Program-made: the position numbers and the translations under genes | Shown here: positions 1-40,181 of the stretch, one piece after another | How the letters are laid out: each line of letters begins with the position of its first letter | Position numbering within the stretch: the stretch's first letter is position 1 | NCBI GenBank assembly: GCA_024398595.1 | Contig: JAKSIX010000021.1 | Span: 1 to 40,181 of the forward strand | Direction: 5' to 3' | Length of the DNA stretch: 40,181 bases | Source: Bacteroidaceae bacterium | Lineage (GTDB): Bacteria; Bacteroidota; Bacteroidia; Bacteroidales; Bacteroidaceae | The notes under the pieces: model-generated | The model's database searches: none | What the model was told of the DNA's origin: nothing | What the model saw: the letters and a program-made list of their open reading frames with translations, nothing else

Positions 1-16
1 GGAAATAACTTTTCAT
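1..16 (-). CDS. Possible 5' end of an outer-membrane efflux factor gene (partial)
   Basis: On the minus strand an ATG at position 16 opens a frame reading Met-Lys-Ser-Tyr-Phe before the window ends. It is preceded by a purine-rich AAAGAGA. It lies 33 nt beyond the stop of the RND pump, where a TolC-type outer-membrane factor usually follows the adaptor and the pump. Only five codons are visible, so the identity is an inference from gene order alone. Confidence 0.3.
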
Positions 17-49
17 TCTCTTTGGCGAGCGCTTGCGGTCATGAGAATT

Positions 50-3000
50 TCATACCTCTTTGTTCCTATCCTTGCGGGCAGATGATATATATGAGTATAT
101 TGACGGCACTATGTACATTGTGAAGAATGTTGATATCAGCATACCCCCAACTACGGCAGTACCCATCGCAATACGTCCGGCAGCACCCTCGCCTGACGCG
201 AACATAAGCGGTATCAGACCCAGCATGGTCGATGTGCTGGTCATCAGAATCGGGCGCAGACGCTGTATGGCAGACTCGCGTATGGCCGTCATCTTGCCAA
301 TGCCTGCTTCCTGTTTCTGATTGGCGAACTCCACAATCAATATACCGTTCTTGGCCACAAGTCCTATCAGCATAATGATTCCAATTTCACTGTATATGTT
401 CATTGTCTGACCTCGCAATGCCATAAATATCAATGCTCCGCACACGGCTAACGGTATTGTCAGCATTATGATGAACGGATCCTTGAAGCTCTCGAACTGA
501 GCCGCCAGAATCAGGTATATCAGAATCAGGGCCAGTCCGAAGGCAAAGAACAGGGAATTGGAACTCTCCCGAAAATCGCGCGATTCGCCGGTAAGCGCCG
601 TACGGAAAGTGTCATCAAGCGTTTCCTTGGCAATCTTGTCCATCTCATTGATGCCGTCGCCGATTGTATATCCCGGTGTCAGTCCGGCAGATACCGTAGC
701 CGACACGAATCTGTTGTAGCGATACAGTTTCGGCGGGGCAATGCCCTCCTCCAGTTCGACAAGGTTCTCCATCTGTATCATATCACCGCCTGTACTGCGC
801 AGGTATATTGATTTCAGGTTCTGGATGGTGTTACGCTGCTGACGGTTAATCTCGCCTATTATGTCATACTGCTTGCCATTCATATATAGGTAGCCCATAC
901 GCTGTCCGCTAAGTCCGTACTGGAGTGTCTGGGCTATGTCACGGGTATTTACGCCGAGCATATTCGCCTTCTCACGGTTCACCGATATACGGGCTTCCGG
1001 CTTGGAGAATTTCAGATCGACATCGGCCATCTGGAATATCGGATTGTCCTGAACCCTGGCCATAAACGCAGGCAATACCTCCTGAAGTTTCTCAATGTTG
1101 GTAGCCTGAAGCACATACTGCACCGGCATACGGCCTCCACGGCCACCTGTGAACGAAGACTGCTGTTGCACAAACGAACGCGCATCGGTTTCACGCTGAA
1201 CGGCAGCTGTCAATTTTGCGGCCACATCCATCTGCGTATAGTCACGTTCCGAGATGTCCTTTAGCGTAATCTGGATATTGCCTCCGCCATTGGACACACG
1301 TGCTGTAATATATTCTGCATCCGGAGCCAGAGAATCCACAATGTCATTGATAGCCTCTGTGTAATCGCGCATATACTCGTAGGTCACACCTTCCGGCCCC
1401 TGAGTACGTATTGTAACCTGCGAACGGTCTTCCAGAGGAGCCATCTCGGCCGGGCGTGTAATCCAGAGCACTACGCACCCTATGATTGCCGCCACCATCA
1501 GCACAACTGACGCACGGCGATTCCTCAGGCAGAAGTCCAGACTGCGGCTGTAATATTTGTTCAAGCCCTCAAAGAACGGCTCTGTAAAACGGTAGAACGC
1601 ATTCTTTTTCTCACGCTTCACCAGAATTTTCGTGGAAAGCATCGGGGTGAAGGTCAATGCCACGAACGTCGAGATGACAACCGTACCCGCAATCACGAAA
1701 CTGAACTCACGGAACAGACGGCCGGTGGTTCCCTCCATAAACACAATCGGGATAAATACCGCCAGAAGCGTGATGGAAGTGGAAAGGACCGCGAAGAAAA
1801 TCTCCTTTGAGCCCTCAATACCGGCCTTGCGCGGACTCATTCCGCGCTCTATGCGCAGGTATATGTTCTCCGTCATGACTATGGCGTCATCCACCACAAG
1901 TCCTACCGACAGCACGATAGCCAGCATTGTAAGCACATTGATACTGAATCCGAGCAGATACATCACGAAGAATGTACCTATCAGCGATATCGGGATAATC
2001 AGACACGGAATCAATGTGACACGCCAGTCCCTCAGGAACAGGAAAATGATGATTATGACCAGCAGCAGAGCCTCGAAGACGGTGTCCTTTACCTCCTTGA
2101 TGCTGGCACGTATGAACTTGGTATTGTCAAAACCGTACGAATACTGTACATCCTCAGGCAGGTCTTTACGCATCAGCTTCATCCTCTCATACACGCTGTT
2201 GGCAATATCAATATGGTTGGCTCCCGGCTGCGGGGTGACGACTACGCCCACCATAGGCACACCGTTCATCTTCATATAACTCTTGATGTCACGCGGACTG
2301 AGCTCGGCCTGACCTATGTCGCTGAAACGTATTATGCGGTCGCCGTCGTGACGTATCACCAGATTGTTGAACTCATCGGTGGTATGCATCAGACCGAGTG
2401 TACGGATTTCCAGTTCGGTGGTGCTGCCTTCCACCGTACCCGACGGAAGCTCCACATTTTCCCTGTCAAGCGCATTCTTCACATCCATAGGAGTAATGCC
2501 ATAGCCAGACATCTTGACCGGATCAAGCCACAGACGCATACAATAGCGTTTCTCACCCCAGATGGTCACACTGCTCACGTCCTGAATGGTCTGCAGCTGT
2601 TCCTTTACTACGAGGTCGGCTATCTCGCTTATCTCAAGCAGAGAACGTTTATCACTCTGGATGGCAACCATCAGGATAGGCGTGGCATCCGCATCGGCTT
2701 TGGACACTGTAGGAGGATCGCAGTCACGCGGCAACTGACGCTGGGCACGCGATACCTTGTCACGCACGTCATTCGCGGCAGTCTCCAGATCGACTGAAAG
2801 TTCAAACTCTACTGTAATGCGGCTGTTTCCGTACTGGCTCACACTTGTCAGCGAGCGTATTCCCGGAATACCGTTAATCTGCTGTTCCAAAGGCTCGGTA
2901 ATCTGATTTTCAATCACCTCGGCATTGGCTCCCGGATATGAGCAGGACACAGTGATAATCGGATTATCCACCGACGGATATTCCCTTACACCCAGACCGA

Positions 3001-3088
3001 TAAACCCGACCGCACCGAATATCAGTATTATCAGAACGAATACGGTAGCGAGAACCGGACGGCGTATGCTTAACTCAGAGATATTCAT
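50..3088 (-). CDS. RND (HAE1/AcrB-type) efflux pump inner-membrane subunit
   Basis: This is a 1012-residue proton-driven drug/solute exporter of the inner membrane, the full usual length for AcrB/MexB relatives. The N-terminus (MNISELSIRRPVLATVF) is the typical first transmembrane helix. The paired aspartates of TM4 are visible at Asp400-Asp401 in GLVVDDAIVMTEN, and the matching TM10 lysine is at about Lys913 in GLVAKNGILIVEF, so the proton relay is intact. Two large periplasmic porter loops follow TM1 and TM7. The ATG at 3088 starts 8 nt after the stop of the adaptor gene, so the two are co-transcribed. The substrate cannot be read from sequence. The family assignment is very secure. Confidence 0.97.
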   Translation of the reverse strand: MNISELSIRRPVLATVFVLIILIFGAVGFIGLGVREYPSVDNPIITVSCSYPGANAEVIENQITEPLEQQINGIPGIRSLTSVSQYGNSRITVEFELSVDLETAANDVRDKVSRAQRQLPRDCDPPTVSKADADATPILMVAIQSDKRSLLEISEIADLVVKEQLQTIQDVSSVTIWGEKRYCMRLWLDPVKMSGYGITPMDVKNALDRENVELPSGTVEGSTTELEIRTLGLMHTTDEFNNLVIRHDGDRIIRFSDIGQAELSPRDIKSYMKMNGVPMVGVVVTPQPGANHIDIANSVYERMKLMRKDLPEDVQYSYGFDNTKFIRASIKEVKDTVFEALLLVIIIIFLFLRDWRVTLIPCLIIPISLIGTFFVMYLLGFSINVLTMLAIVLSVGLVVDDAIVMTENIYLRIERGMSPRKAGIEGSKEIFFAVLSTSITLLAVFIPIVFMEGTTGRLFREFSFVIAGTVVISTFVALTFTPMLSTKILVKREKKNAFYRFTEPFFEGLNKYYSRSLDFCLRNRRASVVLMVAAIIGCVVLWITRPAEMAPLEDRSQVTIRTQGPEGVTYEYMRDYTEAINDIVDSLAPDAEYITARVSNGGGNIQITLKDISERDYTQMDVAAKLTAAVQRETDARSFVQQQSSFTGGRGGRMPVQYVLQATNIEKLQEVLPAFMARVQDNPIFQMADVDLKFSKPEARISVNREKANMLGVNTRDIAQTLQYGLSGQRMGYLYMNGKQYDIIGEINRQQRNTIQNLKSIYLRSTGGDMIQMENLVELEEGIAPPKLYRYNRFVSATVSAGLTPGYTIGDGINEMDKIAKETLDDTFRTALTGESRDFRESSNSLFFAFGLALILIYLILAAQFESFKDPFIIMLTIPLAVCGALIFMALRGQTMNIYSEIGIIMLIGLVAKNGILIVEFANQKQEAGIGKMTAIRESAIQRLRPILMTSTSTMLGLIPLMFASGEGAAGRIAMGTAVVGGMLISTFFTMYIVPSIYSYISSARKDRNKEV

Positions 3089-3096
3089 CCCGGCAA

Positions 3097-4176
3097 TCAG
3101 TTAATCTCCTTCAACTCCACAGCCATACCAGTGCGCAGCTGCATTATACCACTCGTTATCACAGTATCACCAGGTTCAAGTCCTGAAACGACCTGAACTT
3201 CCGCATCGGTTCTCAAACCCTTCATTATATCAACAGGTATAGCCTTTCCACCCTTATATAGGAACACTTTATCTATTCCCATCTCCGTGATGATGGCCTC
3301 ACTCGGTATGGCCATTGTACTCTCGAATGTACGGGTGACGAGGCTCACACTCACATAGCGGCCCGGGACGAGCTCACGTTTGGAATTATCGTATATAGCG
3401 CGTACTGAGAATGTACGTGTGTCAGCATCTACGATAGAATTCGTGGCATAGACCACAGCATTATATTCTTTCGTTTCCCCCTCAACCTTGAAAGTCAGTG
3501 GCGCACCAGGCTTCAGCACACCGGCATACCGTTCAGGTACAGAGAATTCAATCTTCAGTTTGGATGTATTGGTAAGCGTAGCTACAGCGGTCTGCGGTGA
3601 GGCGTATGCACCGACACTTACCTGACGGAGACCTATTATACCGTCAAACGGAGCACGCAGCACCGTCTGTGCCAGTTTCGCGTGGATTTCCTCTATATCG
3701 GCCTTCAATGCCGAGAGACTTGCCTCGGCCTGCTGGTATGTCTCCTGACTCACAGCCTCCTTCTCAAGCAATGTCTGCTGACGGTACAGGCGATCCTCAT
3801 TAAGCTTCAGCTGAGCCTCCTGCTTCTTTAGCTGGGCCTGGAGCGGAGCATCATTGATACGTGCCAGAACATCACCCTGACGAACCTCCGTTCCCTCCTC
3901 GAAACATATCTCTGTAATCTTGCCCGATGTCTCAAAACTAAGATTCACCTCTTCGTTCGGGATGAGGCTTCCGCTTATATTGATGCCATCCTGCAAGGAT
4001 TTCTCACGTATTATGACAGCTCTCACTATCAGTGCCTTCCTGTTTACGGGAGATCCGGCAGAAGGAGTTCCGGGACCCATTTCCTTATTGGAATGCGGTA
4101 CAAAACGGACAATGCCCAAGACCACAAAACCGATCACTATCACAGCGATAATAATCCATCTGGTAAGTTTATTCAT
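3097..4176 (-). CDS. RND efflux periplasmic adaptor (HlyD/MFP family)
   Basis: This is the membrane fusion protein that links the RND pump to an outer-membrane channel. An N-terminal membrane anchor (about residues 5-25, MNKLTRWIIIAVIVIGFVVL) is followed by a lipoyl/barrel-sandwich half-motif, an alpha-helical hairpin rich in Gln/Glu/Lys (about 100-165), the returning lipoyl half (LRAPFDGIIGLRQVSVGAYA) and beta-barrel and membrane-proximal domains. I chose the ATG at 4176 (359 aa). The longer frame opens with GTG at 4197, which lies at or upstream of the start of transcription expected from the -7 box at 4207-4200. It is the first gene of the efflux operon and is divergent from the PHP gene. 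Confidence 0.94.
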   Translation of the reverse strand: MNKLTRWIIIAVIVIGFVVLGIVRFVPHSNKEMGPGTPSAGSPVNRKALIVRAVIIREKSLQDGINISGSLIPNEEVNLSFETSGKITEICFEEGTEVRQGDVLARINDAPLQAQLKKQEAQLKLNEDRLYRQQTLLEKEAVSQETYQQAEASLSALKADIEEIHAKLAQTVLRAPFDGIIGLRQVSVGAYASPQTAVATLTNTSKLKIEFSVPERYAGVLKPGAPLTFKVEGETKEYNAVVYATNSIVDADTRTFSVRAIYDNSKRELVPGRYVSVSLVTRTFESTMAIPSEAIITEMGIDKVFLYKGGKAIPVDIMKGLRTDAEVQVVSGLEPGDTVITSGIMQLRTGMAVELKEIN

Positions 4177-4199
4177 ATTCAAGCACATATAAATCACGC

Positions 4200-4207
4200 C
4201 AAATATA
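4200..4207 (-). promoter_or_regulatory. Promoter -7 box for the RND efflux operon
   Basis: The minus strand reads TATATTTG, a full match to the Bacteroidetes -7 consensus TAnnTTTG. Transcription would start near 4194, giving a leader of about 18 nt to the ATG at 4176. No clear -33 TTTG is seen. It lies back to back with the plus-strand box at 4221-4228. Confidence 0.6.
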
Positions 4208-4220
4208 ATAAAAATAAGAC

Positions 4221-4228
4221 TAACTTTG
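4221..4228 (+). promoter_or_regulatory. Promoter -7 box for the PHP gene
   Basis: The plus strand reads TAACTTTG, matching TAnnTTTG. It lies 20 nt before the ATG at 4248 and 29 nt before the in-frame ATG at 4257. The expected transcript start near 4234 leaves a short leader. A -33 element is not obvious. Confidence 0.6.
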
Positions 4229-4247
4229 CAGCAACTGCATACTAATC

Positions 4248-5480
4248 ATGCACTCTATGAAAAAGTTTTTCCTGAACATACTGAAGTTACTGACCAGCAT
4301 CGTAGTATTCGCAATTACTGCTATTATTCTGTTCAGCATAAGCCCAATATATAATTTTGAAGAGCCAAGGCCTTTCAGTGGCCCGGACATCTTCAACCCG
4401 TACGCCCGGCTTGATACGGCAATCGGATGGAAGCGTGCAAATTTCCACACCCACACACAGGTGAAAGGTCTGTTCAACGAATGCAGGTTCTGGCCCGACC
4501 AGGTGGATGAGGCATACCGCAAATTCGGTTATGACATAGTCACCTTCTCCAATCACAACAAGCTGACCGTCCACCCATACGACCCGTCACTGCAGGTCAA
4601 TGTATATGAGCACGGCTACAACCTTTTCAAGTATCACAAGCTGGTCTTCGGATGCACCAAAGTCAATCATTTTGACCATTTCCTGCCACTTGTCGCATCG
4701 CAGAAACAATGGCAGCTGTTCTATCTCGGCAGGGATGCCGATTTCATACAGATGAACCATCCATACCGTACCAACAATACTACAGAACGCAGTTTCCGAT
4801 GGCTTACCGGCTATAGGATAATGGAACTCGACTCAGGGTGCGGCACTGGGCAGGAGTATTGGGACTGGGCATTGGATGCCGGACATTATTCATTCGGACT
4901 GGCCAATGATGACCTGCACTATCCGGACTGCAGCGACAGGATAGCTGTCCGCTGCAACATGCTGAACTGTGAGGGAGCAACATATCAGGACATAAAGGAG
5001 ACATTACTCTCCGGCGCGTACTACAGCATGCGCGTACCCGATTACGGCAACGGAGACTGGGATGTCAAATATCGGAAAAACAGTGAACTTCCCTATATAT
5101 GCGACATCGGTCTCAATGGCGACACAATATTCATGGCACTTTCCGCAAAAGCTTATGAGATAAGAGCTACCGGACAGGGGCACAGCCTCCTGAAATCACT
5201 GAACGACACGTGCGCATTCAGTTATGTGATGTGTCCGGAGGATACCTATTTACGCCTTACCGCATATTTCGATGACGGTGCCGTCATCTACTCCAACCCG
5301 TTCGCACGCTACGACAAATCACTTGCAGAGAGCCCGTACGTAGAGTCTGCGCATACTGTAAATATCGGGCTGACCGTACTCTTCAATCTTCTTGTGCTGT
5401 CACTTGCCGCAGGGGGGACAAAACTTCTTTGCCTGATATGGAGAAAGCGTAAGCCGGAATACCGGCGCCTTCTCAGTTGA
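4248..5480 (+). CDS. Membrane-anchored PHP-type metal-dependent phosphoesterase
   Basis: This 410-residue protein has a hydrophobic helix near each end (about 10-31 and 370-392), so the catalytic part probably faces the periplasm. The PHP-like metal ligands can be followed in order: His67-x-His69 (NFHTHT), His103 (FSNHNK), His171 (MNHPYR) and Asp222-x-His224 (NDDLHYPD). The family hydrolyses phosphoester bonds with a bi- or trinuclear metal centre; the substrate is unknown. Translation may begin at 4248 or at Met4 (4257); the latter gives a more usual leader behind the promoter box. Its 3' end overlaps the convergent EptA-like gene by 8 bp. This is one of only two plus-strand genes. Confidence 0.85.
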   Translation: MHSMKKFFLNILKLLTSIVVFAITAIILFSISPIYNFEEPRPFSGPDIFNPYARLDTAIGWKRANFHTHTQVKGLFNECRFWPDQVDEAYRKFGYDIVTFSNHNKLTVHPYDPSLQVNVYEHGYNLFKYHKLVFGCTKVNHFDHFLPLVASQKQWQLFYLGRDADFIQMNHPYRTNNTTERSFRWLTGYRIMELDSGCGTGQEYWDWALDAGHYSFGLANDDLHYPDCSDRIAVRCNMLNCEGATYQDIKETLLSGAYYSMRVPDYGNGDWDVKYRKNSELPYICDIGLNGDTIFMALSAKAYEIRATGQGHSLLKSLNDTCAFSYVMCPEDTYLRLTAYFDDGAVIYSNPFARYDKSLAESPYVESAHTVNIGLTVLFNLLVLSLAAGGTKLLCLIWRKRKPEYRRLLS

Positions 5481-7020
5481 AGATATTCATACTGTCATCA
5501 TATATGGGACTTTCCACTCCAAGGAAGTCCAGCACGCTGTGGAACACATTGTGCTGACTGAGCAGATCCGCATCGCGATACATCCCGTCCCCGTCAGAGC
5601 GCCATACAATAAACGGAATCTCGTACTGGCACGCCGGAGCAATTGCAATCGGCACACCATGCATATACAGGTTCTTCTCACCCAAAGACTCCCCGTGATC
5701 CGACACGAACATCATACAGCTCCGCCAACCTTCCAGCGACTTCAGGTCACTGATGATTGAGTCAAGCAGGTAATCAGTATATACGATAGTATTGTCATAC
5801 GCGTTTATCAACTGAGCCTTAGGACATTTCGACATTTCCACAGTGTTACATACCGGAGTGAACACCTCAAACTCCGAAGGATATCTGGTGTTGTACGACG
5901 GACCGTGACTTGTACTGGTATGCAGTATCACTAAAACCTTGCTGGTATCACTTTCCTCTATCTTTTCCTTGAGTCCCTCAATAAGAATTCCATCGTAACC
6001 GGCATCGGCACCGGCATACTCGGATTTGAGGTCACCGGCTTCTATATATTTCCCAATATGAAGCGGAGGCTGTCCCCAGTTACTTGTGCGCCATATAACA
6101 TCCACGCCGTTACGATACAGATAGTTCGGCAATATCTCGTACAGGTCATCGCTCTCCTTATACTCAAGCATAGCCTTCAATCCTGCGGTCGTATATGTAG
6201 CACTTGAGTTGGCCTTATACACCTTCAGTCCCTCCACCTTGGACAGGCGCGGGTTTGTCAGCCTGTCATAGCCATACAGCGAGAAATGATCCCTGCGTGC
6301 AGACTCGCCGATGACAAGGACCAGCACGGCTTTTTCATCGTTGGCAATCACGGCATCGGGCAGAATAATCTCCTCGCGGTTGCTTTCCCGCAATGCACTG
6401 CGATAGCGGAAGGTGTTTACCACATACGACCAAGGCAGCACCAGACTTCCCCCGACCGTTGAGTTCCTGTCAATCCACGGCCAGTTCGGCATATTGGCAA
6501 AAACTATCACCAGTGCAAACAGCAGTGAATAGCCTATATTCGCGAAGAACTGCTTCAGGGTACCGGATTTCAGCTTTACCATGAATATGAAAATACACGG
6601 TAGCACACCCATCAGCAGTATGTATAGCAAGGCCGATGGGGAATAATAGCTTGTCGCCTCCGAATAGTTGGTATTGAACACATTGCCCATCATACTGTCA
6701 TCTATCATGACATCGTATGTGGTAATGAAATAAAAGCCTATTGAGTTGCCGATGAAGAAAAAGGCCAGCAACATCCTACCCAAAATACGACCTATATACA
6801 ACAGCAGGTAGAATACCAGATAATTCAGGACCAGCATCAGAAGTCCAAGACTCCCGATTATGATGTAGCCGTTTATCCCACTCTCAACATTTTCGCATCC
6901 GTAACTGAAAAACGGGTAATGGAACAGCACCAGATTGACCAGACTGAGTACTGCCGCGAAGACGGAAAGCCGGACACCTTTCTGATGCCGGCTATCCCTA
7001 TAAGTTCTGTTCGTCCTCAT
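5473..7020 (-). CDS. EptA-like phosphoethanolamine transferase (sulfatase/alkaline phosphatase fold)
   Basis: This is a 515-residue inner-membrane enzyme of the type that adds phosphoethanolamine to lipid A or other glycans. About five N-terminal transmembrane helices (about 20-175) precede a periplasmic hydrolase domain. The domain opens with GESARRDHFSLYGYDRLTNP (metal ligand Glu239), followed by a Thr-rich SATYTTAGLK segment holding the likely nucleophile Thr278, His372 (HTSTSHGP), Asp441-His442 (SDHGESLGE) and His454 (YMHGVP). The pair of cysteines in VCNTVEMSKC is typical of the family. The start is the ATG at 7020, behind AAGGAGG; the longer frame begins with TTG. It is the last gene of the paaK unit. 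The acceptor is inferred from the family only. Confidence 0.9.
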   Translation of the reverse strand: MRTNRTYRDSRHQKGVRLSVFAAVLSLVNLVLFHYPFFSYGCENVESGINGYIIIGSLGLLMLVLNYLVFYLLLYIGRILGRMLLAFFFIGNSIGFYFITTYDVMIDDSMMGNVFNTNYSEATSYYSPSALLYILLMGVLPCIFIFMVKLKSGTLKQFFANIGYSLLFALVIVFANMPNWPWIDRNSTVGGSLVLPWSYVVNTFRYRSALRESNREEIILPDAVIANDEKAVLVLVIGESARRDHFSLYGYDRLTNPRLSKVEGLKVYKANSSATYTTAGLKAMLEYKESDDLYEILPNYLYRNGVDVIWRTSNWGQPPLHIGKYIEAGDLKSEYAGADAGYDGILIEGLKEKIEESDTSKVLVILHTSTSHGPSYNTRYPSEFEVFTPVCNTVEMSKCPKAQLINAYDNTIVYTDYLLDSIISDLKSLEGWRSCMMFVSDHGESLGEKNLYMHGVPIAIAPACQYEIPFIVWRSDGDGMYRDADLLSQHNVFHSVLDFLGVESPIYDDSMNIFN

Positions 7021-7021
7021 T

Positions 7022-8605
7022 CTATATTTCCTCCTTATCGACAAGTGTATCCGATGCGCGAACTGTCACGGTACGTTCATAGCACCCGAACATCTCCTCC
7101 ACAGCTTCCTTATTGCGGACAGGTGTTATGATACTGACTATTGGCACAATTACCAGACCTGCCACCATCGCCAATACACCGGCATTGATAGGTGATGAGA
7201 AGTATGGCGATATAAATGCAGTGTGGGTGAATGTGCCGTACATACAGGCGCACATTATGACTACGCCAACGATGAAGCTTACCCAGACCGATGCCGGGCT
7301 GGTACGCTTCCAGTACAATCCATACAGGAACGGAGCAAGGAAGGCTCCCGCCAGAGCACCCCAGCTTATACCCATAAGCTGCGCAATGAATGTCACTGAG
7401 CTCTTGGCCTGGATTATGGCCAGCACCGATGATACGGCGATGAAAAACAATACAAACATTCTGATGCAGGTCAGTACAGACTTGTCTTTCATTTCAGAAC
7501 CTCTTCTTCCGGCTACGGCAGGACGTATTATATCCAATGTCAGTGTAGAGCCTGATGTCAGTACCAATGATGACAGAGTTGACATAGATGCCGACAGCAC
7601 CAGAATTATCACGATGGCAATCATAACATCGGGAAGTGACTGAAGCATTGACGGTACTATGCTGTCATAGATCGGAGTGCCGTTGGCCGAATATTCTATC
7701 ACGGAACCGTACAAACGGCCGAAACCGCCAAGGAAATAGCATCCGCCAGCTACAACCAATGCGAACATTGTCGAAATGAACGTACCCTTGCGGATAGCGT
7801 TCTCATCGCGTATCGCATAGAACTTGCCGACCATCTGCGGAAGACCCCAGGTGCCGAGCGATGTCAGCAGAACAACTCCAAGCAAATATATCGGCTGAGG
7901 GCCGAGGAACGACACGAACGCTCCGTGCAGGGCCGGTGCTGACTCGGACTGGATTTCGGACAGGCTCTGCACAGCCATCTGGAAACCGCCGTTGCACTTC
8001 AGCACAGCCGCAATTACGGCACATATCCCTATCAGCATTATCATGCCCTGGATGAAGTCATTGATTGCCGTAGCCATATATCCGCCGACAAGCACATAAA
8101 CAGCTGTAAGTACCGCCATTCCGATTACGCACCAGGTATAGTCTATACCGAATGCCATTCCGAACAGACGTGACAGACCGTTGTACAATGAGGCGGTATA
8201 AGGTATCAGGAAGATGAAGACAATCACAGATGCCGCCACTTTGAGTGCAGATGAATTGAAACGCTCACCGAAGAAATCCGGCATTGTCGCACTGTGGAGA
8301 TGCTGGGTAAGCAGTCTGGTACGGCGTCCAAGTATTCTCCATGCCAGCAATGAGCCTATCAATGCGTTGCCTATACCTATCCAAGTAGATGCAAGACCAT
8401 ATTTCCACCCGAACTGACCGGCATATCCGACAAATATCACAGCCGAGAAATACGAGGTACCGAATGCAAAAGCGGTAAGCCACGAACCCACATTCCTGCC
8501 ACCGAGTACAAATCCATGTACGTCAGTTGCAGACTTGCGGCAGTAAATTCCAACGCCAATCATCACGGCGAAGAACAGTATCAGAAGCGCAATTTTCAGA
8601 AACAT
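7022..8605 (-). CDS. Sodium:solute symporter (SSS family)
   Basis: This 527-residue, highly hydrophobic protein has about 13 predicted helices and the SSS hallmarks: an N-terminal GGRNVGSWLTAFAFGTSYFS segment, unwound TM1 glycine-serine residues, and a conserved GYMATAINDFIQGMIMLIG region. It takes up an organic solute with sodium across the inner membrane. The ATG at 8605 is preceded by AGGA. It lies 44 nt after the ACT-domain gene with no terminator between them, and 1 nt before the EptA-like gene. Because the operon starts with an arylacetate-CoA ligase, an aryl carboxylate is a reasonable guess for the cargo. That is inference; proline, pantothenate and sugar acids are carried by relatives. 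Confidence 0.92.
   Translation of the reverse strand: MFLKIALLILFFAVMIGVGIYCRKSATDVHGFVLGGRNVGSWLTAFAFGTSYFSAVIFVGYAGQFGWKYGLASTWIGIGNALIGSLLAWRILGRRTRLLTQHLHSATMPDFFGERFNSSALKVAASVIVFIFLIPYTASLYNGLSRLFGMAFGIDYTWCVIGMAVLTAVYVLVGGYMATAINDFIQGMIMLIGICAVIAAVLKCNGGFQMAVQSLSEIQSESAPALHGAFVSFLGPQPIYLLGVVLLTSLGTWGLPQMVGKFYAIRDENAIRKGTFISTMFALVVAGGCYFLGGFGRLYGSVIEYSANGTPIYDSIVPSMLQSLPDVMIAIVIILVLSASMSTLSSLVLTSGSTLTLDIIRPAVAGRRGSEMKDKSVLTCIRMFVLFFIAVSSVLAIIQAKSSVTFIAQLMGISWGALAGAFLAPFLYGLYWKRTSPASVWVSFIVGVVIMCACMYGTFTHTAFISPYFSSPINAGVLAMVAGLVIVPIVSIITPVRNKEAVEEMFGCYERTVTVRASDTLVDKEEI
7030..7036 (-). promoter_or_regulatory. Strong ribosome binding site for the EptA-like gene
   Basis: The minus strand reads AAGGAGG with 9 nt to the ATG at 7020. 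It is formed by the last Lys-Glu codons of the upstream symporter gene. Such a strong Shine-Dalgarno is rare in Bacteroidetes. It fixes the start at 7020 and implies coupled translation. Confidence 0.75.
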
Positions 8606-8649
8606 TATTCCTATTGTTTAATATCCGACATTTTTGTTCAGAGGAGACA

Positions 8650-9066
8650 TTATTCCCATCCCTGTACCAATTCAAGTCCCTGAGACTCAATAACAGACTC
8701 GGCCTTCTCCATATTGTCAGTCTTCAGGATGAGCACCAATTTTCCGTCCTTGGAGAATGTATAGAGATAATTTATAGTCACATCATTGGCTGTCAGGGAC
8801 GACACGACCGATGCGAATGATGCGATGTCACCCGGAATTGTAACAGCCATCACCTCATTGAGATTTACCAGGAAACCGTTGTCATTGAGCAGCTGAAGTG
8901 CCCTTGTCTGATCAGACGTGATTAATCTCAAAAGTCCGTACTCCTTGGTATCGGCGACCGACGCGGCCTGCAACTCTATCTCCTGATTGCTCAGCACGCT
9001 CAGTATCTTGTCCAAACTGCCTTTCCTGTTCTCCAAAAAAATTGATATCTGTTTTATCGTCTTCAT
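8650..9066 (-). CDS. Tandem ACT-domain protein, PaaK partner
   Basis: This is a 138-residue protein built of two ACT repeats: about 1-68 (beginning MKTIKQISIFLENRKGSLDK) and about 70-138 (AVTIPGDIASFASVVSSL onward). ACT domains bind amino acids and act as allosteric sensors. Small two-ACT proteins of this kind (COG4747-like) are commonly encoded directly after phenylacetate-CoA ligases, as here, with a 12-nt gap. It may sense an aromatic amino acid and adjust the ligase or the pathway; the sequence shows no enzymatic motif. Confidence 0.9.
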   Translation of the reverse strand: MKTIKQISIFLENRKGSLDKILSVLSNQEIELQAASVADTKEYGLLRLITSDQTRALQLLNDNGFLVNLNEVMAVTIPGDIASFASVVSSLTANDVTINYLYTFSKDGKLVLILKTDNMEKAESVIESQGLELVQGWE

Positions 9067-9078
9067 AACTGTCCTGTA

Positions 9079-10380
9079 TTAATGGTTGTTTCTCAAATCC
9101 TTGACTCTCACAGCCTTGCCGTCACTCTGCGGGATGACACCCTTGCCTACCAGCTGAACCTTCGGTGTCATCAGAATCTCATCCTTCAGACGATGGGTGA
9201 TTTCCCTCTTCAGATTCTCCAACAGCTGGAAATCATCGGTAGCCTTGGCAAGCTCCACCTGTACGGTCATATTGTCATTGTCATCGGATGTCTCCAGAAT
9301 AATCAGGAAATCGCTGGCCAGTTCGGAGAACTGCATAAGAATCTTCTCTATCTGTATCGGGAAAATGTTCACGCCCCTTACAATCATCATATCGTCACTA
9401 CGTCCCTGGAAACGCTGCAGGCGGCGATGGGTACGGCCGCACGGACAGTCGCCCGGCAGGAAACGTGTCAGGTCACGTGTACGGTAGCGGAACAGAGGCA
9501 TAGCCTCACGATTGAGCGTGGTCAGCACCAGTTCGCCCAGCTCACCATCCGGAACAGGCTCCAGAGTGACAGGATCGACAATCTCCACAATGTAATTGTC
9601 CTCCCAGATATGCATCCCGTTCTGCTCCTCACACTCAATGGCAACGCCAGGTCCGCACATCTCACTCATACCGAAGTTGTTGTACGCCTTGCAGCCCCAA
9701 ATCTCCTCAATACGCTTGCGCTGTGCCTCGGAATGCGGCTCGGCACCGATAATCATCCTGGTAACGGTAGTGTCACGCGGATCAACGCCCTGCTCTTTGA
9801 ATATTGTAGCGAGGCGGGTAGCATAACTCGGTATGCAGTGCAATGCGGTAGTGCCGAAATCCTGAATGAACTTGAACTGGCGGAGACTGTTGCCGGCCGC
9901 CGCAGGCACTGTCAATGCGCCAAGACGCTCTGCAGCGTACTGAATGCCCAGACCACCGGTAAACATACCATAACCCGATGTGTTCTGTATGATATCTGTA
10001 TCGCGAAGTCCTATTGCATACATACTTCTGGCCATCGCATTGGCCCACTCATCTATATCCTTCTTAGAGTGAAGGACTACAGTCGGATTACCGGTAGTAC
10101 CGCTTGATGAATGCAGACGGACAACTTTCTGAAGAGGTACTGAAGCCAGTCCGAAAGGATAATTTGAGCGAAGGTCGTTCTTTGTAGTGAACGGGAAACG
10201 GCGTATGTCCCCAATGGACTTGATGTTCTCCGGTGTTATGCCCCTCTCCTTGAATATGGGAGCATAGAACTTTGAGCCCATAGCTATCTCTACTGTTTTT
10301 CTGAGACGTTCAGCCTGCAGTTTCTCAAGCTGCTTGCGCGGCATCGTCTCAATCTCCTCTTCCCAAAATTTTCTTTCCAT
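9079..10380 (-). CDS. paaK: Phenylacetate/arylacetate-CoA ligase
   Basis: This 433-residue member of the adenylate-forming family converts an arylacetate, ATP and CoA to the aryl-acetyl-CoA. The P-loop SSSGTTGNPT is at residues 91-100, the adenylate motif YNNFGMSEMCGPG lies mid-protein, RYRTRDLTRFLPGDCPCGR carries the conserved Asp and a Cys-x-Cys, and the C-terminal DGKAVRVKD contains the catalytic lysine. The length is standard for PaaK. It is the first structural gene after a leader that looks like a tyrosine attenuator (10411-10534). It may activate scavenged phenylacetate, 4-hydroxyphenylacetate or indoleacetate for reductive carboxylation by IorAB. The substrate is not determined by sequence. 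Confidence 0.94.
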   Translation of the reverse strand: MERKFWEEEIETMPRKQLEKLQAERLRKTVEIAMGSKFYAPIFKERGITPENIKSIGDIRRFPFTTKNDLRSNYPFGLASVPLQKVVRLHSSSGTTGNPTVVLHSKKDIDEWANAMARSMYAIGLRDTDIIQNTSGYGMFTGGLGIQYAAERLGALTVPAAAGNSLRQFKFIQDFGTTALHCIPSYATRLATIFKEQGVDPRDTTVTRMIIGAEPHSEAQRKRIEEIWGCKAYNNFGMSEMCGPGVAIECEEQNGMHIWEDNYIVEIVDPVTLEPVPDGELGELVLTTLNREAMPLFRYRTRDLTRFLPGDCPCGRTHRRLQRFQGRSDDMMIVRGVNIFPIQIEKILMQFSELASDFLIILETSDDNDNMTVQVELAKATDDFQLLENLKREITHRLKDEILMTPKVQLVGKGVIPQSDGKAVRVKDLRNNH

Positions 10381-10410
10381 ACTATTTGTTTTTTATTTAC
10401 CTGTCAACTC

Positions 10411-10446
10411 AAAAAAAAAGACCTGCCCATTCTGTGGAGCAGGTCT
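10411..10446 (-). terminator. Attenuator terminator in the paaK leader
   Basis: On the minus strand AGACCTGC and GCAGGTCT form an 8-bp stem (10446-10439 with 10426-10419), extended by CCA/TGG past one bulged base. A run of eight further T residues (10418-10411) follows. This is a textbook intrinsic terminator, but it sits between the promoter and the start of paaK, so it would abort transcription before the operon unless an alternative fold forms. Confidence 0.85.
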
Positions 10447-10488
10447 CTTGTTATCCCATCATGCAATAACAGCACACCGACCAGCCCC
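10436..10488 (-). promoter_or_regulatory. Candidate antiterminator of the paaK attenuator
   Basis: GGGGCTGGTC (10488-10479), which begins 4 nt after the leader stop codon, can pair with GACCTGCTCC (10445-10436), the 5' arm of the terminator. Nine of ten positions pair, one of them G-U, with a single U-U mismatch. A 6-bp TGTTAT/ATAACA hairpin (10471-10466 with 10454-10449) fits inside the loop. Formation of this structure would break the terminator. Upstream, leader codons 4-6 (AGCCACACC, 10525-10517) can pair with GGTGTGCT (10478-10471), a possible protecting fold. Confidence 0.65.
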
Positions 10489-10492
10489 ACGA

Positions 10493-10534
10493 TTACGTGC
10501 GGTAATAATAGTAATAGGTGTGGCTGAAATTCAT
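10493..10534 (-). CDS. Tyrosine-rich leader peptide of the paaK attenuator
   Basis: This is a 13-codon frame, MNFSHTYYYYYRT, with five tyrosine codons in a row (TAT TAC TAT TAT TAC) and a TAA stop. An in-frame ATG at 10543 could lengthen it to MIIMNFSHTYYYYYRT. It starts 6-15 nt after the transcript start predicted from the promoter at 10555-10585. It ends directly before a strand that can disarm the downstream terminator. By analogy with the pheA, trpE and his leaders, a ribosome stalled at uncharged tRNA-Tyr would allow read-through into paaK. No homologue of this exact peptide is known to me. The position, codon run and terminator together make chance unlikely. Confidence 0.82.
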   Translation of the reverse strand: MNFSHTYYYYYRT

Positions 10535-10554
10535 AATTATCATTTTTCTGCTTG

Positions 10555-10585
10555 CAAAGTTATACGCTTTTTGATATTCTGCAAA
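10555..10585 (-). promoter_or_regulatory. Promoter of the paaK operon
   Basis: TTTG (10585-10582) and TAACTTTG (10562-10555) are separated by exactly 19 nt, an excellent match to the Bacteroidetes promoter. The transcript would start near 10549, just before the leader peptide. Confidence 0.8.
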
Positions 10586-10597
10586 TATTTTGCAGAA
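10577..10597. repeat. 9-bp inverted repeat over the -33 box of the paaK promoter
   Basis: TTCTGCAAA and TTTGCAGAA form perfect 9-bp arms around a 3-nt spacer. The dyad covers the -33 TTTG, the place where a dimeric repressor or activator would act. No regulator gene is adjacent, so its reader is unknown. Confidence 0.55.
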
Positions 10598-10604
10598 AAA
10601 AACG

Positions 10605-10663
10605 TGAACAGGGGACAGGTTCCGTTCACCGGAATCCGGTGAACGGAACCTGTCCCCTGTTCA
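10605..10663. repeat. Perfect 28-bp inverted repeat, REP/REPIN-like
   Basis: Arms 10605-10632 and 10636-10663 are exact reverse complements with a 3-nt loop (AAT). The arm contains GGGGACAGGTTCCGTTCACC. It begins 1 nt after the TolC stop codon. GGGGACAGGTTC-type palindromes resemble REP sequences mobilised by IS200-like REP-associated tyrosine transposases; this link is from memory of the family. No T-run follows on either strand, so it is not a classic intrinsic terminator, although so strong a hairpin would shield the 3' end of the efflux mRNA. Confidence 0.8.
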
Positions 10664-10664
10664 T

Positions 10665-11987
10665 TTAAAAGGCGAGTTCACGGCCACGATAGAAGTCTAA
10701 AAGTTTGGTCTGGTACAGATATTCGTAACGTGCCTGTGCAAGATTCGAGGCCGCCTCCACCCAACGGACTTTCGACTCATTGAATTCGGTGATACTGGCC
10801 ATACCGTTCTCGTATTTGGCCTCAATAATGTGAAATGCTTCCGACGCACTGGTCTCTGCCGACACACTGCTCAGATATTTTGACTCCGATGCGACCGCAC
10901 TGTAATAGGCCTGCTGTATCTCCTTGTACAGAGATTTACGTGCATTCTCCAGCTGCAGTTGCTGATTGATAAATGAGAGATTGGCGGAACGCACACCATT
11001 ACGGTTTGAGAATCTGCTGAATACCGGTACACTCAACGACAATCCTATATACTGGCTGAAATTATTGGACATCTGCTTACCGAAGCTGCCAAGACTTACG
11101 CCAGAGGAATTGTAATAATTGGAGCCCAAGCCACCGCTCAACGACAATGAAGGCAGGTAATTTCCCTTTGCCATCCTGATATTTGTCTCCGCATTATCCA
11201 GACGGATTTTCTCCGAACGGATTGAAGGCTTTATCTCTACTGCCTCGGCAAAAATTTCCTCCGGATTAAGCAGAAGCGCTGATGTAAACACATCGGCAGA
11301 CGGTACCACCACATCAAAATTATCCGGGTTCTCCAATTCCAGCAACTGGGTCAGATCAAGTATCGAAAGAGTCAGATTGTTCTGAGCCTGGGTGCGCGAG
11401 AGCACACTGCGGGCCAATGTGGATTTCTGCGATGACACGTCTGCCTGACTGGCCTTGCCGTTCTGCATCATCGCCACCAGACGCTCCACCTGCAGGGAAT
11501 CGGCAGTAATCTGATTCTCGGCAACCTGCAGAATCTCCTTATTATATAGAATCTGCACGTATGCCTGCGCTACCGCAACGCTGATGTCCTCGCGAGCCTT
11601 CTCCAAATCGGCAGTGGCGGCAGCCAGATTCAGCTTGCTCATCTCAATATTATTCCGGATGGCAAGACCCTGGAACAAAGTGACATCGGCACCAAGACTG
11701 AACGATGTGCTGGCTGTATTGGTGTTAACGTATGTGTTATCGGCAGTAAGACCTCGGCCGAACGAGAAATTCTGTGAAGCTCCGGCTGATACCCCGGGTA
11801 ATCTGCGGCCTTTTGCCGTATTCAGGTCATTCTCACGCTGTTCTACGTTCAATGCTGTCTGACGTACCGAGATATTGTTATCCAGGGCGTGGTTGATGCA
11901 ATCTGTCAGCGACCATATACGCGCATTGGCAGGAACAACGGCCAACAGGCACGCGGCAATTGATACAAGTGCTTTCATATTATTCAT
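10665..11987 (-). CDS. TolC-family outer-membrane efflux factor
   Basis: This 440-residue protein forms the outer-membrane channel of the MacB-type exporter. A signal peptide (MKALVSIAACLLAVVPANA from Met4) precedes two OEP repeats (about 30-215 and 235-435). These are rich in long alpha-helices with alternating Asn, Gln and Ala and contain beta segments such as STSFSLGADVTLFQG. The ATG at 11987 overlaps the adaptor stop by 8 nt; the in-frame ATG at 11978 is equally possible and gives a cleaner signal peptide. It is the last gene of the efflux unit. Confidence 0.93.
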   Translation of the reverse strand: MNNMKALVSIAACLLAVVPANARIWSLTDCINHALDNNISVRQTALNVEQRENDLNTAKGRRLPGVSAGASQNFSFGRGLTADNTYVNTNTASTSFSLGADVTLFQGLAIRNNIEMSKLNLAAATADLEKAREDISVAVAQAYVQILYNKEILQVAENQITADSLQVERLVAMMQNGKASQADVSSQKSTLARSVLSRTQAQNNLTLSILDLTQLLELENPDNFDVVVPSADVFTSALLLNPEEIFAEAVEIKPSIRSEKIRLDNAETNIRMAKGNYLPSLSLSGGLGSNYYNSSGVSLGSFGKQMSNNFSQYIGLSLSVPVFSRFSNRNGVRSANLSFINQQLQLENARKSLYKEIQQAYYSAVASESKYLSSVSAETSASEAFHIIEAKYENGMASITEFNESKVRWVEAASNLAQARYEYLYQTKLLDFYRGRELAF

Positions 11988-13113
11988 TCCCAGTTACTTC
12001 CTCTACGTTATCCGTGCTCTCTTCGTCCTCGACAATCTTCGGGCCACGTACCGTGTCACCTTCTTTGATGCCACTCTTCACCTCAATGTTCACGCCGTCA
12101 CTCAGCCCGGTCTCAATCTTCTGTTTCCTATATTTGCCGTCTTCACCTTTCAGCATCACATACGTATCCTCACCTATAAACTCAAGGGCACTTTCGGGTA
12201 CAGTAAGTACGTTCTTCACAGTCTCCAGCACAATTTCTGCATTCGCGCTGTAACCGGAACGTATCATCTTGTCAGACTGCACATTGACTGCAGCCTTCAC
12301 CTCAAACTGATTGGCTCCGTTGTTCTCTACAGCCTTTGGCGCCACATACTCAAGCGTGGCATCGAGAGTATAGTCGCGCAACGCACCGATTGTTATCTTC
12401 ATCGGCATTCCCTCGAACAGCATACCGACCTCGGTCTCGTCAATGTTTCCGTCGAATATCAGATCCGTCATATCGGCCACGGTAGCTACTGTGGTACCGT
12501 CATTCATAGTATTTGCCTGTATCACGGAGTTACCTACCTTTACCGGCACGTCAAGTATCAGACCTGTGATTGTGGAACGGACAAGTGTGGAACTTGATGT
12601 GGCATTCGATGAAGACACACCGTCGCGGATTACCTCAAGGGCATCCTGAGCTCCGGCACGTTCCTCCTTGGCCTGTGCAAGCGCCTGCGATACCTTATCC
12701 ATTTCCTCGGCACTGACCATGTTGCGGTCAAACAGGGCTTTCTCACGGTCATAATTGACCTGGGCCTGCTGCAGATTTATCTCTGACAGACGTACACGGC
12801 TCTGTGCGGAACTGAGCGAGTTCATATCTGGAATCACCTTCAGTTTGGCAATGACCTCGTCCTTCTGCACCTGCTGGCCTGCCTCTTTCAGAAGCTCGGC
12901 GATGATGCCGTTTATCTGCGGCTTGACATTCACCTCGTTACGAGGGGTTATCTTACCGGTGATGACAGTAGTCTTGTCAATGTCCTGAACCGTAGCTGTC
13001 AGTTCCTGATAGCGTACCTCCTCCGGCTTTGACTTCCTGTACAGGAACACGAATGTCCCGATAAACAGAACCGCAATGACTGCAATCACAATGTACCTGA
13101 TAATCTTCTTCAT
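11980..13113 (-). CDS. MacA-type periplasmic adaptor (HlyD/MFP family)
   Basis: This 377-residue membrane fusion protein works with the two MacB-like permeases downstream of the ATPase gene. It has an N-terminal anchor (KKIIRYIVIAVIAVLFIGTFVFLY), a lipoyl half (VNVKPQINGIIAELLKEAGQQVQKDEVIAKL), a helical hairpin (about 75-145, LSSAQSRVRLSEINLQQAQVNYDREKALF region) and a returning half (STITGLILDVPVKVGNSV). A beta-barrel and a C-terminal domain ending in an acidic tail complete it. The family layout is complete. It starts 29 nt after the second permease gene and overlaps the TolC gene. Confidence 0.93.
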   Translation of the reverse strand: MKKIIRYIVIAVIAVLFIGTFVFLYRKSKPEEVRYQELTATVQDIDKTTVITGKITPRNEVNVKPQINGIIAELLKEAGQQVQKDEVIAKLKVIPDMNSLSSAQSRVRLSEINLQQAQVNYDREKALFDRNMVSAEEMDKVSQALAQAKEERAGAQDALEVIRDGVSSSNATSSSTLVRSTITGLILDVPVKVGNSVIQANTMNDGTTVATVADMTDLIFDGNIDETEVGMLFEGMPMKITIGALRDYTLDATLEYVAPKAVENNGANQFEVKAAVNVQSDKMIRSGYSANAEIVLETVKNVLTVPESALEFIGEDTYVMLKGEDGKYRKQKIETGLSDGVNIEVKSGIKEGDTVRGPKIVEDEESTDNVEEVTGNE

Positions 13114-13142
13114 ATTTGTTGTATTATATTCATTTTCAATAA

Positions 13143-14375
13143 TTATTCATCACGCATGGCGTCAACCGGCTTTATCTTCATTGCACGGAGGGCCGGGGCA
13201 AGGCCGGCTATCGCTCCCAATGCTATCAGAAGCAAGGCTGCGGATACAGCTGTTCCGAAACTTATCTGGAACGGCGTACCGTCCTTTACCACACTTTCCA
13301 ATCCATTGAGCAGCATCACGGTAAAGACTATGCTCAGGAATCCGGATACTATTGTCAATGCCACACTCTCAGACAATATCTGCGAAAGTATCTCCGATGG
13401 AGTCGCACCTATCGCACGGCGTATGCCTATCTCCGTGGTACGCTCCTTGACAGTCACCATCATAATATTGCTTACGCCTATGGCTCCTGCAAGCAATGTA
13501 CCCAAGCCTACCAGCCAGATAAGGAAATTGACACCCTTGAACAGATTGTCCATAATAGCGAACATCTGCTCTGTGTTAAGTACGAACAATGCCTGTTCGT
13601 CTGTTGGGTCAAGCTGATGCTGACGTGCCATAACTGAACGTATGCGAGGCTCAAGCGAGCTCATCTGCACACCGGTCTTGCCGGTCATACATATAATACT
13701 GACATTGTTTCCGTATCTGTAGAGAGTCTGGGCCACAGGAATAGGTATAAGGATTGTCTCATCCGCACTTCCGTTAATACTGATGTTCGACGAGTTATAA
13801 TCCACACCTATCACCTCAAAATACACCGATCCGACCCTGATAAAGCTTCCACAAGGATCTCCACCGTCCGGGAAAAGGCTGGTATATATACGCTTGCCTA
13901 TCACGCACACCTTGCGGTGCTGATTTACGTCAATGTCATTTATATACCTGCCATACTTCAGTTTGGGAGTCTCAATCATTGAATACTTACTCTCTACGCC
14001 CTTGACGTTTGCACTGACGGTATTGTCATCATTGACAGCCGTCTGTCCCCAGCGCGAAATAATCGGAGTCACGGTGCGCAGTTCTGGAACCATCTGAATG
14101 AGTCTGTCAACATCGTCACGGGTCAATTCCCAATAACGGCCTTCCTTAAAGCCCTTGTACGGTTTGGATGTCAGATCCGAGACTATGATAGTCGTATTGG
14201 TGGCAAATCCCTCAAAGTTCTTCTCCAGCATAGCTTTCAGACCGTCACCGCCGCCGAGCATGAACAGCAGCATGAACAAACCCCAGAAAATGCCGAAGCC
14301 GGTCAGGAAGCTGCGGCGTCTGTTACGCATCAGCGAATCCGTGATTTCCTTGAATGAATCCAAGTCCAATTTCAT
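13143..14375 (-). CDS. MacB-type ABC transporter permease (second copy)
   Basis: This 410-residue protein has the MacB/FtsX layout. One N-terminal helix (RRSFLTGFGIFWGLFMLLFML) is followed by a large periplasmic MacB_PCD domain (about 45-280), then three C-terminal helices and the coupling segment EIGIRRAIGATPSEILSQIL. There is no fused ATPase; the separate ATPase at 15640-16362 must serve. The ATG at 14375 begins 2 nt after the first permease ends (the longer frame uses TTG). It resembles its neighbour clearly but not closely, so the pair probably forms a heterodimer. Confidence 0.93.
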   Translation of the reverse strand: MKLDLDSFKEITDSLMRNRRRSFLTGFGIFWGLFMLLFMLGGGDGLKAMLEKNFEGFATNTTIIVSDLTSKPYKGFKEGRYWELTRDDVDRLIQMVPELRTVTPIISRWGQTAVNDDNTVSANVKGVESKYSMIETPKLKYGRYINDIDVNQHRKVCVIGKRIYTSLFPDGGDPCGSFIRVGSVYFEVIGVDYNSSNISINGSADETILIPIPVAQTLYRYGNNVSIICMTGKTGVQMSSLEPRIRSVMARQHQLDPTDEQALFVLNTEQMFAIMDNLFKGVNFLIWLVGLGTLLAGAIGVSNIMMVTVKERTTEIGIRRAIGATPSEILSQILSESVALTIVSGFLSIVFTVMLLNGLESVVKDGTPFQISFGTAVSAALLLIALGAIAGLAPALRAMKIKPVDAMRDE

Positions 14376-14377
14376 AC

Positions 14378-15640
14378 TCAATCTGCTCTAAGTGCCTCTA
14401 TCGGACGGACTGCCGCAGCTTTCCTGGCCGGAGCAAGTCCTGCAAGAGTTCCCGCCAAGACCAATAGCAAAGTCGCCTCAACCGCCACATCCAGACCGAC
14501 CGTCGGGTCCTTCATCATAGATATCTGCGTGCCCATAACCTCCATTGTGTGCTGCGCCACGGTAGCATCCAGATACATACACGCCAGCATACCGAGCACC
14601 ATTCCTATATATCCGAAGAATGCCGTTATCAGCACACTCTCTGTAATGATAAGCGAACTTATCGCCGACGGACGCGCTCCTATTGCCTTGCGTATGCCGA
14701 ACTCGTGGGTGCGTTCCTTCACCGTCACCAGCATAATATTGCTGACTCCGACCACACCGCTCATAAGCGTAAAGATTCCGATAATCCAAAGCGCGATGTT
14801 CAGAATCCTCACGGCATTGTTCATCTGCATATCTTCGGTAAAGCGGTTCCATATCCAGATGGCGCGCTCGTCATCAGGAGCCGCGCGGTGAGCCTGATTC
14901 ACCACAGCCTTCACGTGCTTCTCGAACTGCTCATTGTCCTGCTCGGTATCCAGTCCGTGAAATGAGAATATCAGTTCGCCTATCTCCTCACCCTTGCCAT
15001 AGACAGTCTTCAATGTCGTGAACGGCACAAACACTTCGCTTGACATATCACTCTCATTGACCTGATATACGCCGACTATGCGGAAAGACACATCAGCCAC
15101 TTTTATTCTCTTGCCTATGCACGACTCATAATCCGTGTTTTCAAACAGGTTTCTCGCATTGCGCGTCGATATCACCGCCACCTTGCGGCTCTCCTCTATA
15201 TCCCGGGGATTGATGAACCGGCCTCTGGTCATCTTCACGCCCTCCATCTCCGCATAGCCGGGATAAATGCCTGAAAGTGAGCCGGAGAAATGATTATCGC
15301 CATACGATACCGTGCCGGACTGGGAAACAGTAGCCGACACCTCGTCCACGTGCTCAATGAATGCCGGCCCTGCAATGGTTGCGACATCCTTGTCATCAAG
15401 ACGTATCCTACGGCCCGCACTCAGACCGTCATATGGTTTCGATGTCCAGCCACCGCCTATCATCATCGTGTTGGTCTGCACGTCACCGGTGTTGTCCATA
15501 ACGGCATTCATCAATCCGTTACCGGCACCTAGCAGCACTATTATCATAAAGATGCCCCAGGCCACCGCCACGCCCGTAAGCGATGTGCGGAGCTTGTTGC
15601 GCCTTACCGATTCCCAGATTTCAATAAACAGGTCACCCAT
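14378..15640 (-). CDS. MacB-type ABC transporter permease (first copy)
   Basis: This 420-residue permease has the same architecture as the next gene: TM1 near residues 18-42 (LTGVAVAWGIFMIIVLLGAG), a periplasmic MacB_PCD domain, and three C-terminal helices with the FtsX-type motif EFGIRKAIGARPSAISSLI. The ATG at 15640 shares one base with the TGA of the ATPase gene (TGATG), a common coupling arrangement. A GTG one codon earlier is less likely. These systems move lipoproteins, peptides or drugs from the periplasm outward by a mechanotransmission mechanism. The substrate here is unknown. Confidence 0.93.
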   Translation of the reverse strand: MGDLFIEIWESVRRNKLRTSLTGVAVAWGIFMIIVLLGAGNGLMNAVMDNTGDVQTNTMMIGGGWTSKPYDGLSAGRRIRLDDKDVATIAGPAFIEHVDEVSATVSQSGTVSYGDNHFSGSLSGIYPGYAEMEGVKMTRGRFINPRDIEESRKVAVISTRNARNLFENTDYESCIGKRIKVADVSFRIVGVYQVNESDMSSEVFVPFTTLKTVYGKGEEIGELIFSFHGLDTEQDNEQFEKHVKAVVNQAHRAAPDDERAIWIWNRFTEDMQMNNAVRILNIALWIIGIFTLMSGVVGVSNIMLVTVKERTHEFGIRKAIGARPSAISSLIITESVLITAFFGYIGMVLGMLACMYLDATVAQHTMEVMGTQISMMKDPTVGLDVAVEATLLLVLAGTLAGLAPARKAAAVRPIEALRAD

Positions 15641-16362
15641 CACTTCATCACCGTAGCGGCACCGAACATCGATGCCTTGTGAGCTGAATTATCCTCAATC
15701 TCACCTATCATACCATCCTTGATATGGATAATGCGGTTCGTGCAGTTAGCCACACCGCTCTCGTGGGTCACGACAATCAACGTTGCACCATACTTCTCAT
15801 TGATATGGCTCAACAGTTCCATAACCTCTGCCGATGTCTTTGAATCGAGCGCCCCGGTAGGCTCATCGGCCAGAATTATCTTTGGATAGGTAATCAGCGC
15901 ACGCGCAATTGCCACACGCTGCTTCTGACCGCCCGACATCTCATTAGGATAATGTCCCGCCCAGTCAGTCAGCCCCACCCGCTCCAGCATCTCCATAGCC
16001 CGTTCGTGACGCTTACGGCGCGGCACACCCTGATAGAACAGTGGCAGCTCCACGTTCTCCACAGCGGTCTTGAAGCTTATCAGATTGAAGGACTGGAATA
16101 TGAATCCAATCATACGGTTACGGTAATCGGCAGCCTGACGCTCGCTCAAATCCTTGATAAGCGTACCGTCTATCCTGTACTCACCCTCATCGTAATTGTC
16201 GAGTATCCCCAATATATTCAGCAGAGTGGATTTACCCGAACCTGACGCACCCATAATAGAGACGAACTCACCTTTTTCAATACTCAGGTCTATACCTTTC
16301 AGCACGTGGAGCGGCTGCGCCCCGGTATATGTCTTATGTAAGCCACTGATCTCTATCTGCAT
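15640..16362 (-). CDS. ABC transporter ATPase (MacB/LolD type)
   Basis: This is a 240-residue nucleotide-binding subunit. Walker A GASGSGKST is at residues 38-46, the Q-loop lies in IFQSFNL, the signature MSGGQKQRVAIARAL is near 141, Walker B is ILADEPTGALDS, and the switch histidine is in VVTHESG. The C-terminus (about 220-240) is a short unconserved tail. It is the first gene of a five-gene export operon. Upstream on the minus strand TTACTTTG (16419-16412) resembles a -7 box but has one mismatch, so the promoter is uncertain. Confidence 0.95.
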   Translation of the reverse strand: MQIEISGLHKTYTGAQPLHVLKGIDLSIEKGEFVSIMGASGSGKSTLLNILGILDNYDEGEYRIDGTLIKDLSERQAADYRNRMIGFIFQSFNLISFKTAVENVELPLFYQGVPRRKRHERAMEMLERVGLTDWAGHYPNEMSGGQKQRVAIARALITYPKIILADEPTGALDSKTSAEVMELLSHINEKYGATLIVVTHESGVANCTNRIIHIKDGMIGEIEDNSAHKASMFGAATVMK

Positions 16363-16507
16363 AAATTCCGGATAAAACTATATAATAGACGATGGAAACA
16401 CCGTTTTGCTACAAAGTAACCCAATAATTCTACAAATTCCTTCATACTCAGTCAATTATTAACATATATTTTGATTACGCAGGCATATTCTTCTGAAAAA
16501 CAAATTC

Positions 16508-16515
16508 TATCTTTG
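16508..16515 (+). promoter_or_regulatory. Promoter -7 box for the orphan secreted protein
   Basis: TATCTTTG matches TAnnTTTG. It lies 21 nt before the ATG at 16537 and excludes the TTG at 16471 as a start because that lies upstream of the expected transcript start. Confidence 0.6.
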
Positions 16516-16536
16516 TCCTATTCAAAAACTGGAAGA

Positions 16537-17193
16537 ATGAACAGAATTACAGCTATCGCCGCAGCATTGGTCTGCGGTCTGGGTATGTCGGCACAGGACG
16601 GCGCAAGTCAGGATGAGTACTCCGAGGATTTTCTGAAACCGGCGAAGGCATCGTCGGTAGAAGTTGTAGAAGCATATAACAACAATGTACACAAGCTGTT
16701 TATAGGAGAAAACAACTACGATTTCTCATACATAGTAGAGCCTTCGCTGATGTCTGAATATTGTCTGGCATACGACAAGGAAGCAGGAGAGCTTGTCTAT
16801 AAAATTGTAACCGGGAAAAACGTATGGAGCGTAACCCGCGATGGCGAGGGACAGTATTCCGCAGAAGAGACGACGCTGAAAGTGCCGGAAGCTGTGGGAA
16901 CGAGCCTAAGCACACTCGTGATGCTTGCCACCGAATCGTCCAAGCTGTTTGACCCGGCAAACGATGTGTTCGGACTTGACGGAGTAACATACGAATTCAC
17001 CCATTCCAACGGCATCACCGCCGAATGCTGGTCTCCGCGTAACGGCAACTGCAGGCAGCTTGTCGATATGATGGAAACCGTCTGTCAACTGGTCAAGGAA
17101 AACAAGGCCGACGACATTATGAGATTAACGCCGTCGGTCTATGGTCTTATTAACGGATTCCTTCAGGTAATGCCTGGAAGAACCCTGGAATAA
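16537..17193 (+). CDS. Secreted protein of unknown function
   Basis: This 218-residue protein has a clear signal peptide (MNRITAIAAALVCGLGMSAQ, likely cleavage after Ala19). The mature part is acidic and shows a helix-strand pattern (VEVVEAYNNNVHKLFIGENN, then YIVEPSLMSEYCLAYDKEAG). It has two cysteines close to the C-terminal third (AECWSPRNGNC). I do not recognise a family. Its body could be a small immunity-like or binding domain, but nothing catalytic is visible. It stands alone on the plus strand between the divergent efflux operon and the convergent CE6-GH51 gene, with only 5 bp to the latter. Confidence 0.75.
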   Translation: MNRITAIAAALVCGLGMSAQDGASQDEYSEDFLKPAKASSVEVVEAYNNNVHKLFIGENNYDFSYIVEPSLMSEYCLAYDKEAGELVYKIVTGKNVWSVTRDGEGQYSAEETTLKVPEAVGTSLSTLVMLATESSKLFDPANDVFGLDGVTYEFTHSNGITAECWSPRNGNCRQLVDMMETVCQLVKENKADDIMRLTPSVYGLINGFLQVMPGRTLE

Positions 17194-17198
17194 GCGGA

Positions 17199-20100
17199 TT
17201 ATTTCTTGCTTGTAGGTTTCAGGCGGATAATTCCGATTGAATTCTCAGGCAGAGTCATCTGGAATGTTTTTCTGACCTTGCCTAACTCCCTGGTGTGCGG
17301 CACCACAGCCTCGTTATAGTTGAAACGGCTGCCACCACCGAAACCGCCGAACCTTCCGGCTGGTGCTTCAGGTTGGGCGCTTGAATAATAGTTCTGCGCA
17401 CCCTGATTCTTCACCTTCACATCGTGCGATGACACGAAATCAACCGTTGCCTCATAATAATTCTTATTGTCCAGATTGAGGGTCAGATTCTTGTCAATAG
17501 CCTCCGAGTTGACAAACTTGATGAATATCTCACCAGTCTCGCTGTCAATGGTAGGCGATGTGAAAACCTTCTCATCGACCTCCTCACCATTCATCACCGC
17601 ACTCATCTGGAAAGCCTTGTCACCGGCCACGGAGAAGAGCTGCTGATAATAGTAGTTGCAGGTGCGCCACATTCCACGGTTGTCAAACCATATCAGGTTG
17701 CTGTTCCACTTGTTGAAACCCTTCTTGCAGAACAGCGGAGCATACGCCGCCATCACGACCATATCGGAATTGCGCTCCAAACTGGTCCAATATGCAGCCT
17801 CTGCCATTGCCGAAGCATAGTCGTTGTTACTGTTGTTGTTGGCGAACTCGCCCACGAACACGCGGGTAGGACGGTTACGGTCGTAGGTAATACCCTCGGC
17901 ACCACGCACCTTGTCTGCATTATAGCGGTCACCGTTGGTATAGAACCACTGGTTGTTGCGATAATAATGCTCATCCACGTATGTATCCTGATACTTGGCA
18001 TCAATCTGGGCCATATTCTCATTGAACTCACGTCCGTCTGCGGCTGAGCCTGCAGTCGATACTATGATGATGTCCGGATACTTGGCCTTCACCTCATTGT
18101 ATATGATGTCGAAGCGCTCCCAGAACTCAGGGCCCTTGTTCTCATTGCCTATGCCGAGATACTTCAGGTTAAATGACTCCGGATGCCCCATCTCTGCACG
18201 GAGCTTGCCCCACTTGGTGTCGGTAGTGCCATTGCAGAACTCAATGAAGTCAAGCGCATCGCATACAAATATGTCGTGGAAACGCTTGCGGTCTGCCTCG
18301 GTCTCGAGCGGTGCGATATACTGATGACCTGCGAACTGACAGGTTACACCATTGTTCAATACCGGCAGCGGACTTGCGCCAATGGACTCAGCCATAAGCA
18401 GATACTCGTAGAAGCCCACATACTGCGATGTCCAGTAGCCCCAGTGGTTGCGGAAGCCTATACGCTCCTCCTCAGGTCCCACCGAATTCTTCCAGAACGG
18501 CTGGCCGAAGTAATTCGTACCCTCCGAAGCACAGCCACCCGGAAAACGCATGAATGTAGGATGAAGGTCTGCCAGAGCCTGCATCAGGTCCTTGCGGAAC
18601 GGACCCATTTTGCCTTCCATCCAAAGCTGGGATGCCTCAGGCATAAGAGTCACGAAATCCAGATAGAATGTTCCGGCCTTGTCAGCCACAATTGCCAGAC
18701 GGCTGTCAGCAGTACGTTCTGCAGTCAGCTGACCTGTATATTTCTGCCAGTCATTCTTCAGATTGCTGACAGTTATAACATTGGAGTTGCGTTTTCCTTT
18801 CGCATCCTCCAGATAAATGCTTATCTCACCCGGATAGGACTCACCCTGCAGATAGAGTGAAAGGTCATAGCTGACACCCTTGTCGGCAGGTATTGAAGCA
18901 ACCTGAGTATTGTTGGAATAGTAATTGCCCTGACGTTCACTGCCGTAAGGTGCTATGCCGTAACCGTTGGCGGCTATACCGAAACCTTCGCCCGGATTCT
19001 CAATATCCAGACGCACGCTATACTGCTTGTAACGGAGCTCGTCATCGTACTTGTCATTCGGATCGAAATCGTAATAACGCGGCTGGTTCTTTACCAGCGG
19101 ATGGTCACTTACTACACGGACCGACCCCACAGCAGCACTGTCAGTCTTTACCACCGTCCAACCGAAGATGATGGTATCTGAATGTGAGAACTCCCTGACA
19201 TTAGGTGCATCCGGCACATTGTATGCCTGAAACGAATAGTTTTGGATAAGCTGCGCGCAGATACCACCGTCAAGCGACTGATTTATGTCCTCGAAGAATA
19301 TACCGGCAAGTGTCGGACTGATGTCAATACCCTTTTTCTTAGTGTCAAGCGTCAAGGTGCGGTTCTCCGCTTCCTTGAAACCCTGCAGCTGCAACATCTT
19401 GTCCGCCATACGATAACCCATCAGACGCATTCCCTCGGTACTGAAATGGAACTGGTCGCCTGTACTCTCACAGCCGAGCGATGATATCACGTAACCGTTC
19501 TTCATCACCTTAGGCAGATCTGCAAGCACTACCGTATTGAACGCGGCACATACGCCACCCTGCTCAGCCTGCTTAAGTTCGCCTGCCAGCAGTGGAATCT
19601 CGTCGGGATTCAGACCGAGGTCGGCGCACAGATCATCGTGAATCTTCTTCAGACGGCCGCACCACAGCGAATCATCCGGATTGGACTCGCCCTGATGTAC
19701 CAGCATACCTTTGATTACGCCGGACTTCTGAGCAATCTTAGCCATATCTACAATCCTCTGATACGGGCTCATATCATACTCCTTGGCCATATTCACCAGC
19801 CAGCTGCGGCTTGGGTCGGCTGCCTCCATCGCAAGGTAGTCCTCACAGGCATCCTTGTCCCAAAGTTCCAGCTTGGCACCAGCCACTGAGACATTGATTA
19901 CGCCCACGCGATACTGCTCCGGAAGTTCCTCAATCATCTTACGTCCGAAGAAATCGACCGGTCCCATATTGTTGCTCTGACGGCAGATAGGCGGCGTGGC
20001 CTGATACCACTTGCCCATCTCGCGGCCGTAACGCGGCATATCCACCGCAGCCACGAACTGGAAGCGCGGGTCGGTAAAGTTCTTGTCCTGTTCGGCAGGA

Positions 20101-20237
20101 ACCGCACCAGCCTCCATATTGGACTGACCGAAACACAGATAGATAAAGAAATTCGGGTCCGGTGTCTGAGCCTTTGACCACATTGGAACTGCCAGCAAAA
20201 GTATCATCGCCAGCTTCAAAACGCTTCTGATTCTCAT
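17199..20237 (-). CDS. Bifunctional acetylxylan esterase (CE6-like) / alpha-L-arabinofuranosidase (GH51)
   Basis: This is a 1012-residue secreted enzyme. After a signal peptide (1-23), residues 30-285 form an SGNH/SASA esterase domain with Ser39 (GQSNM), the HQGES block at 181-185 and the Asp261-x-x-His264 pair (DQFHF), as in CE6 acetyl esterases. Residues 295-1010 are a GH51 module: LAGIFFEDINQS, a jelly-roll insert (CBM4-like, about 350-535), MRFPGGCASEG, the acid/base Glu699 in GIGNEN, His757, and the nucleophile Glu797 in RVFVGEF. It would deacetylate and de-arabinosylate arabinoxylan fragments. It lies 14 nt after the aminotransferase gene and is the last of the long unit. A Gly-rich stretch (RFGGFGGG) lies near the C-terminus. 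Confidence 0.93.
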   Translation of the reverse strand: MRIRSVLKLAMILLLAVPMWSKAQTPDPNFFIYLCFGQSNMEAGAVPAEQDKNFTDPRFQFVAAVDMPRYGREMGKWYQATPPICRQSNNMGPVDFFGRKMIEELPEQYRVGVINVSVAGAKLELWDKDACEDYLAMEAADPSRSWLVNMAKEYDMSPYQRIVDMAKIAQKSGVIKGMLVHQGESNPDDSLWCGRLKKIHDDLCADLGLNPDEIPLLAGELKQAEQGGVCAAFNTVVLADLPKVMKNGYVISSLGCESTGDQFHFSTEGMRLMGYRMADKMLQLQGFKEAENRTLTLDTKKKGIDISPTLAGIFFEDINQSLDGGICAQLIQNYSFQAYNVPDAPNVREFSHSDTIIFGWTVVKTDSAAVGSVRVVSDHPLVKNQPRYYDFDPNDKYDDELRYKQYSVRLDIENPGEGFGIAANGYGIAPYGSERQGNYYSNNTQVASIPADKGVSYDLSLYLQGESYPGEISIYLEDAKGKRNSNVITVSNLKNDWQKYTGQLTAERTADSRLAIVADKAGTFYLDFVTLMPEASQLWMEGKMGPFRKDLMQALADLHPTFMRFPGGCASEGTNYFGQPFWKNSVGPEEERIGFRNHWGYWTSQYVGFYEYLLMAESIGASPLPVLNNGVTCQFAGHQYIAPLETEADRKRFHDIFVCDALDFIEFCNGTTDTKWGKLRAEMGHPESFNLKYLGIGNENKGPEFWERFDIIYNEVKAKYPDIIIVSTAGSAADGREFNENMAQIDAKYQDTYVDEHYYRNNQWFYTNGDRYNADKVRGAEGITYDRNRPTRVFVGEFANNNSNNDYASAMAEAAYWTSLERNSDMVVMAAYAPLFCKKGFNKWNSNLIWFDNRGMWRTCNYYYQQLFSVAGDKAFQMSAVMNGEEVDEKVFTSPTIDSETGEIFIKFVNSEAIDKNLTLNLDNKNYYEATVDFVSSHDVKVKNQGAQNYYSSAQPEAPAGRFGGFGGGSRFNYNEAVVPHTRELGKVRKTFQMTLPENSIGIIRLKPTSKK

Positions 20238-20251
20238 ATTATGTCTATTTG

Positions 20252-21580
20252 TTAGAACTTGTGTGCCTCGTTGAACAGGCGCAGACGCTCGTCAAGTACG
20301 GCGAACTGATCCTCACGGATATACGATGAGCTTCCGCGCAGTCCCTGACGCGCACTTCCGGTTGATGACAGTACTATGCCGCTGACACCATAGTAAAGCA
20401 ACTCGTGCAGCAGCTGTCCGCCCTCCATAGGAGTGCCGTCCGGCAGATTGTACCCGAACGTGAAGAAGAAGCCTCCGCCGACAGGTTCATCAATATCCTT
20501 GTCGTATGTGATGTTGAAGCCGTTCTTCAGCATAATCTCCTTGATACGCCTGGTGTTACGCTCATACAGACGTATGTCCTCGCGGAAGTTGTACTTACCG
20601 TCAACAGCAGCCTTCATCATTGCAGCCATAGCATACTGGACTGAATGGGTCACGCCCGATGACATCGTATAGAGCATCACGAACGCATACGCCGCACCGA
20701 AGCGCGAGATACCGTAACGGCTGCGAAGGGCCTCGAAACTGCGTTCATACAGTTTGTCCGAGATACAGGCTACAGAGATACGCTCACCGGCATAACTGAA
20801 TATCTTCGATGCGCTGAGCATCATCATATAGTTGTCAGTGTATCGGGACACAGTTGCCTGATACGGTGGCTGCCACGGAATACCAAGCCCGTCACGGCGG
20901 AAGTCCATGGTAAAGTATGCCAGATCCTCCACAATCACGGTATCATACTTCGTGGCCATTTCACCTATAATCTGCAGCTCACCCTCTGTAAGACACATCC
21001 AGGTAGGGTTGTTCGGATTGGAATATATTATGCAGCAGATATTGCCCTTGCTGAGAAAGCCTTCCAACGTATCTCTGAGCTTCTCACCACGATTGTCCGC
21101 AAGGTCAAACGATGCCTTTTTTAGCCCTAAGACCGAGGCCTGCATTTTCTGGACAGGGAAACCCGGATCAATATACAATATGGTATCCCTCTCCGGGCAA
21201 AGTTGCGAGCAAAGCATAAACGCGGCAAAAGTGCCCTGCATAGTTCCACAGGTAGGAGTGCAATGTTTGGCCTCGATGTCTGTGTTCAGGAAAGCCTTGA
21301 CGAAGCGCGATGCCTGCGTACGCAGGTCAGCAATACCTGTTATATCAGGATAAATGGACGGTACACCACGGTCAAGCGCCACTTTTTGGGCCTCAACGCC
21401 AATAGCCGAAGGCGGAAGTCCCGGCATACCCATTTCCAAATGTATGAACTCTTTCCCTGTGACATTCTCTGCATTCCAGACGGTCATCAGCACCTGACGG
21501 ATTGAGGCTCTGTTCAGATCAGTAACCTCCATCTCACTGAGGAAATCATCAATGACCTGTCTTGGTATCAACGTATCCAT
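20252..21580 (-). CDS. PLP-dependent class I/II aminotransferase, probably aromatic or branched 2-oxoacid
   Basis: This is a 442-residue fold-type I aminotransferase. YSNPNNPTW (186-194) binds the cofactor, Asp219 in VEDLAYF is the pyridine-N ligand, the Schiff-base lysine is Lys259 in SASKIFSYAGERI, and Arg267 contacts the phosphate. It is longer than typical AspC and resembles valine-pyruvate/aromatic aminotransferases. It starts 8 nt after iorB. In that context it would interconvert an aryl-pyruvate and the amino acid. The exact substrate is not provable from sequence. Confidence 0.9.
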   Translation of the reverse strand: MDTLIPRQVIDDFLSEMEVTDLNRASIRQVLMTVWNAENVTGKEFIHLEMGMPGLPPSAIGVEAQKVALDRGVPSIYPDITGIADLRTQASRFVKAFLNTDIEAKHCTPTCGTMQGTFAAFMLCSQLCPERDTILYIDPGFPVQKMQASVLGLKKASFDLADNRGEKLRDTLEGFLSKGNICCIIYSNPNNPTWMCLTEGELQIIGEMATKYDTVIVEDLAYFTMDFRRDGLGIPWQPPYQATVSRYTDNYMMMLSASKIFSYAGERISVACISDKLYERSFEALRSRYGISRFGAAYAFVMLYTMSSGVTHSVQYAMAAMMKAAVDGKYNFREDIRLYERNTRRIKEIMLKNGFNITYDKDIDEPVGGGFFFTFGYNLPDGTPMEGGQLLHELLYYGVSGIVLSSTGSARQGLRGSSSYIREDQFAVLDERLRLFNEAHKF

Positions 21581-21588
21581 TACAACAG

Positions 21589-22161
21589 TTATTTGCAGTT
21601 CCTTCCTATCTCCAGAGCCCTGATATTCATATCGATGACAGCCTCGCCCTTCGATGCGAATATCGTCTTTACACTGTCACAGATATTCTCAAAGCTGACA
21701 CAGGACAAAGCTCTTGACGCAGCTCCCAACAATATCATATTGACGGCCTTAACCATTTTATTCTCACTGCCAATCATATTCGTATCAATGAGAATAACAT
21801 TCTTTGACTCGCGGAGTTCCCTGTATATATCCTCTAATTCCGGATAGTCCTTGATATTGACCAGCGGATTCGATGATGTTATAATCCAGCCATTCTCGCT
21901 GAGCATCTCACGGTTACGCAGAGCCTCCATGGGCTCCATTCCGATAATCACATCAGCCTGTCCGAGAGATATAAGGTCACTCGCAATCGGTTTGTCTGAT
22001 ATACGTAACGTAGCCTGTACATAACCTCCGCGCTGACTCATTCCGTGAACTTCGGCCTGCTTGATATACAAACCCTCCTTAAATGCAGCCTGCCCTATCA
22101 CCGTGGCAATAGAGAGAATGCCTTGCCCGCCGACACCGGCCAATACTATATCAGTTTTCAT
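21589..22161 (-). CDS. iorB: Indolepyruvate:ferredoxin oxidoreductase beta subunit
   Basis: This 190-residue protein corresponds to the gamma domain of pyruvate:ferredoxin oxidoreductases. GVGGQGI (9-15) and the signature EVHGMSQRGGYV are present, and the length is normal. With IorA it converts aryl-pyruvates and CoA to aryl-acetyl-CoA with reduction of ferredoxin, or runs in reverse. The ATG at 22161 lies inside the end of iorA (11-nt overlap), which implies translational coupling. Confidence 0.95.
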   Translation of the reverse strand: MKTDIVLAGVGGQGILSIATVIGQAAFKEGLYIKQAEVHGMSQRGGYVQATLRISDKPIASDLISLGQADVIIGMEPMEALRNREMLSENGWIITSSNPLVNIKDYPELEDIYRELRESKNVILIDTNMIGSENKMVKAVNMILLGAASRALSCVSFENICDSVKTIFASKGEAVIDMNIRALEIGRNCK

Positions 22162-23764
22162 TTCCTTGATTTTTAGCTTTTTGCTTTGCCTTACGTGTCA
22201 GAGTCTGAATACACTCGCGACGCGGTATTATCACAGACAAGCCTTTATACTCAATCTCCTCACGAAGTGTGCGTGTTATCTCCTCCATATTCTGAGGCAG
22301 AGGTACTACAACCTTAAGATGTTCTGAATCCACACCTAATCCACGACATATAGCCTCAAACTTATTGGTACCCGCAGAATCCTGACCTCCAGTCATTGCT
22401 GTCGTCAGATTATCGGAGATGATGACCGTGATAGGCGCATTCTCATTGACAGCATCAAGCAGACCGGTCATACCGGAATGGGTGAAGGTACTGTCGCCTA
22501 TTATAGCTACGGCAGGGAACACACCTGCATCGGCAGCACCCTTGGCCATCGTGATGGACGCACCCATATCGACAGTACTGTCCAAAGCCTGATATGGTGG
22601 CAGAGCCCCCAATGTATAACAACCTATGTCACCGAATACCTTCGCATCCTTATAATCCTTGAGTACAAGGTTGATTGCCTCATACACGCTTCTGTGACCG
22701 CAGCCCTGACAGAGTGATGGCGGACGATTTGCAACGTGCTGCGCCACATCCGCGTGAGGCAGGATGTCAAGACCGAGAGCAACCCTTATAATATCCGGAT
22801 TAAGTTCACCCTGACGCGGAAGCTCACCGGTCAGACGGCCTATTATGCGACATTCCGTCGGAAGGATTCCTGCAAGCTGTTCCTCGACAAACGGCTGACC
22901 GTCCTCTATAATCATAATGGAATCGCACTGCTCAGCCATTGTACGAACAGTTCCCTGAGGAACAGGATACTGTGACAATTTCAATACCGGGAAAGGAATA
23001 CCGTCAGGATAGCACTCTGACAAGTAATTATATGTATTGCCACAGGCAACCGCGCCTATCTGGAAGCGTTTCGCCGGAGCCTTGAACATATTGAACGGAG
23101 ATTCCTCCGCCAGCTTGCGTATCTCCGGCTGACGCTCTATAAGTCCTGCGTAACGACGACGCGCTATAGCCGGCAGCAGTACCCAATCACGGGTTCCGTT
23201 TACAGGATTAAGAGAATTCTGCTCACGCTGAGGCTGCATTTCAATGACAGCGCGTGAATGAGCCAGTCTTGTGACGGTACGCATCAGAACAGGAAGCTTC
23301 AGCGATTCCGACATATTATATGCATACGACATCATATCGTATGCCTCCTGCTGTGTTGACGGCTCAAGGATCGGCAGCATGGCAAACTTGCCATAGAAAC
23401 GTGTATCCTGCTCATCCTGCGACGAATACATTAAAGGGTCATCAGCAACCAGCACTACGATTCCACCGTTAACACCGGTTATCGATGAGTTTACAAACGG
23501 ATCAGCAGCCACATTCATACCTACGTGCTTCATACACACCAATGCCCTCTTGCCTGCAAATGACATTCCAAGCGCGGCCTCCATAGCCGTCTTCTCATTG
23601 GTACACCAATGATTATGTAATTTGGCACCAGTAGCCGCACAATAGCCCTGAATATACTCAGTTATCTCTGTTGACGGCGTTCCTGGATATGCATAGACAC
23701 CACTAAGTCCGGCATCAATCGCACCCTGGGCAATAGCCTCATCGCCTAATAGCAGTTTTCTCAT
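22151..23764 (-). CDS. iorA: Indolepyruvate:ferredoxin oxidoreductase alpha subunit, without C-terminal ferredoxin domain
   Basis: This 537-residue thiamine-diphosphate enzyme subunit has an N-terminal pyrimidine-binding domain (MRKLLLGDEAIAQGAIDAG, YPGTPSTEI), a domain II/linker (about 200-340) and a C-terminal PP domain with LCQGCGHRS (352-357) and the thiamine motif GDSTF...DN (423-452). Archaeal and clostridial relatives carry a C-terminal two-[4Fe-4S] ferredoxin domain. Here the chain ends about 20 residues after VIIPRREC in a basic tail, with no CxxCxxC cluster motif. The ATG at 23764 is preferred over the TTG at 23770. It follows the GH8 gene by 15 nt. Confidence 0.93.
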   Translation of the reverse strand: MRKLLLGDEAIAQGAIDAGLSGVYAYPGTPSTEITEYIQGYCAATGAKLHNHWCTNEKTAMEAALGMSFAGKRALVCMKHVGMNVAADPFVNSSITGVNGGIVVLVADDPLMYSSQDEQDTRFYGKFAMLPILEPSTQQEAYDMMSYAYNMSESLKLPVLMRTVTRLAHSRAVIEMQPQREQNSLNPVNGTRDWVLLPAIARRRYAGLIERQPEIRKLAEESPFNMFKAPAKRFQIGAVACGNTYNYLSECYPDGIPFPVLKLSQYPVPQGTVRTMAEQCDSIMIIEDGQPFVEEQLAGILPTECRIIGRLTGELPRQGELNPDIIRVALGLDILPHADVAQHVANRPPSLCQGCGHRSVYEAINLVLKDYKDAKVFGDIGCYTLGALPPYQALDSTVDMGASITMAKGAADAGVFPAVAIIGDSTFTHSGMTGLLDAVNENAPITVIISDNLTTAMTGGQDSAGTNKFEAICRGLGVDSEHLKVVVPLPQNMEEITRTLREEIEYKGLSVIIPRRECIQTLTRKAKQKAKNQGNEN

Positions 23765-23779
23765 CCTCAATTATAAAAA

Positions 23780-25045
23780 TTACCAGTTAACTCTATAATT
23801 TCCGCTCAAGTGGAGCAGTGCGAACAGGTTAATCAGACCATCATAATATACATCGTAATAGCCATCCTCATACATATCCGGACGCATCTCCTGCTCCCAG
23901 AAATGACGTACCAGCTCTGCGCTGTGCTCGCTGTCAGTCATAAGGCTTGTGGTAGCGGTCGTACCAACGAAACCTATTGAGTGGCGCAGTTTGCGGAATC
24001 CGCCGGCACCCATTATCATCTTAGGTTCCTTGCCGTCCAGACCGAACTGATCCGGGAATTCCTCAATTCCGAAAGCCGTTACAGTCTTCTGGAACTTAGC
24101 GGCATACTCACTCTGCCATTCGGCATCCTTATGATAGATATTGAAATCCATCGCGATGTTCATAGGCACACGCCAGGAATCGTAATGGAACTCCGAGCCA
24201 CGGTTAGGAGTACCGTCAAACTGGCCCTGGTCAGGATTGATTGCACTCTCTGCATTAACAGCACGATGCAGATACTGACGTGCGCTGTCAGCCAGCTCAC
24301 GGTACAGATCTTCGCGTCCGTCCTGTGCAGTCTCAGCCCAAACCTCATAGAATGCCGGCAGATGATATGAAGGATCTGTCCATTCATTGGAACGCCTGTC
24401 AGGGCAGAAGTTGATGAGCTTGTGCTCCATATTGATGATGTTTGTCACACCACCCGTACCGTCCTTTGAGAACAGGTCATTCAGAAGTTCCTGAGCCTCT
24501 TCCAGATAATTGAACTCCTCAAAGCTGACCCAACGGCGTGAAGCCAACAGAAGATCAGTAACAAAATATAGTTCTCCGTCACTGGCACTGCCACCTGAGT
24601 TACGACGGCCGTCAACCCTGCAGGACCATGCGAACAGACCGTGCGACGGTCCCTCCTCATTATGACGCATAAAGTACTTTGCCCAACGCCACAGTTTGTT
24701 GAACATCTCAGGTTTGTCCATCTGAACTGCCACCATCATAGCGTATGACATACCCTCAGTACGGACATCACGGTTCTTGACGTCAGAAATGTATGCCATC
24801 ATCTGACCATTCACCTGTACATCGAAATATGCGCGGGTGGGAGCTTCAAACACCTGATAATACGCATCGGCTATTTTCTTGTCTATATCTTTCTGCTTGT
24901 AGCCAAGTTCCTTGAAGTAATTGCGGTACTTGCCTGCCTCAACTGCACCCTTGGTCCAAGGTGTCATCTTCTTTGCACTAACTGACTGTGTGCCAAGCAT
25001 TACGACAGCAGACAGGCACAACAATGTAATTTTCCAGAATTTCAT
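23780..25045 (-). CDS. GH8 reducing-end xylose-releasing exo-oligoxylanase
   Basis: This is a 421-residue glycoside hydrolase family 8 protein with a signal peptide (1-24, ending SVSA). The general acid is Glu97 (DVRTEGMSYAMM), a conserved Asp lies in SDGELYF (156), and the base is Asp289 (FHYDSWRVPMN). The Rex-type motif GGFRKLRHSIGFVGTTAT is also present. Rex enzymes remove xylose from the reducing end of xylo-oligosaccharides, which fits xylB directly upstream (28-nt gap). A chitosanase or endoglucanase of the same family is less likely given the neighbours. Confidence 0.92.
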   Translation of the reverse strand: MKFWKITLLCLSAVVMLGTQSVSAKKMTPWTKGAVEAGKYRNYFKELGYKQKDIDKKIADAYYQVFEAPTRAYFDVQVNGQMMAYISDVKNRDVRTEGMSYAMMVAVQMDKPEMFNKLWRWAKYFMRHNEEGPSHGLFAWSCRVDGRRNSGGSASDGELYFVTDLLLASRRWVSFEEFNYLEEAQELLNDLFSKDGTGGVTNIINMEHKLINFCPDRRSNEWTDPSYHLPAFYEVWAETAQDGREDLYRELADSARQYLHRAVNAESAINPDQGQFDGTPNRGSEFHYDSWRVPMNIAMDFNIYHKDAEWQSEYAAKFQKTVTAFGIEEFPDQFGLDGKEPKMIMGAGGFRKLRHSIGFVGTTATTSLMTDSEHSAELVRHFWEQEMRPDMYEDGYYDVYYDGLINLFALLHLSGNYRVNW

Positions 25046-25073
25046 ATAAGTATCGGTTGGTAATTAATATCTA

Positions 25074-26549
25074 TCAATCAACGTATGATTTCCACAGTTC
25101 GTATGCCTCTCTGTAAGCTGGCATATCCGCATTGTTCGGTTCAATGACATCAATCTTCTGCAAGGTCGAGAATGCCTCGTTGTGATCCTTATAGACCCCA
25201 GCGCCCATTCCTGCACCCCTGGCTGCACCTATAGAGCCATCAGTATCGTACAGCTCGATGGTGGCACCGGTCACACCTGCCAGAGTATTGCGGAATATCG
25301 GACTGAGGAACATATTGGCCTTACCTGCGTGAATCTTCTTAATAGGCATTCCCATTGCCTCCATAATATCAATTCCATACTTGAACGAGAACACTATACC
25401 CTCCTGACAGGCCCTCAGCAAATGGGCGCGGTTATGGATGTTGAAATTGATGCCGTGGAAGCTGCAGCCTGCCTCACGGTTCTCCAGAACGCGCTCGGCA
25501 CCGTTTCCAAAAGGCATGACGCTTACACCCCCAGCACCAATCGGAGCCTTTGATGCAAGCTCGTTCATATCATTGTAGCTGTAACCCTCCGACATGATAT
25601 TACGCTTCATCCACGCATTCAGAATACCTGTTCCGTTGATGCAGAGCAATATACCAAGTCGTGTCCTGTCAAAGTCGTGATTGACGTGGGCGAAAGTATT
25701 GACTCTCGACTTGGAATCGTAGCTTATCTCACCGTTCACACCATATACAACGCCAGATGTACCGGCCGTGGATGCAATCTCTCCCGGTTCAAAGACATTG
25801 AGCGACAAGGCATTATTAGGCTGGTCGCCGCCCCTGTATGTTACAGGGATACCCGCTGCCAGTCCAAGTTCGGCAGCTGCAGATGCGGTCATACGTCCCT
25901 GCTCGGCAAATGTAGGTTTTATTTCAGGAATGAAAGACCTTGGTATTCCGTAATAATCCAGCAGGAATCCGGCCACGTCACCGGTCCGGAAATCCCAGAA
26001 CATACCTTCCGACAGACCTGACACTGTAGTGCAGACCTCACCTGTCAGACGCATGGCGATATAGTCGCCAGGAAGCATTATCTTGTCAATCCTATCGAAA
26101 ATCTCCGGTTCATTACGTTTGACCCACGCAAGTTTTGATGCAGTGAAGTTGCCTGGAGTATTCAGCAGATGCGACAGACACTGCGAATGTCCAATCCCAT
26201 CAAATGCCTCCTCGCCGATATGGACAGCACGGCTGTCACACCATATAATTGCCGGACGGAGCACGTTCTTGTCCTTGTCAACACATACCAGACCATGCAT
26301 CTGATAGGATATACCGATGGCGGATATGTCCTTAGAATCAATTCCGCTCATTCCCATAATGTCATTTGTCGCCTGACGGAGATAACTCCACCAATCTGAG
26401 GGATTCTGTTCCGCCCAACCAGGATTGACAGCCTTTATGGGTGCCTCTGATTTCGGTGCAAATGAAGTTGCAACACACGCGCCGCTTACGGCATCAACTA
26501 AACTGGCCTTCACTGAAGAACTGCCAATATCATAACCTAACAGATACAT
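25074..26549 (-). CDS. xylB: Xylulokinase (FGGY family)
   Basis: This 491-residue cytoplasmic kinase makes D-xylulose 5-phosphate from xylulose, feeding the pentose phosphate pathway. The phosphate-1 loop GYDIGSSSVK (5-14), SYQMHGLV with the xylulokinase Met-His-Gly at 84-86, the catalytic base Asp242 in GGDQPNN and the adenosine-binding AGTSGVV and GSIGAARGAGMGAG segments are all visible. The longer frame begins with GTG inside the upstream terminator. The ATG at 26549, 17 nt after the -7 box, is correct. It is first in the unit that continues to the GH51 gene. Confidence 0.95.
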   Translation of the reverse strand: MYLLGYDIGSSSVKASLVDAVSGACVATSFAPKSEAPIKAVNPGWAEQNPSDWWSYLRQATNDIMGMSGIDSKDISAIGISYQMHGLVCVDKDKNVLRPAIIWCDSRAVHIGEEAFDGIGHSQCLSHLLNTPGNFTASKLAWVKRNEPEIFDRIDKIMLPGDYIAMRLTGEVCTTVSGLSEGMFWDFRTGDVAGFLLDYYGIPRSFIPEIKPTFAEQGRMTASAAAELGLAAGIPVTYRGGDQPNNALSLNVFEPGEIASTAGTSGVVYGVNGEISYDSKSRVNTFAHVNHDFDRTRLGILLCINGTGILNAWMKRNIMSEGYSYNDMNELASKAPIGAGGVSVMPFGNGAERVLENREAGCSFHGINFNIHNRAHLLRACQEGIVFSFKYGIDIMEAMGMPIKKIHAGKANMFLSPIFRNTLAGVTGATIELYDTDGSIGAARGAGMGAGVYKDHNEAFSTLQKIDVIEPNNADMPAYREAYELWKSYVD

Positions 26550-26566
26550 AGAATAGAATTTTTTTT

Positions 26567-26574
26567 CAAAGATA
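26567..26574 (-). promoter_or_regulatory. Promoter -7 box for the xylB unit
   Basis: TATCTTTG on the minus strand matches TAnnTTTG. Transcript start near 26560 would give an 11-nt leader to the ATG at 26549. No -33 TTTG is found at 19 nt. Confidence 0.6.
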
Positions 26575-26587
26575 GTCAAAAGACACG

Positions 26588-26623
26588 AAAAAAGCAGGTG
26601 AGACGAAATATTTCGCCTCACCT
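26588..26623 (-). terminator. Intrinsic terminator after the FAS1 lipoprotein gene
   Basis: AGGTGAGGCGAAAT (26623-26610) pairs over 14 positions, one of them G-U, with ATTTCGTCTCACCT (26609-26596). A GC dinucleotide and a run of six T residues (26593-26588) follow. It separates the lipoprotein gene from xylB and its promoter. Confidence 0.88.
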
Positions 26624-26646
26624 ACCATATTCATATCAATAATTAT

Positions 26647-28896
26647 TTAGTGACGGTCCTCAGGCATAAACTCATTGTCATATACGCTCTTCGGAACCAA
26701 CTCCAGACATCCGACGGCACAGACCTTGTCAGTAGAGCCCTGCTCGCTGACGCAACGGATTCTCAGCCAGTAATAAGTATCACTTCGGAAATTATCTGTT
26801 GCGAGAATCAAGCGTATGCAGTTCGTTGTCTGTCTAAGATTATTGCTGCCGGTATATGAATCCATACCCTTCATGTAGCCACGGTTATGCATAGCCTTAT
26901 CCAAAGCACTTTTCGCCTCTTCTATACGTTCCGCCTCCTCTTCCGTAGGATTGTCCGGGTCTTTTGCAATTTCTTTTGCCAGATCATTGTCCAACACATT
27001 TCCGATTCTCGGATCCTCTGCGAAAATTGCCAAATCAAGCGGCAATCCCTGTGCTGTATATGTTATCTGACCGGTTTCTTCATCCTCAACTCCAAGATAA
27101 ATCTGAACGATGGCTCTGTCACTCACGCCCTCCTGACCCGTAGCGGATGTTTCCATTGTATAGTTCGAGAGTCTCAACTCATAAACACCATCTGTCGGCA
27201 CGGACGGCAAACGCACCGCATAGTCAAACTGCCCCTTGATGTTTATCTCATCACCTCTCGGGCAATCAAACGATTTGCAGTAATAGCGCAAGTATGCCTT
27301 TGTCTGCTCAGTTCTCCGGATATTCTTGCAATAACCGATCTTGAAACAGGTCAGCGGACCGTTATCAGCATGATATACACCACGTGAACCACTGTTGATG
27401 AAATCAGGAGACAAGGTAGAGCCCATGAATCTGATACGGCAGTTCAACGTCTTCTCACGAGTTTCCTTATCGTATGTCAGAATGCTGTTGATATAGTGAT
27501 ACGTACCGTTGGTAGTTGCAAATTCATCCTTTACAGCCTTACCCGAAACCAGTGTACCGGTCGCGTTGGCCATATTGCGGATTTCAATACCGGGAACCAT
27601 ATTCGCCCCGTTATACTGATCCAGTGGAGCACCCTTTCTGTTGATGTACTTACGCTTGCTGGTCGGTGTACTGATACGCATGATTGAATGCGGCATCATC
27701 GTTTCATAGAAGTCCTCCACGTCAAGTGCATTCCACTGTACAAAGTGATCTTCCGGCTTGAACTCGGAATCCTTATCTACGATATTGAATGAGTTGTAGA
27801 AAAGTTCTTCCGGCAGAAGGTGATAGGACACAAACTTGTTCAACGGGTGGTTTCTGTTGGTATAGCCGGGCAGAGTATCTTTTCTGACTTCACCGCTCTT
27901 TACATCACGCACTTCACGGATATAAGACTTGGCCAAGTCGTTGTAATAACCCTGCTTTATATCCTCCGAGGTCAACAATCCATCCTTATAGAAAGCTCCG
28001 TCCGCATCGTAAACTCCCTTCGCATATTCTATCAGACCGTAATCGCCATACAGACCGTCAATGCCAGCCTCCTCATACACACTGTTCTGCTCGACGAATG
28101 CTGTAAACTTATACTTTCTGTCTTTCGGAAAATGCCACCAGTCAGTCTCATTACCCAGTTTCTCCTGGAACTGTCCCTCATTAACAGTTTCAACGGAATC
28201 TATGTCTATGCTGTATGAAGCATCCATATAGACTACTAAAGAGTCATACATCCCGGTCAGTTCCAATGCCGCGGTAAACCATGATATTGACAGGTCTTCA
28301 GCCATAATGTCAGGCAGGAACTTGTTGCTGGGATTCAAGGCCTTGCCTATAACGTGTACCACACCATTGGATACGGAATCATCCGCCTCAATAATCTCTG
28401 CACCATTCAAACGATATACAGGAACCCAACGGCCATCAACCTGAGCTGAATCAGCCTCATAGACCAGATATCTGTCCATCATGTTCGGATATGGCAGAGG
28501 CTGACCTGTGGAAAGATCCTTGCAATAGAACAAATGGCCGATGATATGGGTGTAAGCGATTGTTTCACACTGCTCGTCGGAAAGTTCCTGCACGGATGTC
28601 ATTCCTCTGGCATCCAGAAATTCCTTGAACCCATCATTCACAGGAGCAAAGCAAGTATATTCTCCATACGTATCCAGCTCACCCAATATACCGGCTCTGT
28701 CAAGCGCATATATGAAGTTGGAGAAACGGCCGTCCGCATCATCTCTCAGAAAACCGGCCACAGTATTACCCGTGAAGGTGTAATATTGACCCGGCGCATA
28801 TTCGTCGAGACAACTCTGCACCCCAAGCATCATGCACACAGCCATTGACGGAAGCAGACACTTTGCAAACATTTTTCTAAAAATGCTCTTGTTCAT
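26647..28896 (-). CDS. Fasciclin (FAS1) domain surface lipoprotein
   Basis: This 749-residue lipoprotein has a signal ending MLGVQSC, with the acylated Cys29. A FAS1 domain follows (about 45-195: FIYALDRAGILGEL, YTCFAPVNDGFKEFL, VVHVIGKAL). A second, degenerate FAS1-like part covers about 200-380 (NKFVSYHLLPEELF). The C-terminal region (about 400-745) is a beta-rich module, with repeated strand patterns such as YELRLSNYTMET. FAS1 lipoproteins in Bacteroidetes often accompany glycan-uptake loci. It has its own promoter and terminator. The ligand is unknown, but binding or adhesion is the likely role. Confidence 0.85.
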   Translation of the reverse strand: MNKSIFRKMFAKCLLPSMAVCMMLGVQSCLDEYAPGQYYTFTGNTVAGFLRDDADGRFSNFIYALDRAGILGELDTYGEYTCFAPVNDGFKEFLDARGMTSVQELSDEQCETIAYTHIIGHLFYCKDLSTGQPLPYPNMMDRYLVYEADSAQVDGRWVPVYRLNGAEIIEADDSVSNGVVHVIGKALNPSNKFLPDIMAEDLSISWFTAALELTGMYDSLVVYMDASYSIDIDSVETVNEGQFQEKLGNETDWWHFPKDRKYKFTAFVEQNSVYEEAGIDGLYGDYGLIEYAKGVYDADGAFYKDGLLTSEDIKQGYYNDLAKSYIREVRDVKSGEVRKDTLPGYTNRNHPLNKFVSYHLLPEELFYNSFNIVDKDSEFKPEDHFVQWNALDVEDFYETMMPHSIMRISTPTSKRKYINRKGAPLDQYNGANMVPGIEIRNMANATGTLVSGKAVKDEFATTNGTYHYINSILTYDKETREKTLNCRIRFMGSTLSPDFINSGSRGVYHADNGPLTCFKIGYCKNIRRTEQTKAYLRYYCKSFDCPRGDEINIKGQFDYAVRLPSVPTDGVYELRLSNYTMETSATGQEGVSDRAIVQIYLGVEDEETGQITYTAQGLPLDLAIFAEDPRIGNVLDNDLAKEIAKDPDNPTEEEAERIEEAKSALDKAMHNRGYMKGMDSYTGSNNLRQTTNCIRLILATDNFRSDTYYWLRIRCVSEQGSTDKVCAVGCLELVPKSVYDNEFMPEDRH

Positions 28897-28934
28897 ACCT
28901 TATCTATTTTATTAAAATTTCATACTTTAACACG

Positions 28935-28965
28935 CAAAAATACTAAACAATATTTAAACACCAAG
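28935..28965 (-). promoter_or_regulatory. Promoter of the FAS1 lipoprotein gene
   Basis: CTTG (28965-28962) and TATTTTTG (28942-28935) are spaced by 19 nt, agreeing with the Bacteroidetes promoter. The leader to the ATG at 28896 would be about 33 nt. The rest of 28897-29041 is AT-rich and shows no convincing hairpin. Confidence 0.7.
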
Positions 28966-29041
28966 CATAAACACTAAAAAAATGCAAAAAATACAGAAAT
29001 GCCTGAAGTGCCCAATTCTAAGGACGCGTGTATAGCCTGAA

Positions 29042-31579
29042 CTATTCCATCAGCAGTTTCTCTGTAGATACACTGCCATCAGGATACGTATATCGTATTA
29101 TATTCATTCCGTCAAACGGACTGTCTGACTCCACACCCTGCATATTGTAATACCTGGTACTTACAGGTTCCATTGAATAATATGATTCATCAACGCCTGA
29201 GATACTGCCAATCACCGATATCTCAATCTTGTTCGCAGATGATGCGGGGACGATGTCAAACGATGGCTTATCATAGACATCATTGCTTAAAACAGCACCG
29301 GCTTTATCCTTTTGAATTACTCTCCAACCAATATCGTCGCTGCTTCCCGATTTCCTTTTCACGGAGATACTGTATTTGCGGCTTGCGAACAGTTTCCCGT
29401 CAAACGCGGATGTGGTCAACGGTATCCCATTAATTGTAATATCATAATCTCCGGATTCCGCATTTACTGTCGTATTCACCATCGCTCCGAGTTTGAAATC
29501 CGGATATTCTTTAAGTTGGGCATACATATTATCAGTGCGCTCTTTCGCCCACGTCTTCATTCTGCTCAGCTCATTGCGCCAGTCTTTAACAGTACCTCCA
29601 TATTTATTCTTGTGATATTCCATTTCCAATGACATCACTTCGGCAGTCGCGTCTATGACTGATGCAATATTGTCTGACTTAAGGAAATCTCCGAGATATA
29701 CGGTAAACCTGTCAACAAACATATCCCGGTATGAGGGTATCGCCATAAGATTCCGAATCAGTTTGGTACATTCAGTTCCATTAGCATCATAATTATTAGT
29801 GAACACATTTGCAGGATTGCGCAGTATCCAACGCAGATATTTGGCATCACTGCGACCACCGTCTTTATTGGAAGATTCTCCATGCCAGTAGCAGAACCCG
29901 AGACTGCGATCTACATCTTTCAGTATGAATCTCCATTTACCGCCCGATGCCTCAGGTCGCCACATCACATAGTTATTTCCGGGGAAGTCGGTATTGGACA
30001 TATAGATATTGGCCATCATGAAATTAGTGAATTCCACAACATCCATACGTTTCTGATACTCAGACAAAGTCTTATTCAAGGAAGTATTGCTCAAAAATGA
30101 CGTGAATTCATTGTATTGTCCCCAATCACCCTTTTTCAGGCCGTCCTGCCCCCAGGTAGGATTCTCAATAAGAGTGATTTCTGTAAGATGCCCGCCTTCG
30201 CCATCTTCATAATGCATCCAGACATTGTCTTCATTGGCACGTTCCCGGATATTAAGAATACCATAGTACTCACCGTTGATAAAGGTTATGGCCGGTTGGA
30301 AGTCCTGCCAGTCCAGATCCGTATTCAAACCGAACAGCATCTGCGACACGCCGTCACGCATCTGTGAGAGATTGAAATCATTTCCGGAACTCCGCAAACC
30401 TATTGACGGGCTTTTGGTCATGTCGGAGCCTGTATATTCCCAGAACGGAGCCTCAAAATAGTCTTTTCCGCCTGAATCGAAACGGCTGTTGGCATAAACG
30501 ATGAACGATTTCTGGGCATTTGCCCTGGAATATGCACCACTGACTCTTATTTCCGCGCCTTTATTGAATTGTGCCACATTCTCCCCCGCAGGGAAATAAT
30601 CCATTCTAACAGGCCTGCGCCAATCCTCCTTATTATCAGAAGATGTATTGTTGACAATAATACCTATCTTGGAATCATATAGATTCTTTCTGTCTGTGAC
30701 CAACGATACCACCGGCACTGAAAGTTTACGTCCCAGGAAAATATAGCTTCGGGTAGTGGCAGGAGGAGTGATGCAGCCTTTCGCAAATATTGCAGCTTTT
30801 ATAATTGTAGTCTTGTTTATCTGTATTTCTTCAGTATATGCTGGACTCGACGACGTCGGTTCGGTGTAAGAAAGTGAATAACGTATCACAGCATCATCGG
30901 GTACTCCTTGTGGCATTGACATGGATACGGTTATTATCTCTCCACTGTTGGCCTTTGCCTCAGATATTCTGCTCCTGGTAATTATCGGCTCCGGAAGTAC
31001 CATCTTAGCAAAACCTCCACTATTCTTCGCACCTTTGGTAGGGGTAAGCATATAGCCTGTCTTATCCGATCCGTCAGTCTCCCGTCCGTATGCTACATCT
31101 GTAGCAGGCATAGGTGGCAGATACAGTGAATCGACCAGTTTCTTGTTATTATCAAACAGATACAATGTACCGCCTTTGGCATTCGGCATTCTGAAATCAG
31201 TATGCACTTCTGAGTTAATAGTTATCGCCTCATTATCGCAGTATATTATCTTGTAGCTTTTGGCAGGAATCACAATATCACCGTCTTCAACCCACCACGA
31301 CCACCAACCATTTGACTCCATATGACCAGAACGCGGAATCTTGTAACATTTGGAGACTTTATTGTTTTCTCCCAGTGCATAGCCGGTAAGCGTGACAGCC
31401 TTACTTGTAGGATTATACAGTTCCACCCAGCCGTCAGGATACTCATTCAATTGATCCAGACTACCCCGGGTTACAGACTGCATCACCTCATTGATAATAA
31501 GAGAGTGGGTCAATTCAGACATCGCAGGTAACGCGAAGCAGCACAAAAGTATGGACAAGACAACTGCAGGTTTTCTCAT
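29042..31579 (-). CDS. CotH-type kinase-like secreted protein with lamin-tail and chitobiase-C-like domains
   Basis: This 845-residue protein has a signal peptide from Met9 of the longest frame (MRKPAVVLSILLCCFALPAM). Domains in order are: lamin-tail domain (about 24-155; LIINEVMQSV, WVELYNPT); a chitobiase/hexosaminidase C-terminal-like domain (about 205-285; AVIRYSLSYTEPT, TIIKAAIF); CotH (about 320-690) with RVSGAYSRANAQKSF and the catalytic-type KDVDRSLGF (Asp555, Asp557); and a beta-rich tail ending YPDGSVSTEKL. CotH proteins are atypical protein kinases in spore coats, but the role in Bacteroidetes exoproteins is unknown. The start at 31579 leaves a leader of about 25 nt; the ATG at 31603 would sit at the transcript start. 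Confidence 0.85.
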   Translation of the reverse strand: MRKPAVVLSILLCCFALPAMSELTHSLIINEVMQSVTRGSLDQLNEYPDGWVELYNPTSKAVTLTGYALGENNKVSKCYKIPRSGHMESNGWWSWWVEDGDIVIPAKSYKIIYCDNEAITINSEVHTDFRMPNAKGGTLYLFDNNKKLVDSLYLPPMPATDVAYGRETDGSDKTGYMLTPTKGAKNSGGFAKMVLPEPIITRSRISEAKANSGEIITVSMSMPQGVPDDAVIRYSLSYTEPTSSSPAYTEEIQINKTTIIKAAIFAKGCITPPATTRSYIFLGRKLSVPVVSLVTDRKNLYDSKIGIIVNNTSSDNKEDWRRPVRMDYFPAGENVAQFNKGAEIRVSGAYSRANAQKSFIVYANSRFDSGGKDYFEAPFWEYTGSDMTKSPSIGLRSSGNDFNLSQMRDGVSQMLFGLNTDLDWQDFQPAITFINGEYYGILNIRERANEDNVWMHYEDGEGGHLTEITLIENPTWGQDGLKKGDWGQYNEFTSFLSNTSLNKTLSEYQKRMDVVEFTNFMMANIYMSNTDFPGNNYVMWRPEASGGKWRFILKDVDRSLGFCYWHGESSNKDGGRSDAKYLRWILRNPANVFTNNYDANGTECTKLIRNLMAIPSYRDMFVDRFTVYLGDFLKSDNIASVIDATAEVMSLEMEYHKNKYGGTVKDWRNELSRMKTWAKERTDNMYAQLKEYPDFKLGAMVNTTVNAESGDYDITINGIPLTTSAFDGKLFASRKYSISVKRKSGSSDDIGWRVIQKDKAGAVLSNDVYDKPSFDIVPASSANKIEISVIGSISGVDESYYSMEPVSTRYYNMQGVESDSPFDGMNIIRYTYPDGSVSTEKLLME

Positions 31580-31609
31580 AATACATTTCATATCAGAATT
31601 CATACGTTA

Positions 31610-31617
31610 CAAATCTA
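31610..31617 (-). promoter_or_regulatory. Promoter -7 box for the CotH gene
   Basis: TAGATTTG on the minus strand matches TAnnTTTG. It begins 3 nt after the T-run of the preceding terminator, so one operon ends and the next begins within about 40 bp. Confidence 0.6.
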
Positions 31618-31620
31618 TAT

Positions 31621-31657
31621 AAAAAAAGACGGACAAACAAATTAATGTCTGTCCGTC
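31621..31657 (-). terminator. Intrinsic terminator after the GH43 pair
   Basis: GACGGACA (31657-31650) and TGTCCGTC (31635-31628) form an 8-bp stem around a 14-nt loop. Seven T residues (31627-31621) follow on the minus strand. Confidence 0.85.
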
Positions 31658-31677
31658 GGTTACAGATTCAGTACAAA

Positions 31678-33321
31678 TCAATATACTGACTGATGGAAAT
31701 AATCGAAATCGGCATACCCGCCGGTACCCTGCGTGGAGTAATTGTACAATGCACTGCGGTATCCGGTAAACAGGTCCAGAGTATAACGCATCTGAAGTTC
31801 CTGCTCTACCTTATTCCAATTCTCTCCATCTGAAGACCAGCTCATGAAAGCGGTATCCGCTCCACGCTTATCATCCGATTGCGGAGTAAAGATATAATTG
31901 ATTCTGAGCCATACCTGATTCTGCTCAAGCGGGATACGCAGCACCTCGGTCTCACCGTTTCCCTGTGGCTGCTCCGACTGCTGGCGCTGAGGGCCGAAAC
32001 GGCGCTGAGGAGGGATTCTGATGAAACCGGTCAGATAACGTGTCCCGTCCTCTGCCACCTCCACTCCGATACGGCAATAGTTACTTTGGAACGCACACAG
32101 GCCGGCATTGTCACCCGGCTTCATTCCGGAAGCATCCATCAGCACCTCACTATAACAGCGGGGACCGACAGTACGCTGCGTAAGTGTATTGCGCGCATTC
32201 ATTATATCATCTGCCTTATAACCGCTCCTGAGCCTGAGCCATCCCTTACGTTCCGTGACAGACCAGAGAGTATCATCAGGCTTGTGATTCCACTGCCATA
32301 CAAGGTCCAGTCCGTCGGCCTTGTAATCAAATTCGTCCGATGCCCACACGCGGTTCTCTCCGTATGGCTTCAAATTCACCTGAAACTCCTTGACAGGAAC
32401 TCCGGCATCGCCCATTACCGGCCAACCGTCGGTCCAAGTCAGAGGCTGCAATGTCGGAATACGGCCTACAGCACCGTGATCCTGGAACATCATTGCATAC
32501 CAGTCACCCTTAGCCGTATCAAAGATGGCACCTTGCGCCACACCGTCGCCACGGCCATCGAACGCACCCTGAAGCACAATACGGCTCTCATACGGTCCCA
32601 ATAGATTCTTGGAACGCCAGCAGGTTTCGGTACGCACACCTCCCGACGGCCAGTCAATCTCCAGAACGTAATAATAGTCACCTATGTGATAGAAGTGTGA
32701 ACCCTCTGCCCTGAGGTTCTGTCCCTGGCGCGGAGAATCTATGAGCAACTGGTCAATACCGCCTTCCAGAATACCGGACCCATCCGGTTTGAGTTCAGTT
32801 ATACGAAGCTCCCCGTTACCCCAGACTATATACAGATGGCCATCCTCAAACAGCATTCCGGCATCGTGGAAGGCACGGTCTATGACAGTACGTTCCCAAT
32901 TGGACGACGTGATGTCCCTGGTCTTGTAAATATAGGTCTTGTTCTGGTCATTGGCTATGAACAGGCAATAATATATGCCGTCAACATATCTGAGTGACGC
33001 AGCCCACTGTCCCTTGCCGTATGCATTACGTCCATTGCGCAGATTGTAGATGTCATCATCGTTCAGACAGTCATAGACATAGCTGATTATGCTCCAGTGA
33101 ACCAGATCGCGCGAGTGCATTATTGGGGCTCCCGGACAGAAGTACATAGTCGTGCTGACCATATAGAAATCATTACCGACGCGGATGACATCGTTGTCGG
33201 GAATATCCGTGTATGTAAGAGGATTGACACAGTCAGTCCTCTTGGAAGCGGTACTTTCCACACACCACGCAAGCATGGCTGTGAGAAGTACCACCTTATA
33301 TAATATATTGCAGACTCTCAT
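31678..33321 (-). CDS. GH43 beta-xylosidase/alpha-L-arabinofuranosidase with C-terminal beta-sandwich
   Basis: This is a 547-residue secreted glycoside hydrolase. After a signal peptide (1-25) comes the five-bladed propeller (about 30-335) with the base Asp42 (DIPDNDVIRV), the pKa-tuning Asp153 (HDAGMLFEDG) and the acid Glu206 (RAEGSHFYHIGDYYY). A C-terminal concanavalin-like sandwich (about 345-545; LRLRSGYKADDIMNARNTLTQ, GLCAFQSNYC, FTGYRSALYN) is standard for this GH43 group and shapes the active site. It is 15 nt after the other GH43 gene. Specificity for xylose or arabinose cannot be told from sequence. Confidence 0.93.
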   Translation of the reverse strand: MRVCNILYKVVLLTAMLAWCVESTASKRTDCVNPLTYTDIPDNDVIRVGNDFYMVSTTMYFCPGAPIMHSRDLVHWSIISYVYDCLNDDDIYNLRNGRNAYGKGQWAASLRYVDGIYYCLFIANDQNKTYIYKTRDITSSNWERTVIDRAFHDAGMLFEDGHLYIVWGNGELRITELKPDGSGILEGGIDQLLIDSPRQGQNLRAEGSHFYHIGDYYYVLEIDWPSGGVRTETCWRSKNLLGPYESRIVLQGAFDGRGDGVAQGAIFDTAKGDWYAMMFQDHGAVGRIPTLQPLTWTDGWPVMGDAGVPVKEFQVNLKPYGENRVWASDEFDYKADGLDLVWQWNHKPDDTLWSVTERKGWLRLRSGYKADDIMNARNTLTQRTVGPRCYSEVLMDASGMKPGDNAGLCAFQSNYCRIGVEVAEDGTRYLTGFIRIPPQRRFGPQRQQSEQPQGNGETEVLRIPLEQNQVWLRINYIFTPQSDDKRGADTAFMSWSSDGENWNKVEQELQMRYTLDLFTGYRSALYNYSTQGTGGYADFDYFHQSVY

Positions 33322-33337
33322 AGTCTGTCAACTTTCA

Positions 33338-34684
33338 TTATTCAAAAGTAAGCCAGTCAACCTGGATCTTACCATCGGTAACCATACGCACCTTCAGATT
33401 ATGTATTCCCTTGGCTGCACCGCTTACCTTGGCTGTTGCGGTAATGACCTGACGGTCTGCCGGAACATCGACGGTAGCGATTACATTGTTGTCCTGAAGA
33501 ATTTCAAGCTTGCCTGCCGATGGAGGAACAATCTTTACCTTCACGCTCTTGGGAGCCTTGTCAAACTGTACGGTATTGTACTGAGCCCATGCACCCTTCT
33601 CGTAGAATATGGTCTTCCAGCCGGCAAAGTAATTGCTGCGCTCCAGATAGTCAATGGAGTCACCGCTCTCGCTGAGCTTTGAGTAACGGTCCAGCTGAAT
33701 CTCAGTATTGGACTTTGTCACACCGATGCCGCGAAGTGTCGGTTTGACCATACGGATAGTTCCATCCGGCTCAAAGAATATGCTGTCCGCGCATACCGAA
33801 CGGTTCTTGTCAAATTCAGGAGAATACTCGTTATGATGATAGAACAGATAGGTCTGTCCCTTGAACTCGATGATTGAGTGATGGTTGGTCCAGCACTTGT
33901 TTGCATGCTCCTCGAAGAACACTCCCATAAACTTGTACGGGCCGAAGATGTTGTCAGCCATACAGTAGGCCAGAACCTCCTCCACATTTCTCGCCCACGG
34001 GAAAGTCATATAGTAATGTCCATCGTGCTTGAACAGATACGGTCCCTCAACGAGTCCCTTAGTAGGAACTTCCTCCACACGGTGACGGTCTGCCGGGTCA
34101 GTGGATACTGAGAGCCAGTCATCGTTCATCTTGGTTATGGTGATACCCGGCATTACGAGATATGCCTGACCGTCATCATCGACGAAGATACACGGATCAA
34201 TGCCACCTACATTGTCCAGAGGCTTCTCCTGCGGAATGTACGGGCCTTCCGGATAGTCGGCGATTGCAATACCTACGCGGTTGCCACCCATACCGCGACG
34301 TCCATTGGCACTTGGCTGCGGTTTCGCACCTGCCGGGAAGAAGAAATAATACTTGCCATTATGCTCCTTGCAGTCGGGAGCCCACATTGAGTAACCCTTT
34401 TCGTTTACCCATGGAGCTGTCCACTGATCCACAATCATACCGTGGTCAGTCCAATCGGTAAGGTTATCCGATGAAAACACGTGATAGTCTGCCATACAGA
34501 ACCAGTCCTTTCTGCCATACTCTGCCGGAGCCTTGATGTCGTGCGAAGGGAACACATAAACCCTGTCACCTACAACCAATGCAGACGGATCTGCTGAAAA
34601 CTGATCCCTGATAATAGGGTTTTGGGCAAAAGCCACTGTTCCTGCAGCAATCATTGCCAGAAACAAAAATGCGGATTTTCTCAT
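33338..34684 (-). CDS. GH43 glycosidase with C-terminal CBM6-like module
   Basis: This is a 448-residue secreted enzyme with a signal peptide (1-20, ending AFA). The propeller carries Asp32 (FSADPSALVV), Asp163 (GGIDPCIFVDDDG) and Glu213 (VEGPYLFKHDGHYYM) as catalytic triad. From about 325 to the end a beta-sandwich resembling CBM6 is seen (YLERSNYFAGWKTIFYEKG, LEILQDNNVIATVDVP, VRMVTDGKIQVDWLTFE). Such architectures act on arabinoxylan or arabinan side chains. It is the first gene of a two-gene unit with its own promoter. Confidence 0.92.
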   Translation of the reverse strand: MRKSAFLFLAMIAAGTVAFAQNPIIRDQFSADPSALVVGDRVYVFPSHDIKAPAEYGRKDWFCMADYHVFSSDNLTDWTDHGMIVDQWTAPWVNEKGYSMWAPDCKEHNGKYYFFFPAGAKPQPSANGRRGMGGNRVGIAIADYPEGPYIPQEKPLDNVGGIDPCIFVDDDGQAYLVMPGITITKMNDDWLSVSTDPADRHRVEEVPTKGLVEGPYLFKHDGHYYMTFPWARNVEEVLAYCMADNIFGPYKFMGVFFEEHANKCWTNHHSIIEFKGQTYLFYHHNEYSPEFDKNRSVCADSIFFEPDGTIRMVKPTLRGIGVTKSNTEIQLDRYSKLSESGDSIDYLERSNYFAGWKTIFYEKGAWAQYNTVQFDKAPKSVKVKIVPPSAGKLEILQDNNVIATVDVPADRQVITATAKVSGAAKGIHNLKVRMVTDGKIQVDWLTFE

Positions 34685-34739
34685 ACGATGTAAATATTGA
34701 TTTGATAATTAAGTAATTGACCAACCTATATAACTGACG

Positions 34740-34747
34740 CAAAGATA
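34740..34747 (-). promoter_or_regulatory. Promoter -7 box for the GH43 pair
   Basis: TATCTTTG on the minus strand matches TAnnTTTG, with an ATTGC at the -33 position about 20 nt upstream. The leader to the ATG at 34684 is about 50 nt. Confidence 0.65.
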
Positions 34748-34758
34748 ATAATACTACT

Positions 34759-34790
34759 CAAGTTTCGCAATTAAACAACCCAAGTTTCGC
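34759..34790. repeat. Direct repeat at the GH43 promoter
   Basis: GCGAAACTTG (minus strand) occurs at 34790-34781 and 34768-34759, a 22-bp period or about two helical turns. The proximal copy covers the -33 region of the GH43 promoter, and the distal copy lies in the last codons of the protease gene. The geometry suits an activator dimer. Confidence 0.5.
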
Positions 34791-36378
34791 CTTGACTACC
34801 CCTGAATGACAGCAATTTGGAACCCGGCGAAACGTGAATTAAATAATCAAGCGCACGCCTATAGACAGGATTCAGCTCATTCACGATTGAATAATATTCG
34901 TCCATCCCCCAAAGTCCGCGTGCCACCAGTCCCTTGAGCTGTACTTTAACATACGGGAGCATCTTCTGATATTCCTCTTCATCATACTCTACGCCTGCCG
35001 ACTCAGCATTTTCCAACAGCATCGACAGGAAATTATCACCGACCTCAAATTCCAAGCGGAAACTCTCAAAATTCCTATATTGCCTATGCAGACGGTTACG
35101 ATAACGCTCCACATACCCCAAGCCGGTCTGAAGCAGGACTCCACGGGCACTGGCTTCCCTGTACCAGGCTGTAGTGTGTGTAGTATCAATGGACACGAAC
35201 AGATCCGGCATAATGCCTCCGCCTCCATAGACCGTCCTGTGTTTCAGCAGCGTACTGTATCTCAATGAATCCGCAAAATGTATGCTGTCAGCGCTCACCA
35301 GCTGCCCGCTTGCATATCGTTCAGCCAAATCATTCCCGTAGTCCTCATACGGTTTCTGGATACACCGGCCGGAAGGAGTATAATATTTCGCCACGGTAAG
35401 CCGCATCATTGAGCCGTCGGGAAAATCCACAGGACTCTGCACCAAGCCCTTACCGAAAGACCTGCGGCCTATGACAGTACCGCGGTCCCAATCCTGCACG
35501 GCACCTGCCACAATCTCGCTGGCTGATGCCGAATATTCATCAATAAGCACTACCAGACTATCCTTACGATATTTCCCTGTTCCATCGGCATTGTATGCTG
35601 TGCGCCGCGTGGTACGTCCGTCAGTATAGACTATAAGGTTATCACGTTCCAGGAATTCATTGGCCACACCTATCGCAGCTACAAGATAACCGCCGCCATT
35701 GCCCTGCAAATCCAATATCAGCGATGACATTCCTTCCTTCTTCAGCTCCGCCATAGCATCACGCAATTCCCGGACTGTCGTAGCACCGAACGAAGAGAGT
35801 TTTATATAGCCTATCCCCGCACCTGCCATATACGATGCGGCCACTGTGTTCAACGGTATCACATCCCTGACAACATCAATTCTTATAATGTCATCTATTC
35901 CGTGACGTACCACTCCAAGACACACTGTAGTACCTTTGGGTCCACGCAGACGGCTCATTATCTGCGACTCCGGCATATTCACCCCGGCAATGGCTGTATC
36001 ATTGGCACTGACAATACGGTCACCGGGCATAATACCGCTTTTCTCTGAAGGTCCGTCAGGAATTGTCTGCACTACATACAGAGTATCCTTGACCATATTG
36101 AACTGAATGCCTATGCCTTCAAAGTTACCTTGCAGCTGTTCCCGGCTCTCCTTTACGTCCTGTACATCAAGGTATGTGGAATGTGGATCCAACTCTTTTA
36201 GCATAGCCTTGACCGCAGCCTCCACCAGAACGGAATCACTTATCGGCTCCACATACAGTTCGGTAATGGCAGCCTCTGCCACAAGCAGTTTCTGAAGCTG
36301 CTCACCCACACGGATCGGCTGTGCGCAAATGACAGCCGTCAGGACGGACAGGACAAAAAGACACAATGACTTTCTCAC
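34771..36378 (-). CDS. C-terminal processing protease (S41 family, PDZ)
   Basis: This is a 535-residue periplasmic serine protease with a signal peptide (1-19, MRKSLCLFVLSVLTAVICA). Order: an N-terminal helical part, PDZ (about 84-165; GNFEGIGIQFNM), and an S41 core with GYIKLSSF, DLQGNGGG, the catalytic Ser in DEYSASASEIV (283-287) and Lys310 in SFGKGLVQ, followed by a helical C-terminal domain (about 405-535). It starts with GTG: GTGA overlaps the stop of coaD. Bacteroidetes Ctp proteins typically act in envelope protein turnover. Confidence 0.94.
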   Translation of the reverse strand: MRKSLCLFVLSVLTAVICAQPIRVGEQLQKLLVAEAAITELYVEPISDSVLVEAAVKAMLKELDPHSTYLDVQDVKESREQLQGNFEGIGIQFNMVKDTLYVVQTIPDGPSEKSGIMPGDRIVSANDTAIAGVNMPESQIMSRLRGPKGTTVCLGVVRHGIDDIIRIDVVRDVIPLNTVAASYMAGAGIGYIKLSSFGATTVRELRDAMAELKKEGMSSLILDLQGNGGGYLVAAIGVANEFLERDNLIVYTDGRTTRRTAYNADGTGKYRKDSLVVLIDEYSASASEIVAGAVQDWDRGTVIGRRSFGKGLVQSPVDFPDGSMMRLTVAKYYTPSGRCIQKPYEDYGNDLAERYASGQLVSADSIHFADSLRYSTLLKHRTVYGGGGIMPDLFVSIDTTHTTAWYREASARGVLLQTGLGYVERYRNRLHRQYRNFESFRLEFEVGDNFLSMLLENAESAGVEYDEEEYQKMLPYVKVQLKGLVARGLWGMDEYYSIVNELNPVYRRALDYLIHVSPGSKLLSFRGSQGETWVV

Positions 36379-36833
36379 TTCAAACCTGATTTGAACGTGC
36401 TGATAACCATATCATCCACAGAACGGCCATAACTGAGCAATTCCCTCACAACACTGCTGCTGACATATTGGAATTCCGGCTTTGATATCAGAAGCAATGT
36501 GTCCGCTCCACCGATTTTCAGATTTGCATCAGCCAGGATTTTCTCGCTTTCAAAATCAGAGACTGTCCTTACACCACGCAATATCGCATCGGCACCGGTC
36601 TCACACATAAAATCCATAGTAAGGCCATCGTATGAACGAACCTCCACGCGAGGCTCATTCTCATAATAGGCTCCAATCCGCTCCAGTCTGTCCTGCACCG
36701 TGAACATATTCTCCTTGCTGCTGTTCACGCCTATGCCTATGACAATGCTGTCGGCTATTGCCAACGCCCTCTCCACCAGATTGGCATGCCCTATGGTAAA
36801 AGGATCGAAAGAGCCGGGAAACAAAAGTCTCAT
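36375..36833 (-). CDS. coaD: Phosphopantetheine adenylyltransferase
   Basis: This is a 152-residue cytoplasmic enzyme of coenzyme A biosynthesis that adenylylates 4'-phosphopantetheine to dephospho-CoA. The nucleotidyltransferase TxGH motif is at residues 13-16 (PFTIGHANLV), and the second motif VSSSVVREL (ISSTxxR type) is near the C-terminus. Length is normal. It lies 11 nt after parE and shares 4 nt with the protease gene. Confidence 0.97.
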   Translation of the reverse strand: MRLLFPGSFDPFTIGHANLVERALAIADSIVIGIGVNSSKENMFTVQDRLERIGAYYENEPRVEVRSYDGLTMDFMCETGADAILRGVRTVSDFESEKILADANLKIGGADTLLLISKPEFQYVSSSVVRELLSYGRSVDDMVISTFKSGLK

Positions 36834-36844
36834 ATATCAGAATC

Positions 36845-38821
36845 TTAGAATTTTTCGCCCTCTTCTTCCTCCACCAAATCCTGCTCCACGACAAGATTCT
36901 CTATGATGAAGTTCTGACGCTCCATAGTATTCTTGCCCATATAGAACGAAAGCAAATCCGCTACGGCATCGGTTTTCTGCAGGCTCACACGCTCTAAACG
37001 GATATCGGCCCCTATGAAATTCTTGAACTCATCGGGCGATATCTCACCAAGACCCTTGAATCGGGTAATCTCAGGATCCGGGCTGAGTTTCTCTATGGCC
37101 GCATTGCGTTCCTCCTCATTGTAGCAATAGATGGTCTCGAAATCGCTGCTCTCAGTGACGACACCGTGAATATCGGATGCCGCAGCCTTCGATCTGGACT
37201 TCATCTTCTTCCGGCGGTTACGCACTCTGAACAAAGGAGTCTGCAGGATATACACGTGCCCCTTTTTAATCAGTTCCGGGAAGAACTGCAGAAAGAACGT
37301 GGTCATCAGCAGGCGGATGTGCATACCATCCACATCGGCATCAGTGGCAATGATGACCTTGTTATACCGGAGTCCGTCCAAACCTTCCTCTATGTTCAGC
37401 GCGGACTGCAGCAGACGGAACTCAAGATTCTCATATACCACCTTCTTGGTCAGTCCATAACAGTTAAGCGGCTTGCCACGCAGACTGAACACCGCCTGCG
37501 TATTGACATCGCGGCTCTTCGTTATTGAACCGCTCGCCGACAAGCCCTCAGTAATGAAGATGCTGCTTTCCTCCTGACGTTCACCCTTGACATCATTATA
37601 ATGAATCCGACAGTCGGCCAGCTTGCTGTTGTGAAGATTGCTCTCCTTGTTGCGCTCGCGCACGAGTTTGGTCATACCTGCTATGTCCTTGCGTTCCTTC
37701 TCCGACTCCTGAATCTTCTGCAGCATCACTTCCGCAACCTGAGGATTGATGTGCAGATAGTCATCGACCTCCTTCTTTATGAAATCACTTACGAACTTGT
37801 TCAATGACAATGTTCCACCCGGGGTCATAGTCGTAGAGCCCAGTTTGATTTTGGTCTGGCTCTCGAATACCGGTTCCTCCACATTGATGGCTATAGACGC
37901 CACCATACCGTTACGTATATCACAAGCTTCCAGATTCTTGCCGAAGAACTCCTTGATAGTCCTTGCGATATGCTCCTTGAACGCGCTCTGATGCGTACCT
38001 CCCTGCGATGTATATTGACCGTTGACAAAAGAATAGTATTCCTCACCATATTGACCCGTATGCGTAAATGCTATCTCTATGTCGGTACCTTTCAGGTGGA
38101 CAATAGGATACAGGCTTGACGAACTCATCCTTTCATTCAACAGATCCTCCAGGCCTGCACGCGACATAAACCTCTGCCCGTTGTACATAATGGTAAGACC
38201 TGTATTCAGATAGGTATAGTTGCGCAGCATCATCTCTATGATGGAAGCCTGGAAGGAATAGCCCTTGAAAAGTGTATTGTCGGGTTCAAACATTACCAGC
38301 GTACCGTGTTCCTCACCGCTTGGCAATGTGGAATCACTCTGTATCCGGCCTTTCCCAAATACGAGAGTACGCACCTGACCGTCACGAAAACTGCTCACCT
38401 CGAAATGCGAACTGAGCGCATTGACCGCCTTGACACCGACACCGTTCAGACCGACGCTCTTCTTGAAAGCCTTACTGTCAAACTTTCCGCCCGTGTTCAA
38501 TACGCTCACGGCCTCAAGCAGCTTGCCCTGAGGTATTCCACGGCCGTAATCCCTCACGCGGACAACCCTATTATCTGTCAGTTCAATCTCAATCCGCTTG
38601 CCTGAATTCATACGGAATTCGTCAATGCTGTTGTCTATGACCTCCTTCAGGAGCACATATATTCCGTCATCACTCTGGGAGCCGTCACCCAATTTCCCGA
38701 TATACATTCCAGGACGCGTCCTGACGTGTTCCATATCGTCCATATGACGGATATTGTCCTCGGTATATTGTGGCTGCTCCTGCCCCCCGAACAACTGCTC
38801 GCTGATATTTTCCCCACTCAT
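36845..38821 (-). CDS. parE: DNA topoisomerase IV subunit B (type IIA)
   Basis: This is a 658-residue ATPase subunit of the decatenating topoisomerase. The GHKL domain has Glu60/Asn64 (EVIDNSIDE), DYGRGIP (91-97) and [11 protein letters not shown]. The transducer carries the QTK-like loop (SQTKIKLGS), and the TOPRIM domain has Glu425 plus DADVDG (494-499). The usual EGDSA block reads EGLSASG here, with Leu427 in place of Asp. The pair [10 protein letters not shown] and the absence of a long GyrB-type insert favour ParE over GyrB. It lies 9 nt after the GNAT-like gene. Confidence 0.93.
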
Positions 38822-38830
38822 ATATGATTA

Positions 38831-39961
38831 TTACAGTTTTTTTGCAAACAGGCTGTGTCGCTTGTGAATCCTGTGATCGTACATCTCCCACATAGCCTGT
38901 ATTTTACTATTACTCTCCAACTCAAGCGTGGTCTCACCCCACTTGAAGCCCATACTTATATAGTTCGGTATCAAATCGCCAAGCATAATGGCGTTTATGC
39001 CCTTGTTCCTGTATTCTTTCGCAACCGCTATCAGAAGCAGGTCAAGTGTGTCCGGATATTTCCAGAACAATGCCCTGAGCATATACCACCATCCTAACGG
39101 AAACAGCCTGCCGTGCGATTTCTGCAAAGCGACGGACAATGACGGCATAGACACGCCTCCCGCCACCAGACGCCCTTCCCCGTCCGCGATAAAGCACATC
39201 ATCCTATGGTCTATGAATTTCAAGTACTTGCTTATATACAGATTCATCTGATCTTCCGTCAACTCGGAAAAACCTGCCAGATCACTGTATCCTTCATTGA
39301 CCAGCGAAAAAAAAGCCTTCCCGTATTTCTGACACCGTCTACGGGCACTGCCCTCGTGAACGACGTGCAGATTGTACCGTTTCAGCACTGCCTCACACAA
39401 TCTGGCGTGTCTCTCCGGAACCTTTTCCGGAACCGTCAGCCTCATCTCAATCCATCCAAGCTCCTTCTTGAATCCGAGACGCTCCAGATGCTCAACGTAA
39501 TACGGATAGTTATATGTCGTTGACATCGTCGCCATCTGGTCGAATCCCTCCACCAGCAAGCCCTCACGGTCAAAGTCAGTAAATCCCAACGGACCGTGAA
39601 CTGTCTCCATACCACGCCCGCGTCCCCATTGCTCCACTTTGTCAATAAGTGCAGCCGACACCTCCGGATCGTCTATGAAATCCAGCCACCCGAAACGGAC
39701 AGCCTTCTGATTCCAACGCGCATTTGCATTATTGTTGATAATGGCCGCGACACGTCCGGCAATCTTCCCATCCCTATAAGCCAGAAACAACTCTGCATCA
39801 CAGAATCCGTATGCAGGATTCCTGCGCGGGGACAACGTGTCCATCTCATCCACATACAGAGCCGGAACCGCGTATGGACAGTCCTTATACAACCCGTAGC
39901 CGAAGTTGATGAATTTACGTAAATCCCGTCTGGAACTGACAGACCTGACCTCGATGGACAT
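38831..39961 (-). CDS. GNAT-like acyltransferase of unknown substrate
   Basis: This 376-residue cytoplasmic protein has features of a tandem GNAT fold. The N-terminal half (RDLRKFINFGYGLYKD, FLAYRDGKIAGRVAAIIN) and the C-terminal half (MCFIADGEGRLVAGGVSM, LLLIAVAKEYRNKGINAIMLGDLI, whose KEYRNKGINA is a Q/RxxGxG/A-like acetyl-CoA loop) each look like part of an acetyltransferase. The true ATG is at 39961, six bases after the GTG of the longest frame. Substrate unknown. It is the first gene of a four-gene unit with parE, coaD and the S41 protease. Confidence 0.85.
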   Translation of the reverse strand: MSIEVRSVSSRRDLRKFINFGYGLYKDCPYAVPALYVDEMDTLSPRRNPAYGFCDAELFLAYRDGKIAGRVAAIINNNANARWNQKAVRFGWLDFIDDPEVSAALIDKVEQWGRGRGMETVHGPLGFTDFDREGLLVEGFDQMATMSTTYNYPYYVEHLERLGFKKELGWIEMRLTVPEKVPERHARLCEAVLKRYNLHVVHEGSARRRCQKYGKAFFSLVNEGYSDLAGFSELTEDQMNLYISKYLKFIDHRMMCFIADGEGRLVAGGVSMPSLSVALQKSHGRLFPLGWWYMLRALFWKYPDTLDLLLIAVAKEYRNKGINAIMLGDLIPNYISMGFKWGETTLELESNSKIQAMWEMYDHRIHKRHSLFAKKL

Positions 39962-39982
39962 ACTCACTATTCAAAATATCTT

Positions 39983-39990
39983 CAAAGATA
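39983..39990 (-). promoter_or_regulatory. Promoter -7 box for the GNAT-parE-coaD-protease unit
   Basis: TATCTTTG on the minus strand matches TAnnTTTG. The transcript would start near 39977, giving a leader of about 16 nt to the ATG at 39961. No good -33 TTTG is visible. Confidence 0.6.
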
Positions 39991-40181
39991 CAAATTCCTT
40001 TGAAATTTCCACTCAATGTCACGATAGTGTTACTGAGATTTCTTCCAGGGGTGATGCCGCCTCCATACCTTTGGCGGCAGAACTCCATAACCTGCTCGGT
40101 CTTTTCCACGAACTCATAAGAAACACTTGCTGCTACTGAAAAAGTAGACACGGGAAGGTAGAAAAGTTTGAATGTCGTATC
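39991..40181 (-). other. Edge region, possibly the 3' end of an upstream gene
   Basis: One minus-strand frame is open from the window edge to 39915 but runs through the promoter and 47 bases into the GNAT-like gene. A second frame ends at TGA near 40115 (a short tail ending SSKCFL). Neither shows a family feature, and with fewer than 200 bases the coding status cannot be decided. No tRNA-like cloverleaf or strong hairpin was seen. Confidence 0.3.

Follow-up and report, generated by a model that had tools for sequence, protein, structure and literature searches.

A 175 bp stretch on the minus strand of the window (the 40,181 nucleotides of Bacteroidaceae DNA analysed here) is very likely an attenuator sensing charged tyrosyl-tRNA, and the pathway under its control is most likely the one leading from 4-hydroxyphenylacetate to tyrosine. 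Sequence support for the switch is strong, nearly the most that sequence by itself can give, the covariation of the antiterminator being its weakest link. The leader, its promoter and its terminator are flanked by a TolC-like and a PaaK-like gene. An earlier note on this DNA had claimed a Bacteroidetes promoter, a 13-codon leader with five Tyr codons and a terminator before paaK; all were found on the minus strand, and its coordinates were right. The elements, in window coordinates and with their evidence in brackets, are as follows.

10585-10582, minus strand: −33 promoter element TTTG, 19 nt from TAnnTTTG (sequence)
10562-10555, minus strand: −7 promoter element TAACTTTG, matching TAnnTTTG (sequence)
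10534-10493, minus strand: leader open reading frame MNFSHTYYYYYRT, 13 codons, from the ATG at 10534 to the TAA at 10493 (sequence; Tyr-run leaders in relatives)
10526-10517, minus strand: segment 1, the 5′ arm of helix P1, CAGCCACACC, with one base bulged, in the codons before the Tyr run (fold; comparative)
10516-10502, minus strand: control codons, five consecutive Tyr (sequence; shuffle test)
10502-10496, minus strand: 5′ arm of helix P1b, CCGCACG, spanning the final base of the Tyr run and the Arg-Thr codons (fold, alignment, comparative)
10491-10485, minus strand: 3′ arm of P1b, CGTGGGG (RNA CGUGGGG), overlapping the antiterminator strand, with one mismatch in P1b (fold, alignment, comparative)
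10490-10479, minus strand: 5′ strand of the antiterminator, GTGGGGCTGGTC (RNA GUGGGGCUGGUC) (ribosome model, comparative, fold)
10478-10470, minus strand: 3′ arm of P1, GGTGTGCTG (RNA GGUGUGCUG), directly behind the antiterminator strand (fold; comparative)
10471-10465, minus strand: 5′ arm of the inner antiterminator helix, TGTTATT (RNA UGUUAUU) (fold)
10455-10449, minus strand: 3′ arm of the inner antiterminator helix, GATAACA (RNA GAUAACA) (fold)
10449-10411, minus strand: intrinsic terminator, with its hairpin at 10449-10416 and nine T at 10419-10411 (sequence; 7-pair core stem paired in relatives)
10445-10434, minus strand: GACCTGCTCCAC (RNA GACCUGCUCCAC), the 5′ arm and loop of the terminator and also the 3′ strand of the antiterminator (comparative, fold)

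The −7 element is identified by TAnnTTTG, which we take to be the Bacteroidetes promoter consensus. Two bases separate the leader stop codon from the start of the antiterminator strand, and GTGGGGCTGGTC is complementary to GACCTGCTCCAC except for one U-U mismatch and one G-U pair; the pairing of a post-stop strand with the 5′ arm of the terminator, proposed earlier, was recovered with a strand two bases longer than claimed (10490-10479, not 10488-10479). The inner helix UGUUAUU/GAUAACA, P1 and P1b are pairings absent from the earlier note, and P1 and P1b are two sequestering pairings in the minimum-energy fold, able to hide or crowd the antiterminator strand. For the leader RNA the folding energy is −47.9 kcal/mol (z −4.2), equalled by none of 200 shuffles; for the antiterminator segment alone, inner helix included, it is −25.5 kcal/mol (z −3.6; again 0 of 200). 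A run of five TAY triplets is present a single time in the window and was absent from all 100 shuffles. There is a second in-frame ATG at 10543, giving a possible 16-codon peptide; the nearest relative (locus L039) has GTG there. The terminator ends 30 nt before the paaK ATG (10380).

A sigma-70-like site at 10407-10379 was set aside, 1 being found against 0.5 expected; the sigma-70-like type is not the promoter type of this phylum, which is a further ground for setting it aside. Between the TolC-like gene and the promoter, 10611-10657 is a long inverted repeat with two exact arms, GGGGACAGGTTCCGTTCACCGG. Among 315 loci it was found, beyond the window's own, only in those of the nearest relative (L039/L129), and it may be a terminator or a mobile repeat.

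Of the 335 loci obtained by scanning named genomes, the best 80 were taken, and 33 of these (L039-L069, L071, L076) carry a paaK with 79% or more identity to that of the window. The 33 loci belong mostly to rumen, horse and other gut Bacteroidales assemblies, one of them named Candidatus Colenecus caballi. A leader with Tyr run, antiterminator and terminator precedes paaK in 14 of the 33 named same-genus loci, in sequences that have diverged, and this conservation supports the reading as ribosome-mediated attenuation that the earlier note had given. The leader was found in none of the 47 more distant loci among the best 80 of 335, two of which (L078, L108) have less than 160 nt of upstream sequence, and a model search of the 66 leaderless loci returned none at E 1. 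An ORF filter had flagged 22 of the 80 loci, 8 of them unrelated ORFs by inspection. Examples of the paaK leaders are MRVNSYIGYYYYYYRT, MKFYVTSNYFYYRD, MESFYTSYFHYYYRN and MYNLNNSYYYYYYRTPNGVS; the weakest, MKGNGYTAYSYCSLT of L040, has Tyr, Ser and Cys codons. In 14 of 15 leaders TAnnTTTG starts 26-36 nt upstream of the leader's start codon.

The covariance model R1, built from the paaK leaders, identified 16 leaders among the 37 genomes of the genus, all with E-values of 1.6e-12 or lower and with paaK next; two of the 16 (L127, L133) are outside its training set, and the 14 of 33 named loci and the 16 of 37 genomes are largely the same assemblies. The paaK leader of genome G163 appears as L129, which equals L039, and L129, L138, L141, L142 and L146 lie at contig ends. 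In three genomes (G162, G174, G175) the leader could not be placed, and in 18 of the 37 paaK is present and the leader verifiably absent. In 16 of these 18 leaderless genomes, TAnnTTTG lies no more than 46 nt from the start of paaK. Relatives with paaK and without the leader, which the earlier note had regarded as evidence against an attenuator, do therefore occur, but the deepest branches of the paaK trees carry the leader and at least four changes of state are needed, so loss fits better than artefact (L047 was left out of one paaK tree, and G133 entered the other with 24% of its columns). The distribution suggests a leader that was ancestral in the genus and was lost several times, where change counts cannot tell gain from loss.

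These 18 of 37 relatives would also suit a chance short ORF beside the terminator of the upstream transcript, or a plain terminator. Such an origin is hardly credible given that promoter, Tyr run, antiterminator and terminator are conserved together, the terminator with compensatory changes, and that the Tyr run exceeds chance expectation.

In a MAFFT alignment of 15 leaders (14 distinct), the 7-pair core stem of the terminator is paired in 100% of cells and 6 of its 7 pairs are changed on both sides, while P1b is paired in 73.5% of cells. Antiterminator cells are paired in 63.0% vs. 59.6 in shuffles (13 of 500 as high), with slid versions reaching at most 48.3; covariation is 0.129 vs. 0.089 in shuffles (3 of 500 as high), and the pairs changed on both sides number 6 vs. 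5.0 (193 of 500 as high), pairing and covariation counts alike being taken on an antiterminator alignment in which some rows are visibly shifted. Of the co-variation that the earlier note had proposed to look for in relatives, the compensatory changes of the terminator are clear, but the antiterminator covariation is weak by the stricter measures. Read sequence by sequence, all 16 leaders contain an antiterminator helix, 6 to 13 positions long when one mismatch is allowed. In 13 leaders it starts at a distance of 3 to 7 nt from the stop codon's first base, and in the other 3, which are longer, it starts within the leader itself; its paired changes include UGGGG/CCCCA to CGGGG/CCCCG. The arms of P1 vary widely in sequence and score a mean of 17.8 as own pairs vs. 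13.9 as cross pairs (sd 3.2, 224 cross pairs); P1 was rejected as a strict requirement, since the own-pair and cross-pair scores overlap.

To model the ribosome, the RNA was masked as far as 12 nt beyond the first base of the A-site codon, and the remainder was folded, cut before the 3′ arm of the terminator; this cut point was chosen after the result of equilibrium folding. With the full terminator, equilibrium folding of the window leader favours the terminator at every ribosome position and gives no switch, and the switch must therefore rest on the order of transcription. Folding of the two states, suggested by the earlier note as a check, accordingly yields the antiterminator at Tyr in the truncated transcript but not at equilibrium. 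Sixteen leaders were modelled, L069 being left out as near-identical to L060. The mean probability of upstream pairing for the 5′ arm and loop of the terminator was 0.73 when the ribosome sat on the last three Tyr codons; for a ribosome at the stop codon it was 0.24, and with no ribosome 0.44. Antiterminator pairing was higher at Tyr than at the stop codon in 16 of 16 paaK leaders (window 0.65 and 0.24, and 0.29 with no ribosome), so that, in transcripts cut before the 3′ arm, the claim that a Tyr stall frees the antiterminator and a ribosome at the stop codon disfavours it holds in every leader modelled. Ribosomes before the Tyr codons also favour the antiterminator and ribosomes behind them do not, the pairing dropping within one to two codons after the last Tyr in most leaders.

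When the segment behind the Tyr run was shuffled (60 times per leader), the mean stall values lay below the observed value in 16 of 16 leaders. The fraction of shuffles reaching the observed stall value was 0.00-0.10 (window 0.10) and the fraction reaching the observed difference 0.00-0.15 (window 0.10), which gives the modelled switch of the window leader, taken alone, modest support. In seven relatives (L039, L040, L050, L060, L063, L127, L133) the ribosome-free antiterminator is about as likely as the stalled one (0.66-0.91), and termination without translation is therefore not uniform. The model scores the window leader alike for a stall at any position from codon 1 through the last Tyr (0.59-0.65), as would be expected if the leader sensed general translation stress, for example from antibiotics, and not Tyr. 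The codons before the switch make this very improbable, being mostly Tyr in paaK leaders and Phe, Trp, His or Leu/Ile in leaders with other products.

We infer that in cells the tyrosine-sensing attenuator would switch as follows. When tyrosine is ample, the ribosome at the leader stop codon would cover the antiterminator strand, or would leave and let P1 and P1b sequester it; the terminator would then form, and the transcript would end after about 135-140 nt (counted from a start inferred from the promoter). When tyrosine is scarce, a ribosome stalled on the Tyr run would cover the Arg-Thr codons and so block P1b, and the freed GUGGGGCUGGUC would pair with the 5′ arm of the terminator before its 3′ arm is made, allowing paaK, the ACT gene and the symporter gene to be transcribed. 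Tyr starvation would in this way switch on the synthesis of tyrosine from 4-hydroxyphenylacetate.

The identity of the leader codons, and its change with the downstream gene, is the reason for taking Tyr as the signal. R1 also picks up other leaders, and their codons agree with what the downstream gene encodes. Within the genus, MKAINAYFYYFWFTRQYAG and its kin (Phe/Tyr/Trp) precede DAHP synthase (10 read), MFDARYYRYYYYRCFENGRS (Phe/Tyr) precedes the prephenate dehydratase gene of G167, MNFSAHHHHHTSR (His) stands before hisG, MRLLGLIIILSIIIIPGFRCEKA (Leu/Ile) before leuA and MKRNAQSFFFFWWRLTEFPGSVG before a TrpB-like gene. Among the 13 weak R1 matches in the genus that were read, the leader is absent from L262, L264 and L265. 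The candidate attenuators of the genus before pheA, hisG, leuA and DAHP synthase genes include L256, L257, L258, L259, L260, L261, L266, L267 and L272.

At the level of the family, 78 of 151 genomes have an R1 match at E 0.1. The 22 loci read outside the genus (L150-L171) include 4 Tyr leaders before an SSF symporter gene alone and 16 Phe/Tyr leaders of the pheA type; 2 of the 22, L155 and L160 at contig ends, are without a call. The SSF-only Tyr leaders (e.g., MLFNISKKYYYYYYYRTLTVGL) belong to two further genera, g7 and g22, and Pfam confirmed the downstream gene in 4 pheA and 2 SSF cases. In the order, 23 of 295 genomes have an R1 match at E 0.001, and 15 of 22 order-level loci resemble leaders. 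Tyr-rich leaders stand before class I/II aminotransferases in L277, L280, L282 and L283, and before a prephenate dehydrogenase-like (tyrA-like) gene in L285, below the model cut-off; of the 22 read, L279 and L289 are not leaders, and L276, L287, L293, L296 and L297 are cut by contig ends. In the ribosome model, cognate codons exceeded the stop codon in 4 of 4 SSF leaders, 10 of 10 DAHP synthase leaders and 14 of 14 pheA-type leaders, and in all 14 further leaders giving a value, narrowly in L267 (0.42 vs. 0.34); L272 has no T-run and gave no value. Judging from the related leaders of the Tyr, Phe/Tyr, Phe/Tyr/Trp, Phe/Trp, His and Leu/Ile types, control of this kind seems widespread in the group.

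The genes of the proposed pathway in the window are the following.

10380-9079, minus strand: PaaK-like arylacetate-CoA ligase (TIGR02155, 467.4 bits; PF14535, PF00501)
9066-8650, minus strand: ACT domain pair protein (PF19571)
8605-7022, minus strand: SSF sodium:solute symporter (PF00474)
23770-22151, minus strand: IorA-like indolepyruvate ferredoxin oxidoreductase alpha subunit (TIGR03336, 519 bits, below the cut-off of 651)
22161-21589, minus strand: IorB-like beta subunit (NF005324, over cut-off)
21580-20252, minus strand: class I/II aminotransferase beside iorAB (PF00155; no NCBIfam match at 1e-20)

PaaK scores under the equivalog cut-off of TIGR02155 (467.4 vs. 646.3 bits) and is a related protein whose substrate is predicted only. 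An arylacetate-CoA ligase operon, as the earlier note had it, is present as paaK-ACT-symporter, but in the window iorA, iorB and the aminotransferase gene lie together at 20252-23770, separate from the paaK operon and about 10 kb away from it. All six are together in the attenuated operon of G104, in the order paaK-ACT-symporter-iorA-iorB-aminotransferase, and six of the 16 genomes with a leader (G088, G104, G153, G157, G161, G165) have iorA directly after the SSF gene. By gene content, an operon of the G104 type would encode the full route from an arylacetate to an aromatic amino acid: 4-hydroxyphenylacetate would be taken up, converted to its CoA ester by PaaK, reductively carboxylated to 4-hydroxyphenylpyruvate by IorAB and transaminated to tyrosine. 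The ACT domain pair (PF19571) adjoins this ligase and also the second ligase in G158; it is a possible feedback sensor of the pathway. Directly behind the symporter gene, at 5473-7044, is an EptA-like phosphoethanolamine transferase gene (NF007160, over cut-off), which perhaps shares the symporter's transcript though its function is unrelated.

An SSF relative is present in 37 of 37 genus genomes, and in g7 and g22 a Tyr leader precedes an SSF gene alone (the 4 loci above, 2 of them Pfam-confirmed). Both facts would also fit a genuine attenuator that serves mainly the uptake of tyrosine or other aromatics by the symporter, with paaK and the ACT gene as co-transcribed passengers. We consider this unlikely, if a real possibility: in this genus the leader precedes paaK, iorA directly follows SSF in the 6 of 16 leader genomes, and an arylacetate symporter fits the same facts.

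We further infer that 4-hydroxyphenylacetate is the substrate and that PaaK and the IOR enzyme run towards amino-acid synthesis; the argument for the direction is genetic, since attenuation opens the pathway when its product is short. IOR-type enzymes are reversible, which counts for the opposite view of a catabolic operon converting aromatic amino acids to arylacetates and sensing Tyr for some other reason. Phenylacetate production by B. fragilis, described in PMC11304471, points the same way. An attenuator opening at scarce charged tRNA-Tyr would, however, raise the consumption of tyrosine during tyrosine starvation, and the other resolved R1 leaders precede biosynthetic genes or an SSF symporter, so that a catabolic role is improbable. 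The anabolic argument concerns mostly rumen and hindgut Bacteroidales, for which the direction of the pathway and the substrates of the ligase paralogues become testable.

The genome of the window, 98.4% complete, gave no match to PF00800 (pheA) or PF02153 (tyrA), and neither did G104, G164 and G165, where the leader is present, or G173, where it is absent. In G163, the closest relative, tyrA is present along with a fragment of PF00800, and the absence in the window's genome could therefore be an assembly gap. Loss of tyrA in G024 and G178 was rejected, as the contig of G178 ends inside the DAHP synthase gene and that of G024 starts 2.7 kb before PF00800, less than the tyrA distance in G119. 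Across the 37 genomes the paaK leader (16) and the leader-type DAHP synthase operon (22) overlap in 4 and are both missing in 3 (Fisher p 0.0005; 0.0014 without the 3 genomes with an unplaced leader). This reciprocity is not claimed, because the transitions are few: there are 2 independent pairs on starred branches, and the sign test is not significant. On the same ground we do not claim an association of the leader with absence of PF00800, which is missing from 8 of 37 genomes, 7 of these 8 with the leader (p 0.012, uncorrected).

The genus has a second ligase that shares 44-47% identity with the first; in the 9 genomes examined (L317-L325) it is not preceded by a leader with a run of Tyr, Phe or Trp. 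In L316 (G158 C26:9300-17000), an operon of TrpB-like protein, second ligase, ACT protein and thioesterase stands behind a Phe/Trp leader, FFFFWW, and this single case suggests that the second ligase of G158 acts from phenylacetate to Phe or from indoleacetate to Trp. Leader codons could, as these cases suggest, tell the substrates of paralogous arylacetate-CoA ligases apart, with Tyr for the first one. Tentatively, and short of calling it probable, we propose a Tyr-dedicated attenuator on a complete arylacetate-to-amino-acid operon, in which 4-hydroxyphenylacetate salvage would be the regulated, perhaps sole, source of tyrosine where pheA and tyrA are missing, and leader codons would predict the substrates of ligase paralogues. 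G173, leaderless and without PF00800 and PF02153, counts against the main reading of a tyrosine-sensing switch for tyrosine synthesis.

The mode of control is known from the pheA, trp and his leaders; the amino acid and the pathway appear to be new. The order of segments 1 to 4 is identical to that of the trp, his and thr leaders, and in E. coli trpL Arg-Thr comes right behind the Trp codons, as it does behind the Tyr codons here. The leader is a weak match to Thr_leader RF00506, below threshold (30.0 bits vs. gathering 55; E 0.096). Rfam at the gathering threshold gave 0 matches in the window, and no T-box or riboswitch; at the gathering scores of release 15, 0 of the 16 leader loci searched matched, L256, L257, L259, L261, L266 and L267 among them. 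The pheA and pheST leaders of gamma-proteobacteria combine a leader peptide rich in the cognate residue with alternative antiterminator and terminator structures and control by ribosome stalling. The window shares this leader-peptide logic, but has Tyr in place of Phe codons, an arylacetate-CoA ligase as target and a Bacteroidales host.

The Tyr T-box senses uncharged tRNA-Tyr by direct binding of the tRNA, with no leader peptide. Both systems are RNA-level control of tyrosine genes, whereas the window has a leader peptide and no T-box match. PMC1262725 names phenylalanine attenuators and describes RNA-level regulation of tyrosine genes by the Tyr T-box of Firmicutes. Within the Bacteroidetes, control of amino-acid operons by leader-peptide attenuation is strongly indicated for Flavobacterium psychrophilum (PMC9723704), and short ORFs in long 5′ UTRs of B. 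thetaiotaomicron are reminiscent of leader peptides (PMC7366714); in contrast to the window, the parts of these two sources available name neither a Tyr leader nor an operon with paaK or IOR genes. No recognisable description of a Tyr leader-peptide attenuator in Bacteroidetes was found in the open-access full texts searched. If true, the attenuator would be the first described Tyr-specific one with a leader peptide and the first for an arylacetate-CoA ligase, as judged from open-access literature, most subscription papers lying outside it. Rumen bacteria make phenylalanine from phenylacetate (Allison 1965, cited in PMC7356843), a route described in the available part of PMC7356843 without regulation. 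The conversion of an arylacetate to an aromatic amino acid is shared with the window, where the Tyr codons of the leader point to 4-hydroxyphenylacetate.
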